From Barnesiella viscericola DSM 18177 (GTDB taxonomy: Bacteria > Bacteroidota > Bacteroidia > Bacteroidales > Barnesiellaceae), in contig NZ_CP007034.1 of assembly GCF_000512915.1 (NCBI RefSeq), forward strand, positions 1,674,001 to 1,738,000: a stretch of DNA of 64,000 nt. Direction: 5' to 3'. The translations under genes and the position numbers were made by a program. This document shows positions 1-64,000 of this stretch, piece after piece; position 1 is the first letter of the stretch; each line of letters opens with the position of its first letter. A model generated the notes under the pieces. That model worked only from the letters and a program-made list of their open reading frames with translations, was not told the origin of the DNA and searched no databases.

Positions 1-45
1 GTTTGTCCTCCCTTTTCCACCCATCGCCTCAGACCGTCTCAGACG

Positions 46-238
46 GTGCGGTTTGTTTGCGCAAATTTCATTGATTATTGCATAATATATTGATAATCAA
101 TATAGATAAATTTCTTCAACGAGGAGGAATATTGATTCCCCTTTCGCATAAACCAAGAGATTAATATCAGCGCGACAGACAACGAAAATTTGTTTGTCGC
201 GCTGATGTTTTATTGCCTTATATAGTGCGGTTTGTTTG
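46..238 (+). repeat. 14-bp direct repeat pair GTGCGGTTTGTTTG
   Basis: GTGCGGTTTGTTTG occurs exactly at 46-59 and again at 225-238. Weaker similarity continues for about 13 more bases (an AAA followed by CATT in both). The copies are 179 bases apart, flanking an inverted repeat. This could be a duplicated promoter upstream element, since each copy contains TTTG, or the footprint of a small insertion. Confidence 0.7.
166..206. repeat. Inverted repeat / hairpin upstream of restriction operon
   Basis: The arm at 166-182 (beginning ATCAGCGCGACA) pairs with 190-206 over 17 bp with one mismatch, leaving a 7-base AT-rich loop. GTTTTATTG follows on the plus strand. It may be the terminator of a gene to the left of the window, or part of a small mobile fragment. 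Confidence 0.7.
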
Positions 239-250
239 TCTAAAATACAT

Positions 251-258
251 TACCTTTG
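251..258 (+). promoter_or_regulatory. Bacteroidota -7 box, restriction operon
   Basis: TACCTTTG at 251-258 matches TAnnTTTG. TTTG copies at 231 and 235 lie 12 to 16 bases upstream, shorter than the usual spacing of about 20. It is the best promoter candidate ahead of the three-gene operon. Confidence 0.45.
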
Positions 259-385
259 TTTATCATCGAAAAAGCAGGACCTTCTATGCAGGAACTGACT
301 AGATATGGCGAAAAACTATGTAAAGAAAATTCAGAAGATCCAAGTTTTATTGGGTAAATGGACTGTTATAGTTACTTTTGCATAT

Positions 386-1297
386 ATGAAAAGATTAGAT
401 AAATATTCAGCAAAACCATTTATCAAATGGGTCGGGGGAAAAACCCAACTTCTTGACGATATCAAGAATACCCTACCTCATGATTTATTACAACGTGGAG
501 AAATGGTTTACGTTGAACCTTTTGTTGGTGGAGGAGCTGTTTTGTTCTGGATTCTACAAGAATATCCCAACATAACAAAAGCTGTAATTAATGATATAAA
601 TGAAGAGTTAATTTGTACATATCGTGTCATAAAATCAGATGTTGAAAAATTAATTCTTGAATTAACCCGAATCCAAACAGAGTATCTTGCACTAGATAAT
701 ATTGCGAGGAAAGATTATTATTTATCTCAGCGTGAGCGTTATAATAAAAAAAATATTTCAGATATTGAAACAGCTGCATTATTCATTTTCCTAAATCGGA
801 CTTGCTTTAATGGACTATATCGTGTAAATTCCAAAGGAATGTTTAATGTACCACATGGGAGATATACGAATCCTAAAATTTGCGATGAAAAAACATTAAG
901 AGCTGATTCTGCTGTTCTACAGAGAGTTGAAATTCTTTGTGGCGATTTTGCACAAACAGGTAAATATGCAGATGATAATGTCTTGTATTATTTTGATCCA
1001 CCATATCGCCCTTTAACAGAGACTTCTGCATTTACTTCTTATGCAAAAGATGGTTTTGATGATACTGAACAGATGCGCTTACGTGATTTTTGTGAGCAGA
1101 TAGCAACTCACAAATCTTTATTTGTGGCAAGCAATTCAGACCCGCAAAATGTAAATAATGATGATGATTTCTTTGATCATCTTTACAAGAGATTTTCCAT
1201 CAAACGAGTTTCTGCTGCGAGAATGATAAATTCAAAAGGAAATGGACGTGGAGCTATTTCTGAAATAATGATTTCTAATGTTACCAAAGCTTACTGA
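386..1297 (+). CDS. DpnM-type DNA adenine N6-methyltransferase (GATC)
   Basis: Alpha-class Dam methylase of 303 residues that should methylate adenine in GATC and protect host DNA from the adjacent endonuclease. The N-terminal PFIKWVGGK (residues 11-19), the AdoMet loop FVGGGA (46-51), NRTCFNGLYR (137-146) and the catalytic DPPY (204-207) are all present. An in-frame ATG at 305 would add 27 residues without family character, so I chose 386. It is followed almost at once by the endonuclease gene. Codon use and base composition are AT-rich, unlike the genes beyond 3150, which suggests horizontal acquisition of the whole operon. Confidence 0.93.
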   Translation: MKRLDKYSAKPFIKWVGGKTQLLDDIKNTLPHDLLQRGEMVYVEPFVGGGAVLFWILQEYPNITKAVINDINEELICTYRVIKSDVEKLILELTRIQTEYLALDNIARKDYYLSQRERYNKKNISDIETAALFIFLNRTCFNGLYRVNSKGMFNVPHGRYTNPKICDEKTLRADSAVLQRVEILCGDFAQTGKYADDNVLYYFDPPYRPLTETSAFTSYAKDGFDDTEQMRLRDFCEQIATHKSLFVASNSDPQNVNNDDDFFDHLYKRFSIKRVSAARMINSKGNGRGAISEIMISNVTKAY

Positions 1298-1298
1298 T

Positions 1299-2156
1299 AT
1301 GAGAAACTTTGATACTTGGCTTGCTGGTTTTAGACCTTCTATTGCCGATTATAAATATTACGTTGATTTCGATAAGGTTTTCAATAACGTGGACGCTATT
1401 AGAATTCCACTTAATATCTTGAATTCTCTTATTAGATCCAAGAATATAGAGAATGACTTCAAAAATATTTTGGTACAATATCCAGAAACTCTAAGATGTA
1501 TTCCTATCCTTTTAGCCAAGCGAGAACTTGATATTAAGGCTATGGATGAAGAGGGACAGATTGATTTTCATTTTGATAAACCAAATTGCACTAATGAAGA
1601 TTATGTAAAATTCATGAGAAAGACCGGTCTTTTTGATTTGATGGAGAATCATATTGTCAATAATCTTGTGGATTACGTGACTGGTATAGAAACTGGTCTT
1701 GATTCCAACGGACGCAAGAATCGTGGTGGTCATCTTATGGAGAATCTTGTAGAGAATTTCCTTTGCAAAGCTGGACTTGTGAAAGGAGTTGACTATTTCA
1801 AGGAAATGTATATCCATGAAATAGAGGTCAAGTGGAAAATTGATTTGTCTTCGATTTCCAATAACGGTAGCTCAGAGAAAAGATTTGATTTTGTCGTAAA
1901 AGGAGAAAAAACCATTTATGGAATAGAAACGAACTTTTATACCAGTAGTGGTTCCAAGTTGAACGAAACAGCCCGTAGCTATAAAACCATCACCATGGAA
2001 ACCAAAGATTTGGGATATTTCAAATTTGTTTGGTTCACCGATGGTTGTGGCTGGCACAGTGCAAAGAATAATCTGAAAGAGACCTTTGATGTTTTAGAGT
2101 ACTTGTACAACATTGCGGATCTTGAAAGTGGAATAATATCAAGAGTACTTATTTAA
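1299..2156 (+). CDS. DpnII-type restriction endonuclease (GATC)
   Basis: This 285-residue protein closely resembles R.DpnII (about 288 residues). The opening MRNFDTWL matches the family start, which is why I prefer the ATG at 1299 over the one at 1278. Conserved segments include NSLIRSKNI, NNLVDYVTG, DSNGRKNR and SGSKLNETARSYK. FDFVVK (196-201) and IETNFY (209-214) are the probable PD-(D/E)xK metal site. It is expected to cut unmethylated GATC on double-stranded DNA. The start lies one base after the methylase stop, and the stop abuts the next ATG, so the three genes form one tight operon. In the classic pneumococcal locus the endonuclease comes last; here it is in the middle. Confidence 0.93.
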   Translation: MRNFDTWLAGFRPSIADYKYYVDFDKVFNNVDAIRIPLNILNSLIRSKNIENDFKNILVQYPETLRCIPILLAKRELDIKAMDEEGQIDFHFDKPNCTNEDYVKFMRKTGLFDLMENHIVNNLVDYVTGIETGLDSNGRKNRGGHLMENLVENFLCKAGLVKGVDYFKEMYIHEIEVKWKIDLSSISNNGSSEKRFDFVVKGEKTIYGIETNFYTSSGSKLNETARSYKTITMETKDLGYFKFVWFTDGCGWHSAKNNLKETFDVLEYLYNIADLESGIISRVLI

Positions 2157-3038
2157 ATGCCGGTTGCCTATTACAAGTCAGGAAATAGAGACTTTACTCT
2201 TCTTAAAGGAGATTGTATTGAACTTCTGAATTCATTTGATTTCAAGTTTGATATGATTTTCGCAGATCCTCCCTACCACCTTTCAAATGGTGGCATAAGC
2301 ATTCAAAGTGGTAAAATGGTATCTGTTAATAAAGGGGATTGGGATAAATCAAATGGATATGAGGAAGATTATCTGTTTGATAAATCTTGGATCGCAGCTT
2401 GTAGGAATAAACTAAAAAATAATGGTACCATTTGGATAAGCGGAACGTATCATAATATTTTTTCGGTAGCTCGATGCCTGACAGAATTAGGTTTCAAAAT
2501 ATTAAACTGCATTACATGGGAAAAAACAAATCCTCCTCCAAATTTATCTTGTAAATATTTTACCTATTCAGCTGAGTATATTCTATGGGCTCGTAAAGAA
2601 ATCAAAGTCTCTCATTTCTTCAATTATGAGTTAATGAAAAAGATCAATGGAGGTACTCAGATGCGTGATGTTTGGCGATTACCAGCTATTGCACGATGGG
2701 AAAAGTCGTGTGGTAAACACCCTACTCAAAAACCTTTGTGCGTTCTGTCGCGAATCATTCAGGCTTCAACTCTTCCCGGTGCATGGATTTTAGATCCATT
2801 CACAGGTAGCAGTACGACTGGTATCGCTGCAAATCTATTGGGTCGCCGATTCCTTGGCATAGATCAAAATGATGAATTTTTGGAACTAAGTAAAACCCGT
2901 CGAGAGGAAATTAACGACACCTCAAAACGTACTTTATATTTGAAGAAACTTCAAAAGCAAGCTCACTTATTTGAAGATAACGGATTTCAAGTCCTTTATG
3001 AGCCTTTTGCAGAATATGGGCCAGATTTGCCATTTTAA
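2157..3038 (+). CDS. DpnA-type second adenine methyltransferase (beta class)
   Basis: A 293-residue beta-class N6-adenine methylase with DPPY at 37-40 ahead of the AdoMet motif DPFTGSSTTG at 213-222, the order typical of the class. It resembles DpnA of the DpnII system through segments such as FADPPYHLSNGGIS, KGDWDK, TNPPPNLSCKYFT and GKHPTQKP. DpnA acts on single-stranded GATC and lets incoming transforming DNA survive the endonuclease, so the same role is a reasonable inference here. Its ATG directly follows the endonuclease TAA. About 40 C-terminal residues extend beyond the catalytic fold. Confidence 0.92.
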   Translation: MPVAYYKSGNRDFTLLKGDCIELLNSFDFKFDMIFADPPYHLSNGGISIQSGKMVSVNKGDWDKSNGYEEDYLFDKSWIAACRNKLKNNGTIWISGTYHNIFSVARCLTELGFKILNCITWEKTNPPPNLSCKYFTYSAEYILWARKEIKVSHFFNYELMKKINGGTQMRDVWRLPAIARWEKSCGKHPTQKPLCVLSRIIQASTLPGAWILDPFTGSSTTGIAANLLGRRFLGIDQNDEFLELSKTRREEINDTSKRTLYLKKLQKQAHLFEDNGFQVLYEPFAEYGPDLPF

Positions 3039-3149
3039 TTCAGGATATTTACGTTAATTATCGACATTGTATTTATTACTAAAAATAGTCTTTATTATGT
3101 CCAATAATTAGTAAAGTATCATATTCATATAATCTTTTAATCTTCCCAA

Positions 3150-4511
3150 TCAGGGTTCAAGTACAAGTTGCACCTTGTTGGTACCCAGGCGGGCCTGCAA
3201 CCACTCCCGGAACTGCTGCTGCTCCGAAGCTGAGAAGGGTCGCGAATAGCGCACGACGGCCAGCGTGGTGGTATCGCGCACATCGGTATCGATGCCGCTG
3301 AATATCGTTTTCGAGATGGCAATATCGGTCACATGGGGGAAAAGCACCTTGATTTCGGGTGCCACCGCAATGCCCAGCGAATCGTACTGCTGGTAGTGCG
3401 AGGTCATGTTTTCCAGCGAGTCGATGACCTGCTGCTGGCGGGCTATCTGCTCCTGATTATGCAGGTAGATGTCTTTGAACATCGTACTGCTGAGCGTGGT
3501 CATGTCCATCGAATTCGACCCATATCCCTGACGCACCTCCAACACGGCACCTCCCAGCCCGTATTGCGGCAAACGGGCCTGGGCAATCGCAATAGAGTCC
3601 TGAGGCACCTCGGCCCCCACGAGCGACACCCGTATGATGCGCTTGCCATGTTCAATCTCGGCACTCTTGCTCAACACCTGGGTATCGGGGTAGTTGAAAT
3701 TCTGCGACACGAAGCGCGCAGCGGCCACCTCGAAGAAGTTTTGCTTCACCATGTTGTAGGTCAGGTAGATGCTCGGAGCCATCGTGAGGATAAGAATCGT
3801 ATAGACAATGCGCTCGACCTTCTTGCGTCGCTCTTCGTTGACAAACTCCTTCTTCGAATATTTCATCAGCTTTACCCCCAGTGTGGTGGCAAAGGCGATG
3901 AACACCGAGTTGATGAAGAAGAGGTAGAAGGCACCGAAGAAGTAGTAGAGATTGCCCGTCGCCAGTCCGAATCCGGCCGTGCACAGTGGCGGCATCAACG
4001 CCGTGGCGATGGCTACACCGGGCAGCACGTTGCCCTTCTGTTTCGACGACATGGCCACGATACCGGCCAATCCGCCGAAGAAGGCGATGAGCACGTCGTA
4101 GATGGTCGGCGAGGTGCGGGCCAGCAGCTCGCTGCGGGCTTCGTTCAACGGCGAAATCCAAAAATAGACCGTCGAGGTGATCACACTGAACAGCGTGGCT
4201 ACGGCCAGGTTGCGGAACGACCGCTTAATCAGCTCATAGTCGTTGATGCCGAGCCCCAGCCCGATACCCATGATAGGACCCATGAGAGGCGAAATCAACA
4301 TGGCACCGATAATGACCGCCGCCGAGTTGGTGTTCAACCCCAGCGAAGCGATAAAGATGGCAAATACCAGAATAAGAATGGTGGATCCCTTGAACTCCAC
4401 CCCGGCCCGGATAGCCTCGACCGAAGCGGCTTCTTCTTCCCGATCCTGACTCATGTCAAGATAGTGGGTCAAAAATCGTTTGACCGAATCGACAAAATTG
4501 GAGAAAGTCAT
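3150..4511 (-). CDS. DUF389 (TIGR00341-like) integral membrane protein
   Basis: This 453-residue protein has a cytoplasmic N-terminus and then a block of hydrophobic helices that includes SAAVIIGAMLISPLMGPIMG and GVAIATALMPPLCTAGFGLA. These two P-rich signatures define the DUF389 family. After the membrane part (about residues 45-265) comes a roughly 190-residue soluble C-terminal domain. The function of the family is not established. It ends the minus-strand group that starts at ruvB, 47 bases after the flippase stop. The sharp rise in GC at its 3' end marks the border with the AT-rich restriction operon. Confidence 0.85.
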   Translation of the reverse strand: MTFSNFVDSVKRFLTHYLDMSQDREEEAASVEAIRAGVEFKGSTILILVFAIFIASLGLNTNSAAVIIGAMLISPLMGPIMGIGLGLGINDYELIKRSFRNLAVATLFSVITSTVYFWISPLNEARSELLARTSPTIYDVLIAFFGGLAGIVAMSSKQKGNVLPGVAIATALMPPLCTAGFGLATGNLYYFFGAFYLFFINSVFIAFATTLGVKLMKYSKKEFVNEERRKKVERIVYTILILTMAPSIYLTYNMVKQNFFEVAAARFVSQNFNYPDTQVLSKSAEIEHGKRIIRVSLVGAEVPQDSIAIAQARLPQYGLGGAVLEVRQGYGSNSMDMTTLSSTMFKDIYLHNQEQIARQQQVIDSLENMTSHYQQYDSLGIAVAPEIKVLFPHVTDIAISKTIFSGIDTDVRDTTTLAVVRYSRPFSASEQQQFREWLQARLGTNKVQLVLEP

Positions 4512-4558
4512 AATCTATGCTATTAAGGTCGTCCTGCCGCCCTTGCCCGTCGCCGGGT

Positions 4559-6061
4559 TCACGACCTGGACACAAAACGTTTCAATCCCGGAATCTCGCT
4601 CAGCGGCAGGTCGTGACGGACCAGATAGAGCAGAAAGACCACCAGCAGAACGGTGCGGAATGCCAGACGCAGGAGGAGCGAATCGATGGACACCAAGGTA
4701 CCGACGAGATAGAGTACCACCGTGAGCAGGGTGTAGCGCAACGCATTACCCAGCTCGTACTTGATGGGGTAGACCCGTTGACCGATGAAGAACGAGGCCA
4801 GCATCATGCTCAGGTAGCACACAAAGGCAGCCCAGGCGCAAGCCATGTAGCCGAAACGGGGCACCCCTACGATATTGATGATGGCCGTAATCACGAACCC
4901 GAACAGGGAGAACCAGGCTCCCCACTGGGTACGGTCGGTGAGTTTATACCACAACGACAGGTTGAAGAATATCCCGAAGAAGAGTTCGGCCAGCATGATG
5001 ATGGGCACCACCTTCAATCCCGTGCAGTAGGTGGCCGGCATGAAGAAGCGCACGATGTCGATATAGAACATCACCGCCAGGAAAATGAACAGCCCGAAGA
5101 TGATGAAATATTTCATCGCCTCGGAATAGGATTTCTTGTTCCCGTCGCCTGCATCTTTGTTACGGGCAAAGATGAAGGGCTCGTAGGCAAAACGGAAGGC
5201 TTGTGTAAACATCACCATGACAATTGCTATCTTGTAGACGGCCCCGTATATGCCCAACTCCGACATGGCGTCGGGGCGGCTCGCGGCCAGCACAGGATAA
5301 AACATCTTATCGAAGGTTTGGTTCATGATGCCGGCAATTCCCAGAATGAGCAGCGGGAACGAATACTTCAACATGCGCGACAGCAACTGCCGGTCAAACC
5401 GGTAGCGTACCCTGAAAATCTCGGGAAAGAGCACCAGCAGCACCACCCCCGAACTGATGACATTCGACACCAGAATATAGCCGACCAGAAAATCGGGATC
5501 GAAAAACCACGAAATCCACTCGGGGTGAATGTGATACAGCCACGGGCAGAGCAGAATAAAGAAGAGGTTCAGCGCGATGTTGAGGAATATCGAGAGCAGC
5601 TTGACCGCGGCAAAGCGTATGGGCCGACGCTGGTAGCGCAGGTAGGCGAAAGGCAATGCCGTGAAGGCGTCGATGGCAATAATCAAGGCCATCATCCACA
5701 CATAGTCCTCATGCCCGGGATAGCCCAGCAGGCGTGATACCGGCGAGAGGAAGAGCCATACCAGCACGAAAAAGAGGGTCGAGGTGGTGGCCAGCGAGAT
5801 GAGGCCGGTCGTATAGACCCGCATCGGGTCCTTCTCCTGCTTGTCGTTGGCAAACCGGAAGAAGCCGGTCTCCATGCCGTAGGTGAGGATAATCAGCAAC
5901 AAGGCCATGTAGGCGTAGAGGTTGGTCACGATGCCATACTCGGCAGTCGTCTTCAACACGTTTACATAAAGGAATACGAAACACCAGTTGAGAAACCGCC
6001 CCAATATACTGCTCAACCCGTATATCGCGGTATCCTTTGCCAAACTCTTCATGCCGGCCAT
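4559..6061 (-). CDS. Wzx-like polysaccharide/lipid-linked sugar flippase (MOP family)
   Basis: A 500-residue polytopic membrane protein with about 12-14 predicted helices and the N-terminal pattern of oligosaccharide flippases (KDTAIYGLSSILGRFLNW). It should move lipid-linked glycans across the inner membrane, and the C-terminal helices resemble polysaccharide synthesis proteins of the PST group. It lies 20 bases downstream of ruvB on the same strand, a pairing I associate with Bacteroidota genomes, so it is probably co-transcribed with ruvB. The substrate is not evident; the LPS-type genes just upstream suggest an envelope glycan. Confidence 0.85.
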   Translation of the reverse strand: MAGMKSLAKDTAIYGLSSILGRFLNWCFVFLYVNVLKTTAEYGIVTNLYAYMALLLIILTYGMETGFFRFANDKQEKDPMRVYTTGLISLATTSTLFFVLVWLFLSPVSRLLGYPGHEDYVWMMALIIAIDAFTALPFAYLRYQRRPIRFAAVKLLSIFLNIALNLFFILLCPWLYHIHPEWISWFFDPDFLVGYILVSNVISSGVVLLVLFPEIFRVRYRFDRQLLSRMLKYSFPLLILGIAGIMNQTFDKMFYPVLAASRPDAMSELGIYGAVYKIAIVMVMFTQAFRFAYEPFIFARNKDAGDGNKKSYSEAMKYFIIFGLFIFLAVMFYIDIVRFFMPATYCTGLKVVPIIMLAELFFGIFFNLSLWYKLTDRTQWGAWFSLFGFVITAIINIVGVPRFGYMACAWAAFVCYLSMMLASFFIGQRVYPIKYELGNALRYTLLTVVLYLVGTLVSIDSLLLRLAFRTVLLVVFLLYLVRHDLPLSEIPGLKRFVSRS

Positions 6062-6081
6062 AAGCGTCTACTTTTTTCTGA

Positions 6082-7107
6082 TTAAAACAATGTTCCCTGC
6101 TCCGAGATGCGATGACGGTTCAGATGGGTGTAGGCCAGGTCGGTCACCTCGCGGCCCCGGGGGGTGCGTTTGATGAATCCCTCCTTAATCAGATAGGGCT
6201 CATACACCTCTTCGAGCGTACCGGGGTCCTCGCCCAGGGCGGTGGCAATCGTGGTGAGACCCACGGGACCGCCCTTGAACTTGTCGATGATGATGGAGAG
6301 AATCTTGTTGTCTATCTCGTCGAGCCCATACTGGTCGATGTTGAGCGACTCCAAGGCATAGCGGGCTATGTCGAGGTCGATGCTGCCCGACCCTTTTACC
6401 TGGGCAAAGTCGCGCACCCGCCGCAACAGGGCATTGGCGATACGGGGTGTCCCGCGGCTGCGCATGGCAATCTCGGTGGCGGCTTCGCGGGTGCAAGGCA
6501 CGCCCAACAGACTCGACGACCGCTCGATGATGTGGGTCAGCACGGCATGGTCGTAGTATTCGAGGTGACAGTTGATGCCGAATCGTGCACGCAACGGACT
6601 GGTGAGCAATCCGCTGCGGGTTGTCGCCCCCACCAGCGTGAAGGGATTCAGCTCGATTTGTATGGAACGGGCACTCGGCCCCTTGTCGATCATGATGTCG
6701 ATGCGGAAATCTTCCATGGCCGAGTAGAGATACTCCTCGACCACCGGGCTCAACCGGTGAATCTCGTCGATGAAAAGCACATCGTTCTCTTCGAGCGAGG
6801 TGAGGAGTCCGGCCAGATCGCCGGGCTTGTCGAGTACCGGCCCCGAAGTAATCTTGAACCCTACGCCCAACTCATTGGCCACGATATTGGCCAGCGTGGT
6901 CTTACCCAGCCCGGGAGGGCCGTGCAGCAACACATGGTCGAGCGGCTCCTTGCGCATGCGGGCTGCCATGACAAAGACCCGCAGGTTCTCGATAATCTTC
7001 TCCTGTCCGCTGAAATCGTCGAATGCCAGGGGACGCAACGCCTTCTCGAATTCCCGTTCGGTATCCGATATTCGCTGTTCCCGTATGTCAAACCGATTAT
7101 TTTCCAC
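6082..7107 (-). CDS. ruvB: Holliday junction branch-migration ATPase RuvB
   Basis: RuvB of 341 residues, full length for the family. The Walker A GPPGLGKT is at 63-70 and the Walker B FIDEIH at 112-117. Sensor segments [18 protein letters not shown] and the C-terminal winged helix ([15 protein letters not shown]) follow. With RuvA it drives branch migration of Holliday junctions; ruvA and ruvC are not in this window. The gene precedes the flippase on the minus strand. A -7-like box lies at 7137-7144, just upstream of the start. Confidence 0.97.
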
Positions 7108-7136
7108 AGACTATTATGTTCACCGCATTTTGACGA

Positions 7137-7144
7137 CAAACTTA
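7137..7144 (-). promoter_or_regulatory. -7-like box upstream of ruvB
   Basis: On the minus strand this reads TAAGTTTG, matching TAnnTTTG, about 30 bases ahead of the ruvB start. I see no clear -33 TTG at the usual distance. Confidence 0.35.
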
Positions 7145-7192
7145 GCAATTTATTTTGTGATTCCTGCTATTTTAAGCGTCCAAACTCTCGCG

Positions 7193-7936
7193 TCAGTGCC
7201 TACGGGCGTCTCTTCGGGCATCTCTTCGGGCGATGTGCGACCAGAACTTCCGGTGCGGGACCAGGGCGGCCTCGACCGAAACCTCGGGGTCCCACCCGCG
7301 CAACCGGGCATACTCGGCCACGACATACCGCACCACCTCTTCGTCCCGGCTGAATCGGGTAAAATTAGAGAGACACATCTTCGGGGTCATCGGTACAAAC
7401 CGCATGCGGTTCAGGTCGAGAATGGAAAAACGAATATCCCCGTCGTATCGGTCGAACAGGATATTGCCCGAGGAGTAGTCGAGATGAAATACCCCCTTCT
7501 CGTGCAGGTTGACCGTGAAGGCGGCAAATGCCTTCAACACCGCCTCGCGACCGGCTACCCCACCGTTATCGAACTCGCGCATGAGATGGGGATAAGGACA
7601 GCATTCCGACACGAAATAGGAGTGACACAGCAATCCGCCCTGCTTCATCTCGATATAGGCAACCGGCTCGGGAGTCTCGATACCCATCGCCCGCAGCTTC
7701 AAGGCATACTCATAGGCTCGTTGGGCCTTGCCGGGACGGAAAAAAGTATAGGCAATGCGGTTGATAAAAATAGGCACCTTGTAGTTCTTGACCACATAAT
7801 CCTTCCCCTCGTAAGAGAACTTGCGCAGTTCGTTGCGAGCCTTGTAAATACACTCCCCCAGCATCGGGAAGGAGAGAGGCAATGTTTCCATCAACTTTTC
7901 GAGTCGACGATAGGACGGATTCAATACCAGCTTCAT
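7193..7936 (-). CDS. KdkA/WaaP-like lipopolysaccharide core sugar kinase
   Basis: A 247-residue protein with the fold of the lipopolysaccharide kinase (Kdo/WaaP) family. VVKNYK near 48-53 would hold the ATP-binding lysine. HLDYSSGNIL (151-160) is the HxDxxxxN catalytic loop, and ILDLNR (172-177) is the DFG-like metal site. It should phosphorylate a sugar of the inner LPS core, using ATP on the cytoplasmic side. It lies downstream of the GT9 and DUF4254 genes on the same strand. The C-terminus ends in an odd basic repeat (ARRDARRDARRH) encoded by a 12-bp tandem repeat. Confidence 0.82.
   Translation of the reverse strand: MKLVLNPSYRRLEKLMETLPLSFPMLGECIYKARNELRKFSYEGKDYVVKNYKVPIFINRIAYTFFRPGKAQRAYEYALKLRAMGIETPEPVAYIEMKQGGLLCHSYFVSECCPYPHLMREFDNGGVAGREAVLKAFAAFTVNLHEKGVFHLDYSSGNILFDRYDGDIRFSILDLNRMRFVPMTPKMCLSNFTRFSRDEEVVRYVVAEYARLRGWDPEVSVEAALVPHRKFWSHIARRDARRDARRH
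7204..7232. repeat. 12-bp tandem repeat at 3' end of the sugar kinase gene
   Basis: TCTCTTCGGGCA (7209-7220) and TCTCTTCGGGCG (7221-7232) are adjacent 12-base copies, with a partial third unit before them (GGGCG at 7204-7208). Read on the minus strand they encode repeated ARRD units, so copy-number change would stay in frame. Confidence 0.8.
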
Positions 7937-7999
7937 CTTCTTATCACTCCCAAATACATAATATTCATCAACTTATCCATTCCCCCCGGCTGACTGCGA

Positions 8000-9061
8000 T
8001 TACCCGTTGGAGGCCGCTTGGACTTTCAACTGTTTCACCCGCTCGACAATGACCGACGGGGCTATCTCCATACAGGCATAGTCCTTGCGGCGGCACGGCT
8101 TGTTGCCGAAGATGGAACAGGGCCGGCAACCGAGCGGCAATTGTACCACGTTGGCTTCACTCTGATGCCACCCCAGGAATCCGCAACACGGGTGGGTGGC
8201 CCCCCACACCGAAACAACAGGCACGGCCACCAGCGAAGCCAGGTGCATGTTGGCCGAGTCCATCGAAATCATCACGTCGAGGTGACTCATCAGCGCCAGT
8301 TCGAGGGCAAAGCCGTGACGCTTGTCGGCCAGCGTAATCACATGCGGATAACGCTCCTGCCATACCGACAGAATATCGCGCTCGCGCTCACCCGAGCCGA
8401 ACAGGAATATCTTCACCTTCGATTCGCTCGAAAGTTTCGCCACCACATTCTCCATGTGGTCGAGCGGATAGATTTTCCCCTCGTGCTTAGCAAACGGAGC
8501 CACACCTATCCAATACTCGCCCGGAGCCTTGGGCGGAGTGAGTGCCGAATAGAGACCTTCGTCGCCTTTCCCCTCGCCATACAGCGAATCGAATTGGGGC
8601 GTAAAGGTAAAGCCCAGCGAATCAAACACATCGCCATACCGATCGAACGAGCTGCGCAACGGGTGCAACTCGCCGTGCTTGTGACGGGCGGTGAGCTGAT
8701 GTTTCTCCTTGCGGCCCTTGTCGATGACAGCCACACGGATTCCCCACCACCTGAAACAGGTGCGCAGGAACTTCGTGCGCAGCACATCGTGCAAATCGGC
8801 TACCGCATCAATCGACAGGGCCCGTAACTCCTTGGCCAGGTCGTAAAGCCCGCCAAACCCTTTGTGCCGCCCCTTGACATCGGCCACCACAACCTGCAAG
8901 TTGCGCGGGGCACACAGGAACAGTTGCGAGGCCACCTTCTGGGTGAGCATGACAAACGTGGTGTCGGGATAGGCGCGGCACACCGAGTAAACCACAGGTA
9001 TGGTCATCGCCACATCGCCCAGGGCCGACAGACGCATGATTAAAACCTTACGATACGACAT
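8000..9061 (-). CDS. Glycosyltransferase family 9 (heptosyltransferase-like)
   Basis: This 353-residue protein begins VLIMRLSALGDVAMTIP, the signature of ADP-heptose:LPS heptosyltransferases, and has the GT9 acceptor segment SMDSANMHLASL near 270. The C-terminal third contains the Cys-rich stretch CCGF...CRPCSIFGNKPCRRKDYACM common in this subgroup. It likely adds a heptose or related sugar to the LPS inner core at the inner membrane. DUF4254 lies 18 bases upstream and the sugar kinase 63 bases downstream, both on the same strand, forming an LPS-core group. Confidence 0.85.
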   Translation of the reverse strand: MSYRKVLIMRLSALGDVAMTIPVVYSVCRAYPDTTFVMLTQKVASQLFLCAPRNLQVVVADVKGRHKGFGGLYDLAKELRALSIDAVADLHDVLRTKFLRTCFRWWGIRVAVIDKGRKEKHQLTARHKHGELHPLRSSFDRYGDVFDSLGFTFTPQFDSLYGEGKGDEGLYSALTPPKAPGEYWIGVAPFAKHEGKIYPLDHMENVVAKLSSESKVKIFLFGSGERERDILSVWQERYPHVITLADKRHGFALELALMSHLDVMISMDSANMHLASLVAVPVVSVWGATHPCCGFLGWHQSEANVVQLPLGCRPCSIFGNKPCRRKDYACMEIAPSVIVERVKQLKVQAASNG

Positions 9062-9079
9062 AAATCCCTACCCTCCCTG

Positions 9080-9682
9080 TCATTTTTTATACAGGACCGG
9101 ATTCAACGCCGGATCGTTGTACATCTTCATCTGTTTATAAACCTTCATGTATTTCCGTCCGGCCGCGATTTCATCGAGCAACTGGTCAATGGCCGCAGAG
9201 AGGTCGGAACGCTGTTCGAGCAGCACCCGCAACTTGGCCCGGCACTTCTCCACATGTTCAGGCGAAGCATCTTTGCGCTCCACCTCCTGCTGCATATGGT
9301 AAATCTTCACGGCCAGAATCGACAACCGATCAATCGCCCAGGCGGGGCTCTCGGTATTGATGGTGGCGTCGCTCTTCACCTCGACACCGGCATACTTCTT
9401 CAAGAAATAGTCGTCAATCATCTCGACCAGATCGGTACGCTCCTGATTCGACTTGTCGATTCGCCGCTTGATAGCCAACGCCTCGCGCGGGTCGATATCG
9501 GGGTTGCGGATAATGTCTTCGAGATGCCACTGAACCACATCAATCCAGTTTTTCAAGCACAAATAGTACTCGATACTCCCCTCGGCATAGGGGTTTTCCA
9601 GCGTGGCATCTACATTGTCGAACCGATGGTAATATTGCGTGGTATTCCAAAAAATGTGATTACAGGTTTCTGCAAAAGTCAT
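9080..9682 (-). CDS. DUF4254 domain protein
   Basis: A 200-residue, largely alpha-helical soluble protein matching the DUF4254 family, with NTTQYYHRFD near the N-terminus and IEYYLCLKNWIDVVQWHLEDIIRNPDI around 55-80. No signal peptide or membrane segment is visible. The function is unknown. It heads an operon with a GT9 transferase and an LPS-type kinase, which suggests a supporting role in envelope glycan assembly; that is inference from position only. Confidence 0.8.
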   Translation of the reverse strand: MTFAETCNHIFWNTTQYYHRFDNVDATLENPYAEGSIEYYLCLKNWIDVVQWHLEDIIRNPDIDPREALAIKRRIDKSNQERTDLVEMIDDYFLKKYAGVEVKSDATINTESPAWAIDRLSILAVKIYHMQQEVERKDASPEHVEKCRAKLRVLLEQRSDLSAAIDQLLDEIAAGRKYMKVYKQMKMYNDPALNPVLYKK

Positions 9683-9759
9683 AACTCACATCAGTTAATG
9701 CGCACCTGCCTCCCCGCGAAACGCGTCTCGAAAGGCCTCTGCGCCTTGTTTTCATTTTA

Positions 9760-9767
9760 CAAACATA
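9760..9767 (-). promoter_or_regulatory. -7-like box upstream of DUF4254-GT9-kinase group
   Basis: On the minus strand this reads TATGTTTG, matching TAnnTTTG, about 78 bases ahead of the DUF4254 start. No clear -33 element accompanies it. Confidence 0.35.
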
Positions 9768-9842
9768 AGCATTGTTTTACGAAAAACCGCTATCTTACCT
9801 ATATAAAAATAGTTCTTCGATACATTCCCACCGAAAAATTAC

Positions 9843-9850
9843 TATTTTTG
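9843..9850 (+). promoter_or_regulatory. -7-like box upstream of pdxB
   Basis: TATTTTTG matches TAnnTTTG and lies 21 bases ahead of the ATG at 9872. It argues that the longer in-frame reading upstream of this point is not translated. Confidence 0.4.
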
Positions 9851-9871
9851 TTTAGAAAAAAACCGAATGTC

Positions 9872-10987
9872 ATGACAACCATTCCCTACATCATAGCCGA
9901 CAACAAGATTCCCTACCTGAAAGGTGTGCTCGAACCGTATGCCCGCATCGACTACCTCTCGCCCGACCGCATCGACGCCCAAGCCGTGCGCGACACCGAC
10001 ATTCTTTTGATACGCACGCGCACGAAGTGCAACCGCGAGTTGCTCGACCAAAGCCGCTGCCGCTACATTGCCACGGCTACCATCGGCTACGACCACATCG
10101 ACGCCCGCTACTGCCGGGAGCGGGGCATCGAATGGGTGAACTGTCCCGGCTGCAATGCCCCGTCGGTGGGCCAGTACATACTCGCCGCCCTGCTGGCTTG
10201 GAGCAAAAGTAGGCACAAACCGCTGCACGAATGCACGTTGGGCGTAGTGGGCGTAGGCCATGTGGGCAGTATCGTCGCCCGCTATGCCGGGCTGCTGGGC
10301 ATGCGGGTACTCCTCAACGACCCTCCCCGTGAGGAGGCCGAGGGGGGGGATTCGTTCACGTCGCTCGATACCCTTTGCCGGGAAGCCGACATCATCACCT
10401 TCCACACCCCGCTGACCCGCGAGGGGAAATACCCCACCTTCCACCTGGCCGACAACGATTTTTTCGATGCGCTTGAAAAGAGCCCCTTGATTCTCAATAC
10501 GGCCCGGGGTGAGATTGTAGCAACCGAAGCCCTGAAAGCCGCCCTCGCCCAGAAAAAGATTGCGGGCGTCGTGCTCGATTGCTGGGAAAACGAGCCTCAT
10601 ATCGACAGGGAGTTGCTGAAAAAAGCCTTCATCGCCACCCCCCACATAGCCGGATACTCGGCCGACGGCAAGTCGACCGCCACGAGAATGATTGTCGAAG
10701 CCGTGAGCCGATGGACGGGGATTGCAATTCCCACCCAAGCCATTGTGCCACCGGCACCGGCACAGCCCCTCATCGACCTCACGGGCGTGGACACCCCCTT
10801 GCAGAAAGCCGTGTGGGACACCTACAATCCTTTCGACGACGACCTCAGGCTACGCAAGTCGCCCGAGACCTTCGAGATGCAACGCGGACTCTACCCCCTG
10901 CGACGGGAATTCGGTGCCTATCGCATAACAGGAGGCAAGGCAGCCGACCTGCCTGTTTTAATAAAATTAGGATTTTGTATTGCATAA
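9872..10987 (+). CDS. pdxB: Erythronate-4-phosphate dehydrogenase
   Basis: A 371-residue D-2-hydroxyacid dehydrogenase that oxidises 4-phosphoerythronate in the DXP-dependent route to pyridoxal phosphate. Visible features are the PdxB-type opening (IIADNKIPYLKGVLEP), RTRTKCN near 48-54 and ATATIGYDHID near 68-77. The NAD-binding GVVGVGHVG is at 124-132, and catalytic segments around NTARGEI and TPHIAGYS follow. A C-terminal PdxB dimerisation region is present. The frame stays open for 600 bases upstream, but homology and the -7 box place the start at 9872. It is divergent from the DUF4254 group. Confidence 0.92.
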   Translation: MTTIPYIIADNKIPYLKGVLEPYARIDYLSPDRIDAQAVRDTDILLIRTRTKCNRELLDQSRCRYIATATIGYDHIDARYCRERGIEWVNCPGCNAPSVGQYILAALLAWSKSRHKPLHECTLGVVGVGHVGSIVARYAGLLGMRVLLNDPPREEAEGGDSFTSLDTLCREADIITFHTPLTREGKYPTFHLADNDFFDALEKSPLILNTARGEIVATEALKAALAQKKIAGVVLDCWENEPHIDRELLKKAFIATPHIAGYSADGKSTATRMIVEAVSRWTGIAIPTQAIVPPAPAQPLIDLTGVDTPLQKAVWDTYNPFDDDLRLRKSPETFEMQRGLYPLRREFGAYRITGGKAADLPVLIKLGFCIA

Positions 10988-11085
10988 ATATACAAAGTCT
11001 ACACCTCGCATCTATTGATGGAAAGTGTCACTTCGGCCCGATAAGCGCCCCGATTCGATAGGTAAGCGAGAGATAAAGCTACCGA

Positions 11086-11118
11086 TTTTTGCACAAAATC
11101 TTTATATCTGTGCAAAAA
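11086..11118. promoter_or_regulatory. 10-bp perfect inverted repeat upstream of acpP
   Basis: TTTTTGCACA (11086-11095) and TGTGCAAAAA (11109-11118) form a perfect inverted repeat with a 13-base spacer, about 110 bases ahead of acpP. It could be an operator, or a hairpin ending the pdxB transcript; no T-run follows the right arm on the plus strand. A small hairpin with a TTCG loop lies at about 11146-11160. Confidence 0.5.
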
Positions 11119-11226
11119 ATGAGTAATTTATAAGAGAAAATTTTTTTTCTTCGGAGAAAAATATATTCCTTTGCAGTTGCAAAAAATAAGAACGTTAATT
11201 TATTTATTAATTAAAATTTAAAAATT

Positions 11227-11478
11227 ATGTCTGACGTAGCATCAACAGTAAAAGAAATTATCGTAGAAAAATTGGGCGTTAAGGAATCAGAGGTAACTCC
11301 CGAAGCCAACTTTACCAATGACCTCGGTGCCGATTCTTTGGACACGGTTGAAATGATCATGGAATTTGAGACCAAATTCGACATCAAAATCCCCGACGAT
11401 CAAGCCGAAAAAATCACGACTGTAGGTGAGGCTATCGCTCACATCGAAAAAGCTATCGCAGAGAAAGAGAATAAATAA
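11227..11478 (+). CDS. acpP: Acyl carrier protein
   Basis: An 83-residue acidic acyl carrier protein. The phosphopantetheine attachment site is Ser37 in [11 protein letters not shown]. It carries growing acyl chains for type II fatty acid synthesis in the cytoplasm. fabF begins three bases after its stop, so the two are translated from one message. The 240 bases upstream are AT-rich and contain an inverted repeat and a poor -7 match (TTCCTTTG near 11166). Confidence 0.97.
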
Positions 11479-11481
11479 TTT

Positions 11482-12744
11482 ATGGAGCTTAAAAGAGTTG
11501 TAGTAACGGGCCTTGGCGCCATCACTCCGCTGGGCAACGACGTGGCCTCCACGTGGGACGCCCTTCTGAAAGGAGTAAGCGGAGCAGGGCCTATTACGCT
11601 TTTCGACGCATCTGAATTCAAGACTCAATTTGCTTGCGAGGTAAAGAATTTCGACCCGCTGAAATATTTCAGCGCCAAGGAAGTTCGTAAACTCGACCGC
11701 TATACCCAGTTTGCACTGGCTGCCACCCAAGAGAGCATGGCCGACTCGGGACTCGATCTCGAAAAAGTCAATAAAGACCGTGCCGGTGTTATCTTCTCGG
11801 CAGGAATCGGCGGTATCAGCACCTTTGAGCAAGAGGTAGGGAACTATGCCGTAGCCCCCGAAAAGGGTCCGCGCTTCAGCCCCTTCTTCATTCCCAAAAT
11901 GATTGCCGACATCGCCGCAGGACAAATCTCGATGGTATACGGATTCCGGGGTCCCAACTTCGGTATCGTGTCGGCCTGCGCATCGTCCACCCACGCCCTC
12001 ATCGACGCATACAACTATATCCGTCTGGGCAAAGCCGATCTGATCGTATCGGGTGGTGCCGAAGCCGCAATCACCGTATCGGGAGTAGGTGGATTCAATG
12101 CCATGCACGCACTCTCCACGCGTAACGACTCGCCCGAGACGGCCTCTCGTCCGTTCAGCGCTTCGCGCGACGGTTTCGTGATGGGTGAAGGAAGTGCCTG
12201 CCTTATTCTTGAAGAACTGGAACACGCATTGGCCCGTGGGGCTAAAATCTATGCCGAAGTCGTAGGTGGCGGTATGTCGGCCGACGCCTATCACCTGACG
12301 GCTACCCACCCCGAAGGACTGGGTGCCAAACTCGTGATGCAAAACGCTCTCGACGATGCCCACATGGCTCCCGAAGAGATCGACTACATCAACGTTCACG
12401 GTACCTCGACTCCCGTCGGTGACAAATCAGAAGCCAAAGCGATTTTGGAAGTATTCGGCGATCACGCCTATAACCTCAACATCAGCTCTACCAAGTCGAT
12501 GACCGGCCACCTGCTGGGAGCGACCGGAGCTTTGGAGGCTCTCATCTGCGTGAAGACCATCGACGAAAGCATCGTTCCCCCCACCATCAACCATGCCGAG
12601 GGCGACGACGATCCCGAAATCGACAGCAAACTGAATTTCACATTCAACCATGCACAGAAACGCGAAGTAAACGCCGCTCTGTCGAACACCTTTGGTTTCG
12701 GTGGCCACAATGCAAGTATAATCGTAAAGAAATTCACGAAATAA
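11482..12744 (+). CDS. fabF: Beta-ketoacyl-ACP synthase II
   Basis: A 420-residue condensing enzyme that elongates acyl-ACP with malonyl-ACP. The catalytic triad is visible: Cys166 in VSACASST, His306 in NVHGTSTP and His343 in TKSMTGHLLGATGA, with Lys338 beside it. Length and motif order are those of FabF. It sits between acpP and rnc with gaps of three bases on each side, so acpP-fabF-rnc reads as one transcription unit. Confidence 0.97.
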   Translation: MELKRVVVTGLGAITPLGNDVASTWDALLKGVSGAGPITLFDASEFKTQFACEVKNFDPLKYFSAKEVRKLDRYTQFALAATQESMADSGLDLEKVNKDRAGVIFSAGIGGISTFEQEVGNYAVAPEKGPRFSPFFIPKMIADIAAGQISMVYGFRGPNFGIVSACASSTHALIDAYNYIRLGKADLIVSGGAEAAITVSGVGGFNAMHALSTRNDSPETASRPFSASRDGFVMGEGSACLILEELEHALARGAKIYAEVVGGGMSADAYHLTATHPEGLGAKLVMQNALDDAHMAPEEIDYINVHGTSTPVGDKSEAKAILEVFGDHAYNLNISSTKSMTGHLLGATGALEALICVKTIDESIVPPTINHAEGDDDPEIDSKLNFTFNHAQKREVNAALSNTFGFGGHNASIIVKKFTK

Positions 12745-12747
12745 CAC

Positions 12748-13557
12748 GTGCTTAAAACGATTTATAACCGTATAAGGCTCCTTATGCTCCGCCATAAGGA
12801 GCCTTATGTTCTATATCACGACCTGTTGGGATTCTGGCCCGGCAACATACGCCTGTACGAGGTTGCCTGTCTGCACAGCTCCTCGTCGATCTATGTGCAG
12901 GGCCGACGCATCAACAACGAACGGCTCGAATTCCTGGGCGACGCCATACTCGACGCCGTGGTGGCCGACATACTTTTCCACCGGTTCGACAACCGCAAGG
13001 AAGGGTTCCTCACCAACACCCGCGCCAAAATAGTGAAACGCGAATCGCTCAACGCCATCGCCCTGAAAATAGGACTCGACCATTTCATTACCTGCTCCAC
13101 GCGCGTCAGCACCCACAACAGCTACATGTATGGAAATGCGCTCGAAGCCCTCATCGGAGCCATCTACCTCGACAAGGGATACAAATGTTGCAAGCACTTT
13201 ATCGAGACCCGCATCATCGGTTCGATTGTCGACCTCGACAAGGTCTCGAAAGAGGAGTTCAACTTCAAGTCGCGACTTATCGAGTGGTGCCAGAAACACA
13301 AAATAGACATCGAATTTGCCCTTATCGAGACCCTGGTCGACAAGGACAACAACCCCATATTCCAGTCGCAGGCTCTGCTTGGCGGGCTATCGGGGGGCAT
13401 AGGCATCGGATATTCCAAGAAGGAGTCGCAACAAAATGCCGCACACCTCACCATCGAACGACTGCACAAAGACAAAGATTTTCAACAAAAGGTCTTGGCC
13501 ACCTCCTCAAACGGGAATAATGCAATTGTCACCGAAAAATCACAGGACAATCCATAG
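12748..13557 (+). CDS. rnc: Ribonuclease III
   Basis: A 269-residue RNase III that cleaves double-stranded RNA. The catalytic signature NERLEFLGDAILD is at 58-70, with metal ligands around Glu61 and Asp65. A C-terminal dsRNA-binding domain follows (SRLIEWCQKHKIDIEF..., ending near QNAAHLTIERL). The GTG at 12748 is chosen because the peptide before the in-frame ATG at 12784 (YNRIRLL) resembles other Bacteroidota RNase III N-termini. The first 60 bases of the reading frame contain a perfect 14-bp hairpin, which is the kind of structure this enzyme cuts. Confidence 0.94.
   Translation: MLKTIYNRIRLLMLRHKEPYVLYHDLLGFWPGNIRLYEVACLHSSSSIYVQGRRINNERLEFLGDAILDAVVADILFHRFDNRKEGFLTNTRAKIVKRESLNAIALKIGLDHFITCSTRVSTHNSYMYGNALEALIGAIYLDKGYKCCKHFIETRIIGSIVDLDKVSKEEFNFKSRLIEWCQKHKIDIEFALIETLVDKDNNPIFQSQALLGGLSGGIGIGYSKKESQQNAAHLTIERLHKDKDFQQKVLATSSNGNNAIVTEKSQDNP
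12772..12807 (+). promoter_or_regulatory. Perfect 14-bp hairpin within the 5' end of rnc
   Basis: ATAAGGCTCCTTAT (12772-12785) and ATAAGGAGCCTTAT (12794-12807) are exact reverse complements separated by an 8-base loop. No T-run follows, so it is a poor intrinsic terminator. It begins 24 bases after the GTG start of rnc and overlaps the alternative ATG at 12784. Confidence 0.8.
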
Positions 13558-13607
13558 GAATCACCCAAGAAATAGCTATTTTTGCTACCTATTGAAAACC
13601 TAATCAG

Positions 13608-15110
13608 ATGAATTTCACCAAGCTGCTGCGCCCCTTATTTGCAAAACGGCTCTCTCAAATAGATCGCTATGCCGACTATGGCGACATCATACAACAGGAA
13701 ACGCTCATAGGGTTGCTCCGCAAGGCCCGAAATACCCAACTGGGGAAAACCTATCATTTCCACGGAATAACCTCCTACCAGGATTTCACCGGGCGTGTGC
13801 CCATCAGCGGATACGAAGAGTTGAAACCCTACATCGAACGCACCATGCAGGGCGAACAGAATATCCTGTGGCCTACCCCCATACGCCATTTCGCCAAATC
13901 GTCGGGAACAACCAACGACAAGAGCAAATTCATACCCGTGAGTGCCGAGGCCCTGCGCTACTGCCACTACCAGGGCGGAGCCGACTGTGTGGCCCTCTAC
14001 CTGCGCGAGAATCCCGAAAGCCGCCTCTTCGATGGCAAAGGACTCATACTGGGTGGCAGCCGGGCTCAAAATCCTTTCGGCGAGGCCTACTGCGGTGACC
14101 TGTCGGCTATCCTCATACAGAACATCAACCCGCTGGTCAACCTCATCAGAGTCCCCTCCAAGCAGATTGCTCTCATGAGCGAGTGGGACACCAAGCTCGA
14201 AGCGATTGCCAACAGTACCATCGGGCAGCGCGACATTACCAACCTCTCGGGGGTACCCTCGTGGTTTCTGGTGCTCATCAAACACATCTTGACGAAAACC
14301 GGTCGGCACGACCTCTCCGAGGTTTGGCCCAACCTCGAAGTCTTCTTCCACGGAGGCATCAGCTTTGCCCCCTACCGCGAACAATACCGGCAACTCATAT
14401 CCAGCCCCCGCATGCACTACGTCGAGACCTACAACGCCTCCGAGGGCTTCTTTGCCGTACAAAACGACCTTACCACACCCGGCATGCTGCTCCTCATCGA
14501 CCTGGGCATCTTCTACGAGTTTATCCCGCTGGGTGGGACTCTTGATCAGGCCGTACCCCTCTGGGAGGTGGAAGCCGGGCGCAACTACGAACTGGTCATC
14601 ACCTCGAACGGAGGTCTGTGGCGATACCGCATGGGCGACACCGTGAAGGTGCTCTCCACCAAGCCGGTGAAGATTTGCGTATCGGGCCGCACCAAGCACT
14701 ACATCAACGCCTTTGGCGAGGAGCTCATGGTCGACAATGCCGAGCAGGCCATCGCCCGCACCTGCGAACAGACGGGGGCCAGCGTACTCAACTACACGGC
14801 TGCCCCGGTCTATATGACAGACCACAGCAAGGGGCGTCACCAATGGCTCATCGAGTTCAGCAAGCAACCCGCATCTATCGAAGAGTTTGCCCAACGGCTC
14901 GACCAGAATCTGCAAAATCTCAACTCCGACTACGAAGCCAAGCGATTCAAGAGCATCGCCCTCGAATGCCTCGAAGTGATTCCCGCCAAAACCGGCATCT
15001 TCGACGACTGGCTGCGCGACCACAACAAACTGGGCGGACAGCACAAAATTCCCCGCCTCTACAACCGGCGCGACATCATCGAGGAGATTCTCCAATACAA
15101 CAACCGATAA
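13608..15110 (+). CDS. GH3 auxin-responsive promoter family protein (acyl-adenylate-forming fold)
   Basis: This 500-residue protein matches bacterial members of the GH3 family, which share the ANL adenylating fold with plant acyl-acid-amido synthetases. The ATP-binding segment is FAKSSGTTNDKSKFIPVS near 96-113. YVETYNASEGFFAVQ and LWRYRMGDTVKV follow in the usual order. The bacterial substrate is unknown; adenylation of a carboxylic acid is the family expectation. It follows rnc by 50 bases and ends at a strong bidirectional terminator facing metG. Confidence 0.85.
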   Translation: MNFTKLLRPLFAKRLSQIDRYADYGDIIQQETLIGLLRKARNTQLGKTYHFHGITSYQDFTGRVPISGYEELKPYIERTMQGEQNILWPTPIRHFAKSSGTTNDKSKFIPVSAEALRYCHYQGGADCVALYLRENPESRLFDGKGLILGGSRAQNPFGEAYCGDLSAILIQNINPLVNLIRVPSKQIALMSEWDTKLEAIANSTIGQRDITNLSGVPSWFLVLIKHILTKTGRHDLSEVWPNLEVFFHGGISFAPYREQYRQLISSPRMHYVETYNASEGFFAVQNDLTTPGMLLLIDLGIFYEFIPLGGTLDQAVPLWEVEAGRNYELVITSNGGLWRYRMGDTVKVLSTKPVKICVSGRTKHYINAFGEELMVDNAEQAIARTCEQTGASVLNYTAAPVYMTDHSKGRHQWLIEFSKQPASIEEFAQRLDQNLQNLNSDYEAKRFKSIALECLEVIPAKTGIFDDWLRDHNKLGGQHKIPRLYNRRDIIEEILQYNNR

Positions 15111-15175
15111 TGCCACAGAAGGGACGGGAAAGCGCTCTACACGCTCCCCTCTCACCCCGGCTGTCAAATATACAA

Positions 15176-15210
15176 AAAGAGCCCCCACGAGAGATTCGTG
15201 GGGGCTCTTT
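15176..15210. terminator. Bidirectional terminator between GH3-family gene and metG
   Basis: The arms 15176-15190 and 15196-15210 are perfectly complementary over 15 bp with a 5-base loop. An A-run lies at the left edge and TTT at the right, so the hairpin can end both converging transcripts. Confidence 0.85.
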
Positions 15211-15235
15211 GCATATCAGGATTATATCGTGAGTC

Positions 15236-17278
15236 TTATTTCACTTCCGAACCCGGAGCAATCTCGTCGGCGGCCGGAGTGATGACAATCAAGCGTCCGT
15301 CGGCATCTTCGGCCGAGAGAATCATACCTTGCGACTCGATACCTTTCAGTTTACGGGGTTCGAGATTGGCCACAAAGCATACATTCTTGCCAATCAGATC
15401 TTCGGGTTTGTAATGCTTGGCAATGCCCGATACGATGGTGCGGCCGCCCAGGCCGTCGTCGATACGGAACTGCAACAGTTTGTCGGCCTTGGGCACCTTT
15501 TGACAATCGAGCACCTTGCCCACCCGGATATCGAGTTTCATGAAGTCGTCGAAAGGTACATTCTCACGCACCGGCGCAGCCTTGTGATTCTTCAACTCAT
15601 TGGCTTTCTTGGTCTCCAACAGCTTGTTGACCTGAGCCTCAATCACGCTGTCGTCGATCTTCTCGAAGAGCAGTTCGGGTTTACCCAACTCGGCCCCGAC
15701 GGGCAGTATATCGGTACGCCCCAACATGTTCCAGTCGCAAGGACCCATATGGAGCATGCCCCGCAGCTTCTCGGCCGAGAAGGGGAGGAAGGGCTCGAAG
15801 GCAATCGCCAGGTTGGCCGTAATCTGCAAAGCCAGGTTCAAGATGGTAGCCACCCGCGGCATATCGGTCTTGGCCAGTTTCCAAGGCTCGGTATCGGCCA
15901 GGTACTTGTTGCCGATGCGAGCCAGGTTCATGGCCTCTTTGAGGGCGTCGCGGAAACGGTAGTGGTCGAGGTAGTTCTCGACCGAAGCCTTCACGTCGGC
16001 AAACTCCTTCATCGTCTCGCGGTCATAATCCGTGAACTCGCCGGCCTGGGGAACTTTGCCCTCGAAATATTTGTGCGTGAGCACCAGTGCCCGGTTCACA
16101 AAGTTGCCCAAGATGGCCACCAGCTCGTTGTTGTTGCGGGCCTGGAAGTCTTTCCAGGTAAAGTCGTTGTCTTTCGTTTCGGGGGCATTAGCGGTGAGCA
16201 CGTAGCGCAGCACGTCCTGTTTGCCGGGGAAATCTTCGAGATACTCGTGCAGCCATACGGCCCAGTTGCGCGAGGTCGAAATCTTGTCGCCTTCGAGGTT
16301 GAGGAACTCGTTGGCCGGTACGTTATCGGGCAAGATGTAGCTGCCCTCGGCTTTCAGCATGGCCGGGAAGACGATGCAGTGGAACACGATGTTGTCCTTG
16401 CCGATGAAATGGACCATCTTCGTCTCGGGGTCTTTCCAGTAGAGTTCCCACTTGTCGGGGAGCAGCTCCTTGGTGTTCGAAATGTAACCGATGGGGGCAT
16501 CGAACCACACATAAAGCACTTTACCCTCGGTACCTTCGACCGGCACGGGTACACCCCAGTCGAGGTCGCGACTCACGGCACGCGGTTGCAGCCCCATGTC
16601 GAGCCACGATTTGCACTGCCCGTAGACGTTGGGCTTCCACTCCTTGTGTTCGTCGAGAATCCAGTGGCGCAGGAAAGGTTCCCACTTGTCGAGCGGCAGA
16701 TACCAGTGCTTCGTTTCGCGCAACACCGGTTTGTTGCCCGTGATAGCCGACCGGGGATTAATCAGGTCGGTTGCACTCAACGAGGTACCGCAGGCTTCGC
16801 ACTGGTCGCCATAGGCATGTTCGTTGCCGCAATGGGGACAGGTGCCGGTGATATAGCGGTCGGCGAGGAACTGATTGGCATCCTCGTCGTAGTATTGCAT
16901 CGAGGTTTTCTCGATAAACTCGCCCTTGTCGTAGAGCTTGCGGAAGAAATCGGAGGCCATCTGCGTGTGAATGGCCGAAGTTGTGCGCGAATAGATGTCG
17001 AACGAGATACCAAACTCCTCGAACGATTTCTTGATGATGTTGTGGTAGCGGTCCACAATATCCTGCGGGGTCACCCCCTCGGCCTTGGCCTTGATGGTGA
17101 TGGGCACACCGTGCTCATCGCTACCGCCTATCATAATCACATCTTCGCCCTTCAAACGCAGATACCGGGTATAGATATCTGCCGGGACATACACACCTGC
17201 CAGGTGGCCTATATGCACGGGGCCGTTGGCATAGGGCAATGCGGTCGTAACCAGCGTACGTTTAAATTTCTTCTCCAT
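15236..17278 (-). CDS. metG: Methionyl-tRNA synthetase
   Basis: A 680-residue class I synthetase charging tRNA-Met. The HIGH signature is VHIGHLAG (HIGH at 22-25). A zinc knuckle CPHCG...CEACG lies near 145-165, and DKISTSRNW is the KMSKS-equivalent loop. An anticodon-binding helical domain follows, and the last 110 residues form an EMAP-like tRNA-binding domain ([24 protein letters not shown]) that also mediates dimerisation. It is transcribed on its own from a -7 box near 17384 and converges with the GH3-family gene. Confidence 0.97.
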
Positions 17279-17383
17279 ATCTCTTTAATTTCTGTCTATT
17301 CTCATGCAATGACAAGAGGGGACTTTGACGCGGATTCCGTCGCGAAGCCCCGCACAAAGAGGCTCCCTCTCACATATTTCACG

Positions 17384-17391
17384 CAAAGATA
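17384..17391 (-). promoter_or_regulatory. -7 box upstream of metG
   Basis: TATCTTTG on the minus strand, about 105 bases ahead of the metG start. It is the most frequent variant of the box in this window. No clear TTG lies 20 bases further upstream. Confidence 0.45.
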
Positions 17392-17445
17392 TAAATTTTC
17401 TGTCCGAAAGAAACGTTTCGGAATGAGCTTTTTAGAATATACCGC

Positions 17446-18192
17446 CTATTCACGCCCGGTCAGACGGGCAAAGGCGAAGCGGACGGCGAACCACAAATGG
17501 CGCAAAAAGGTGGGGACCGTACCGTAATAGCGACACATGATGTCGTATCGCTCCCGCAACGAAGCCTTGCGGTTGGCGGTAGTAACCCCCTCGTTGAGGT
17601 AGTCGATGAGGGTCTCGTGCGTGTTGGTCATCGTACGGGCCACCTGCATGCAGCGGATACACCAGTCATAGTCGGCCGAGTAGCGGTAGCGCAGGTCGTA
17701 GTCGGGAGCAATCGCCCGCCGCACGATAAAGGCCTGGTGGCACACCAGCATACCCATGCGGAAACTTTTGACGGTCAACACCTCGGGAGCTTGCAACCGG
17801 CGCATGGCGATGAAGTGTCGTCGGGCATCGACGAGAGCCGTCTCGCCATAGACGATATCAGCGTCGGTTTTTTCGATGGAACGGGCAATTTTCTGCAACG
17901 TATCGGGGCTGTGCAGGGCATCACCGGCATTGAGGAAGATGAGGTATCGCCCCGTGGCTCGGTGCAACCCCTTGTTCATGGCGTCGTAGAGGCCCCGGTC
18001 GGGTTCGCTGGTGACCGAGGTGACCACCCGCGAGGCCCGGGCAAGGGCTACCGTGCCGTCGGTCGAGGCCCCGTCGACCACCAGATATTCATAGTCGGTA
18101 AAGGTCTGGCATTCGACACTCTGCAACGTGGCCGGCAACGTGGCCTCCGCGTTGAACGTAATCGTAACAATCGAGAAAAGCGGACTTTCCAT
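17446..18192 (-). CDS. Glycosyltransferase family 2
   Basis: A 248-residue GT-A transferase. The N-terminal FSIVTITFNAEATLPATLQSV and the nucleotide-binding YEYLVVDGASTDGT (about 31-44) are standard for GT2. NAGD around residue 91 stands in for the DxD metal motif. No transmembrane segment is evident. It should add a sugar from a nucleotide donor to a lipid-linked glycan on the cytoplasmic face. It is the last gene of the five-gene polysaccharide group, six bases after the preceding gene. Confidence 0.87.
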   Translation of the reverse strand: MESPLFSIVTITFNAEATLPATLQSVECQTFTDYEYLVVDGASTDGTVALARASRVVTSVTSEPDRGLYDAMNKGLHRATGRYLIFLNAGDALHSPDTLQKIARSIEKTDADIVYGETALVDARRHFIAMRRLQAPEVLTVKSFRMGMLVCHQAFIVRRAIAPDYDLRYRYSADYDWCIRCMQVARTMTNTHETLIDYLNEGVTTANRKASLRERYDIMCRYYGTVPTFLRHLWFAVRFAFARLTGRE

Positions 18193-18198
18193 GACTTC

Positions 18199-19455
18199 TT
18201 ATTTGCTTAACAATTCGCTGTATACCTGTTGATATTGCCGGGCAATCGCCTCTTCGGAGTAGCGCGACAGGGCTTCGGCCCGTAACCGCTCCCGCGAAAT
18301 GTTCCCGCCCGACTCCAATGCCCGGGCAATACCCTCGGCCAAACTCCCGGCCGTATGTTCGGGTACCAGATAGCCGGTCTCGCCGTGGCGGATAATATCG
18401 GCCTGACCGCTGTTGCCGAAAGAGACCGGCAGACAGCCGCACGCCTGCGCCTCGGCCAACGTCTGCCCGAAGGTTTCATAATATGAAGCCGACACCGCCA
18501 CATCGGCCGCTGAATAGAGCCGGGACATCTGTCGGGGGTTGTCGACCCACCCGACATCGGTATAGCTGGTGGGTATGCGGGGATAGACCTCCTGCGGATT
18601 CTTCACCCGACCGAAAAAGACCAAGTGAATACGCCCCCGATACTCCTCCCGGTCGAGCAACAACCGCAGGGCCTCCATGAGCAGAGGGAAACCCTTGATG
18701 GGGTCGTCGACCCGCACGGCTCCGAAGAGGACGATGTGCTTGTCGAGGGGGAGCGACAGCTGCTTGCGGCTCTCGGCCCGGTCGAGCAGTTCGAATTGCG
18801 AGAGCGAGAGGGTGTTAGGAATTACCTCGACCCGTTTCCCCGCGAGCAGAGCACTCTCACGCGCCTGCCGGGCCAGCCAGCGGCTCACAGCCACCCAAGT
18901 AACCTCGGACGGACGGAAGACCTTCATCTTCCGGCGGAAGACCCGGGCCGACAGGTCATGCCGCGAGGGATAGCGCAGAAAGCCGCAATCGTGACAGGCA
19001 CTCTTGAAGCGGTCGCACCCGTAGGCATGGTGGCAAATCGAGGTGCACTCCCACATGTCGTGCATGGTCCACACCACGGGCTTGCCCGAGCGGAATATGC
19101 GGTCGATGCTCCTCAACGAGAGGAGTCCCTGATTCACCCAATGCAGGTGAACGATATCGGCCTCGCGGAAAGCGGCCGTGGCGGTAATATCGAACCCGGT
19201 AGCGGCCGTGGAGACCTTGAAGAGGTTCTTTCGGCTGAAACCGTTTTCAATCCATATCATCAACCGCTCAAACAGGAACGCGAGACGGCCTTTCCAGTGC
19301 GGAGCCACGGCAAAGGTACGGCTGTCGTCGCCATACTTGTCAAGCACCAGCATCGTCACCTCGACCCCTGCCCGCGACAGGGCATCGCCCAGTCGGCGGG
19401 CGGCTATCGCGGCGCCCCCTCCCCGGTCGGTGGTATTTACGATCAATACTTTCAT
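18199..19455 (-). CDS. Glycosyltransferase family 4
   Basis: A 418-residue GT-B retaining transferase. VLIVNTTDRGGGAAIAARRL at the N-terminus is the acceptor-side loop of GT4 proteins acting on surface polysaccharides. The C-terminal half has the donor-binding ESYYETFGQTLAEAQACG type segment (here SASYYETFGQTLAEAQACG) near 330-348. Four cysteines around CTSICHHAYGCDRFKSACHDCG are typical of a GT4 subgroup common in capsule loci. It lies between two other transferases with almost no spacing. Confidence 0.88.
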   Translation of the reverse strand: MKVLIVNTTDRGGGAAIAARRLGDALSRAGVEVTMLVLDKYGDDSRTFAVAPHWKGRLAFLFERLMIWIENGFSRKNLFKVSTAATGFDITATAAFREADIVHLHWVNQGLLSLRSIDRIFRSGKPVVWTMHDMWECTSICHHAYGCDRFKSACHDCGFLRYPSRHDLSARVFRRKMKVFRPSEVTWVAVSRWLARQARESALLAGKRVEVIPNTLSLSQFELLDRAESRKQLSLPLDKHIVLFGAVRVDDPIKGFPLLMEALRLLLDREEYRGRIHLVFFGRVKNPQEVYPRIPTSYTDVGWVDNPRQMSRLYSAADVAVSASYYETFGQTLAEAQACGCLPVSFGNSGQADIIRHGETGYLVPEHTAGSLAEGIARALESGGNISRERLRAEALSRYSEEAIARQYQQVYSELLSK

Positions 19456-19476
19456 TGCATTCCCCTTTCTGTTGTT

Positions 19477-20391
19477 TTATGCCCCGAAGTCGCCCTTCAA
19501 CGTCCGTTTGACCCGCCGCCAGGCCTTTGCCCAGAACGACTGGGTGCGGGCGTAATAGCGTTCCCAGGCTTTACGGGCCTGAACATTCTCGACCACCGGG
19601 CTGATTTTGTAGACCTTCAAGGGAGCCATGTACAGTTCCGAGTCATACAGATGCCCGCCGCCGCAGTTGGTTCCGCTGCCGTCAAAACCAATGTTGCGCA
19701 CCAACGAGCGACCCACATTCAACGACAGGATATCGTTGAGGAAGAGCGAGGCATTCCAGCGAATGGCCCACGAGTTGTTCTTCCCCTCGACCTGCCGGCG
19801 CAACATGCGGGTAAAGCGATATTTCCCGTTGAAATCGAAGGTGCGGCTCAGCCGTTTGTCCTGCTCAAAGGCACGTAACAGCGCCGCTCCGTCGGGATTG
19901 AAATAACGCCAGGCCCGTCGCCAGGTGCCCCACCCCCAACTGCCGGTAAACTTGATGAGGAAGATATCGGGCAACGAACGGTCGCCGGTAAAGTCGCAAG
20001 CCTGTATGTGCCCCACCCGCGGCTCATCGCGATAGAGTTCGAACGCGTCGTTCATGAAACGCAGGAAATAGGGTGCCACCACCAGGTCGTCTTCCAGCAC
20101 AATGACCCGGTCGTAACGCTCCAACAGGGAGGTGACTCCATCGATGACATTGGCGGCCAGCCCCCTATTCTCGCGACGCTCCACCACCGTCACCCGCCCG
20201 AATTTCCACGGGCGGGCAATCACCTGCCGCACGGCAGCCACCGCCTCTTCGCTACCCGGCCGGGGCCCGTCGGCAAAGATATAGAGCTCGCTCTCGGCCG
20301 CCAACTCGTTCCGCTCCAAATACTCCAAGCAGGTGCGGGTATGGTCGGGCCGGTTATAGACAAACAGGATAATGGGGGCTAATCGATTCAT
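19477..20391 (-). CDS. GT-A fold sugar transferase (GT2-like)
   Basis: A 304-residue transferase beginning APIILFVYNRPDHTRTCLEYL, a pattern of GT2-like sugar transferases in O-antigen and capsule loci. VLEDDLVVAPYFLRFMNDA around 96-114 carries the acidic metal motif, and GSWGWGTWRRAW follows near 149. No membrane segment is visible. The upstream transferase ends one base before it, so the pair is co-translated. The sugar specificity cannot be read from the sequence. Confidence 0.82.
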   Translation of the reverse strand: MNRLAPIILFVYNRPDHTRTCLEYLERNELAAESELYIFADGPRPGSEEAVAAVRQVIARPWKFGRVTVVERRENRGLAANVIDGVTSLLERYDRVIVLEDDLVVAPYFLRFMNDAFELYRDEPRVGHIQACDFTGDRSLPDIFLIKFTGSWGWGTWRRAWRYFNPDGAALLRAFEQDKRLSRTFDFNGKYRFTRMLRRQVEGKNNSWAIRWNASLFLNDILSLNVGRSLVRNIGFDGSGTNCGGGHLYDSELYMAPLKVYKISPVVENVQARKAWERYYARTQSFWAKAWRRVKRTLKGDFGA

Positions 20392-20392
20392 A

Positions 20393-21412
20393 TCAGCATT
20401 TCTTTACCAGTTCTACCACTCGACGACCAAAATTAGGCCAGCTGTTCTCTTCCAGGAAATCCCGGTACCCTTCCCACGAGACGGGACAATCCCTGTATCG
20501 GGTTACTATTTCGTCAATCTCCCGGTAATCCCGGAACGTATATACATTCAACCGTTTCTCCTGCGCATAGTCCTTGAACGAGCCCGTATCGGGACCTATC
20601 ACCTTGGCCCCGAATGAGAGAGAATCCATCAATGTGCCTGAACTCAATACACTCTCCGGCTTATACGGTTCCAAAACAAAAGCCGACTGTTCGACATAGC
20701 GGGCCAACTCCTCAAAAGACGGCGACCGGTTGATAAACGTTATCGTGTCGGTCAGTTCGCGTGTAATCTCCTCGGCCAACGATTGAGACGGGCAGGCTCC
20801 TACGATACAAACTCTCACCCCCTTGCACGGATTGTTTCTCAAATACCGCACATACTCTATCACCCCTTTGTACCGGGAAATCTGCCCCCAAATGAGCAAA
20901 TCATACATCACCGGTCCCGTCGGTCGGGATTTGGGCAACCGGTTTTTCGTGGGGTGATGCAAGAAACAGGTTTTCGCCTCGGCCCGGCGGTCATACCGTC
21001 TGGCCAGGTCGATTCCCTCCCGGGCATGTGTCAAAATCAAATCGGAATGACGTGCGATAAAACGGGTCAAAAACCTTTTCTGTTTCACATGTTCCTGCCG
21101 GTGCGGTCCCTTATTATGCAATACCCAAACGATTTTTCGCCCACACATTTTCGCTCCAAGCACCAGCAAAAGGGCAAACACGGTTTGTATCGGGCCGTAT
21201 TTATAATCGGGCACATTCTCATACCAGTTAAACACAAATACATCGCCCCACCGCTTCATCGGCAACAGGCTGAACAGCGGATTCTTATGCGGAGGATTGA
21301 CCACTACCGCCTCGCCCGTTTGCTCCAATGAAGAGACAAAATCCTGGATATAAGGATTGGACTTTTGTCCGGGCAAAACCAACAATCGGGGAAAAATGGT
21401 AAAACGTATCAT
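20393..21412 (-). CDS. GT-B fold glycosyltransferase of the polysaccharide cluster
   Basis: A 339-residue protein with a GT-B organisation: an N-terminal acceptor domain (KIVWVLHNKGPHRQEH near 93-108) and a C-terminal donor domain with LIWGQISRYKGVIEYV and PYKPESVLSSGTLMDSLSFG. It is a diverged GT4-like member. The gene sits second in the minus-strand cluster, downstream of the flippase. Base composition is somewhat less GC-rich than its neighbours, as often seen for glycan-specific genes. Confidence 0.75.
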   Translation of the reverse strand: MIRFTIFPRLLVLPGQKSNPYIQDFVSSLEQTGEAVVVNPPHKNPLFSLLPMKRWGDVFVFNWYENVPDYKYGPIQTVFALLLVLGAKMCGRKIVWVLHNKGPHRQEHVKQKRFLTRFIARHSDLILTHAREGIDLARRYDRRAEAKTCFLHHPTKNRLPKSRPTGPVMYDLLIWGQISRYKGVIEYVRYLRNNPCKGVRVCIVGACPSQSLAEEITRELTDTITFINRSPSFEELARYVEQSAFVLEPYKPESVLSSGTLMDSLSFGAKVIGPDTGSFKDYAQEKRLNVYTFRDYREIDEIVTRYRDCPVSWEGYRDFLEENSWPNFGRRVVELVKKC

Positions 21413-21459
21413 ACGATATTTCCTCTAATCACAAGTCGAATTTCACATCACAAATGGCT

Positions 21460-22914
21460 TCATTCCTCCCCTCCTTTCTGCATACGGGCTTTGAGCATCG
21501 AAGCCATCTCCCGCCACATTTCCAGTTTCAGCACACAGGCGCTGCCCAGGTAGACGGCGGCATACACCACCGGCACCACACACAGTCGCCACACATCGCC
21601 CGGTAACAGCAGATAGACGATGGCCGAAATCACTGCTGCGGCCAGAGCCAGCAACAGGTAGGGAAGTATGTCTTTAAGGTATTCGCCATAACCGTACCCG
21701 ATGAAACGCCGGGCAAAGAATATCGAGGCCACGAGCGACAGCACCGAATAGGAGACCCACCACCCGATCAGATACATGATACCTGTCGAGTAGAACAGCG
21801 CGATGCCGATGAACAGATAGGCCTTCTTTCCGATTTCGAGTTGCAGGTTCAGCCGCGAATAGCCCAGGCTGTTGAAGAGGTCGTAGAAAAGAATGATAAA
21901 GGGCGAGCAGATACCCGACAGGCACAGCAGCCGAAAGTAGGGCACCGAGGGCAACCACTGTGCTTTGAGCACCAGCAAAATCAGCGGATAGGAGACAACC
22001 ACCATCAACAGCATGATGGGGAAGATGAAAAAGGCGATGGCCCGCACGTTCTTCCGGCAGATGCGTTTGAGCCGCTGCAAGTCGTCCTGCACGGTCGAAA
22101 ATACCGGGAAGGCCACCGAGCGGAAGATGTTGCCGATGAGGGCCGACGCAATATCCTGATACTTGTCGGCCTGCGTATAATACCCCGTCTGGGTCATGCC
22201 GTAGAATTTACCGATGATGATGGGATAAATCTTGTTGAAAACGTTGTTGATAATCCCCGAGACCACCAGGTTGGAACTGTATCCGAAGAACTCGCGTAGC
22301 GACGCCATGCGAAATACCCATTGCGGCCGCCAGTCGTTGAATGTCCAGAAAAAGAGGGCCCGCAGCACGGCCAACCCCAGCGTCTGGGTCACCAGCGACC
22401 ACACCCCCATGCCGCAATAGGCCATCACCACGGCAGCCACCGAGGCCAGCCCCAGTGCCCACAGGTTGACCCGTGCATTCACCGAGAGCTTGAAGTGCTT
22501 GAACAGCAGCGTTTGCTGAATGAGCGAGAGGGCATTCATCGGTATCACCAGAAAGAGTACCCGGCAGATGAGTGTCAGGTCGGGCACATTGAAAAAGGCG
22601 GCGATAAAAGGGGCTGCCGCATAGAGCAAGGCATAGAGCAGGCAGCTGATGGCGATATTCAGATAGAATACCGTGCTGTAATCGGCCTGCGTCGCCCCCT
22701 TCTTGCGGATAAGGGCCGAGGAGAAACCGCTGTCGATCAGGATACCCGACAGGGCGATGAAGATGGTAAGCACCCCCACCTTGCCATAGTCGGTAGGCGA
22801 AAGCTGCCGTGCCAGAATGATGCCGGCTACCAGGTAGAACACCTGCTGCCCCACCTTGTCGGCACTGCTCCACACGAGCGCCCTGGTCGTCTTGCCTTTC
22901 AAATCTTCTTTCAT
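21460..22914 (-). CDS. WzxC-like lipopolysaccharide/capsule flippase
   Basis: A 484-residue MOP-superfamily protein with about 14 hydrophobic helices. The N-terminus (MKEDLKGKTTRALVWSSADKVGQQ) is typical of the WzxC/RfbX group, so I start at 22914 and not at the in-frame ATG nine codons upstream. It should translocate the lipid-linked repeat unit built by the four downstream transferases. It is the first gene of the minus-strand group and is divergent from the type IX operon. Confidence 0.87.
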   Translation of the reverse strand: MKEDLKGKTTRALVWSSADKVGQQVFYLVAGIILARQLSPTDYGKVGVLTIFIALSGILIDSGFSSALIRKKGATQADYSTVFYLNIAISCLLYALLYAAAPFIAAFFNVPDLTLICRVLFLVIPMNALSLIQQTLLFKHFKLSVNARVNLWALGLASVAAVVMAYCGMGVWSLVTQTLGLAVLRALFFWTFNDWRPQWVFRMASLREFFGYSSNLVVSGIINNVFNKIYPIIIGKFYGMTQTGYYTQADKYQDIASALIGNIFRSVAFPVFSTVQDDLQRLKRICRKNVRAIAFFIFPIMLLMVVVSYPLILLVLKAQWLPSVPYFRLLCLSGICSPFIILFYDLFNSLGYSRLNLQLEIGKKAYLFIGIALFYSTGIMYLIGWWVSYSVLSLVASIFFARRFIGYGYGEYLKDILPYLLLALAAAVISAIVYLLLPGDVWRLCVVPVVYAAVYLGSACVLKLEMWREMASMLKARMQKGGEE

Positions 22915-23231
22915 AAACCCCGGTCGAGTCTCTTCCCGCAAATATACGACTTATTTCGGCAGAAACCCGACACACCTCCCTTTTTTCACGCAACCCGAGC
23001 GTCGGCAGAACACGATACACCCATGACACAAGCATGCCTCACCCGGGTTTTCCCCTCACGAATGTACCGAGATGCACACATTTTCGCCCAATCAAAGAGC
23101 TACACACCTCTACTTTTTGTAATTTCGCCCCCGAAAATGAGCGTGTAAAACAATTTTAAAGGCTGTTTTCAGTTATTATAAATACCGGGATTTTGGCATA
23201 AGCTCCCCAGAAACAGCCCGGTAAAGAGAGT
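22915..23231. promoter_or_regulatory. Divergent intergenic region with possible structured leader of porP
   Basis: The 317 bases contain no gene. A near-match to the -7 box, with one extra base (TACTTTTTG), lies at 23111-23119. Downstream of it are two mutually exclusive stems. GGCTGTTT (23161-23168) pairs with AAACAGCC (23211-23218). ACCGGG (23184-23189) pairs with CCCGGT (23217-23222). The second stem ends just before the AAAGAGAG sequence preceding the porP start. Confidence 0.5.
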
Positions 23232-24179
23232 ATGCAGATTGTACGAATCGTCGCCGTCGCCCTGTGTTGCCTGGTCTTTGCCACTGCAAAGGCCCAGATT
23301 GACACGCAGTTCAGTCAATACTGGGCACTCCCCGGCTATTACAATCCGGCCGCGGCGGGCAGCACCGACAAACTGAATATTCTCACCTCGACCCGGCAAC
23401 AGTGGATAGGCATGCCGGGGGCTCCCCAAACCTATTTCGTCACGGGCGACATGCCCTTCAAGTTTCTGAAACAGAACCACGGCGTGGGGCTGGTGGTCAC
23501 CTCCGAGACCGAAGGTCTCTACTCCCACCTGATTGTGGGGGCGCAATATGCCTTCAAGCTGAAACTGTGGACGGGAGTCCTCAGCCTGGGAGTCCAGCTG
23601 GGCATGCTCGACGAGCGGTTCGACGGTACCAAGGTGAGTATCCCCACGAGCGACTACCACCAGGCCACCGACGACGGTATCCCCACGAGCGAGTTGCAGG
23701 GCATGGCCTTCGACATGTCGTTCGGGGTGTGGTATTCCCACCCCTGGTTCTACGTGGGACTCTCGGCCTCGCACCTCACCGAACCCACCCTCACGTTTGA
23801 GGACAAATACGAAACCTACATCGGCCGATCCTATTATTTTATCGCCGGAAGCAATATTCCCATTAAAAACACGTTATATGAAGTGCAGCCCTCCATGATG
23901 GTGAAGAGCAACCTCAACATCACGCAGTACGAGTTGTCGTGTCGTGTAAAATACAACAAGTTGTTTTGGGGCGGACTCTCCTACCGCTGGAAAGATGCCT
24001 GCATTTTCATGATAGGCGCCGAATATAAGAACTTCATCGCGGGATATGCCTACGACTACCCGGTGTCGGCCATCGTCAAGGCCAGCAGCGGCAGCCACGA
24101 GGTCTTTCTGGGATACCGTTTGAAACTCGACCTGTCGGACAAGAACAAGAACAAACATAAAAGCATACGCATAATGTAG
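23232..24179 (+). CDS. porP: PorP/SprF family type IX secretion membrane protein
   Basis: A 315-residue outer-membrane protein with a signal peptide ending near AKAQ (residue 22). QFSQYWALPGYYNPAAAGS matches the conserved N-terminal segment of PorP/SprF proteins. The rest is a predicted beta-barrel rich in aromatic residues, ending in a short basic tail. PorP-type proteins pair with the GldK/GldN ring and the peptidoglycan-associated anchor of the type IX system. It is the first gene of the operon; gldK starts three bases after its stop. Confidence 0.9.
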   Translation: MQIVRIVAVALCCLVFATAKAQIDTQFSQYWALPGYYNPAAAGSTDKLNILTSTRQQWIGMPGAPQTYFVTGDMPFKFLKQNHGVGLVVTSETEGLYSHLIVGAQYAFKLKLWTGVLSLGVQLGMLDERFDGTKVSIPTSDYHQATDDGIPTSELQGMAFDMSFGVWYSHPWFYVGLSASHLTEPTLTFEDKYETYIGRSYYFIAGSNIPIKNTLYEVQPSMMVKSNLNITQYELSCRVKYNKLFWGGLSYRWKDACIFMIGAEYKNFIAGYAYDYPVSAIVKASSGSHEVFLGYRLKLDLSDKNKNKHKSIRIM

Positions 24180-24182
24180 CCT

Positions 24183-25598
24183 ATGAAAAAGATAATCGTG
24201 TATATCACACTCGCCATTCTCTTTGCAGCATGCTCCCCCTCGAATCGCCATAGCGGCGAAGTGACGGGCGTGGGCGGTACGGCATGGAATGAGCCCACCC
24301 CCTACGGCATGGTACTCGTCTCACGCGGCTCGTTCAAGATGGGTCCCGCCGAAAAAGACACGGTGTGGGGAACCCAGCAGGAAGCCCGACCCATCTCGGT
24401 CGACGCCTTCTGGATGGACGAGACCGAAATCACCAACTCGAAATACAAACAGTTTGTATTCTGGGTGCGCGACTCCATCATTCGCGAGCGCCTGGCCGAC
24501 CCCGCCTACGGCGGTAACGAAGTGTTCAAGATTGAAGAGGACCGCGACGGGAATCCGGTGAAGCCCCGTCTCAACTGGGACAAGGCTATCCCCTGGCGCA
24601 ACCCGACCGAGGACGAAGCCCGTGCCATCGAGAGCGTGTATCGCATCAACCCCATCACCGGCGAGAAGCAACTCGACGCCTCGCAGATGAACTATCGCTA
24701 CGAGGTATTCGACTACACCGAGGCCTCGAAACGGAAGAACCGCCTCGACCCCGCCTTGCGCGACCTCAACACCGACCACACCCCCAACTACGACGAGGTG
24801 GTGATGATTTCGAAGGACACCGCCTATGTCGACGACGACGGCCGCATCATTCGCGAGACCATCACCCGTCCGCTGGGCAGCGAGTTCGACTTCCTCAACA
24901 CCTACATTGTCAACATCTACCCCGACACCACGGTGTGGGTCAACGACTTTGAAAATGCCTACAACGAACCCTATGTGCGGCTCTACTTCTCGCACGCCGG
25001 GTATAACGACTATCCCGTCGTGGGTGTGTCGTGGGAACAGGCCAACGCCTTCTGCGCCTGGCGCACCGCCCTGCTCAAAGGGTCGGTGGGACGTAACGCC
25101 GTGGTCATAGAGCCCTACCGCCTCCCCACCGAGGCCGAGTGGGAATATGCCGCACGTGCCGGCAAGGACGAAAACAAATATCCCTGGACCGGCAACCTGC
25201 CGATGGCCGAGAAGGGGTGCTTCTATGCCAACTTCAAGCCCGACGATGGTAACTACGTGAAGGACGGCAATCTCATCACCTCGCCCGTGGGCTCCTATTC
25301 GCCCAACGAGTTCGGGTTGTACGACATGGCCGGTAACGTGTCGGAGTGGACCTCGACCGCCTATACCGAGGCCATCTCGCAAAACACCAGCGACCTCAAC
25401 CCCGAGTACAAGTACAACGCGGCCAAGGAGGACCCCTACCGCATGAAACGCAAAGTGGTGAGAGGCGGTTCGTGGAAAGACGTTTCCAACTTTATCCGCT
25501 CCGACATACGCATGTGGGAATACCAGAACGAACATCGCTCCTACATCGGGTTCCGCTGCGTGCGCTCGCAAATCGGATTCGCCAAAGCCCGCAGATAA
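24183..25598 (+). CDS. gldK: Type IX secretion lipoprotein GldK (PorK)
   Basis: A 471-residue outer-membrane lipoprotein with the lipobox LFAAC (Cys17). It carries a formylglycine-generating-enzyme-like (FGE-sulfatase) domain: MVLVSRGSFKMGP, VSWEQANAFCAWR, RLPTEAEWEYAARAG and GLYDMAGNVSEW are in order. An inserted region of about 130 residues separates the first motif from the rest, as in PorK/GldK. With GldN it forms the periplasmic ring of the secretion machine. The conserved operon order supports the assignment. Confidence 0.95.
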   Translation: MKKIIVYITLAILFAACSPSNRHSGEVTGVGGTAWNEPTPYGMVLVSRGSFKMGPAEKDTVWGTQQEARPISVDAFWMDETEITNSKYKQFVFWVRDSIIRERLADPAYGGNEVFKIEEDRDGNPVKPRLNWDKAIPWRNPTEDEARAIESVYRINPITGEKQLDASQMNYRYEVFDYTEASKRKNRLDPALRDLNTDHTPNYDEVVMISKDTAYVDDDGRIIRETITRPLGSEFDFLNTYIVNIYPDTTVWVNDFENAYNEPYVRLYFSHAGYNDYPVVGVSWEQANAFCAWRTALLKGSVGRNAVVIEPYRLPTEAEWEYAARAGKDENKYPWTGNLPMAEKGCFYANFKPDDGNYVKDGNLITSPVGSYSPNEFGLYDMAGNVSEWTSTAYTEAISQNTSDLNPEYKYNAAKEDPYRMKRKVVRGGSWKDVSNFIRSDIRMWEYQNEHRSYIGFRCVRSQIGFAKARR

Positions 25599-25637
25599 TT
25601 CAAAACCCACCTATATAAAAACAATTTGTCAAGGATC

Positions 25638-26639
25638 ATGGGAAAGTATAAAAGATATAAAAACCGCATTGAAAAGTTCCTATCCAGCGATAAGGGACAA
25701 CGCTTTTTCAATTTTGCATACAGTATAGGCGCCGCCGTCGTAATCTGGGGTGCCCTGTTCAAGATTCTGCACCTGCCCGGCGGCAGCCTGCTGCTGTCGA
25801 TCGGTATGGGTACCGAGGTGCTCATGTTTATCCTCTCGGCCTTCGACACCCCGCCCAAGACCTATCACTGGGAAGAGGTATTCCCCGTGCTGAACAGCAA
25901 AAACCCCGAGGACCGTCCCGACTTCTCGGGCGGTGGCGGTACCGTCATCATCGGCGGTAACGGAAAGGGAGGCAACGGCGGAAACGGCGGCGGGAACTAC
26001 CCCGACGTATCGGCCTCGGAGGCCAAGCGGGCCGTAGGCATTCCCGAAGGGCTCAACCTGAGCGAAGCCGATACCCAGAGCCTCACCGACAGTATCCAGA
26101 AGATGTCGGCAGCCGCCGACCAGCTCTCGCGCATGGCCGAGCTCACCGACGCTACCCAGCAATACCTCACCCAACTCTCGGGCATTGCCGAGCAGATGGA
26201 CCGGTTGCGCCAGACGACCGAAAGCCTCACCAACGTGTCGAACACCCTGTTGCAGTCCTACCGCAACATCACCGAGAACTCGGAGGGCATCTCGGACACC
26301 TCGCAAGGCTACGTCACCGGTATGGAGACGCTCAACCGCAACATCAACGGGTTGAACACCATCTACGAAATCCAGTTGAAGAGCATCAGTTCGCAAATCG
26401 ACAACATCGACCGCGTAAACACCGGTCTGCGCAATATCCGCGACATGTACGAACGCTCGGCATCGGACAGCACACGCTACTGCCAGGAGGCCGAAAAGAT
26501 GACCCAATACATACAACAACTCAACTCGGTGTACGAAAAGATGATCACCGCCATGACCATCAACATGTACCGGCCCATGGGAGGCGCTCCCGCACCCGAC
26601 CTCGCCGAGAAACCGAAAGAAGACCCCAAACAAAAGTAA
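25638..26639 (+). CDS. gldL: Type IX secretion motor protein GldL (PorL)
   Basis: A 333-residue inner-membrane protein. Two membrane helices (about 25-42 and 50-68) flank FKILHLPGG, the short conserved turn of GldL; together with GldM it forms the proton-driven motor. The cytoplasmic part has a coiled-coil-rich region (about 150-290). Residues about 98-120 form an unusual Gly/Asn-rich linker (GGNGKGGNGGNGGG). I start at 25638 because MGKYKRY begins the family homology; an ATG four codons upstream is in frame. gldM follows after six bases. Confidence 0.94.
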   Translation: MGKYKRYKNRIEKFLSSDKGQRFFNFAYSIGAAVVIWGALFKILHLPGGSLLLSIGMGTEVLMFILSAFDTPPKTYHWEEVFPVLNSKNPEDRPDFSGGGGTVIIGGNGKGGNGGNGGGNYPDVSASEAKRAVGIPEGLNLSEADTQSLTDSIQKMSAAADQLSRMAELTDATQQYLTQLSGIAEQMDRLRQTTESLTNVSNTLLQSYRNITENSEGISDTSQGYVTGMETLNRNINGLNTIYEIQLKSISSQIDNIDRVNTGLRNIRDMYERSASDSTRYCQEAEKMTQYIQQLNSVYEKMITAMTINMYRPMGGAPAPDLAEKPKEDPKQK

Positions 26640-26645
26640 CCACAC

Positions 26646-28217
26646 ATGGCATCGAATAACAACAGACTTTCACCCCGGCAGAAGATGATAAACCTCATGT
26701 ATATCGTCCTCACTGCCATGCTGGCCCTCAACGTGTCGTCCGATGTGCTCAACGGATTCAAGCAGGTTGAAGACGGACTGGAAAGATCTACTTCGAATGC
26801 TTCGCTCCAAAACGACGCCCTTTACCAGAAACTGGCCGCCTTCAACAGTCAGAACCCCGAGAAGGGTGGCCAGTGGTACAAGAAATCGCTCGATGTCAAG
26901 CGAGAGACCTCCCAGTTGTACAACTATATCGATTCGCTCAAAACCCTCATCGTCAAGAAGGCCGACGGGAAAGATGGCGACGTGAACAACATCGAACGGC
27001 AGGACGACCTCGAAGCCGCCTCCTACATCATGCTCTCGCCCGCCCAACGGCAAGGGGCCAAACTGAGAAAGATGATCGACGAATACCGTACCCTCATCAG
27101 CGGGTTCATGACCGACTCGGTAAAACGGGCCACCATCGAGAACTACCTCTCGACCTCGATTCATTCGAGAAACGCCCGGGTACACACCCCCTCGCTGTGG
27201 GAGACCACCATGTTTGAAAACATGCCGGTCATCGCCGCCGTAACCATTCTCACCAAGATACAGAGCGACGTGCGGTATGCCGAGAGCGAAGCCCTGCACA
27301 CCCTCATCAACAACATCGACGAGGGCGACGTGCGTGTGAACCAGCTCAACGCCTTCGTAATCCCCAACTCCAAAAACATCATGCGGGGCGGGAAATACAG
27401 CGCCAACATCGTACTGGCCGCCATCGATACCACGCAACGTCCAGCCATCTACATCAACGGTAAACGTCTGCCCGACGAGAACAAAGGCCTTTACGAGACC
27501 TATTGCGGCAGTACCGGTATCTTCGACTTCCAGGGCTACCTCGAAGTGCCCCGGGGCGACGGCTCCATGACACGTCACGAATTTTCGTCGTCCTACACCG
27601 TAGTCGAGCCCAGCGCCACCATATCGGCCACCTTGATGAACGTGCTCTATGCCGGTATCGGCAACCCCATCAGCATATCGGTACCCGGTATTCCCAACCA
27701 CGCCATTCAGGCCACAATGACCAACGGTACCCTCACCCGCCAGGGTGACAACTGGATTGCCAAACCGGCCAAGGTGGGACAGAACGCCGTGATTACCGTA
27801 ACGGCCACCATGGACGGCCGGTCGCAAACCGTAGCCAACACTCAGTTCCGGGTGCGTCAGCTCCCCGACCCCATGCCCTACATCGCCTACAAGGACGACA
27901 AGGGTTACGAACAGAAATACAAGGGCGGGAAGCCCTTCCCCAAGACCCGGCTCCTCGCCGCCCCCGGCATACAGGCTGCCATCGACGACGACCTGCTGAA
28001 CGTGTCGTACCGGGTATTGCGGTTCGAGACCGTCTTCTTCGACTCGATGGGAAATGCAATCCCCGAGGTTTCCGACGGGGCCAACTTCTCCCAACGGCAG
28101 AAAAACTCCTTCCGCCGCCTCTCGCGGGGCAAGCGGTTCTACATATCGAGAGTGCGGGCCGTGGGTCCCGACGGGATAGAACGCGACCTCTCGCCTATCG
28201 AAGTAATTGTAAACTAA
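26646..28217 (+). CDS. gldM: Type IX secretion motor protein GldM (PorM)
   Basis: A 523-residue protein anchored by one N-terminal membrane helix (MINLMYIVLTAMLALNVSSD, about 14-33) with a long periplasmic part made of four domains. The family signature SPRQKMINLMYIVLTAMLAL is intact. GldM spans the periplasm from the GldL motor to the GldK/GldN ring. Length agrees with known family members. The gene lies between gldL and gldN with short spacers. Confidence 0.95.
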   Translation: MASNNNRLSPRQKMINLMYIVLTAMLALNVSSDVLNGFKQVEDGLERSTSNASLQNDALYQKLAAFNSQNPEKGGQWYKKSLDVKRETSQLYNYIDSLKTLIVKKADGKDGDVNNIERQDDLEAASYIMLSPAQRQGAKLRKMIDEYRTLISGFMTDSVKRATIENYLSTSIHSRNARVHTPSLWETTMFENMPVIAAVTILTKIQSDVRYAESEALHTLINNIDEGDVRVNQLNAFVIPNSKNIMRGGKYSANIVLAAIDTTQRPAIYINGKRLPDENKGLYETYCGSTGIFDFQGYLEVPRGDGSMTRHEFSSSYTVVEPSATISATLMNVLYAGIGNPISISVPGIPNHAIQATMTNGTLTRQGDNWIAKPAKVGQNAVITVTATMDGRSQTVANTQFRVRQLPDPMPYIAYKDDKGYEQKYKGGKPFPKTRLLAAPGIQAAIDDDLLNVSYRVLRFETVFFDSMGNAIPEVSDGANFSQRQKNSFRRLSRGKRFYISRVRAVGPDGIERDLSPIEVIVN

Positions 28218-28254
28218 GGCTAATCACATGACTATGACATACCATTCAGCACAT

Positions 28255-29343
28255 ATGAATATCCTGATAAAAAGCTGCCTCACCCTCGGACTGCTCTTCG
28301 CGGTCATGGGCGGGCATGCACAAGTTGTAAAAAAGAGCGAGAGCGACAACGCCAAGAAGGGTAACACCCAACTTAGCGTACGGGCCCAGTCGCTCTACGA
28401 CACCCAGGGTGCATCGGACGCCGACATTCCCTGGATGCGGGTCATCTACCGGCAAATCGACCTCACCAAAGAGAAGAATCTGCCGCTCTACTATCCCGAG
28501 GAGTCGACCGAAAGTCAGGAGAATCTTTTCAGAATCATCATGAAACTGCTGGCCAACAACCAGATTCCGGCATACGAATACCTCGACGGCCGCGAAATCT
28601 TTACCGACGAATATCGCATCAAGGTGCGCGAGATGTTCGACCGCTTCCACATTCTCTATGCCGAAGCCAAAGGCTACTCCGAGAAGAATCCCCGCTTTAC
28701 CATTGAAGAGAGCGATATTCCCGCCAACGAGATACTCTCGTACTACATTCTGGAAAAATGGATTTTCGACCGCCGCACCTCGCAAATGAAACCCTCGATC
28801 GAAGCCCTCTGCCCGGTATTGCACCGCACAGGCGACTTTGGCGGCGAGCCGGTCAAATACCCCATGTTCTGGGTGAAATACAACGACATTCGCCCCTACA
28901 TCGCCCGCCAGTATATCCTGGCCAGCAACGAGAACAACATCGCACAATACAACTACGACGACTACTTCAAGATGCGTATGTACGACGGCGAAATCTACAA
29001 GACCCAGAACCTGCGCAACCAGTCGCTCATGCAGATGTATCCCAACGACTCCATCAGGAAGCAGGCTCAGGACAGCATCGAACGGCAGCTGAAAAACTTT
29101 AACGAAAACCTGTGGGTACCCACTCCCGAAGAGCTGGCCAAAGCCAAGGAGGCCCAAGAAGCCAAAGAGGCCAAGGACAACGGTGACGAGGTAACCGCCA
29201 AGGAGGAGGATAAGGAAGTGAAGAGCACCTCTCGCTCGGCCCGGGCCAAACGGCAAAAAGAGGCCAAAGTGAAAAAGCAGAAACAGCCCAAACAGCAGAA
29301 GGCTGCCTCGGCTCCGGTGCGCTCGGTGCGACGAACCCGCTAA
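28255..29343 (+). CDS. gldN: Type IX secretion protein GldN (PorN)
   Basis: A 362-residue periplasmic protein with a signal peptide ending at GGHAQ (about residue 23). WMRVIYRQIDLTKEKNLPLYYP and the EDSIFDR-like ILEKWIFDRRTSQM region mark GldN, which binds GldK in the ring complex. I start at 28255 (MNILIKS) because the signal peptide begins there; 28228 is an in-frame alternative. The last 80 residues are an unusually long charged tail of Ala/Lys/Glu followed by Lys/Gln/Arg repeats. A terminator follows the gene. Confidence 0.93.
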   Translation: MNILIKSCLTLGLLFAVMGGHAQVVKKSESDNAKKGNTQLSVRAQSLYDTQGASDADIPWMRVIYRQIDLTKEKNLPLYYPEESTESQENLFRIIMKLLANNQIPAYEYLDGREIFTDEYRIKVREMFDRFHILYAEAKGYSEKNPRFTIEESDIPANEILSYYILEKWIFDRRTSQMKPSIEALCPVLHRTGDFGGEPVKYPMFWVKYNDIRPYIARQYILASNENNIAQYNYDDYFKMRMYDGEIYKTQNLRNQSLMQMYPNDSIRKQAQDSIERQLKNFNENLWVPTPEELAKAKEAQEAKEAKDNGDEVTAKEEDKEVKSTSRSARAKRQKEAKVKKQKQPKQQKAASAPVRSVRRTR

Positions 29344-29364
29344 CCCCGCAGAAAGATATTCCAG

Positions 29365-29400
29365 AAAGGCTACCCGCAACCGGGTGGCCTTTTCCTTTTT
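29365..29400 (+). terminator. Terminator of the type IX secretion operon
   Basis: AAAGGCTACCCG (29365-29376) pairs with CGGGTGGCCTTT (29381-29392), a 12-bp stem with one G-T pair and a 4-base loop. TTTCCTTTTTT follows. Confidence 0.85.
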
Positions 29401-29455
29401 TCTCGCTTTTTTATATCTTTTATCATAAATCTACCGGCTCGCCCATCACCCGTCG

Positions 29456-29486
29456 TTGTACGGGTGGGATAAAATAACTACCTTTG
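29456..29486 (+). promoter_or_regulatory. Promoter of the AraC-family regulator
   Basis: TTG (29456-29458), 20 bases, then TACCTTTG (29479-29486). This fits the Bacteroidota -33/-7 arrangement. It lies 26 bases ahead of the start codon. Confidence 0.6.
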
Positions 29487-29511
29487 TCCAAGCGACATAG
29501 AAAAAATTTGT

Positions 29512-30372
29512 ATGCAAAAGGCTCGAAATTCTATCGATTTCACTCCAAACACGATCCAAAAGCGAGATTTTATTCCCATCTCTTTTGACGAACCCGTGGC
29601 TTCCGACGATGCAAATCTCGCCATATCGCCCGATCAACTCACCATTATCCTCTGCACCCAGGGGAAGAAAACCCTGCAAATCAACTTCTCGGAATATACC
29701 CTTACCCTCGGGAGTCTGGCCTTCCTCTATCCCAAATCGATGTGGAAGATTATCGACAGCAGCAACGATTTCAATGCCTGCTACTTTTCCATCAAGGGTA
29801 CTTCGGCCAAAGAGTGGAATGCCTTTATCGACCTCGACACGGTCTTCTCCATCAGCTCCTACATAGCCAAGCACCCCTACACCGCTCTCATGCCCGACGA
29901 GACCCGGGTCATCGAGGAATATCTCAGACTTTTGCAAAACCGCTACAAGGGCAATGCCGATGCTACGGTCATACGCTTCTTGCTGTCGGCCTTTACCCTG
30001 GAACTCAACCGCATCTTCACCCTGCGGGAAAAGAGCAACAAATCCAAACTGTCGCGGCAGGAGGATATCCTGTGGAAATTTCTCACCCTGCTCAAAGAGT
30101 ATCACACACAGCAACGCAGTGTCAACTTCTATGCCGACAAGCTCTACATATCGCCCAAACACCTCTCGTCGGTCATCAAGCAGATGAGCCACAAGACCGC
30201 CCACGAAATCATTGCCAACTTCGTGATTCTGTCGGCCAAGCGCATGTTAAAGACCACGACCATGAGCATTCAGGAGATATCCGACGAACTGAATTTTGCC
30301 AACCAGTCGTTCTTCGGGAAATTTTTTAAACAAAATACCGGCCTCTCACCGTCCTCATATCGCAAGCAATAA
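29512..30372 (+). CDS. AraC-family transcriptional regulator
   Basis: A 286-residue one-component regulator. The N-terminal 160 residues look like a cupin-type effector domain. The C-terminal 95 residues form an AraC/XylS double helix-turn-helix, with YISPKHLSSVIKQ in the first motif. SIQEISDELNFANQSFFGKFFKQNTGLSPSSYR marks the second and is the family signature. It has its own promoter and lies 42 bases upstream of a beta-galactosidase on the same strand, so it probably controls that gene; the inducer is unknown. Confidence 0.9.
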   Translation: MQKARNSIDFTPNTIQKRDFIPISFDEPVASDDANLAISPDQLTIILCTQGKKTLQINFSEYTLTLGSLAFLYPKSMWKIIDSSNDFNACYFSIKGTSAKEWNAFIDLDTVFSISSYIAKHPYTALMPDETRVIEEYLRLLQNRYKGNADATVIRFLLSAFTLELNRIFTLREKSNKSKLSRQEDILWKFLTLLKEYHTQQRSVNFYADKLYISPKHLSSVIKQMSHKTAHEIIANFVILSAKRMLKTTTMSIQEISDELNFANQSFFGKFFKQNTGLSPSSYRKQ

Positions 30373-30393
30373 TCGTCTTACTAAAACAGATAA

Positions 30394-33651
<3,258 letters not shown>

Positions 33652-33713
33652 CCCAATAACACATTTCACGTCCGGGGCATTTCCCCGGGCGTGATAGCTA
33701 AAAAACGTTAACG

Positions 33714-34214
33714 ATGTACCGATTTACCCCTCTACTCCTGACGCTTTCGCTTCTGCTTGTCACCTCGTGCAGCCTGTTCAAAGAGCTGAACCTCACCTCC
33801 GACGACGTAACCCGTATCACCTCCGAGACCTTCGACGACGACTACGACATGGTCTACTACTCGACCCTCTCGCTGCTCCAAGCCGAACAGTACACCATCA
33901 TCGAAGCCAACAAGGAGAGCGGCATCATTCGAGGCATACAACACACCGAGCGCAACGATGTAGAATGGAACTTGAAGGCTTTCGGCGAAGCTACCGAACG
34001 CGAATCGACCGAGGCGGTATTCCTGGTGCTGCCCCTCCCCTCGAAGCATACCGAGGTAAAACTGTCGCTCTATCGCAACGAGTTGATTGTTACTCGCAAG
34101 AACGGACGCAACCAGAAACAAGACTCCCGCACCATGCTGCTCACCGAGTCGACCTACAACAAGTGGCTGAACAAACTGAAAGCCGAAATCAAACGGCGTA
34201 AACGGCTATCGTAA
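33714..34214 (+). CDS. Small lipoprotein of unknown function
   Basis: A 166-residue protein with a lipobox LVTSC (Cys19), so it is probably an outer-membrane or periplasm-facing lipoprotein. The mature part alternates short strands (YTIIEANKESGIIRG, TEVKLSLYRNELIVTRK) and ends in a basic helix (KWLNKLKAEIKRRKR). I do not recognise a family. It follows the beta-galactosidase by 62 bases and a GC-rich hairpin (33667-33692), and heads a run of three small genes. Confidence 0.75.
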   Translation: MYRFTPLLLTLSLLLVTSCSLFKELNLTSDDVTRITSETFDDDYDMVYYSTLSLLQAEQYTIIEANKESGIIRGIQHTERNDVEWNLKAFGEATERESTEAVFLVLPLPSKHTEVKLSLYRNELIVTRKNGRNQKQDSRTMLLTESTYNKWLNKLKAEIKRRKRLS

Positions 34215-34252
34215 GGTACAAGACAAAGAATCTTTCACGTCATCATACCTCC

Positions 34253-34528
34253 ATGCCTAATCTATTTGAATTGAACAGCTATGAAAGCCAGGTAGAGACC
34301 CTTGTCTCGGCTTGCTTCATACTGTCGATCCTGAGCGACCTGGCTATCGTAATAGCGGGGATAGGGCTGACAGCCTGCACCGTGCTGCTCGGGCTGCTGG
34401 TCTATTACCTCTTCCGGTGCAAACGGAGAGACGAACCCCTGTTTGTCCCCTGGTGGATTCTCAACCTACTCTACTGGGGTGCATTCACCGGTTGGACAGT
34501 CTATCATTTAATCGACACAGCCGCATGA
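34253..34528 (+). CDS. Small two-helix membrane protein of unknown function
   Basis: A 91-residue protein with two or three hydrophobic segments (about 16-55 and 66-86). A charged KRRDEPLF turn separates them. No family is recognised. It lies 38 bases after the lipoprotein gene. Its TGA stop overlaps an ATG in another frame (34525), while the same frame stays open past the stop to 34885, where the next probable coding region lies. Confidence 0.65.
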   Translation: MPNLFELNSYESQVETLVSACFILSILSDLAIVIAGIGLTACTVLLGLLVYYLFRCKRRDEPLFVPWWILNLLYWGAFTGWTVYHLIDTAA

Positions 34529-34567
34529 AAAAGCCGAACAGCTCCCAATCTCGATTCCAAGCTCTAC

Positions 34568-34885
34568 GTGCAATTGTATCGAAGCATTCCTTCACTCATC
34601 AATGCCCGGTCAGGAGCCACGGCCATAGCCGCAACCTCACTGCTCACCGGCGAAGATGTATTTCACAGCAACCGGCCCGAAGCTCCCTGCATATACCTTT
34701 ACTGCTTTCCCAAAGGCATCAACTGCATGGTTTTGTTCATACCCCAATCGGAGAAAATCGTACAGGCTTATGCCTCGTGGATTATCAACAGACAACTGGG
34801 TCAGATAGAGAAAGCCGACGACGTAGAAACATTCTTCAAAGATGTACTGAATATCCCCGACATACATATCGAACAACTGAAATAG
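34568..34885 (+). CDS. Small soluble protein of unknown function (GTG start)
   Basis: A 105-residue reading with ordinary protein composition: a hydrophobic beta-strand pair (CIYLYCFPKGINCMVLFIPQ) and helical ends (KADDVETFFKDVLNIPDI). GTG at 34568 is the only start-like codon after the previous gene's stop in this frame. The 13 codons between that stop and the GTG also look plausible (SKLY ahead of the start), so the true start is uncertain. A competing frame opening at ATG 34525 gives a low-complexity basic peptide and I reject it. A tRNA terminator lies downstream. Confidence 0.5.
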   Translation: MQLYRSIPSLINARSGATAIAATSLLTGEDVFHSNRPEAPCIYLYCFPKGINCMVLFIPQSEKIVQAYASWIINRQLGQIEKADDVETFFKDVLNIPDIHIEQLK

Positions 34886-34955
34886 AAATATATTACGGCA
34901 TAGATAGAATCCAGCCGATGTAGGATCTAGCGTCGAGAAAACAGAATACGAAACA

Positions 34956-34990
34956 AAACGACCCGGTAGAGAATCTCTACCGGGTCGTTT
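34956..34990. terminator. Bidirectional terminator after the tRNA-Tyr/tRNA-Gly unit
   Basis: AAACGACCCGGTAGAGA (34956-34972) is the exact reverse complement of 34974-34990. On the minus strand it follows tRNA-Gly and is followed by TTTTGTTT. It may also stop plus-strand transcription from the small genes. Confidence 0.8.
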
Positions 34991-34994
34991 CACT

Positions 34995-35070
34995 TGGAGC
35001 GGAAGACGAGGCTCAAACTCGCGACCCTCAGCTTGGAAGGCTGATGCTCTATCAACTGAGCTACTTCCGC
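34995..35070 (-). tRNA. tRNA-Gly (TCC)
   Basis: A 76-base tRNA including an encoded CCA. The acceptor arm GCGGAAG pairs with CTTCCGC. The anticodon loop CTTCCAA gives TCC, and the T arm contains GTTTGAGC, a variant of GTTCGA. It is the second gene of a minus-strand pair, 10 bases after tRNA-Tyr. Confidence 0.95.
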
Positions 35071-35080
35071 AGGCTTTTAG

Positions 35081-35163
35081 TGGGCAAAGATGGATTCGAA
35101 CCACCGAAGGCGAAAGCCAGCAGATTTACAGTCTGCCCCATTTGGCCACTCTGGAATTTGCCC
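35081..35163 (-). tRNA. tRNA-Tyr (GTA)
   Basis: An 83-base class II tRNA with a long variable arm. GGGCAAA pairs with TTTGCCC in the acceptor stem, the loop CTGTAAA gives anticodon GTA, and the T loop is GTTCGAATC. The CCA end is not encoded, unlike the neighbouring tRNA-Gly. Confidence 0.95.
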
Positions 35164-35175
35164 TGAAAGCGTGTG

Positions 35176-35207
35176 CAAAGATAGCACGCTTTATTTTAAT
35201 TTGCAAA
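35176..35207 (-). promoter_or_regulatory. Promoter of the tRNA-Tyr/tRNA-Gly unit
   Basis: On the minus strand TTTG (35207-35204), exactly 20 bases, then TATCTTTG (35183-35176), 12 bases ahead of tRNA-Tyr. The -33 element lies inside the last codons of ribH. Confidence 0.65.
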
Positions 35208-35682
35208 CGAAATCGTGCATTTTTATCGCTGCCACGGCGGCTTCGTCGCCTTTGTTACCCAGCCGGCCTCCGGCTCGTTCCCGGGCCTGCTCCATGGTGT
35301 TGGTGGTGAGTACCCCGAAGATGAAGGGGATTCCGAAGAGGGTGTTGAGGTGGGTGATGCCTTGGGTTACACTTTGGCACACGTAGTCGAAGTGCGGGGT
35401 GTCGCCACGCACTACACAGCCGATGGCAATCACGGCATCGGGTTGGTAAAACTCGGCCATCTGCTGCGAGGCGAAGGTCAGTTCGACCGTACCCGGCACA
35501 CGGGCCACATAGATGTTCTCCTGCTTTACTCCATTGCGCATCAGGGTATCGACAGCCCCTTTCAGCAGGGCGTCGGTAATCTCGGAGTTCCACTCGGCGG
35601 CGGCAATAGCCACCTTCATGTCCGAAGCATCGGGCATACTGTTGATGTCGTATTCCGACAGATTATGATAGGCGGTAGCCAT
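35191..35682 (-). CDS. ribH: 6,7-dimethyl-8-ribityllumazine synthase
   Basis: A 163-residue lumazine synthase, the penultimate step of riboflavin synthesis, condensing ribitylaminouracil with dihydroxybutanone phosphate. The substrate-binding AEWN (29-32), [12 protein letters not shown] (62-73) and the catalytic His97 in [12 protein letters not shown] are present. GGAGG (35696-35692 on the minus strand) lies nine bases ahead of the ATG. Two overlapping hairpins precede it, and one of them includes part of this ribosome-binding site. ribF, the next enzyme family of the pathway, is elsewhere in the window. Confidence 0.95.
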
Positions 35683-35694
35683 AACGTTTATCCT

Positions 35695-35744
35695 CCTTAT
35701 TTTCTGGAAATAAGGCCGTCTCTCACGTTTGAAAGGCGGCCTTA
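35695..35744 (-). promoter_or_regulatory. Overlapping alternative hairpins ahead of ribH
   Basis: On the minus strand a strong stem (35744-35731 with 35724-35711; 8 bp, one mismatch, then 5 pairs) is followed by a second, 8-bp stem (35715-35708 with 35702-35695). The two share bases 35711-35715, so they exclude each other. The second stem pairs the bases AAGG at the front of AAGGAGG, the ribH ribosome-binding site. The first could also act as a weak terminator of the upstream TPR gene. Confidence 0.5.
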
Positions 35745-35767
35745 CCCTTTTATTGGTTATTCGCTTG

Positions 35768-36439
35768 TTACTTGTTTTGAGCCCGTTCGATGTAGCGCTC
35801 GATTCCGCGAGCGTCGTTCGAGGTGGGATATTTGTCCTTGATCTCTTGATAGAGTTTCAGGGCAGCCTCTTTGTTGCCCAGCTTCTCATAGACAGCGGCA
35901 GCCTTTTTCAGATAGATGGGGCTGAATACGGGGTTGTCGGAAGCCTTGGCGGCTTTCTCGAAATATTTCACGCTCTCGTCGTATTTCTCCATGTCGACCA
36001 GGCAGTTGCCGATAGCAGACATCATGGCAGGAGCGAGAATCGATTCGTCGGCGCTGAATTTGGAGAGGTATTTTTGAGCCGTCTCATATTCGCCTTTTTC
36101 ATAGTAGGCCAGACCCAGATAGGCGTTTGCCAGGTTACCGGCATCGGTCGAACCGTATTGATCGACAATGGTCAGAAGACCGTCGAATTTTTCGTTACCA
36201 TTGATAGCCAGGTCGATGGAGTCGTTTTCAAAGGCCATCACAGCCTGATACATGGCTGCCTGTGCCTTGTCTTGGCGAGGCAACAGATAGAAGTGGCGCA
36301 CACTCAGTATGGCTCCGATAACCACAACTACAACGACCAGCCCCCACAACAGAGGTTTTTGATATTTCTCAACAAACTGTTCCGACATCGAGAGAGCTTC
36401 GTTCATTTTCTCAAGCTCGTCTTTTTCTTTTTCTGCCAT
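35768..36439 (-). CDS. TPR-containing, single-pass membrane protein (YfgM-like)
   Basis: A 223-residue protein with a cytoplasmic charged N-terminus, one membrane helix (about 32-48, containing [11 protein letters not shown]) and a soluble domain with about four tetratricopeptide repeats (for example [20 protein letters not shown] and [20 protein letters not shown]). This layout resembles YfgM, a periplasmic partner of outer-membrane biogenesis. I start at MAEKEKD (36439); an in-frame ATG 13 codons upstream gives a Lys/Asp-rich extension. It precedes ribH on the same strand. Confidence 0.82.
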
Positions 36440-36503
36440 ATTTTTCTTGTCTTTTAATTTATTTTTATCCTCATACACAATCCCTATTCAGGGAATTGAG
36501 TGA

Positions 36504-36511
36504 CAAAAGTA
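36504..36511 (-). promoter_or_regulatory. -7 box upstream of the TPR membrane protein
   Basis: TACTTTTG on the minus strand, 65 bases ahead of the start at 36439. It has no obvious -33 partner. Confidence 0.4.
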
Positions 36512-36662
36512 ACTTATTTCTTCCTATAAATAAAATTTCATCTTCATTTTTTTGTCTATGAAACGCTAATCGGGTCGACGAGCCCCCTTTTTCGGGCCAC
36601 GAGGCCGACCGGGCAAAGCCATTTCCAGCTCTTTTTTGTGCACGAAACCGGAAAAAATTGCG

Positions 36663-36670
36663 TATGTTTG
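36663..36670 (+). promoter_or_regulatory. -7 box upstream of recF
   Basis: TATGTTTG, 25 bases ahead of the recF start. TTTG at 36635-36638 lies 24 bases upstream, slightly further than usual. Confidence 0.4.
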
Positions 36671-36694
36671 TGGTAACAAAACGACCGACGCGAC

Positions 36695-37801
36695 ATGATT
36701 CTCTCCCGGCTATCGATAGTCAATTTCAAAAATATCGCTCAGGCAGACCTGCATTTCTCGCCCAACGTCAACTGTTTTCTCGGGAACAACGGTATGGGCA
36801 AAAGCAATCTGCTCGATGCCATCTACTACCTTTCGTTTTGCAAGAGCTACACCCGCAACCCCGACTCGCAGAACATTCGCCACGGCGAGGAGTTCTTTGT
36901 CTTGCAGGGTTACTACGAGCGCAACGGCAACGACGAGGAGTTGTATTGCGGCATCAAGCGCCGGCAGAAGAAGAGCTTCAAGCGCAACAAAAAGGAGTAT
37001 GACCGGCTGTCGGACCACATCGGGTTTGCCCCGTTGGTCTTGTCGACCCCCTCGGACAACGAGCTGATTTTGGGCGGCAGCGAGGAGCGCCGCAAATTCA
37101 TCGACCAGGTTATCAGCCAGTTCGACAAGCCCTACCTGGGTACGCTCATACGCTACAACAAGGCGCTGGAACAGCGCAACGCCCTGCTGCGGCAGGAGTG
37201 TCGCGAAGAGATGCTCTACGACATCTGGGAGGAGCAGATGGGCCAAGCGGCGGCTGAGATTTACGAGAGCCGCCGACGCTTTCTGCAAGCCTTCATTCCC
37301 GTGTTCCGCCGTTTCTATGGCAACATCTCGTCACAGAACGAGGTGGCCGACCTCGTCTATACCTCGCACCTGGCCGACGGTCCCTTGCTGGCCCAGTTGC
37401 AGACCTCGCGGCCTCGCGACATGGCCATCGGATACACCACCCGGGGCATACACCGCGACGACATGGAGATGATGCTGGGCGACTATCCCATGAAACGCAT
37501 CGGCTCGCAGGGGCAGTGCAAAACCTACCTCGTTGCCCTACGGCTGGCTCAATACGATTTCCTGCGGGAACAGGGCGACACCGCCCCTCTGCTGCTGCTC
37601 GACGACATCTTCGACAAGCTCGATGCCGAGCGGGTGAAACAGATTATCCGCCTCGTCTCGTCCGACCACTTCGGGCAGATATTCATCACCGATACCAACC
37701 GCCAGTATCTCGATGAAATCATTCAATCCATAGGGTCTCAATACAGTATCTTCTCGGTCAATCGAGGAGAGTTTGAAGTTTTGGAAGGAAAATTGCCATG
37801 A
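36695..37801 (+). CDS. recF: DNA replication and repair ATPase RecF
   Basis: A 368-residue SMC-like ATPase that loads RecA at single-strand gaps. The Walker A is FLGNNGMGKSN near 29-39; the C-terminal LLLLDDIFDKLDAERV carries Walker B and the D-loop. The signature-like GSQGQCKTYLVAL lies just before it. The opening LSRLSIVNFKNI is typical. Its last four bases overlap the DUF721 start as ATGA, so the two are translationally coupled, as in many bacteria. Confidence 0.95.
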   Translation: MILSRLSIVNFKNIAQADLHFSPNVNCFLGNNGMGKSNLLDAIYYLSFCKSYTRNPDSQNIRHGEEFFVLQGYYERNGNDEELYCGIKRRQKKSFKRNKKEYDRLSDHIGFAPLVLSTPSDNELILGGSEERRKFIDQVISQFDKPYLGTLIRYNKALEQRNALLRQECREEMLYDIWEEQMGQAAAEIYESRRRFLQAFIPVFRRFYGNISSQNEVADLVYTSHLADGPLLAQLQTSRPRDMAIGYTTRGIHRDDMEMMLGDYPMKRIGSQGQCKTYLVALRLAQYDFLREQGDTAPLLLLDDIFDKLDAERVKQIIRLVSSDHFGQIFITDTNRQYLDEIIQSIGSQYSIFSVNRGEFEVLEGKLP

Positions 37802-38088
37802 AAAAACAAGATGCACTCTCGATCGGCGAAATCATTTCGCAGTTCATCGCCGAGAACAAGTTGGAGCAGAAGCTCGACGAGACACAGGTCATGCGCCTGT
37901 GGCCCCGCATTGCCGGCGAAACGGTCAACGCCTACACCCAGTCGATGCACGTGCACAACCGCACCCTCTATGTACAGCTGTCGTCGGCCGTGCTGCGCAA
38001 CGAGTTGATGATGCTGCGCAACGACCTGCTGCGCCGGTTCAACGACGAGTTTGGCCACCCGGTTATCGACAACATCGTTTTCAGATAA
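37798..38088 (+). CDS. DUF721 (DciA-like) protein
   Basis: A 96-residue DUF721 protein. The core IAGETVNAYTQSMHVHNRTLYVQLSSAVLRNEL fits the family, whose proteobacterial member DciA helps load the replicative helicase. Overlap with recF (ATGA) is consistent with a replication or repair role. It is shorter than DciA, having only the DUF721 core. Confidence 0.85.
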   Translation: MKKQDALSIGEIISQFIAENKLEQKLDETQVMRLWPRIAGETVNAYTQSMHVHNRTLYVQLSSAVLRNELMMLRNDLLRRFNDEFGHPVIDNIVFR

Positions 38089-38101
38089 AAACTTCATACG
38101 C

Positions 38102-38545
38102 ATGGAATCTATCGACACACCCATATTCCACCACTCCCAACCCCTGCAAATCCGGTTCAACGACGTCGATCTGCTGGGGCATGTCAACAACTCCATCTAC
38201 TTTGCCTTCTACGACCTGGGGAAGTCGCGCTATTTCGAGGCGGTCAAAGCCCAGAACATCGACTGGAAGAAGGCCGACGTCGTCATCGCCAACGTCAATG
38301 CCGATTTCGTAGCTCCCATCTACCCGGGAGAGTCGGTGGCCGTGCAGACCTGCACCACCGAAATCGGCCACCGCAGTTTCAAATTGTTACAACAAATCGT
38401 CAACACCGAGACGGGCCAAGTGAAGGGCATCTGCCGCACGGTAATGGTGGGATTCGACGTACAATCGGGCGTAGCCGCGGCCATCAGCGACGAGTGGAAG
38501 GAGGCCCTCTGTCGATTCGAGGGTCGCGACCTGCGAAAAAAATAA
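38102..38545 (+). CDS. Acyl-CoA thioesterase (4HBT hotdog family)
   Basis: A 147-residue hotdog-fold protein. FNDVDLLGHVNNSIYFAFYDLGKSRYF (about 18-44) is the 4HBT active-site region, with the Asp in DLLGHVNN as the probable catalytic residue. It should hydrolyse an acyl-CoA or acyl-ACP thioester in the cytoplasm; the chain length is not evident. The ATG at 38102 follows the DUF721 stop by 13 bases; a longer in-frame start at 38051 would overlap that gene. Confidence 0.88.
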   Translation: MESIDTPIFHHSQPLQIRFNDVDLLGHVNNSIYFAFYDLGKSRYFEAVKAQNIDWKKADVVIANVNADFVAPIYPGESVAVQTCTTEIGHRSFKLLQQIVNTETGQVKGICRTVMVGFDVQSGVAAAISDEWKEALCRFEGRDLRKK

Positions 38546-38578
38546 CCCGGGGCGTCCTACAATCTCATAACGATTTAT

Positions 38579-38586
38579 TACTTTTG
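38579..38586 (+). promoter_or_regulatory. -7 box upstream of the SIS-domain gene
   Basis: TACTTTTG, 119 bases ahead of the start at 38705, implying a leader of about 110 bases. No clear -33 element. Confidence 0.45.
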
Positions 38587-38704
38587 CAAAAGATAGAATG
38601 CGGCCCGGCAGTGTCAAATCTGAAAATTCTATTTTCCGGGATTCCTGCACCCGCCCTTCTCTCATTGTGTAACTCATTTAGCTGATGTCTCACACCAATC
38701 TACT

Positions 38705-39328
38705 ATGAATATGAATTTCAACGAAAGAATACAGGATATCCTGCACAAAGAGGCACAAGCCATTCTCGATATCCCCGTCTCGGACCAATTTGAAAAGGCC
38801 GTCAATCTCATCGTCGAACAGGTGCACCAAAAGGGGGGCAAACTCGTGACCAGCGGCATGGGCAAGGCCGGACAAATTGCCATGAACATCGCCACCACCT
38901 TCTGCTCGACCGGTATCCCGGCCGTGTTTCTCCACCCCAGCGAAGCCCAGCACGGCGACCTGGGCATCTTGCAGAAGAACGATTTGATGCTGGTCATCTC
39001 CAACTCGGGAAAAACCCGCGAAATACTTGAACTGCTCCAACTGGCCTCGACCCTGATGCCCGAACTGAAATTCATCGTCATCACCGGCAACAACCAGAGC
39101 GAACTGGCCCAACGGGCCGACGTCTGCCTCTTCACCGGCGCTCCGGGCGAGGTATGCCCGCTGGGACTCACCCCCACCACCTCGACCACCCTCATGACGG
39201 TAATCGGCGACATTCTCGTAGTAGGAGCCATGGAGGCTACCCACTTCGACGTACACCAGTATGCCCTGCGTCATCACGGCGGCTACCTAGGTACCCGCTC
39301 GCGCGAACAGAGCCAAAAGAAAGACTAA
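38705..39328 (+). CDS. SIS-domain sugar-phosphate isomerase (KdsD/GutQ-like, no CBS domains)
   Basis: A 207-residue protein consisting of a single SIS domain. TSGMGKAGQIAMNIATTF, EAQHGDLGILQ, ISNSGKTREI and CPLGLTPTTSTT match arabinose-5-phosphate isomerases of the KpsF/GutQ/KdsD family, which feed Kdo synthesis. Those enzymes are usually about 320 residues with two C-terminal CBS domains; here the protein stops after the SIS fold. The next gene is a PfkB kinase, 13 bases away, so the pair may process one sugar phosphate. Confidence 0.83.
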   Translation: MNMNFNERIQDILHKEAQAILDIPVSDQFEKAVNLIVEQVHQKGGKLVTSGMGKAGQIAMNIATTFCSTGIPAVFLHPSEAQHGDLGILQKNDLMLVISNSGKTREILELLQLASTLMPELKFIVITGNNQSELAQRADVCLFTGAPGEVCPLGLTPTTSTTLMTVIGDILVVGAMEATHFDVHQYALRHHGGYLGTRSREQSQKKD

Positions 39329-39341
39329 TCATCGTAACGAT

Positions 39342-40271
39342 ATGCGTAAAATCATAGGAATAGGAGAATCCATTCTCGACATCATCTTCAAGAACCAGCA
39401 ACCCTCCCACGCCGTGCCGGGAGGCTCCACCTTCAACACCCTCATCTCGCTGGGACGACTGGGCGTACCGGCCACCTTCATCAGCGAAATCGGCCACGAT
39501 GTGGTGGGCGACATGATTCTCGATTTTATGCAGAAAAACCACGTAGCGACCGAAAATCTGGATATTTTCTACGAAGGCAAGACCCCCATTTCGCTGGCCT
39601 TCCTCGACGAAAACAACGAAGCCAAATACCTGTTCTACAACCAATTTCCTGATGACCGGCTCAACTTTGTCTGGCCCCGCATCGACAAAGACGACATCAT
39701 TGTCTTCGGCTCCTACTTTGCCCTGAACCCCGCCCTGCGCGACCGGGTGCGCGAGTTTGTCGAGTTTGCCAAGGAGCGCAAGGCCATCATCTACTACGAC
39801 CCCAACTTCCGCAACGCCCACGCTCACGAAGCGGTCAAGCTCATGCCCTCGGTCCTCGAAAATCTGGAATATGCCGATGTAGTGAAAGGCTCCACCGAGG
39901 ACTTTAACAACCTGTTCCACATGACCGACCCGCAAAAGCTCTACATCGACCACATCAAGTTCTATTGCCCCAACTTCATCTGTACCCGGGGCGAAGCCGG
40001 CGTCGAGCTGTTTTGCAACCAGGGCAACCGACACTTCGACACCACGCCGGTCACCCCGGTGAGCACCATCGGAGCCGGCGACTCGTTCAACGCAGGCGTT
40101 CTCTTCGGTCTGTTGAAACACGACATCACGCTCGACCGGCTCTACACCCTCACACCCGACGAGTGGGCCCCCATCATTCAGTATGGCATGGAGTTCTCGG
40201 CGGCCGTCTGCCTGAGCATGGACAACTACATCGACCCCGATTTTGCAGCCCGCTATCGCACTGAGGATTAG
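39342..40271 (+). CDS. PfkB-family carbohydrate kinase
   Basis: A 309-residue ribokinase-fold kinase. The N-terminal GESILDIIF and GGSTFNTLISLGRLG (about 27-41) are the substrate side. The C-terminal TPVSTIGAGDSFNAGVLFG (about 228-246) contains the catalytic Asp and the anion hole. It phosphorylates a sugar or nucleoside with ATP; fructose is a common substrate in this group, but the sequence does not decide it. It is co-oriented with the SIS isomerase. Confidence 0.88.
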   Translation: MRKIIGIGESILDIIFKNQQPSHAVPGGSTFNTLISLGRLGVPATFISEIGHDVVGDMILDFMQKNHVATENLDIFYEGKTPISLAFLDENNEAKYLFYNQFPDDRLNFVWPRIDKDDIIVFGSYFALNPALRDRVREFVEFAKERKAIIYYDPNFRNAHAHEAVKLMPSVLENLEYADVVKGSTEDFNNLFHMTDPQKLYIDHIKFYCPNFICTRGEAGVELFCNQGNRHFDTTPVTPVSTIGAGDSFNAGVLFGLLKHDITLDRLYTLTPDEWAPIIQYGMEFSAAVCLSMDNYIDPDFAARYRTED

Positions 40272-40336
40272 TACAAAATCCTTATAAATATTCTAAAATA
40301 AAACAAACCCCGATTCTGCTAACTATCGCTCTGTCT

Positions 40337-40344
40337 TATCTTTG
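40337..40344 (+). promoter_or_regulatory. -7 box upstream of the phosphatase-like lipoprotein
   Basis: TATCTTTG, 28 bases ahead of the start at 40372. The 100-base gap from the PfkB gene is AT-rich. Confidence 0.5.
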
Positions 40345-40371
40345 TGGTGAATTTTCATCATCACGACAGAT

Positions 40372-41424
40372 ATGCGATATCTACAACTTTGTTCTTTGCT
40401 CCTCGCATTGAGTGCTTGTTCTACACACATAGCCGACATCGATGTAGCATGCGAAATAGACCCCCAGCACAACTATTTGTTGAAATGGGAGACCATGCCG
40501 AAAATCGAGGGAGAAGTACAAATTTACCAGTCGACCAACCCCGAACGATTCGATACCGAACGACCGCCGGTTAGAACGGCCAAAATCCAAAACGGCTATA
40601 TCCTCATACCCGATACGCTGAAACGGCAGCGCTCCTATTTTCTCCTCCGCTTCAACGACCGCGACGAACACGTCGTGGGAGCCCGGGCCGAACGACTGAA
40701 ATACATCGAAAATTTCAGAGACCTGGGCGGCTACACCTCCAAAAACGGCAAGCAGTTGCGGTGGGGCAAGATATTCCGCTCGGGAGAGTTCAACTCGCTG
40801 ACGGCAAGCAGCATCGACCGCATCAAGAACATGGGCATCAAAACCCTCATCGATTTCAGAGACAGCGAAGATGTGATCAAACCCAGCCCCGAACTGGGCC
40901 TCGACAACGTCATCAACCTGCCGGGCTCTCTGCACTACCGCCAGAACCTGCTGCCCCGACTGCAAAAAGAGGAGTTGCGACGAGGCGACGCCAACCTCTT
41001 CATGCAAGACCTCTACGTAGCCATGATTTCGGGCTCGAAACGAGCCTTCAAATCAATGTTCAACCAACTGCTGGTAGAAGACAACTATCCCATCGTGCTC
41101 AGTTGCGTGAACGGCAAGGACTACACCGGTTTTGCCGTGTCGCTGTTGCTGAGCGCCCTTGACATGCCCGAGGAGGTTATCATGAACGACTACCTGCTCT
41201 CCAACCGCTACTTCGACCGTCGCAGAACGGCCTTCGACCCCAAAGACTGTTGCGACGACACGCAGGAGGCCCTCTCGCTCATACAGACGGCCGACAGCCG
41301 GTTCCTCTCCTATGCCCGCGACTACATTCGCCAAAAGTACGGCTCCATCAACACCTATCTGGAAGAAGAGTTGGGCATGACTCCCGAGAAACGCCGCCAA
41401 CTGAAAGCGTACCTGCTGCACTGA
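40372..41424 (+). CDS. Tyrosine-phosphatase-family lipoprotein with altered P-loop
   Basis: A 350-residue lipoprotein (lipobox LSAC, Cys16). It has an N-terminal fibronectin-like region and then a domain of the bacterial Y_phosphatase3 type. NFRDLGGY (114-121), FRSGEF and the DFRDSED acid region match the family. The P-loop reads LSCVNGKDYTGF: the nucleophile Cys245 is kept, but the usual His before it is Ser and the invariant arginine of C(X)5R is Tyr251. Catalysis as a phosphatase is therefore doubtful. It may bind rather than hydrolyse a phosphate, or act on another group. Confidence 0.82.
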   Translation: MRYLQLCSLLLALSACSTHIADIDVACEIDPQHNYLLKWETMPKIEGEVQIYQSTNPERFDTERPPVRTAKIQNGYILIPDTLKRQRSYFLLRFNDRDEHVVGARAERLKYIENFRDLGGYTSKNGKQLRWGKIFRSGEFNSLTASSIDRIKNMGIKTLIDFRDSEDVIKPSPELGLDNVINLPGSLHYRQNLLPRLQKEELRRGDANLFMQDLYVAMISGSKRAFKSMFNQLLVEDNYPIVLSCVNGKDYTGFAVSLLLSALDMPEEVIMNDYLLSNRYFDRRRTAFDPKDCCDDTQEALSLIQTADSRFLSYARDYIRQKYGSINTYLEEELGMTPEKRRQLKAYLLH

Positions 41425-41558
41425 TAACCGTAAACCTCGTTCAACACCCCCTCACACGGACTATCATCGAAGCAAGTCGGATTCTTGCCCAAAGAGCATC
41501 TGTGCTTCAACCGGTACGGAAGACAGAGCACACCCGGCGATATATCCCGATTTTTTCG

Positions 41559-41566
41559 TACCTTTG
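41559..41566 (+). promoter_or_regulatory. -7 box upstream of the DEAD-box helicase
   Basis: TACCTTTG, 121 bases ahead of the start at 41688. The implied untranslated leader is about 110 bases, long for this window and typical of DEAD-box and cold-shock messages. Confidence 0.5.
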
Positions 41567-41687
41567 CCGCCGAAAACAGCACTTTAACGTACAACAAGTT
41601 TCATTTCACCCTCTCCCCTTAGCCCCGTTTGAGGACGAAAAAGGCCTTGTGCCCCGGCGATAAAGCAAAAAAACGAGAACAACATAG

Positions 41688-43490
41688 ATGAAGACATTTC
41701 AAGAACTGGGTATCTGTGACGAGATACTGAAAGCGATTACCGAATTGGGATATGAAAACCCCATGCCCGTACAGGAACAGGTAATCCCCCACCTGCTGAA
41801 CGAAGAGACCGATCTGGTCGCCCTGGCCCAGACCGGAACGGGCAAAACCGCCGCCTTCGGTCTGCCCGTGATACAACGCATCGATCTCGGCCTATGCCAG
41901 CCACAGGCCCTTATCCTGTCGCCCACCCGCGAGTTGTGCCTGCAAATCGCCGGCGACCTTACCGACTATTCGCAATATATCGACGGGCTGCGCATACTCC
42001 CCGTCTACGGTGGCTCGAGCATCGAGAGCCAGATAAGAAGTCTGAAAAAAGGGGTGCACATCATCGTGGCCACTCCGGGTCGTCTGCTCGACCTGCTCGA
42101 ACGCAAAACCGTGCGACTCGACCACGTCTCGACCGTCATCATGGACGAGGCCGACGAGATGCTCAACATGGGATTCCTCGACAGCATCAACGCCATTCTC
42201 GCCCAGGTACCTCAGGAGCGCAAGATGCTCCTCTTCTCGGCTACCATGCCGCGCGAAATCGAACAGATAGCCCGCACCTACATGCACAATCCGCAGGAGA
42301 TTGTGGTGGGCAGCCGCAACGAAGGAGCCGAGAATGTGCGCCACGTCTACTACATGGTACACGCCAAGGATAAATACCAGGCTCTCAAACGCATTGCCGA
42401 CTATTACCCCAACATATACGGCATCATCTTCTGCCGCACCCGCCGCGAAACTCAGGAGATTGCCGACCAGCTCATTGCCGACGGCTACAACGCCGACTCG
42501 CTGCACGGCGAGCTGTCGCAGGCCCAACGCGACGCCGTAATGCAGAAGTTCCGCCTGCGCAACCTGCAACTGCTCGTGGCTACCGACGTGGCGGCTCGCG
42601 GGCTCGACGTGACCGACCTGACCCACGTCATCAACTACGGTCTCCCCGACGACATCGAGACCTATACCCACCGCAGCGGCCGCACCGGCCGAGCGGGTAA
42701 ATCGGGCGTATCGGTCGCCATCATTCACAGCCGTGAGAAGGGCAAGATGCGTGCCATCGAAAAGATTATCGGCAAAAAGTTCGAACGGGGACTAGTCCCC
42801 ACCGGCGAACAGATTTGCGAGAAGCAGCTCTTCAACCTGGCCGACCGCATCGAGAAGGTGAAGGTAAACGAAGAGGCTATTGCCAAATTCCTGCCCAACA
42901 TCTCACGCAAGCTGGGGTGGCTCACCGAGCAGGACCTCATCAAACGCATCGTATCGCTCGAATTCAACCGCCTGATCGACTACTACCGCGATACCCCCGA
43001 TCTCGACCTCCCCGACGAGAATACCCGCAAACCCAAAGGCGAATCGGCTGCCAAGGGCGACCGAAAAGGACGTGACAAAGACTCCCGCACGGCCGAGGAG
43101 GGATTTGAGCGCATCTACATCAACCTGGGTAAAGCCCACGGCTTCTTCCCGCCCAACCTCATCGAGATGATCAACTCGCTCGTGCCCGGGCGGGTCAACA
43201 TCGGACGCATCGACCTGCTGCCCGCCTACTCCCTCTTCGATGTCGAGAAGGGTGCCGCCAAGAAGGTGGTCGGAGCCTTGAAAGGGTGCGAATTTTACGG
43301 GCACCGCATCTATGCCGAGATTGCCACCGACAAAGACTACGCCGGCAAAGGCCGACGCAAGGGCAAGGAGGGCGACAGCCGACGCAAAGGAGGCGACAAG
43401 CACTACGGTTCGGCCCGGAAAGGCGGTTCGGACAGTCGCTTCAAGCATGAACACCGCCCGTCAAACTCCCGTAAGGAGCGACGGAAATAG
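41688..43490 (+). CDS. DEAD-box RNA helicase with DbpA-type RNA-binding domain (DeaD/CsdA-like)
   Basis: A 600-residue helicase with the motifs in order: Q motif near FQELGI...PMPVQ, AQTGTGKT (47-54), DEAD (153-156), SAT (184-186) and HRSGRTGR (328-335). A DbpA RNA-binding domain follows (FERIYINLGKAHGFFPPNLIEMI, about 470-545). The last 55 residues are a Lys/Arg/Gly/Ser-rich tail. It should remodel structured RNA in ribosome assembly, mRNA decay and cold adaptation. It has its own promoter and long leader. Confidence 0.93.
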   Translation: MKTFQELGICDEILKAITELGYENPMPVQEQVIPHLLNEETDLVALAQTGTGKTAAFGLPVIQRIDLGLCQPQALILSPTRELCLQIAGDLTDYSQYIDGLRILPVYGGSSIESQIRSLKKGVHIIVATPGRLLDLLERKTVRLDHVSTVIMDEADEMLNMGFLDSINAILAQVPQERKMLLFSATMPREIEQIARTYMHNPQEIVVGSRNEGAENVRHVYYMVHAKDKYQALKRIADYYPNIYGIIFCRTRRETQEIADQLIADGYNADSLHGELSQAQRDAVMQKFRLRNLQLLVATDVAARGLDVTDLTHVINYGLPDDIETYTHRSGRTGRAGKSGVSVAIIHSREKGKMRAIEKIIGKKFERGLVPTGEQICEKQLFNLADRIEKVKVNEEAIAKFLPNISRKLGWLTEQDLIKRIVSLEFNRLIDYYRDTPDLDLPDENTRKPKGESAAKGDRKGRDKDSRTAEEGFERIYINLGKAHGFFPPNLIEMINSLVPGRVNIGRIDLLPAYSLFDVEKGAAKKVVGALKGCEFYGHRIYAEIATDKDYAGKGRRKGKEGDSRRKGGDKHYGSARKGGSDSRFKHEHRPSNSRKERRK

Positions 43491-43675
43491 ACTAGCCCCG
43501 ACAAAAGAGCTATCCCGATTCCCATACACAGGCGATTCGAAAGATTCTTTATGCGAATCCTCGGATCGCTTTGTTATATACCCCCATTCGTCCCCCCCGT
43601 TTCCGACACTTTTACCCCCTGTTCACGACAGCCTCTCCTCAAATTCACCCATAAAAACCCATCAAGATTTTTAGC

Positions 43676-43706
43676 TTGCACAACTGCTGAAAGCTATGTA
43701 TATTTG
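43676..43706 (+). promoter_or_regulatory. Promoter of the Fic-family gene
   Basis: TTG (43676-43678), 20 bases, then TATATTTG (43699-43706), 20 bases ahead of the start codon. The 235-base gap upstream holds nothing else I can identify. Confidence 0.6.
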
Positions 43707-43725
43707 TATAAAATATGGATAAATT

Positions 43726-44838
43726 ATGGATATACTCTGCAAGATAAAAGCCTCTGAACGAGAAGCCGAGGCATTACAACAGACGCTGCATGAAATAGAT
43801 GAATTGTCAACTCGGTGGAACACCCTCTGCGCCGCCCCCTTCGACCCCGAGCGAATGTCACCGGGTATCGAGACAACCATAGCGGCATCACTCGCTCTCG
43901 AAAATATGCCTTACTCCCCTTCGCTGGTTCACAAAATAGTGACCGACAAAACTCACTCCGGGAGCAAAACGGAGAGTCTGATACAGGGCTATTACACGAT
44001 ACTGCAAGCGCTCTATGCCGATGCCCATAAATACCCCTTGTGCGAGGATACCATCGTAGCCCTGCACACCGCCCTGTTCCCCAATGGCAAAGAGAACTCG
44101 GGCAGCCACGCTACGACTCGCCCCGCAGCGGTCAACTTTCTCGACTACAAGGCACCCACCCTTTTCAACCGCAGCCGCACGGTATCGGTCAACAACGAGA
44201 TACGCGACCTGGTCGAATGGACCAATCGCGAACTGACCCGCAGCGACCATCACCCGCTCGTAATCATCGCCGCCTTTACCTACGAGTTCATCTCGATACA
44301 CCCGTTCCGTGAAGGGAAAGGCGAACTCTCGCGCATACTCTCGACCCTGCTGTTGCTCCAAAACCACTACGAATGGGCCCGCGCCACATCGATCGACAGC
44401 CTCATCGAGCAACAATGCTCGACCTACTACCAAACCCTGAAACGCGGACAACAGAACCGCTACTCCTCACAGGAGAATATCACGGCATGGGTCCTGTTCC
44501 TGTGCAACATCTGGTTGCAGGCTTTGCGCAGCCTCGTTACCAACCTTCCCGAACCCGAGGTTGCTCCGCCAGTCTCTCCCTCGGGAGAGCTCCACACCCC
44601 ATCGTCGGCGACTCCAGCCGAAAACCCTGCAACACCCCCTGTCTACCTCAACAGCCGGCAAAAACGGGTTCTGGCTGTTCTTGAACGGGAAGAACCGGCC
44701 AAAGTGAGTGACCTTGCACATCGGTTGCAGGGAGTATCCATCAATACCTTGAAAAAAGATCTGCTCTATCTGCGACAGCACAATCTCATCACCGCACACG
44801 GAGTACTCAAAGGGACCATATACACCTTGAAAAAATGA
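43726..44838 (+). CDS. Fic-family protein with degenerate active-site motif and C-terminal winged helix
   Basis: A 370-residue Fic protein. The inhibitory-helix motif S/TxxxE(G/N) is present as SLALEN (55-60), which would make it class II. The Fic loop is HPFREGKGELSR (192-203): the catalytic His192 and the last Arg are kept, but the canonical HPFxxGNGRxxR Asn is Lys199 and the first Arg is Glu200. Residues about 312-370 form a winged-helix domain (RVLAVLEREEPAKVSDLAHRL). Typical Fic enzymes AMPylate Ser/Thr/Tyr targets; here the chemistry may differ or be lost. It has its own promoter and no toxin-antitoxin partner. Confidence 0.85.
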   Translation: MDILCKIKASEREAEALQQTLHEIDELSTRWNTLCAAPFDPERMSPGIETTIAASLALENMPYSPSLVHKIVTDKTHSGSKTESLIQGYYTILQALYADAHKYPLCEDTIVALHTALFPNGKENSGSHATTRPAAVNFLDYKAPTLFNRSRTVSVNNEIRDLVEWTNRELTRSDHHPLVIIAAFTYEFISIHPFREGKGELSRILSTLLLLQNHYEWARATSIDSLIEQQCSTYYQTLKRGQQNRYSSQENITAWVLFLCNIWLQALRSLVTNLPEPEVAPPVSPSGELHTPSSATPAENPATPPVYLNSRQKRVLAVLEREEPAKVSDLAHRLQGVSINTLKKDLLYLRQHNLITAHGVLKGTIYTLKK

Positions 44839-44893
44839 GCCCGACCGCACAAAAGATAGGCCGTTGAAAATAACAACCGGGATAAAATTTCAC

Positions 44894-44901
44894 TATATTT
44901 G
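44894..44901 (+). promoter_or_regulatory. -7 box upstream of tdh-kbl
   Basis: TATATTTG, 62 bases ahead of the threonine dehydrogenase start. The nearest upstream TTG is 27 bases away. Confidence 0.45.
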
Positions 44902-44962
44902 CCACAAGAACCTTACTAAATACTTAATCGATGCCACAACCCGATTAAAAAGCCAGTAAATA

Positions 44963-45919
44963 ATGAAAAGAATTCTTGTAATCGGATCGACCGGACAGAT
45001 AGGTTCGGCCCTCATGACGAAACTCCGCAATGAGTATGGAAACAATAATGTCGTAGCCGGATATATCGAGGGGGTACCCCTGAGCGATGACCTGAAATAC
45101 GGAGGCCCCTTGGAGGTGGCCGATGTGACAAACGCGCCACAAATCGCGGCTATCGTCGACAAATACAAAATCGACTCCATCTACAACCTGGCTGCCATAC
45201 TCTCGGCACAAGCCGAAAAAAAGCCCTTGCTGGCCTGGAATATCCAAATCGGCGGTGTGCTCAATCTGCTCGAAATCTCACGCGAAAAAGGCTGCTCACT
45301 CTTTACTCCCAGCTCCATTGGAGCTTTCGGCGACTCCTCGCCCAAAGTAAAGACCCCGCAAGAGACCATACAGCGCCCCCGCACCATCTATGGGGTGAGC
45401 AAGGTATCGTGCGAACTGTTGAGCGATTACTATTTCTACCGCTACGGAGTCGACACCCGCTCGGTGCGATTCCCCGGCCTCATCTCCTACGAAACCCTGC
45501 CGGGCGGCGGTACCACCGACTATGCCGTCGAGATTTACTACGCGGCCGTGAAAGGCGAGAAATTCGAAATTCCGGTCAAGGCGGGGACCTTCATGGACAT
45601 GATGTACATGCCCGATGCCCTCAAAGCCATGGTCATGTTGATGGAGGCCGACCCTTCGCGACTGAAACACCGCAACTCGTTCAACATCGCCTCCATGAGC
45701 TTCGATCCTGAAATCATCTACCACGAAATCAAGAAATTCTATCCCGATTTCGTGGCCGAATACAAAATCGATCCCGTGCGCCAGCAGATTGCCGACTCGT
45801 GGCCCGACCTGCTCGACGACTCCTGTGCCCGCGCCGAATGGGACTGGAAACCCGACTACGACCTCGAATCGATGTCGGTCGACATGATTGAACACCTGAA
45901 AAAGAAACTTCTTAAATAA
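44963..45919 (+). CDS. L-threonine 3-dehydrogenase, SDR (epimerase-like) type
   Basis: A 318-residue extended SDR. The NAD-binding loop GSTGQIG is at 8-14 and the active-site YGVSK follows SSIGAFG. MDMMYMPDALKAMVMLM in the C-terminal part is characteristic of the bacterial SDR-type threonine dehydrogenase rather than sugar epimerases. It converts L-threonine to 2-amino-3-ketobutyrate. The next gene, six bases away, is kbl, which uses that product, confirming the assignment. Confidence 0.9.
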   Translation: MKRILVIGSTGQIGSALMTKLRNEYGNNNVVAGYIEGVPLSDDLKYGGPLEVADVTNAPQIAAIVDKYKIDSIYNLAAILSAQAEKKPLLAWNIQIGGVLNLLEISREKGCSLFTPSSIGAFGDSSPKVKTPQETIQRPRTIYGVSKVSCELLSDYYFYRYGVDTRSVRFPGLISYETLPGGGTTDYAVEIYYAAVKGEKFEIPVKAGTFMDMMYMPDALKAMVMLMEADPSRLKHRNSFNIASMSFDPEIIYHEIKKFYPDFVAEYKIDPVRQQIADSWPDLLDDSCARAEWDWKPDYDLESMSVDMIEHLKKKLLK

Positions 45920-45925
45920 ACGCCT

Positions 45926-47119
45926 ATGTTCACACGAATGAAAGAGTATCTGGCCCACGAACTAGCCGACATCAAGGCTAACGGCCTGTACAAAGAAGAA
46001 CGTACCATTATCACTCCGCAAAGTTCGGCCATCAGAATTGCCGAAAAGAACGGAGAAGTGCTCAATTTCTGTGCCAACAACTATCTGGGACTGTCGGACA
46101 ACCCCCGCCTCATCGCCGCCGCCAAGAAAGCGATGGATACCCACGGGTTCGGCATGTCGTCGGTACGCTTCATCTGCGGCGCCCAAGACCTGCACCGCGA
46201 ACTCGAAAAGGCGATTGCCCGCTATTTCAAAACCGAAGATACCATTCTCTACGCCTCTTGCTTCGATGCCAACGGAGGTGTGTTCGAACCCCTCTTCACG
46301 GCCGAAGATGCCATCATCTCCGATGCCCTCAACCACGCCTCGATTATCGACGGTGTACGCCTCTGCAAGGCCAAACGCTACCGTTATGCCAACGCTAACA
46401 TGGAGGAGCTGGAACATTGCTTGCAGGAGGCTCAGGCTCAACGCTTCCGCATCATCGTGACCGACGGTGTCTTCTCGATGGACGGCAACGTGGCTCCCAT
46501 GGACAAAATCTGTGAACTGGCCGAGAAATACGATGCACTGGTCATGGTCGACGAATGCCACTCGGCCGGGGTCGTAGGCCCTCGCGGACGGGGTGTGAGC
46601 GAACTGTTCAACCTCTACGACCGCATCGACATACACACCGGTACGCTGGGCAAAGCCTTCGGCGGCGCCATCGGCGGTTTCACCACCGGTCCCAAAGAGA
46701 TTATCGACATGCTGCGCCAGCGGTCGAGACCCTACCTCTTCTCCAACTCGCTGCCCCCTGCCGTGGTGGGCGCCGGTATCGAGGTGTTCAAGATGCTCGA
46801 CGAGAGCGACGAACTCCACGACCGTCTGATGGAGAACGTCACCTACTTCCGCGACAAGATGATGGCTGCCGGATTCGACATCAAGCCCACCCAGTCGGCT
46901 ATCTGCGCCGTGATGCTCTACGACGCCAAACTGTCGCAAACCTTTGCCTCCCAAATGCTCGACGAGGGTATCTACGTAACCGGATTCTACTATCCCGTCG
47001 TTCCGCAAGGTCAGGCCCGTATCCGCGTACAGCTCTCGGCCGCTCACAAGCGCGAAGAGCTCGACGCCTGCGTCAACGCCTTCATCAAGGTGGGTAAGAA
47101 CCTCGGTGTTCTCAAATAG
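45926..47119 (+). CDS. kbl: 2-amino-3-ketobutyrate CoA ligase (glycine C-acetyltransferase)
   Basis: A 397-residue PLP enzyme of the alpha-oxoamine synthase family that splits 2-amino-3-ketobutyrate with CoA into glycine and acetyl-CoA. NFCANNYLGLSDNPRL is the family opening, MVDECHSAGVVGPRGRG binds the cofactor, and the PLP lysine lies in TLGKAFGGAIGG. It forms an operon with the threonine dehydrogenase gene and is followed by a terminator. Confidence 0.95.
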   Translation: MFTRMKEYLAHELADIKANGLYKEERTIITPQSSAIRIAEKNGEVLNFCANNYLGLSDNPRLIAAAKKAMDTHGFGMSSVRFICGAQDLHRELEKAIARYFKTEDTILYASCFDANGGVFEPLFTAEDAIISDALNHASIIDGVRLCKAKRYRYANANMEELEHCLQEAQAQRFRIIVTDGVFSMDGNVAPMDKICELAEKYDALVMVDECHSAGVVGPRGRGVSELFNLYDRIDIHTGTLGKAFGGAIGGFTTGPKEIIDMLRQRSRPYLFSNSLPPAVVGAGIEVFKMLDESDELHDRLMENVTYFRDKMMAAGFDIKPTQSAICAVMLYDAKLSQTFASQMLDEGIYVTGFYYPVVPQGQARIRVQLSAAHKREELDACVNAFIKVGKNLGVLK

Positions 47120-47145
47120 ATATTTTTATTTCCTCCATACGTGGT

Positions 47146-47187
47146 CAAACGTCTCGCTTTACACAAAGAGAGGCGTTTGGCTTTTTT
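47146..47187 (+). terminator. Terminator of tdh-kbl
   Basis: CAAACGTCTCGCTTT (47146-47160) pairs with AAAGAGAGGCGTTTG (47165-47179) with two imperfect positions and a 4-base loop. GCTTTTTTATA follows. Confidence 0.8.
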
Positions 47188-47338
47188 ATACCCGTCGTCC
47201 TACTTGAAAGGAGGGAAGATTCGGCCAGAAATCGGCTGCCGGTTTTCAAGGAAAAGGAGAGTCTGTTTCCTGCGACAAAACACCTTGATACTGAAAAGGC
47301 TAAGGTCACCACGAGGCGTCTGTTCCTGACAATAGAAA

Positions 47339-47368
47339 AAGGCGAAACACCCGAGGGTGTTTCGCCTT
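47339..47368. terminator. Terminator after the CAT tRNA
   Basis: AAGGCGAAACACCC (47339-47352) is complementary to GGGTGTTTCGCCTT (47355-47368). On the minus strand it follows the tRNA and ends in TTTTTCTATT. Confidence 0.8.
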
Positions 47369-47383
47369 GTATCTCTTTTCTTG

Positions 47384-47457
47384 TGGTCCCACTTGGGCTT
47401 GAACCAAGGACCCCCTGATTATGAGTCAGATGCTCTAACCAACTGAGCTATAGGACC
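47384..47457 (-). tRNA. tRNA with CAT anticodon (elongator Met, or Ile2)
   Basis: A 74-base tRNA on the minus strand. The acceptor stem GGTCCTA pairs with TGGGACC. The anticodon loop CTCATAA gives CAT, and the T arm contains GGTTCAAGCC. CCA is not encoded. It lacks initiator features, so it is an elongator tRNA-Met or a tRNA-Ile whose C34 is converted to lysidine; I cannot separate these by eye. Confidence 0.9.
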
Positions 47458-47483
47458 GGCACGGATATTTCCGTAAGCGAGTG

Positions 47484-47515
47484 CAAAGATAGCGGTTTTC
47501 GCAGAAAAGCCCAAA
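47484..47515 (-). promoter_or_regulatory. Promoter of the CAT tRNA
   Basis: On the minus strand TTTG (47515-47512), exactly 20 bases, then TATCTTTG (47491-47484), 26 bases ahead of the tRNA. It has the same spacing and -7 box as the tRNA-Tyr/Gly promoter. Confidence 0.65.
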
Positions 47516-47663
47516 TATTTTGTCGTTTTTCTTCAACACCAATACTCAATCCAAGCCTATCGGGACTCTCTCACCCCACCCTCCACAAGAGGCCGATTTG
47601 TTTCGATAATTCTACTTATACTAAAATCTCTTTACATATACCTCATTCCTACACAAAATTGCT

Positions 47664-47671
47664 TATTTTTG
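47664..47671 (+). promoter_or_regulatory. -7 box upstream of ribF
   Basis: TATTTTTG lies 60 bases ahead of the ATG at 47731. The in-frame ATG at 47659 would lie upstream of the transcription start and is therefore unlikely. Confidence 0.5.
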
Positions 47672-47730
47672 CGGCATATAAACCTATACACCAACCTATA
47701 CAGACCATTTCACGACCTGGTCGTCGACTC

Positions 47731-48660
47731 ATGCCAATGACTGCCGAATATACCGAAACCTATCCTCAACAACCTCTCTTCGCCGCGCTGGGCGTGTTCG
47801 ACGGCGTGCACCGGGGGCACCGGGCCGTCATCGCACGGGTTGAGTCCGAGGCGGCTGCACGGGGATTGTCGTCGGCGGTCATTACCTTTCGCGCCCACCC
47901 CCAGCAGGTACTGCGCCCGCAAGTCCCCTTCCGCATGCTCACCTCGCCCGAGGAACGGGAAACGCTTTTGCGACAGACGGGGATAGACCGGGTGATTTTT
48001 CTCGATTTCACCCGCGAGATGTCGTTGCTGTCGGCCTTCGATTTTCTGCAAATTCTGTCGTCGCACTATCGGGTAAAGGGCCTTATCATCGGGTATGACC
48101 ACCGTTTCGGGCACAACCGGGCCGAAGGATTCGACGACTACGTGAAATATGGACAGAGGTTGGGTATGGAGATTCTACATGCCGACGAACTGGTGACCGA
48201 TGCCGGCCCGGTGAGCTCGTCGATTATCCGCGAACTGCTGATAAAGGGTGACCTCACGACCGCCAATCACCTGCTGTCGTATCCCTACACGCTGCACGGG
48301 AAGGTGGTAAACGGCTTTCATGTGGGGCGCGAACTGGGATTCCCTACGGCCAATATCGACATCGATTACCCCGACAAGCTGATTCCGGCCAACGGCGTCT
48401 ATGCCGCGCGAATCGTGTTGCCTGACGGCAACCGGTACAACGGTATGCTCAATATCGGCAACCGACCTACGTTGAATCGTCCCAACGATTACAGCATAGA
48501 GGCGAACCTGTTTGATTTCTCGGGCAATCTGTACGGCTTGTCCCTGGCCGTCGAGCTCATACGCTACATGCGTCCCGAACAGACCTTTGCCGACATCACG
48601 GCACTGCGGGCGCAACTGGTTGCCGACGAAGCGGCCATTCGCAAAATCCTGTCGGAATAA
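47731..48660 (+). CDS. ribF: Bifunctional riboflavin kinase / FAD synthetase
   Basis: A 309-residue RibF making FMN and FAD from riboflavin. The FAD synthetase half opens with ALGVFDGVHRGH (nucleotide-binding HxGH-type loop, about 19-30). YDHRFGHNRAEG and SSSIIRELL follow. The riboflavin kinase half begins near 180, with GRELGFPTANID and a small beta-barrel (YNGMLNIGNRPT). ATG at 47731 or 47737 is preferred on the basis of the promoter. It overlaps nothing; a methyltransferase on the other strand starts 11 bases after its stop. Confidence 0.94.
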   Translation: MPMTAEYTETYPQQPLFAALGVFDGVHRGHRAVIARVESEAAARGLSSAVITFRAHPQQVLRPQVPFRMLTSPEERETLLRQTGIDRVIFLDFTREMSLLSAFDFLQILSSHYRVKGLIIGYDHRFGHNRAEGFDDYVKYGQRLGMEILHADELVTDAGPVSSSIIRELLIKGDLTTANHLLSYPYTLHGKVVNGFHVGRELGFPTANIDIDYPDKLIPANGVYAARIVLPDGNRYNGMLNIGNRPTLNRPNDYSIEANLFDFSGNLYGLSLAVELIRYMRPEQTFADITALRAQLVADEAAIRKILSE

Positions 48661-48671
48661 TCTCTTCTCTC

Positions 48672-49397
48672 CTACAAAGAAACCTGATAGTCCTGCTTGT
48701 TCAGCTTGGGATTGCAGCAGACGAACCCCACATTTTTCATGTCGACAGTCACCCGCACACGCTCGTCCTTGATGAGCGATTCCCACCACTCTTTCACCGC
48801 GCTGTTGCGACGAATGCCATCGATAATAAGTATCGACGGCTTGTCCAGTGCCGGATCGAGCAATTGGGGTAACACCCGATACTGAGCCTTGGGCAACCGG
48901 TTGACCACGATATAAAGCCCTTCGTGCTCACCGGCCAGATAATCGGGAAGTGCAATCGCATGAGGTTCCCGCACAAAATCGGCCTGCACGCCGGCCTCGG
49001 CAAAAATCTGTTCGGCAAAGCTGCCAATCTCGGCATTCGGCTCGACTATCGTCAACCGGGCCGATCGCTCGGCCAACCGCAGATAGAGCGACGAGATGCC
49101 CCACGAAGAGCCTATTTCGAGAATGTTATCGGGACGGAAGAAGTTGGTCAGCCGAAAGAAGAGACGCCCCCGGCTCTTGGAAATGAGACGCCGCTGCCGT
49201 TTCTGCCGCCGTTGAAGGGTATCGACCACACGGGCACGAGCGATTGCCTCGACATCGTCGTAGGCATAATAGCGGGCCTTCTCGCGGATTACCTTCGTGA
49301 TGAGGCGGAAGGCAAAAGGCGAATGAATGCCGAAGCCCCATGCCTGACGCATGCGGCTCATGGGCGAGGTGTATTCTTTCCAGAACTTCTTTTGCAT
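48672..49397 (-). CDS. Class I SAM-dependent methyltransferase
   Basis: A 241-residue Rossmann methyltransferase. ILEIGSSWGISSLYLRLAE (about 91-109) is motif I for AdoMet, LTIVEPNAE is the acidic second strand, and SILIIDGIRR is a post-II motif. The N-terminal 80 residues are basic. The substrate is unknown. It lies 19 bases downstream of the YfhO gene on the same strand and is likely co-transcribed; I see no further clue to its target. Confidence 0.8.
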   Translation of the reverse strand: MQKKFWKEYTSPMSRMRQAWGFGIHSPFAFRLITKVIREKARYYAYDDVEAIARARVVDTLQRRQKRQRRLISKSRGRLFFRLTNFFRPDNILEIGSSWGISSLYLRLAERSARLTIVEPNAEIGSFAEQIFAEAGVQADFVREPHAIALPDYLAGEHEGLYIVVNRLPKAQYRVLPQLLDPALDKPSILIIDGIRRNSAVKEWWESLIKDERVRVTVDMKNVGFVCCNPKLNKQDYQVSL

Positions 49398-49416
49398 CTC
49401 CCCTGTCGACTCCGTT

Positions 49417-51867
49417 TTACGAGTTTTGCGGCACCGATTTACGCCGCTTCCAAGCTACGAAACCCGTCCCGACAAAGGCTGCCAGAATCAGGAACAGCGA
49501 CACATAGGCAATGGCCTCGGTCGTGTGAACCGACGGCGGGTCGAACCGGAATATCACCTCATGTTCGCCGGCCGGCAGATTAACAGCCCGCAGCACGTAG
49601 TTTACACGCGCCATATCGACGGGTTTCCCGTCGACGGTCACTTGCCAGCCCCAGGGGAAGTAAATCTCGGAGAAGACCGCTAAACCGCCTTGTTGCGAGC
49701 GATAGCGATAGGTAAGTTCGTCGGGCTTGTAACCGGTCTCGTAGATGGTGTCGCCAACTGCGGGGGGAACGATCTTATCTCCAATCTCCCGGGCAAAGTG
49801 GCGATCGGCCACAGCCGTGTGCGACGGGTCGAAATCGGTAATGGCAGCCATTTCGGCATCGGCATTGTCGACCCACTTCACCTCCGAGACAAACCAGGCG
49901 TTGCCCAGCGCTCCGGGATTGCGCACCACGGTCTCCCGGCCGTCTTCAAGCGGTTGTATGATGTAACGGGTATTGAGCATGTTGAGAACCGCCGGATTGG
50001 CATTGACCAACTGACGATCGATGAGGTCTTGATAACGACGCAGTTTGGCGGCGTGGTACCCACCTATCGACTTGTGGTAATAGGAGGTGCGGGGCTCGCT
50101 GAATGCGGAGGCCAGCGTCTCGCCGGCGGCTGCATTCAGCACCCGATAGTTCATGTCCTTGTCCTGCAAGATATAGCGGTCGGCATCGGTCATGGGGAAG
50201 GGGTTGGTCTTGCGGGCCGGAGTCTCGAAATTTTTACTGTTGAGGTAGCGCTTGTTCACCGGATACATGTCGCCGACAAGAATCACCACCAGGGCTATCA
50301 TTGCCACAGTCGGCGTCAGTTTCTTCCGACACAACAGCCACAGCACGGCAAATCCCAGCGCCACGATAATGAACGAACGCCAGGCATCGGCGGTGAATAC
50401 GGCTTGTCGAACCTCGGCAATACCAGCAAACAACTCGGCATAACCGGGCTGCCCGGCTGCTTCGAGTTCATAATCTTTCAAGAAGGTATCGAAGAGTCCG
50501 GGAGCCAGAGCCGCCAGCAGAGCGATACCGGCTACGATGCCTCCGCTCAGGTAGAACCACCGTTTCTCGCGCGAGAGTATCGACGGGTCGTCGAATATCT
50601 TTTTCAGCGCCAACACGGCCAGCAACGGCATGCAGAACTCGGCCACCACCAGAATGCTCGATACGGTGCGGAACCGGTTATACATGGGGAAGTAGTCGAT
50701 AAACCAGTCGGTGAGCCACATCATGTTCTTGCCCCACGAGAGCATAATCGTGAGTATGGTCACCACAAGCAGGGCCCATTTCAGCGGCGTGCGCACGATA
50801 AAGCAGCCCAGCACGAAGAGGAAGAAGATGAGCGCTCCCACATAGACCGGCCCGGCGGTGAAGGGTTGGTCGCCCCAGTAACGGTCTACCTGCGACAGGT
50901 AAGGACGCAGTTGCGGATCGGCAGCCTTGACCGCCCGTTCGTTCTCGGCAAGGGGGCCGCTGGCACCACCCTTGCTGTCGGGGATAAGCAGGGTGAGCGT
51001 CTCCATCTTGCCGTAGCTCCACTGGGTGATATATTCCTTGTCCAGACCGTTCCCGGCCGGTTTCGACTTGTCGGCATCGGGCGAGGTCAACTCGGTGTGG
51101 CCACCCCGCATCGACTCCTTGGAATATTTATAGGTGTGATACAGATTCGAGGCATTGGCTCCCACCGCCAATAGGGCAGCCACGACCAGTACCCCGGTGG
51201 CCTTGAAAAAGCGGGGCATGGTATGCGAACGGTAATGCTCCACGCCATAGGCCACAACCACGGCACAGATTACAAACAGGAAATAGTAGGACATCTGCAC
51301 ATGGTTCGACATGATTTGCAAGGCGCCGAAGAGGGCTGCCAGCGCACCGCCCAGCAGATACTTGCCCCGGTAGGCCAGTATCACGCCGGCAATCGTGGGC
51401 GGTATATAGGCCAGGGTAATAAACTTCCAGATGTGGCCGGCGGCAATGATTATGAAGAAATAGGACGAAAAGGCATAGGCTATCGCACCGAAGGCCGCCA
51501 GATACCAACGCACATTCAGGGTGAGCAGGAGGATATAGAAGCCCAGCATCATGATGAAGACCAACGATACCGGCGAAACGAGCCACAGGTTATAGACGTG
51601 CTGCAATGCCTTCAACGGAGTGTTACTCGAATAGGAGGGAGAGATCTGAAAGGTGGGCATTCCCGAGAACAAAGAGCCTGTCCACCGGGGAGTCTCGCCA
51701 CTCTCCCGGGCATATACCTGCGCTTCATGACCAATGGCCAACCCTTGCTGGGTATCGTGTTGAAACAGGATTTTCCCCTCGATGACATCGGGTGAGAAAT
51801 AGACGAACGACAGAACGATAAACAGCAATACAGGCAACAGGGCCCAAAGATTTCTATGACTTTTCAT
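49417..51867 (-). CDS. YfhO-family polytopic membrane protein
   Basis: An 816-residue membrane protein with about 12-14 hydrophobic helices and a large soluble loop before the last helix, the layout of YfhO proteins. Family members are thought to be lipid-linked-sugar or glycosyl transferases with a GT-C-like fold (in Bacillus, YfhO is linked to lipoteichoic acid glycosylation). The N-terminal FSPDVIEGKILFQHDTQQGLA contains the acidic periplasmic loop expected of GT-C enzymes. The acceptor here is unknown. A -7 box lies 25 bases ahead of the gene. Confidence 0.85.
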   Translation of the reverse strand: MKSHRNLWALLPVLLFIVLSFVYFSPDVIEGKILFQHDTQQGLAIGHEAQVYARESGETPRWTGSLFSGMPTFQISPSYSSNTPLKALQHVYNLWLVSPVSLVFIMMLGFYILLLTLNVRWYLAAFGAIAYAFSSYFFIIIAAGHIWKFITLAYIPPTIAGVILAYRGKYLLGGALAALFGALQIMSNHVQMSYYFLFVICAVVVAYGVEHYRSHTMPRFFKATGVLVVAALLAVGANASNLYHTYKYSKESMRGGHTELTSPDADKSKPAGNGLDKEYITQWSYGKMETLTLLIPDSKGGASGPLAENERAVKAADPQLRPYLSQVDRYWGDQPFTAGPVYVGALIFFLFVLGCFIVRTPLKWALLVVTILTIMLSWGKNMMWLTDWFIDYFPMYNRFRTVSSILVVAEFCMPLLAVLALKKIFDDPSILSREKRWFYLSGGIVAGIALLAALAPGLFDTFLKDYELEAAGQPGYAELFAGIAEVRQAVFTADAWRSFIIVALGFAVLWLLCRKKLTPTVAMIALVVILVGDMYPVNKRYLNSKNFETPARKTNPFPMTDADRYILQDKDMNYRVLNAAAGETLASAFSEPRTSYYHKSIGGYHAAKLRRYQDLIDRQLVNANPAVLNMLNTRYIIQPLEDGRETVVRNPGALGNAWFVSEVKWVDNADAEMAAITDFDPSHTAVADRHFAREIGDKIVPPAVGDTIYETGYKPDELTYRYRSQQGGLAVFSEIYFPWGWQVTVDGKPVDMARVNYVLRAVNLPAGEHEVIFRFDPPSVHTTEAIAYVSLFLILAAFVGTGFVAWKRRKSVPQNS

Positions 51868-51891
51868 TGTTACGAATCTCTATATTTTTTG

Positions 51892-51899
51892 CAAATGTA
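51892..51899 (-). promoter_or_regulatory. -7 box upstream of yfhO-like gene
   Basis: TACATTTG on the minus strand, 25 bases ahead of the start at 51867. The -33 element is unclear. Confidence 0.45.
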
Positions 51900-52052
51900 C
51901 GAGTTTACCCGTAATAATCACTCTTTTAACCCAACAAACTAAAACAAAAAAAGGCCGATGGAGAGGTCCTATTTATCTCCACCAACCTTTCTCGTCGAAT
52001 ACGTGTAGCTTGCCGGCCATCGCTCTCACCCGGCGGACACTTCCACCCGGAT

Positions 52053-52086
52053 AAAAAAAAGCCGGGGTCGACCAGCGACCCCGGCT
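52053..52086 (-). terminator. Terminator of the TPR/OmpA lipoprotein gene
   Basis: AGCCGGGGTCG (52060-52070) pairs with CGACCCCGGCT (52076-52086) with a 5-base loop. On the minus strand TTTTTTTT follows at once. Confidence 0.88.
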
Positions 52087-52111
52087 CTATGAATCAGGTT
52101 TGTCTACTCAC

Positions 52112-53794
52112 TTATTTTACAAGCGAAGAGATGTCGAATTTGGCAAATTCAAGATCGGTAGCGGCTTGTTGAGCTTTGGCAGAATCCATGCTGATCGATT
52201 TCTTCAAGTTGGAAACAACCATTTGTTCGTTGTTGGTGCGGGCACCCAGAACAGCCATCAAGTAGTAGGTATTTGCATTGGGCGTTTCAACACCGGCCAA
52301 CGTAGCTTTTGCCTTGCTGTAATCTTTAACCAAGATTTGAGCCAGAGCAGCGTTGTTCGATTTTACATCGCCGAAGGCTTTTACAGCAGCGTTGTAGTCG
52401 CCTTTCTTCATGTAGAATACACCCAGAGCTTCGTTAAGTTCGTTTACACCGGCCGATTTGCCGAAGGCTTGCTCAGCAGCAGCATAGTCGCTATTGGAGA
52501 GGGCGATAAGGCCTTGGTTCATAGCAACCTCGGGAGTGTTGGGAGCGATGCGAGCAGCCTTGTCAAAGTTAGCTTTGGCAGCGGCAAGGTCACCTTCTTC
52601 GTATTGAACCATACCCAAGTTGTTGTAACCACGGTAGTCGTTAGGATAGATTTCTACCACTTTGGCGTAGATGTCGGCTTTCTCTTTATTGGTCTTTACC
52701 AACGTAGCGGCATAGAGCAATTCGTCAACCGAGAGAGAGTCGGGATTTTCCTGAGCCAGTTTCGAGATTTCTTCGTCCGATTTACCGATTACGTTAACCG
52801 AAGCCGTGATTCTCGAATAACGCAGTTGCGGGAGGATTTCCTCGGCCAGTACTTCAAATACCGACGACATGTTCTTGATTTCACGCTCACGTTGTTCGGG
52901 ATCGGAGTACATCGAAAGAACGTTCAGGATCAATTCTTTGTCTTGGATATTCGATTTCGAAACCAATTCCTGGAAGCCTTCCCAGTCTTGAGCCGTAAAC
53001 TCGGCGGTCATGTCGGCCTCGATTTTGTTTTTCTTCAAGCTCTTCTTCATGTAGTCAACCGTATTTTTCTCACGGTTCTCGGCCAGCGTGGTATTGAGTT
53101 TAACACCACCATCGGGCGAAGCATACGAAGAGATGTTGATGTTGGTCAGTTCCTTGTTGGGAGCCTCGGCAGCGGCATTGATTTCGTTGTGAAGAGCGTT
53201 CATCTTCTCCGATTTCAATTGCTCGGCGCGCAGGTTGGCTTGTTGGATAAGGAACATGATGTCGGCCGAATAAGTCTCTTTGATGATGCGTTGGAACTTA
53301 TCGGGCGTGATAGCGGGATTCAACTCTTGAACGTTGGCGATCTCGGCGGTCGAAACAACACCTTCGGCTACCGTTACACGGGGGAGCTCATACGTTTTGT
53401 TGCCTCTCTCTACTTTGAAAGCGAGTTGCAATTCCGATTTCCGCATAGCGGGAATGTATTTGAAATTAACCGGCATGGAAACAACACCACCCATTTTGTA
53501 AGAAATGGCCTGGTTGTTGCCTTCTACCTTTTCCCCTTGGTAAACAAACGGAGTTCCGGCAGTTTCACCATCGGCATAAACCAAATACGGAGTTACGGTT
53601 ACTACCGATTTTTTGTCGAAATACTTTTCGGGGAAAGTTCCGGTAACGGTTGCAGGAACTTGGCCACCTACTACTTCAAGAGGAGAAGGGGTCACCGTAA
53701 AATAATCGGCCGACAACGGCTTCATGTCTTTGTTACACCCTACAAATGCCAATGTCATGAGCACCATGAGGGGAAGATAGATTTTCTTGATCAT
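52112..53794 (-). CDS. TPR lipoprotein with OmpA-like segment
   Basis: A 560-residue lipoprotein (lipobox AFVGC, Cys20). The first 180 residues look like beta-sandwich domains. Residues about 215-260 carry an OmpA-like segment (ISSYASPDGGVKLNTTLAENREKNT), suggesting peptidoglycan contact. The last 230 residues hold about five tetratricopeptide repeats (YNNLGMVQYEEGDLAAAKANFDKA). Similar proteins are widespread in Bacteroidales but uncharacterised. It is monocistronic, with its own promoter and a strong terminator, and its less biased codon use suggests high expression. Confidence 0.82.
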   Translation of the reverse strand: MIKKIYLPLMVLMTLAFVGCNKDMKPLSADYFTVTPSPLEVVGGQVPATVTGTFPEKYFDKKSVVTVTPYLVYADGETAGTPFVYQGEKVEGNNQAISYKMGGVVSMPVNFKYIPAMRKSELQLAFKVERGNKTYELPRVTVAEGVVSTAEIANVQELNPAITPDKFQRIIKETYSADIMFLIQQANLRAEQLKSEKMNALHNEINAAAEAPNKELTNINISSYASPDGGVKLNTTLAENREKNTVDYMKKSLKKNKIEADMTAEFTAQDWEGFQELVSKSNIQDKELILNVLSMYSDPEQREREIKNMSSVFEVLAEEILPQLRYSRITASVNVIGKSDEEISKLAQENPDSLSVDELLYAATLVKTNKEKADIYAKVVEIYPNDYRGYNNLGMVQYEEGDLAAAKANFDKAARIAPNTPEVAMNQGLIALSNSDYAAAEQAFGKSAGVNELNEALGVFYMKKGDYNAAVKAFGDVKSNNAALAQILVKDYSKAKATLAGVETPNANTYYLMAVLGARTNNEQMVVSNLKKSISMDSAKAQQAATDLEFAKFDISSLVK

Positions 53795-53887
53795 AATAAT
53801 AATTGTTTGGTTACACTTATTTTTGAAATATTCCTTTTGCTTTGAAGAACAGAATTAGTGCATTTTCATATTTAAGGCAAAAATAAA

Positions 53888-53920
53888 CAAAAATAGAACA
53901 CTCGCACCATTTTTATACAA
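53888..53920 (-). promoter_or_regulatory. Promoter region of the TPR/OmpA lipoprotein
   Basis: On the minus strand TTG (53920-53918), 22 bases, then TATTTTTG (53895-53888). A second TATTTTTG lies at 53885-53878. The leader to the start at 53794 is about 75-85 bases. Confidence 0.45.
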
Positions 53921-53927
53921 ATTTTTT

Positions 53928-54857
53928 TTATTTGTCCCCATTATTTATCGGGGGTTTCTGATTCCGAGGGTGGTGTTGCAGGATTTCCTGCCGCAGGAAT
54001 TGCCGGTCGAGATGCGTGTATAGTTCTGTGGTCGTGATACTTTCATGCCCCAGCATCTGCTGGATAGCCCGCAGGTTGGCTCCCCCTTCAAGCAGATGGG
54101 TGGCGAAGGTATGTCGCAGGGTATGAGGACTTACATTCTTTCGTATGCCACACTTTTCGCAGGCCCGTTTCACGATGTAAAACACCATGACGCGGGTCAG
54201 TTTGGCTCCCCTACGGTTTAAAAACAGAATATCTTCGCTGCCTCGCTTGATGTCGAGTTGCTGCCGATCGTCCATGTAGAGGGCTATTTCGCGTATGGCA
54301 TTTTGTGAGATGGGTACCAGCCGACGCTTCTCGCCCTTACCCTCCACAATAATATATCCGTCGGACAAATAGAGGTCCGAAATGCGCAGCCCCACCAGCT
54401 CCGACACCCGCAGTCCACACCCGTACAGGGTTTCGATAATGGCCCGGTTGCGCCGGTCCTCGGGGCGCGACAGGTCAAACAAGGCGACCAGCTGGTCCAC
54501 CTCATCGACCGTGAGTACATCGGGCAACTTCACGCCCAGTTTGGGAGTCTCGATGAGCTCCGACGGATCCTCGTCGATTACCTTCTCGACTTTCAAAAAG
54601 CCGAAAAACGATTTGATACCCGAGATTATGCGGGCTTGCGACCGGGCACCGATACCCAAATCCTGCAACGTGCAGACAAACCGGTGCAGATCGTCACCGG
54701 TCACCCGACTCCAATCGAGCTCCTCGGCCTGAATAAAGTCAACCAGTTTCTCCACATCGCCGGTATATCCCTCGACCGTATTGGCCGACAGGCCTCGTTC
54801 CAGTTTCAGGTAACGCCCGAAGCGCTTCAACAAATTCTCCGAATCGACTATTGCCAT
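53928..54857 (-). CDS. xerD: Tyrosine recombinase XerD (dimer resolution)
   Basis: A 309-residue tyrosine recombinase that resolves chromosome dimers at dif with its partner. All catalytic residues are visible: Arg150 in CGLRVSEL, Lys174, His245 and Arg248 in HTLRHTFATHLLEGG, His271 in LGHES and Tyr280 in TELYTH. The N-terminal SAM-like DNA-binding domain precedes them. Position next to aroQ is the usual place of the housekeeping gene in Bacteroidota, and there is no sign of an integrative element around it. Confidence 0.92.
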   Translation of the reverse strand: MAIVDSENLLKRFGRYLKLERGLSANTVEGYTGDVEKLVDFIQAEELDWSRVTGDDLHRFVCTLQDLGIGARSQARIISGIKSFFGFLKVEKVIDEDPSELIETPKLGVKLPDVLTVDEVDQLVALFDLSRPEDRRNRAIIETLYGCGLRVSELVGLRISDLYLSDGYIIVEGKGEKRRLVPISQNAIREIALYMDDRQQLDIKRGSEDILFLNRRGAKLTRVMVFYIVKRACEKCGIRKNVSPHTLRHTFATHLLEGGANLRAIQQMLGHESITTTELYTHLDRQFLRQEILQHHPRNQKPPINNGDK

Positions 54858-54865
54858 ACTCTTTT

Positions 54866-54898
54866 TTGCCCGAATCTCATTTTTTTTCCCTACTTTTG
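54866..54898 (+). promoter_or_regulatory. Possible promoter of aroQ-pyk
   Basis: TTG (54866-54868), 22 bases, then TACTTTTG (54891-54898). It would give a leader of about 255 bases before aroQ. Confidence 0.45.
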
Positions 54899-55007
54899 TC
54901 CTATCTTAGGAATAGCGTTTTTACAAGCGCCCCCAAGGAGAAGCCCCAAGCACATGGGTGGAAGAGATCGGGTCTCGGCAAATGCCCCGCTCCATGCACT
55001 TTTCGGG

Positions 55008-55039
55008 CAAAGATAGTGAAAGGTGAGAGCCGAGACAAA
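55008..55039 (-). promoter_or_regulatory. Promoter of xerD
   Basis: On the minus strand TTTG (55039-55036), exactly 20 bases, then TATCTTTG (55015-55008). The leader to the xerD start is about 145 bases. Confidence 0.6.
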
Positions 55040-55162
55040 TGGAAACACAGTTTTCAAATTTGGCTTGACACACCGATCCGGCTTCAATCTAAGGTAAAAA
55101 CAAAAGGGGGAGAAAGGAGAACCGACAGGCAACCCGCCTCCACCCTGCAAAGATTGTTACAT

Positions 55163-55588
55163 ATGAATATACTCATTATCAACGGGCCCAATCTCAATCT
55201 GTTGGGCAAACGGGAAAAGACCATCTACGGGGAGAGAAGTTTCGACGACTTTCTCGAGGAGTTGCGTCGGCGCTATCCCGAGCATCGCATCGACTATTTC
55301 CAGTCCAATATCGAGGGAGTACTCATCGACAAGATCCAAGAGGCCGGGTATGCGTGCGACGGCATCGTGCTCAATGCCGGTGCCTACACCCACACCTCCA
55401 TCGCCCTGGGCGATGCCATACGAGCCGTGCCTGCTCCCGTCGTCGAGGTGCACATCTCCAACATTCACGCCCGTGAAGAGTATCGACATCGCTCCATGAT
55501 TGCGGCTGCCGCGGCCGGCTCGATTATCGGGTTCGGACTCGACTCCTATCGGCTGGCCATCGAGGCCCTCATCGAAAAACAACGATAA
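55163..55588 (+). CDS. aroQ: Type II 3-dehydroquinate dehydratase
   Basis: A 141-residue dodecameric-type enzyme of the shikimate pathway that dehydrates 3-dehydroquinate. IINGPNLNLLGKRE with the catalytic Tyr22 in KTIYG, NAGAYTHTS and VEVHISNIHARE with the catalytic His are intact. The ATG at 55163 is preceded by a frame that stays open but has no homology. It precedes pyk by 13 bases, so the two are probably one transcript. Confidence 0.96.
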   Translation: MNILIINGPNLNLLGKREKTIYGERSFDDFLEELRRRYPEHRIDYFQSNIEGVLIDKIQEAGYACDGIVLNAGAYTHTSIALGDAIRAVPAPVVEVHISNIHAREEYRHRSMIAAAAAGSIIGFGLDSYRLAIEALIEKQR

Positions 55589-55601
55589 ACCACCATTCAC
55601 T

Positions 55602-57065
55602 ATGTCCAAATACACCAAAATAGTAGCCACTATCTCCGACTCGCGTTGCGATGTCGACTTTATCAAGCAACTCTACGACAACGGCATGAATGTCGTGCGC
55701 ATGAACTCGGCCCACTTGCAGGAAGAGGGATTCCGCAAAATCATCGACAACGTGCGTGCCGTCTCCAACAAAATAGCCATCTTGATGGACACCAAGGGTC
55801 CCGAGGTGCGCACCACGGCTCTCGCAGGCGACAGCAACCTGCAATTCTCGACCGGCGATCTCGTGCGCATTACCGGCCGGGAGGGCACCCTCACCGGCAA
55901 CGGGTATATCGGGGTCAACTATCCCTTCTTTGCCCAGGACCTCGACGAAGGCAGCCATATTCTCATCGACGACGGCGAACTTGAATTTGTAGTACGGGGT
56001 AAAGAGAACGGCGACCTGCTGTGCGAATCGCTCAATAATGGCGAGCTGGGGGCCCGCAAGAGTGTCAACGTGCCGGGCGTGCGCATCAACCTCCCCTCGC
56101 TCACCGAGCGCGACATTCGCAACATTCACTATGCCATCAAGCAGGACATCGACTTTATCGCCCACTCCTTCGTGCGCAGCAAACAAGATGTACTTGACAT
56201 ACAGGCCATTCTCGACGAGTACAAAAGTCCCATCAAGATTATTGCCAAAATCGAGAACCAGGAGGGTGTCGACAACATCGACGAGATACTCGAAGCCGCA
56301 TACGGCGTAATGGTGGCCCGTGGCGACCTGGGCATCGAGGTGCCTCAGGAGAAGATTCCCGGCATACAGGCCCGCCTTATCAAGAAGTGTATCCAGGCCA
56401 AGAAACCGGTTATCGTCGCTACCCAGATGCTCCACTCGATGATCAAGAATCCCCGGCCTACACGCGCCGAGGTGACCGATATTGCCAACGCCATCTACCA
56501 GCACACCGATGCGCTGATGCTCAGCGGCGAGACAGCCTACGGCAAATACCCCGTCGAAGCAGTGGCCACCATGGCCCGCGTAGCCGAAGAGGCTGAACAG
56601 AACAAACTCTCCGAGAGCAACATACGGGTTGTTTCGCCCGACGAGCCCGATGTAACCTCGTTCCTAGCCAAACAGGCTGTAAAGACCTTCAACAAGCTGG
56701 GTACGAAAGCCATCATCACCGACAGCTATACCGGCCGCACCGCCCGCTACGTGGCTGCCTACCGGGGCCGCTACCCGGTACTGGCCATCTGCTACTACGA
56801 GCGCACGATACGGCTGCTGGCTCTCTCGTACGGCGTGTTCCCGCTCTACCAGGAGCGTACCCGCACCTCGCGCGAATACCTGTTCAACGGGTTGAACCAC
56901 CTCATGGAGCAGCACCTCATCGACCGCGACGACCTCATCGCCTACCTGGGCGGAGGCTTCGGCGAAGGGAAAGGGACCACATTCCTGGAAATCAACCGCA
57001 TAGGCGACGTGCTCGACAACTTCAACCACTATACGTTACCCAACATAGAAGACCCGGAAGCATGA
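55602..57065 (+). CDS. pyk: Pyruvate kinase
   Basis: A 487-residue pyruvate kinase converting phosphoenolpyruvate and ADP to pyruvate and ATP. MSKYTKIVATISDSRCD opens the family homology, so the in-frame extension upstream is not used. The barrel holds MDTKGPEVRT, the catalytic IAKIENQEGV and MVARGDLGIEVP, and RPTRAEVTDIANAI. The C-terminal domain retains an allosteric-like fold. The gene overlaps the next methyltransferase by four bases (ATGA). Confidence 0.96.
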   Translation: MSKYTKIVATISDSRCDVDFIKQLYDNGMNVVRMNSAHLQEEGFRKIIDNVRAVSNKIAILMDTKGPEVRTTALAGDSNLQFSTGDLVRITGREGTLTGNGYIGVNYPFFAQDLDEGSHILIDDGELEFVVRGKENGDLLCESLNNGELGARKSVNVPGVRINLPSLTERDIRNIHYAIKQDIDFIAHSFVRSKQDVLDIQAILDEYKSPIKIIAKIENQEGVDNIDEILEAAYGVMVARGDLGIEVPQEKIPGIQARLIKKCIQAKKPVIVATQMLHSMIKNPRPTRAEVTDIANAIYQHTDALMLSGETAYGKYPVEAVATMARVAEEAEQNKLSESNIRVVSPDEPDVTSFLAKQAVKTFNKLGTKAIITDSYTGRTARYVAAYRGRYPVLAICYYERTIRLLALSYGVFPLYQERTRTSREYLFNGLNHLMEQHLIDRDDLIAYLGGGFGEGKGTTFLEINRIGDVLDNFNHYTLPNIEDPEA

Positions 57066-57697
57066 CTCCCGAACTGGAAGAATACATATTGACCCACATC
57101 GACAAGGAGGACGAACTGCTTGCCAACCTCGACCGGGATACCCACCTGTATCACCTGCGACCCCGCATGGTGTCGGGTCACCTGCAAGGACGCATTCTCA
57201 AAATGTTCTGCCGCATGATTCGGCCCAAGCGCATACTCGAACTGGGTACCTTCACCGGCTACTCGGCCCTCTGCCTGGCCGAAGGGTTGTGCGAGGGAGG
57301 CGAGGTCCACACCATCGAAATCGACGACGAAATCGAGGACTTCACCCGCAGCCACCTGGCCCGGTCGCCCTATGGCAACCGCATCAAGCTGCTGATAGGC
57401 GATGCCGTCGATATTGTGCCGACGCTCACCGATACCTACGACATTGTCTTTATCGACGCCAACAAGCGCGACTACCTCAAATACTACGAACTGGTGTTGC
57501 CCAAGGTTCGCCCCGAGGGTTTTATCCTGGCCGACAACACCCTGTGGGACGGCAAGGTGGTGACCGACCCCCACAGCCGCGACGCCCAGACGGTGGGCAT
57601 CGAGCAGTTCAACGATTTCGTAGCCACCGACAACCGGGTAGAGAAGGTGATTCTGCCCCTGCGCGACGGACTCACCATCTTGTGGAAAAAACCCTGA
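57062..57697 (+). CDS. O-methyltransferase (COMT-like, AdoMet-dependent)
   Basis: A 211-residue methyltransferase of the family-3 (caffeoyl-CoA/catechol type) group. ILELGTFTGYSALCLAEGL (about 58-76) binds AdoMet, IEIDDEIEDF is motif II and YDIVFIDANKRDYLKYYE contains the metal-binding Asp. LADNTLWDGKV is the family signature. The substrate in Bacteroidota is unknown. Translational overlap with pyk and proximity to rbfA suggest co-expression with housekeeping genes. Confidence 0.88.
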   Translation: MTPELEEYILTHIDKEDELLANLDRDTHLYHLRPRMVSGHLQGRILKMFCRMIRPKRILELGTFTGYSALCLAEGLCEGGEVHTIEIDDEIEDFTRSHLARSPYGNRIKLLIGDAVDIVPTLTDTYDIVFIDANKRDYLKYYELVLPKVRPEGFILADNTLWDGKVVTDPHSRDAQTVGIEQFNDFVATDNRVEKVILPLRDGLTILWKKP

Positions 57698-57742
57698 CCC
57701 TATCCCGGCCCAATTTTGTTATATCTTAAAAAAAGGAACTAT

Positions 57743-58078
57743 ATGGAAACAACTCGTCAGAACAAAATAAGCCGCCTGCTGCAAAAGGAGCTGAGCGACA
57801 TATTCCTGGCCGAAACCCGCAAGACTCACGGCATCATCGTCTCGGTGAGCGTGGTGCGTGTAAGCCCCGACCTGAGCACGGCCAAAGCCTACCTGAGCAT
57901 CTTCCCACCCGAAAAAGGGGCCGAGATGATTGCCAACATCAACGCCAACGCCAAAACCATTCGCTACGAACTGTCGCAACGGGTGCGTTACCAACTGCGC
58001 AAGACGCCCGAACTCTCGTTCTTCCTCGACGATTCGCTCGACTACATCGAGAACATCGACGCGCTGCTAAAAAAATAA
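57743..58078 (+). CDS. rbfA: Ribosome-binding factor A
   Basis: A 111-residue KH-fold protein that assists late 30S maturation, binding near helix 1 of 16S rRNA. The KISRLLQKELSDIF start, VSVVRVSPDLSTAKAYLSIF and RYQLRKTPELSFFLDDSLDYIENID are the typical RbfA segments. I start at 57743 (METTRQN); an in-frame ATG nine codons upstream precedes a Lys-rich stretch without homology. It precedes the permease gene by nine bases. Confidence 0.94.
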   Translation: METTRQNKISRLLQKELSDIFLAETRKTHGIIVSVSVVRVSPDLSTAKAYLSIFPPEKGAEMIANINANAKTIRYELSQRVRYQLRKTPELSFFLDDSLDYIENIDALLKK

Positions 58079-58087
58079 CCGGCGCGC

Positions 58088-59329
58088 ATGAGCAGGCTCT
58101 CCCGCAAAATTGCCTGGCGTTACCTCTTTTCCAAGAAGTCGCACAGTGCCATCAATGCCATATCGATTGTCTCGGTGTGCGGGGTAGCTATTACCACGCT
58201 GGCACTCATCTGCACCCTGTCGGTCTACAACGGCTTCACCCAACTCATCGGGTCGCTCTACTCCCAGATTGACCCGCAAATCAAGATTACACCGCGTGAG
58301 GGGAAAACACTCGACACCGAGGCTCCCGAAATCAAGCAGATTGCCTCGTGGCCCGAGGTGAGCGTGTTCTCGCCCGTGGTCGAGGACAACGCACTGTGCC
58401 TCTACAAAGACCGCCAACGGGCCGTACTGGTGAAGGGGGTACCCGACAACTACACCCAGCTGTCGCACATACAGGAGCTCGTCACCAGCGGCCACTTCCA
58501 GCTCAACGACGGCCGCATCGACTACGTGTCGTTGGGCATCGGGGTAGCCGGACAACTGGGCATCTCGAACAACTCGCCCTACCCCGTCGAGCTTTATACG
58601 CCCAACCGGCTGGGACGGGTCAATCTGGCCAATCCGGCCCAGTCGTTCAGCAGCCGGCGATTCTTCGTCGCCTCGACCTTCTGCTCCAATCAGGCCATCT
58701 ACGACGACCAGCTGGCTATCCTGCCGCTGGCTACCGCCCGCGAAATGTTCAGCTATACCACCGAGGCAACGGCCATCGAGCTGCGGCTCGCTCCCGGATT
58801 CAGCGAAAACCAGGTAGCCCAGAAGTTGAAAACGGCGTTGGGCGACACTTACCGCGTGGCTACCCACATCGAGCAGAACGACTGGTACAAATGGGTACAG
58901 ATCGAGAAGTGGATTACCTTCCTCATACTCTCGTTTATCCTCATGATTGCCACCTTCAACGTGATAGGGGCCCTATCGATGCTCATCATCGACAAGAAGC
59001 GCGACATCGCCACCCTGCAAAACCTGGGAGCCGACGACCGCCTCATCTCGCGCATCTTCCTGGCCGAAGGGTGGCTCATCTCGGCCATCGGTGCCGGTTC
59101 GGGACTTATCCTGGGCGTGATACTCTGCTACCTGCAACAGGAGTACGGACTACTGAAACTGGGCAGCACCGAGGGCATGTTCATCACCGATGCCTACCCC
59201 GTGCGACTCGAACTGTTCGACACGCTGGCCGTCACAGCCATCGTTCTCGTGCTGGGCTTCGTCACCGCCTGGTATCCGGCCAAGTTCCTGCGCAAGCGGC
59301 TGCTGGCCGAGAAATCGAACCGGGAATAG
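58088..59329 (+). CDS. LolE/LolC-like ABC transporter permease
   Basis: A 413-residue protein with one N-terminal helix (about 25-48), a large periplasmic domain (about 50-265) and three C-terminal helices. This is the MacB/FtsX topology of lipoprotein-releasing permeases. RKIAWRYLFSKKSHSAINAIS at the start and DIATLQNLGADDRLISRIFLAEGWLIS after the second helix are typical of LolC/LolE. It would extract lipoproteins from the inner membrane with a LolD ATPase that is not in this window. The gene ends at a bidirectional terminator. Confidence 0.87.
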   Translation: MSRLSRKIAWRYLFSKKSHSAINAISIVSVCGVAITTLALICTLSVYNGFTQLIGSLYSQIDPQIKITPREGKTLDTEAPEIKQIASWPEVSVFSPVVEDNALCLYKDRQRAVLVKGVPDNYTQLSHIQELVTSGHFQLNDGRIDYVSLGIGVAGQLGISNNSPYPVELYTPNRLGRVNLANPAQSFSSRRFFVASTFCSNQAIYDDQLAILPLATAREMFSYTTEATAIELRLAPGFSENQVAQKLKTALGDTYRVATHIEQNDWYKWVQIEKWITFLILSFILMIATFNVIGALSMLIIDKKRDIATLQNLGADDRLISRIFLAEGWLISAIGAGSGLILGVILCYLQQEYGLLKLGSTEGMFITDAYPVRLELFDTLAVTAIVLVLGFVTAWYPAKFLRKRLLAEKSNRE

Positions 59330-59361
59330 AGATCCCCGCATTCAATCGTTCAACAATACGA

Positions 59362-59395
59362 AAAGGGCTGTGCCTCATACCGGGTACAGCCCTTT
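59362..59395. terminator. Bidirectional terminator between permease and HIT genes
   Basis: AAAGGGCTGT (59362-59371) and ACAGCCCTTT (59386-59395) form a 10-bp stem with a partly paired 14-base interior. A-rich and T-rich edges suit both directions. Confidence 0.75.
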
Positions 59396-59420
59396 CAATA
59401 TGTTGACTACAAATTCAACC

Positions 59421-59816
59421 CTATTTCATTTCGCGGGCAATAGCATCGGCGATGGCCTGCATTTCGGCCGCATCGAGCGACAGCTTGTCGCGGAAGAAAT
59501 TCATGTCGGACTCTTGGTTGATAGGCACAAGGTGAATATGCGTATGCGGCACTTCGAGCCCCATCACGGCCACACCCACACGCTTACAGGGCACGGCCTT
59601 TTCGAGCGCCCAGGCCACCCGTTTGGCAAAGCGGGTGAGACCCACGTAGGCCTCGTCGTCCAAATCGAAAATGTAATCGACCTCCTGCTTGGGAATGACC
59701 AGCGTGTGGCCCTTGGCTACGGGGTTGATGTCGAGGAAGGCAAAATAGTTCTCGTCCTCGGCTACTTTGTAGCACGGAATTTCACCGGCTACGATACGAC
59801 TGAATATAGTTGCCAT
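59421..59816 (-). CDS. HIT-family nucleotide hydrolase (Hint-like)
   Basis: A 131-residue histidine-triad protein. IFSRIVAGEIPCYKV is the standard opening and HTHIHLVP (91-98) the active-site triad. Members hydrolyse nucleoside phosphoramidates or similar linkages to AMP. It lies downstream of greA on the same strand, after greA's terminator-like hairpins. Confidence 0.93.
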   Translation of the reverse strand: MATIFSRIVAGEIPCYKVAEDENYFAFLDINPVAKGHTLVIPKQEVDYIFDLDDEAYVGLTRFAKRVAWALEKAVPCKRVGVAVMGLEVPHTHIHLVPINQESDMNFFRDKLSLDAAEMQAIADAIAREMK

Positions 59817-59975
59817 GGTTTCTTGTTTTTTTAGTTTTCACAAAAATAGGGAAAGGTGGTCACAAAAACAAGTGCGGACGAAGTTTTCAATTTACCCCGA
59901 CTCCTCCATCGCTGCCCGCCCCCCCGCAACCCATACCGGCGGAAACGGAGAAAGAGCCTCCTCCCCCGAAAAAGA

Positions 59976-60017
59976 GCGTTCCCCCTTTCCGCACTATAGG
60001 AGAGAAAGGGGGAACGC
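59976..60017 (-). terminator. Long hairpin downstream of greA
   Basis: GCGTTCCCCCTTTC (59976-59989) and GAAAGGGGGAACGC (60004-60017) are exact complements with a 14-base loop. On the minus strand a short T-run follows (TCTTTTTC). It may be a second, back-up terminator of greA or an RNA-end structure. Confidence 0.6.
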
Positions 60018-60024
60018 CTGTGAC

Positions 60025-60056
60025 AAAAAAGCCGATATGCACGTGTGCATACCGGC
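60025..60056 (-). terminator. Terminator of greA
   Basis: A near-palindrome GCCG-TATGCAC / GTGCATA-CGGC (60031-60056) lies eight bases past the greA stop. On the minus strand it is followed by TTTTTT (60030-60025). Confidence 0.75.
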
Positions 60057-60063
60057 GTATGGG

Positions 60064-60534
60064 TTAAATGGATATGTCGACGATTTCAAACGACATCAGG
60101 CCCGAGGGAACCTGAATCTCAACCACGTCGCCTACCTGCTTGCCCAGCAGACCTTTGGCGATGGGGGTGGTAGCCGAAATCTTGCCTTCGCGCAGGTTGG
60201 CTTCCGACTCCGACACGATGGTGTATTTCATCACCGCACCGTTCTTCACGTTTTTAATCGTCACCGTATTCAAAATTTGAACCGTGTGGGTATTCAGTTT
60301 GCTCTCGTCGATGAAACGGGCATTGGCCACGAGGTCTTTCAACTGCGAGATTTTCATTTCGAGCATGCCCTGTGCCTCTTTGGCGGCATCATACTCGGCA
60401 TTCTCCGAGAGGTCACCCTTGTCGCGGGCCTCGCCGATAGCTCGGGAGATTTCGGGACGCTTCACATTTTCGAGATAGGCAATCTCTTCCATCAACTTCT
60501 TGTAACCTTCTTCGGTCATGTACGTAATAGCCAT
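60064..60534 (-). CDS. greA: Transcription elongation factor GreA
   Basis: A 156-residue GreA that restarts backtracked RNA polymerase by stimulating transcript cleavage. The N-terminal coiled coil (MTEEGYKKLMEEIAYLE through DLSENAEYDAAKE) carries the acidic tip, and the C-terminal domain (ISATTPIAKGLLGKQVGDVVEI) binds polymerase. Its apparent promoter lies 98 bases upstream, and a terminator-like hairpin (60582-60617) sits between the two, inside the predicted leader. Confidence 0.96.
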   Translation of the reverse strand: MAITYMTEEGYKKLMEEIAYLENVKRPEISRAIGEARDKGDLSENAEYDAAKEAQGMLEMKISQLKDLVANARFIDESKLNTHTVQILNTVTIKNVKNGAVMKYTIVSESEANLREGKISATTPIAKGLLGKQVGDVVEIQVPSGLMSFEIVDISI

Positions 60535-60581
60535 AATCTTACTCCTATAGTGTTTATAAATTATTATTCCTTATTAAACAA

Positions 60582-60617
60582 AAAAGAAATCCCGCCGTTA
60601 GCCGGGACTCCTTTTTG
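60582..60617 (-). terminator. Intrinsic-terminator-like hairpin within the greA leader
   Basis: On the minus strand AAAAAGGAGTCCCG pairs over 14 positions, including two G-U pairs, with CGGGATTTCTTTTT and then runs into T. It lies 86 bases downstream of the TlpA-like stop. It is also about 10 bases downstream of the start expected from the promoter at 60632-60662, so it may either end the upstream gene or attenuate greA. Confidence 0.7.
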
Positions 60618-60631
60618 TGCTTTCACTGTGA

Positions 60632-60662
60632 CAAAGATACGTTCTTTTTTTAATCTTCCAAA
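60632..60662 (-). promoter_or_regulatory. Promoter of greA
   Basis: On the minus strand TTTG (60662-60659), 19 bases, then TATCTTTG (60639-60632). Confidence 0.55.
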
Positions 60663-60702
60663 AAAAAACGCCGAGAATCGTCAAAAGTTCATTTTTAACC
60701 GC

Positions 60703-61842
60703 TTACAAGCGGGATTGTATGGCGCTCTCTATTTCGACCACTTTCTCGATGCGTTTCACAACTCCGTCGTTTTTGTCGATTACGAAACAGGTGGGCAGTG
60801 TTTTTACGTTATACATCGATGCGTAGCTCGAGTAAACAGTCTGTGGATCGCGCACGCACACCCACGGCAGATTATCGGCTGCCACCTTCCAGGCCTGCTC
60901 ATCGGCATCGAACGATATTTGATAGATTCCCAGCCCGCGACTCTTATAACGTTTATATAGTTCGGCCAGTTTCATGTTGTAGGCCGGTGAATACTCGGTT
61001 TGATAGGCCGTAAAGCTGAGGAGGACCACTTTATTGTTTTCCACCTGCTCGGCCAGGGTCTGTTTGCGTCCCAGCTGGTCGTACAACTCCACGTCGATAT
61101 ACGAGGCGGTTTCGGCTTCAATATCCGGAATCTCCTGTTTTTCAGCCCAGTCGGAAGCCATTGCCGCCAAGGTCATCTCCTTCAACTGCTTGGAGCGGGG
61201 CGACTCGGGATAACGCATGTCAAATCCCGTGGCCACGGCCGCAATGAGCTTGCGGTCTTCGGCATTATATGGGTCGAATATCTTGTCGCCATTGATCTCT
61301 TGAAATACAATATAATAAGAGGTAGCCGAAGCGGGATTCTCAAGCACCAGATTAAACATCTTCTTCTTATACTCGGCCAGGGCTTGGACAGCCTGCTGGC
61401 GTAGAGAATCGACCTGGCTGCTTTTCGACTCTATGGCCCGGGAAAGTTCGTTGATGCGTTTTTTCAACTTTCCGCTCTCGTCGGTCACGATGCGCATCTT
61501 GGTACACTCGTCCGACCCGGTGAGCTCATACCCGTCGGCAAAGTCGGTTGCACGCGCCGAGAAGGTAAGCGTCTCGGTTGAGTCGATGGCAAAATGGACC
61601 AGCAACCCGTTCAGCCTCAACTGGTAAAACTCGGGATACTGTGGAGCCTCCTGGGTAAATTTGAAAGAGCCCTCCTTATCCAAAGCCACCGATTCGAGCA
61701 CCTCGGGTTGTCCCGAAGCCAGCGATTCAAGGTAAAGTATCTGTCCGTCGGCATCGGTCACACGCCCCTCGATGGTAAACTCCCGCTTGTTGCACGCAGT
61801 CACCGCCAGAGCTATCGCACATAAAAATATCCATTTTTTCAT
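60703..61842 (-). CDS. DUF4369/AhpC-TSA lipoprotein of thioredoxin fold, no CxxC
   Basis: A 379-residue lipoprotein (lipobox AVTAC, about residue 17) with an N-terminal DUF4369 domain (FTIEGRVTDADGQILYLES) and a C-terminal TlpA-like thioredoxin domain. Where related proteins have WCxxC after VVLLxF, this one reads TAYQTEYS (278-285), so the redox cysteines are missing, while the cis-proline is kept (LPTCF, Pro350). A structural or binding role is more likely than disulphide chemistry. The start at 61842 follows from the signal peptide and a -7 box at 61897, which lies downstream of the longer in-frame ATG at 61956. Confidence 0.85.
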   Translation of the reverse strand: MKKWIFLCAIALAVTACNKREFTIEGRVTDADGQILYLESLASGQPEVLESVALDKEGSFKFTQEAPQYPEFYQLRLNGLLVHFAIDSTETLTFSARATDFADGYELTGSDECTKMRIVTDESGKLKKRINELSRAIESKSSQVDSLRQQAVQALAEYKKKMFNLVLENPASATSYYIVFQEINGDKIFDPYNAEDRKLIAAVATGFDMRYPESPRSKQLKEMTLAAMASDWAEKQEIPDIEAETASYIDVELYDQLGRKQTLAEQVENNKVVLLSFTAYQTEYSPAYNMKLAELYKRYKSRGLGIYQISFDADEQAWKVAADNLPWVCVRDPQTVYSSYASMYNVKTLPTCFVIDKNDGVVKRIEKVVEIESAIQSRL

Positions 61843-61896
61843 GGTCACATCATTTAAATTCATGGTCCGATTCCTCACCGGGGAGGAAAGCAGTGA

Positions 61897-61904
61897 CAAA
61901 GATA
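61897..61904 (-). promoter_or_regulatory. -7 box upstream of the DUF4369 lipoprotein
   Basis: TATCTTTG on the minus strand, 55 bases ahead of the start at 61842. TTG lies 26 bases upstream, longer than usual. Confidence 0.5.
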
Positions 61905-62068
61905 TGTTTTTTTTCACACATTTCCATACACAACCGCACCCGACATCACCAAGCAAAATGAAAGGAGAAAAGCACTCAAAAACAACAAGGGGACTACCCC
62001 GACCCGTTTCAGACAGTTTATTTTTTTCATTTTATTTCATAATCATAGTTTTGCATTCAAACTTTCAT

Positions 62069-62076
62069 TATCTTTG
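62069..62076 (+). promoter_or_regulatory. -7 box upstream of pnp
   Basis: TATCTTTG, 40 bases ahead of the pnp start. TTTG at 62050-62053 is 15 bases upstream, shorter than the usual 20. Confidence 0.55.
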
Positions 62077-62116
62077 CGTGATTTTGAGATGAAAAAAATA
62101 TAGAAAAATCGATTTT

Positions 62117-64000
<1,884 letters not shown>

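Follow-up and report, generated by a model that had tools for sequence, protein, structure and literature searches.

Fic proteins are defined by their loop, which is degenerate in many members. One such member is encoded in a 64,000-nucleotide stretch of the Barnesiella viscericola DSM 18177 genome (contig NZ_CP007034.1, positions 1,674,001 to 1,738,000; hereafter the window). The protein does not fit the Fic signature HxFx(D/E)GNGRxxR. GKGE stands in place of GNGR, and it is the Asn and the first Arg that fail. An original prediction from the sequence alone offered two possibilities: the protein has lost catalysis and retains the regulator, or it is an enzyme that uses a different donor. It also took the Asn and first Arg to bind the nucleotide phosphates, in agreement with the literature. 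In competent Fic enzymes the Asn and the first Arg contact the alpha- and beta-phosphate, respectively; the partner of the second Arg is the gamma-phosphate or, in the inhibited state, the inhibitory Glu (PMC3667792). Here we ask what a Fic protein with such a loop is kept for.

The features of the locus are collected in Table 1. The open reading frame is intact and has no internal stops. The sequence bears out the two substitutions that had been read in the loop, Asn to Lys and first Arg to Glu. The inhibitory helix (SLALEN, residues 55-60), said to be intact, is so and matches the N-terminal inhibitory motif (S/T)xxxE(G/N). The protein matches Pfam Fic (PF02661) at 41.8 bits (cut-off 24), and the nearest solved structure by sequence search is PDB 8uqu (E 6.5e-20). 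An AlphaFold2 model (pLDDT 87.4) has a Fic fold, with a Foldseek match to 8uqu (3.2e-9). Model confidence falls below 50 at residues 124-152, which cover the region of the beta-hairpin flap, although the flap sequence itself is largely conserved across Barnesiella. Neither the C-terminal winged helix-turn-helix (wHTH, residues ~305-368) nor the probable repurposing as a transcription regulator figured in the original prediction. The Pfam HTH_DeoR match is weak in the window protein, but six of the seven genus members with the gene match it (best E 1.8e-5), and the region is modelled with high confidence as helix-helix-helix-strand-strand. Outside the window, the same genome encodes another Fic protein (L035, G000:C1:943490-943861) whose loop, HPFEDGNGRIAR, is canonical; a canonical Fic is therefore not lacking in this organism.

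Table 1. Coordinates of the Fic-wHTH gene, its parts and its neighbours (window positions)
Feature	Position	Strand	Basis or remark
DEAD-box RNA helicase	41688..43490	+	upstream neighbour (synteny marker)
Bacteroidetes-type promoter	43676..43706	+	TTG 43676-43678; TATATTTG 43699-43706; sequence, alignment
Conserved leader TTGTATAAAATATGGATAAATTATG	43704..43728	+	ends in start codon; candidate operator
Fic-wHTH protein, 370 aa	43726..44838	+	ORF; orthologs in 7/9 genus members
Class II inhibitory motif S55-LAL-E59-N60	43888..43905	+	S, E, N invariant in 7 Barnesiella proteins
Target-dock flap region VNFLDYKAPTLFNR, residues 136-149	44131..44172	+	alignment
Altered Fic loop HPFREGKGELSR, residues 192-203	44299..44334	+	sequence; alignment; dN/dS
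K198 (Asn to Lys)	44317-44319	+	codon
E200 (first Arg to Glu)	44323-44325	+	codon
C-terminal wHTH, DeoR-like, residues 305-368	44638..44829	+	Pfam, model
NAD-dependent epimerase	44963..45919	+	downstream neighbour (synteny marker)
Glycine C-acetyltransferase	45926-47119		after epimerase

The altered loop is fixed in the genus. Orthologs of the gene, which lies in a genome of 3.08 Mb, were sought in nine Barnesiella species and found in seven. All seven read GKG (six GKGE and one GKGI, with Ile at position 200), so the variant is neither chance nor error. The sign by which a recent mutation or sequencing error was to be recognised, GNGR in close relatives, was looked for and found in none of the seven orthologs. 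The catalytic His (His192), Phe194, the Mg-binding acid (Glu196), both nest glycines, the second Arg (Arg203) and the inhibitory Glu59 are invariant in all seven species. Over residues 186-212 Barnesiella species pairs differ at 0-1.7% nonsynonymous versus 24-39% synonymous. The resulting dN/dS is 0-0.036, whereas the gene as a whole has about 0.21-0.26; both values are rough because synonymous distances are high. Purifying selection on the altered loop is strong.

A recent mutation or sequencing error as the origin of GKGE is ruled out by the conservation of the change in seven species at 56-79% pairwise protein identity and by the low dN/dS. The wider reading, in which a decaying gene is also counted, is highly improbable, given in addition the lack of internal stops and the conserved leader. 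It draws on the gene being missing from two of the nine genus members. In six of the seven species the Fic gene is flanked by the same two genes, for the DEAD-box helicase and the epimerase, and in the seventh the helicase is some 4.6 kb further away. The two genomes that lack it (G003 and G004; loci L093 and L092) have the same neighbours with only 283-325 bases between them. This is a clean absence, and the gene is thus dispensable in those two species.

The conservation of the site speaks for an enzyme whose chemistry has changed. Its GKGE loop would use another donor (a different nucleotide or a diphosphate-linked group) or a different mode of binding, with His192 as the base and Glu59 as the inhibitor, and DNA binding may localise or switch the enzyme, as proposed for CbFic2. 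The catalytic and inhibitory residues besides Asn and the first Arg are invariant, and selection on the loop is strong. Other non-canonical loops do perform other chemistry, such as that of AnkX (HxFxDANGRxxV), which phosphocholinates (PMC3667792), and in BepC a Lys at the Mg-acid position contacts the alpha-phosphate of bound AMPPNP (PMC8401265). However, in the Barnesiella protein an acid replaces the first Arg at the beta-phosphate site, and in one species position 200 is Ile.

The relatives of the gene place this loop in context. Order-wide searches covered some 390 Bacteroidales genomes; at the thresholds used, roughly one genome in eight has a member of the family. The 26 relatives outside the special groups (alignment A4) served as the canonical reference set. 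His, Asn and the second Arg are present in 26/26 and the first Arg in 25/26; the N and G are kept by every one of these proteins from other Bacteroidales. Proteins added by a class-wide search mostly have the canonical loops HPFQDGNGRLSR or HPYQDGNGRLSR. The canonical class II Fic-wHTH proteins of Bacteroidia (HPFQDGNGRLSR) and PDB 8uqu share domain order and fold with the window protein, and the former are its nearest relatives in the tree. They differ from it in their canonical loop and in their patchy distribution, with varied gene neighbourhoods. A common mobile neighbourhood was considered for these canonical relatives and rejected because the contexts vary, as judged by eye only. Close copies on plasmids or phages were not found, the best match having about 27% identity. 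This distant full-length Fic relative (hit H9) lies on a 16.8 kb Wolbachia plasmid record (NZ_CP101659.1).

A full-length homolog is present in 9/9 genomes of a sister family, f22. In the tree, Barnesiella (seven proteins) and f22 (nine) group together in a single clade among canonical relatives (support 98/91), a placement that is good but leaves some doubt because of long branches and deviating composition in some f22 rows. In f22 the active site has eroded. His192 is kept in 3/9 proteins, the inhibitory Glu in 1/9 and the second Arg in none, the flap is altered or lost, and Pfam detects Fic in just 3/9. A K or R stands at position 198 in 7/9, an acidic residue at 199 in 8/9 and an E at 200 in 5/9; these residue counts suggest that the basic/acidic pair predates the split of Barnesiella and f22. 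Mean pairwise identities for motif and wHTH are 0.95 and 0.42 in the canonical set, 0.98 and 0.70 in Barnesiella, and 0.33 and 0.66 in f22, and are to be compared as ratios within each group since overall divergence differs between groups. Constraint in f22 has thus shifted to the DNA-binding end. The closest f22 pair has a dN/dS of 0.16 for the gene and 0.10 for the wHTH, which indicates purifying selection in this one pair. An f22 protein without the motif is still modelled as Fic (pLDDT 82.9; PDB 4rgl 4.9e-7, 8cil 1.4e-6), although the model may be steered by Fic relatives in its alignment. At 5/6 f22 loci examined the gene and gpmI are divergently oriented and the neighbours are conserved. 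The gpmI/f22-gene intergenic region holds a conserved block with TTCGCGAA in several species (L094-L098), a possible candidate operator.

Eroded loops also occur outside this clade. Those of L117 (DGCGRLSR), L126 (EGNRRLTH; its inhibitory Glu is also replaced) and L041 (DRNSSLSC) belong to a separate group of three, which sits on long branches among the canonical proteins of the tree, and a single protein, L166, has an eroded-looking loop that reads IDPFEKGNLPLGN. The wHTH region is kept in all four. These cases suggest repeated loss of the active site, and those seen in single genomes may be decaying genes.

Because f22 has mostly lost the catalytic and inhibitory residues and kept the wHTH best, loss of AMPylation is favoured. 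The erosion likewise counts against the altered enzyme, since f22 discards the catalytic His in six and the second Arg in all nine proteins. That reading is possible, and it keeps a third of the weight because the rest of the catalytic and inhibitory residues do not vary in Barnesiella. Of the two outcomes first proposed, lost catalysis gains from f22, but the picture of a regulator merely left over is too simple. With the loop under strong selection and the His, Mg-binding acid, second Arg and inhibitory Glu invariant, a changed activity is possible.

The explanation we favour, by a little over even chances, is that a class II Fic-wHTH protein became a non-AMPylating transcription regulator, of which Barnesiella represents an intermediate with a reshaped pocket still under selection. 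The ancestor would have been a class II Fic-wHTH protein with the canonical HPFQDGNGRLSR loop, a type that is patchy in Bacteroidia. The gene would have become vertically inherited in the Barnesiella and f22 lineage, and AMP transfer would have been lost. With Lys198 and Glu200, the Barnesiella protein is expected to lack the alpha- and beta-phosphate contacts. Lys198 might still reach a phosphate, but Glu200 would repel it. Glu200 starts the helix whose N-terminus is the anion nest and probably acts as a built-in anion in place of the phosphate, the Glu59-Arg203 pair presumably being retained as a lock. The Fic fold would then serve as sensor or scaffold and the wHTH would bind DNA.

Work on FICD bears on how much activity might remain. 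Its Arg371Ser variant, at the first-Arg position, has no detectable deAMPylation, its AMPylation is partly compromised, and nucleotide binding and stabilisation are weaker (PMC9994480). By analogy, deAMPylation is predicted to be lost in the Barnesiella protein, and AMPylation is probably but not surely lost. Since Arg371Ser still AMPylates in part, loss of the first Arg alone is not fatal to catalysis, which counts against a regulator. So does the retention of invariant active-site residues and of much of the flap region, which DNA binding alone would not require. Nor does the erosion in f22 show that the Barnesiella protein is inactive. The pocket might instead be a nucleotide sensor, a pseudo-enzyme and sub-case of the regulator reading, which binds a ligand without chemistry and thereby controls the wHTH. 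This is unlikely. It is in keeping with a conserved pocket that has lost its phosphate contacts, and FICD R371S with the inhibitory Glu removed retains some nucleotide binding (PMC9994480). However, support for a ligand is absent, and conservation of the His is unneeded for binding alone.

For a non-AMPylating regulator, the first target of the wHTH would most likely be its own promoter over the conserved leader, as an autoregulator comparable to CccR. That this is the sole target promoter indicated counts against a regulator. The genus form of the leader, TTGNATAAAATATAGATATATTATG, follows a Bacteroidetes-type promoter upstream of the seven Barnesiella genes. Identity over the 20 bases that immediately precede the start codon is 0.87-0.91 for the Fic gene, compared with 0.68-0.80 for the helicase gene and 0.43-0.50 for the epimerase gene. 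Allowing up to three mismatches, the leader pattern occurs in the nine genomes once at each of the seven genes with two other matches, does not occur in the two Barnesiella genomes without the Fic gene, and in reversed form has zero occurrences in the nine. Most species have an inverted repeat, AATATA-GA-TATATT, inside the leader, which is imperfect in the window (AATATGGATAAATT). The leader fits a putative operator for autoregulation; it is AT-rich and could alternatively have a role in translation.

The closest known systems show parts of this arrangement. CccR of Yersinia pseudotuberculosis also joins an N-terminal Fic domain to a C-terminal HTH, and it binds a palindrome at its own promoter and represses it (PMC9755527). 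However, CccR has a near-canonical loop (HPFGNGNGRTVR), AMPylates FtsZ and is a secreted effector (PMC9755527), whereas secretion is not indicated for the window protein. CbFic2 of Coxiella burnetii (PMC10628234; PDB 8cil, a structural match) has the same class II layout of inhibitory helix, Fic and C-terminal DeoR-type HTH, but with a canonical HPFDDGNGRIGR loop and both AMPylation and deAMPylation. Conserved non-canonical loops are found in BepC and other Bartonella Beps, with no enzymatic activity found for BepC and progressive motif changes in the BepA/B clade (PMC8401265). The Beps differ in being class I, host-targeted and without a wHTH, and their substitutions are others: Lys for the Mg-binding acid and Glu for the second Gly (PMC8401265). 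CccR and BepC are precedents for the regulator reading.

New functions for degenerate Fic proteins have been suggested earlier (PMC3667792, PMC4454073). No description was found in open papers of the GKGE loop, its genus-wide conservation or the graded series into a motif-less sister family that keeps the wHTH; the same papers hold none on the Barnesiella gene or on any Bacteroidetes Fic-HTH regulator, which does not prove their absence. More tentatively, and at somewhat less than even chances, Bacteroidia may contain a family of pseudo-Fic transcription regulators in which the AMPylation site has been repeatedly dismantled while fold and wHTH were kept. In the Barnesiella/f22 clade K/R198 and acidic residues at 199/200 would fill the phosphate nest to give a non-catalytic switch, with Barnesiella as the intermediate step. 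The proteins form a graded series, from the canonical site through a GKGE loop in an otherwise intact site to the motif-less state, and along it the DNA-binding domain takes over from the active site as the constrained part. The series makes it testable at which step catalysis was lost and what the Fic fold is kept for.
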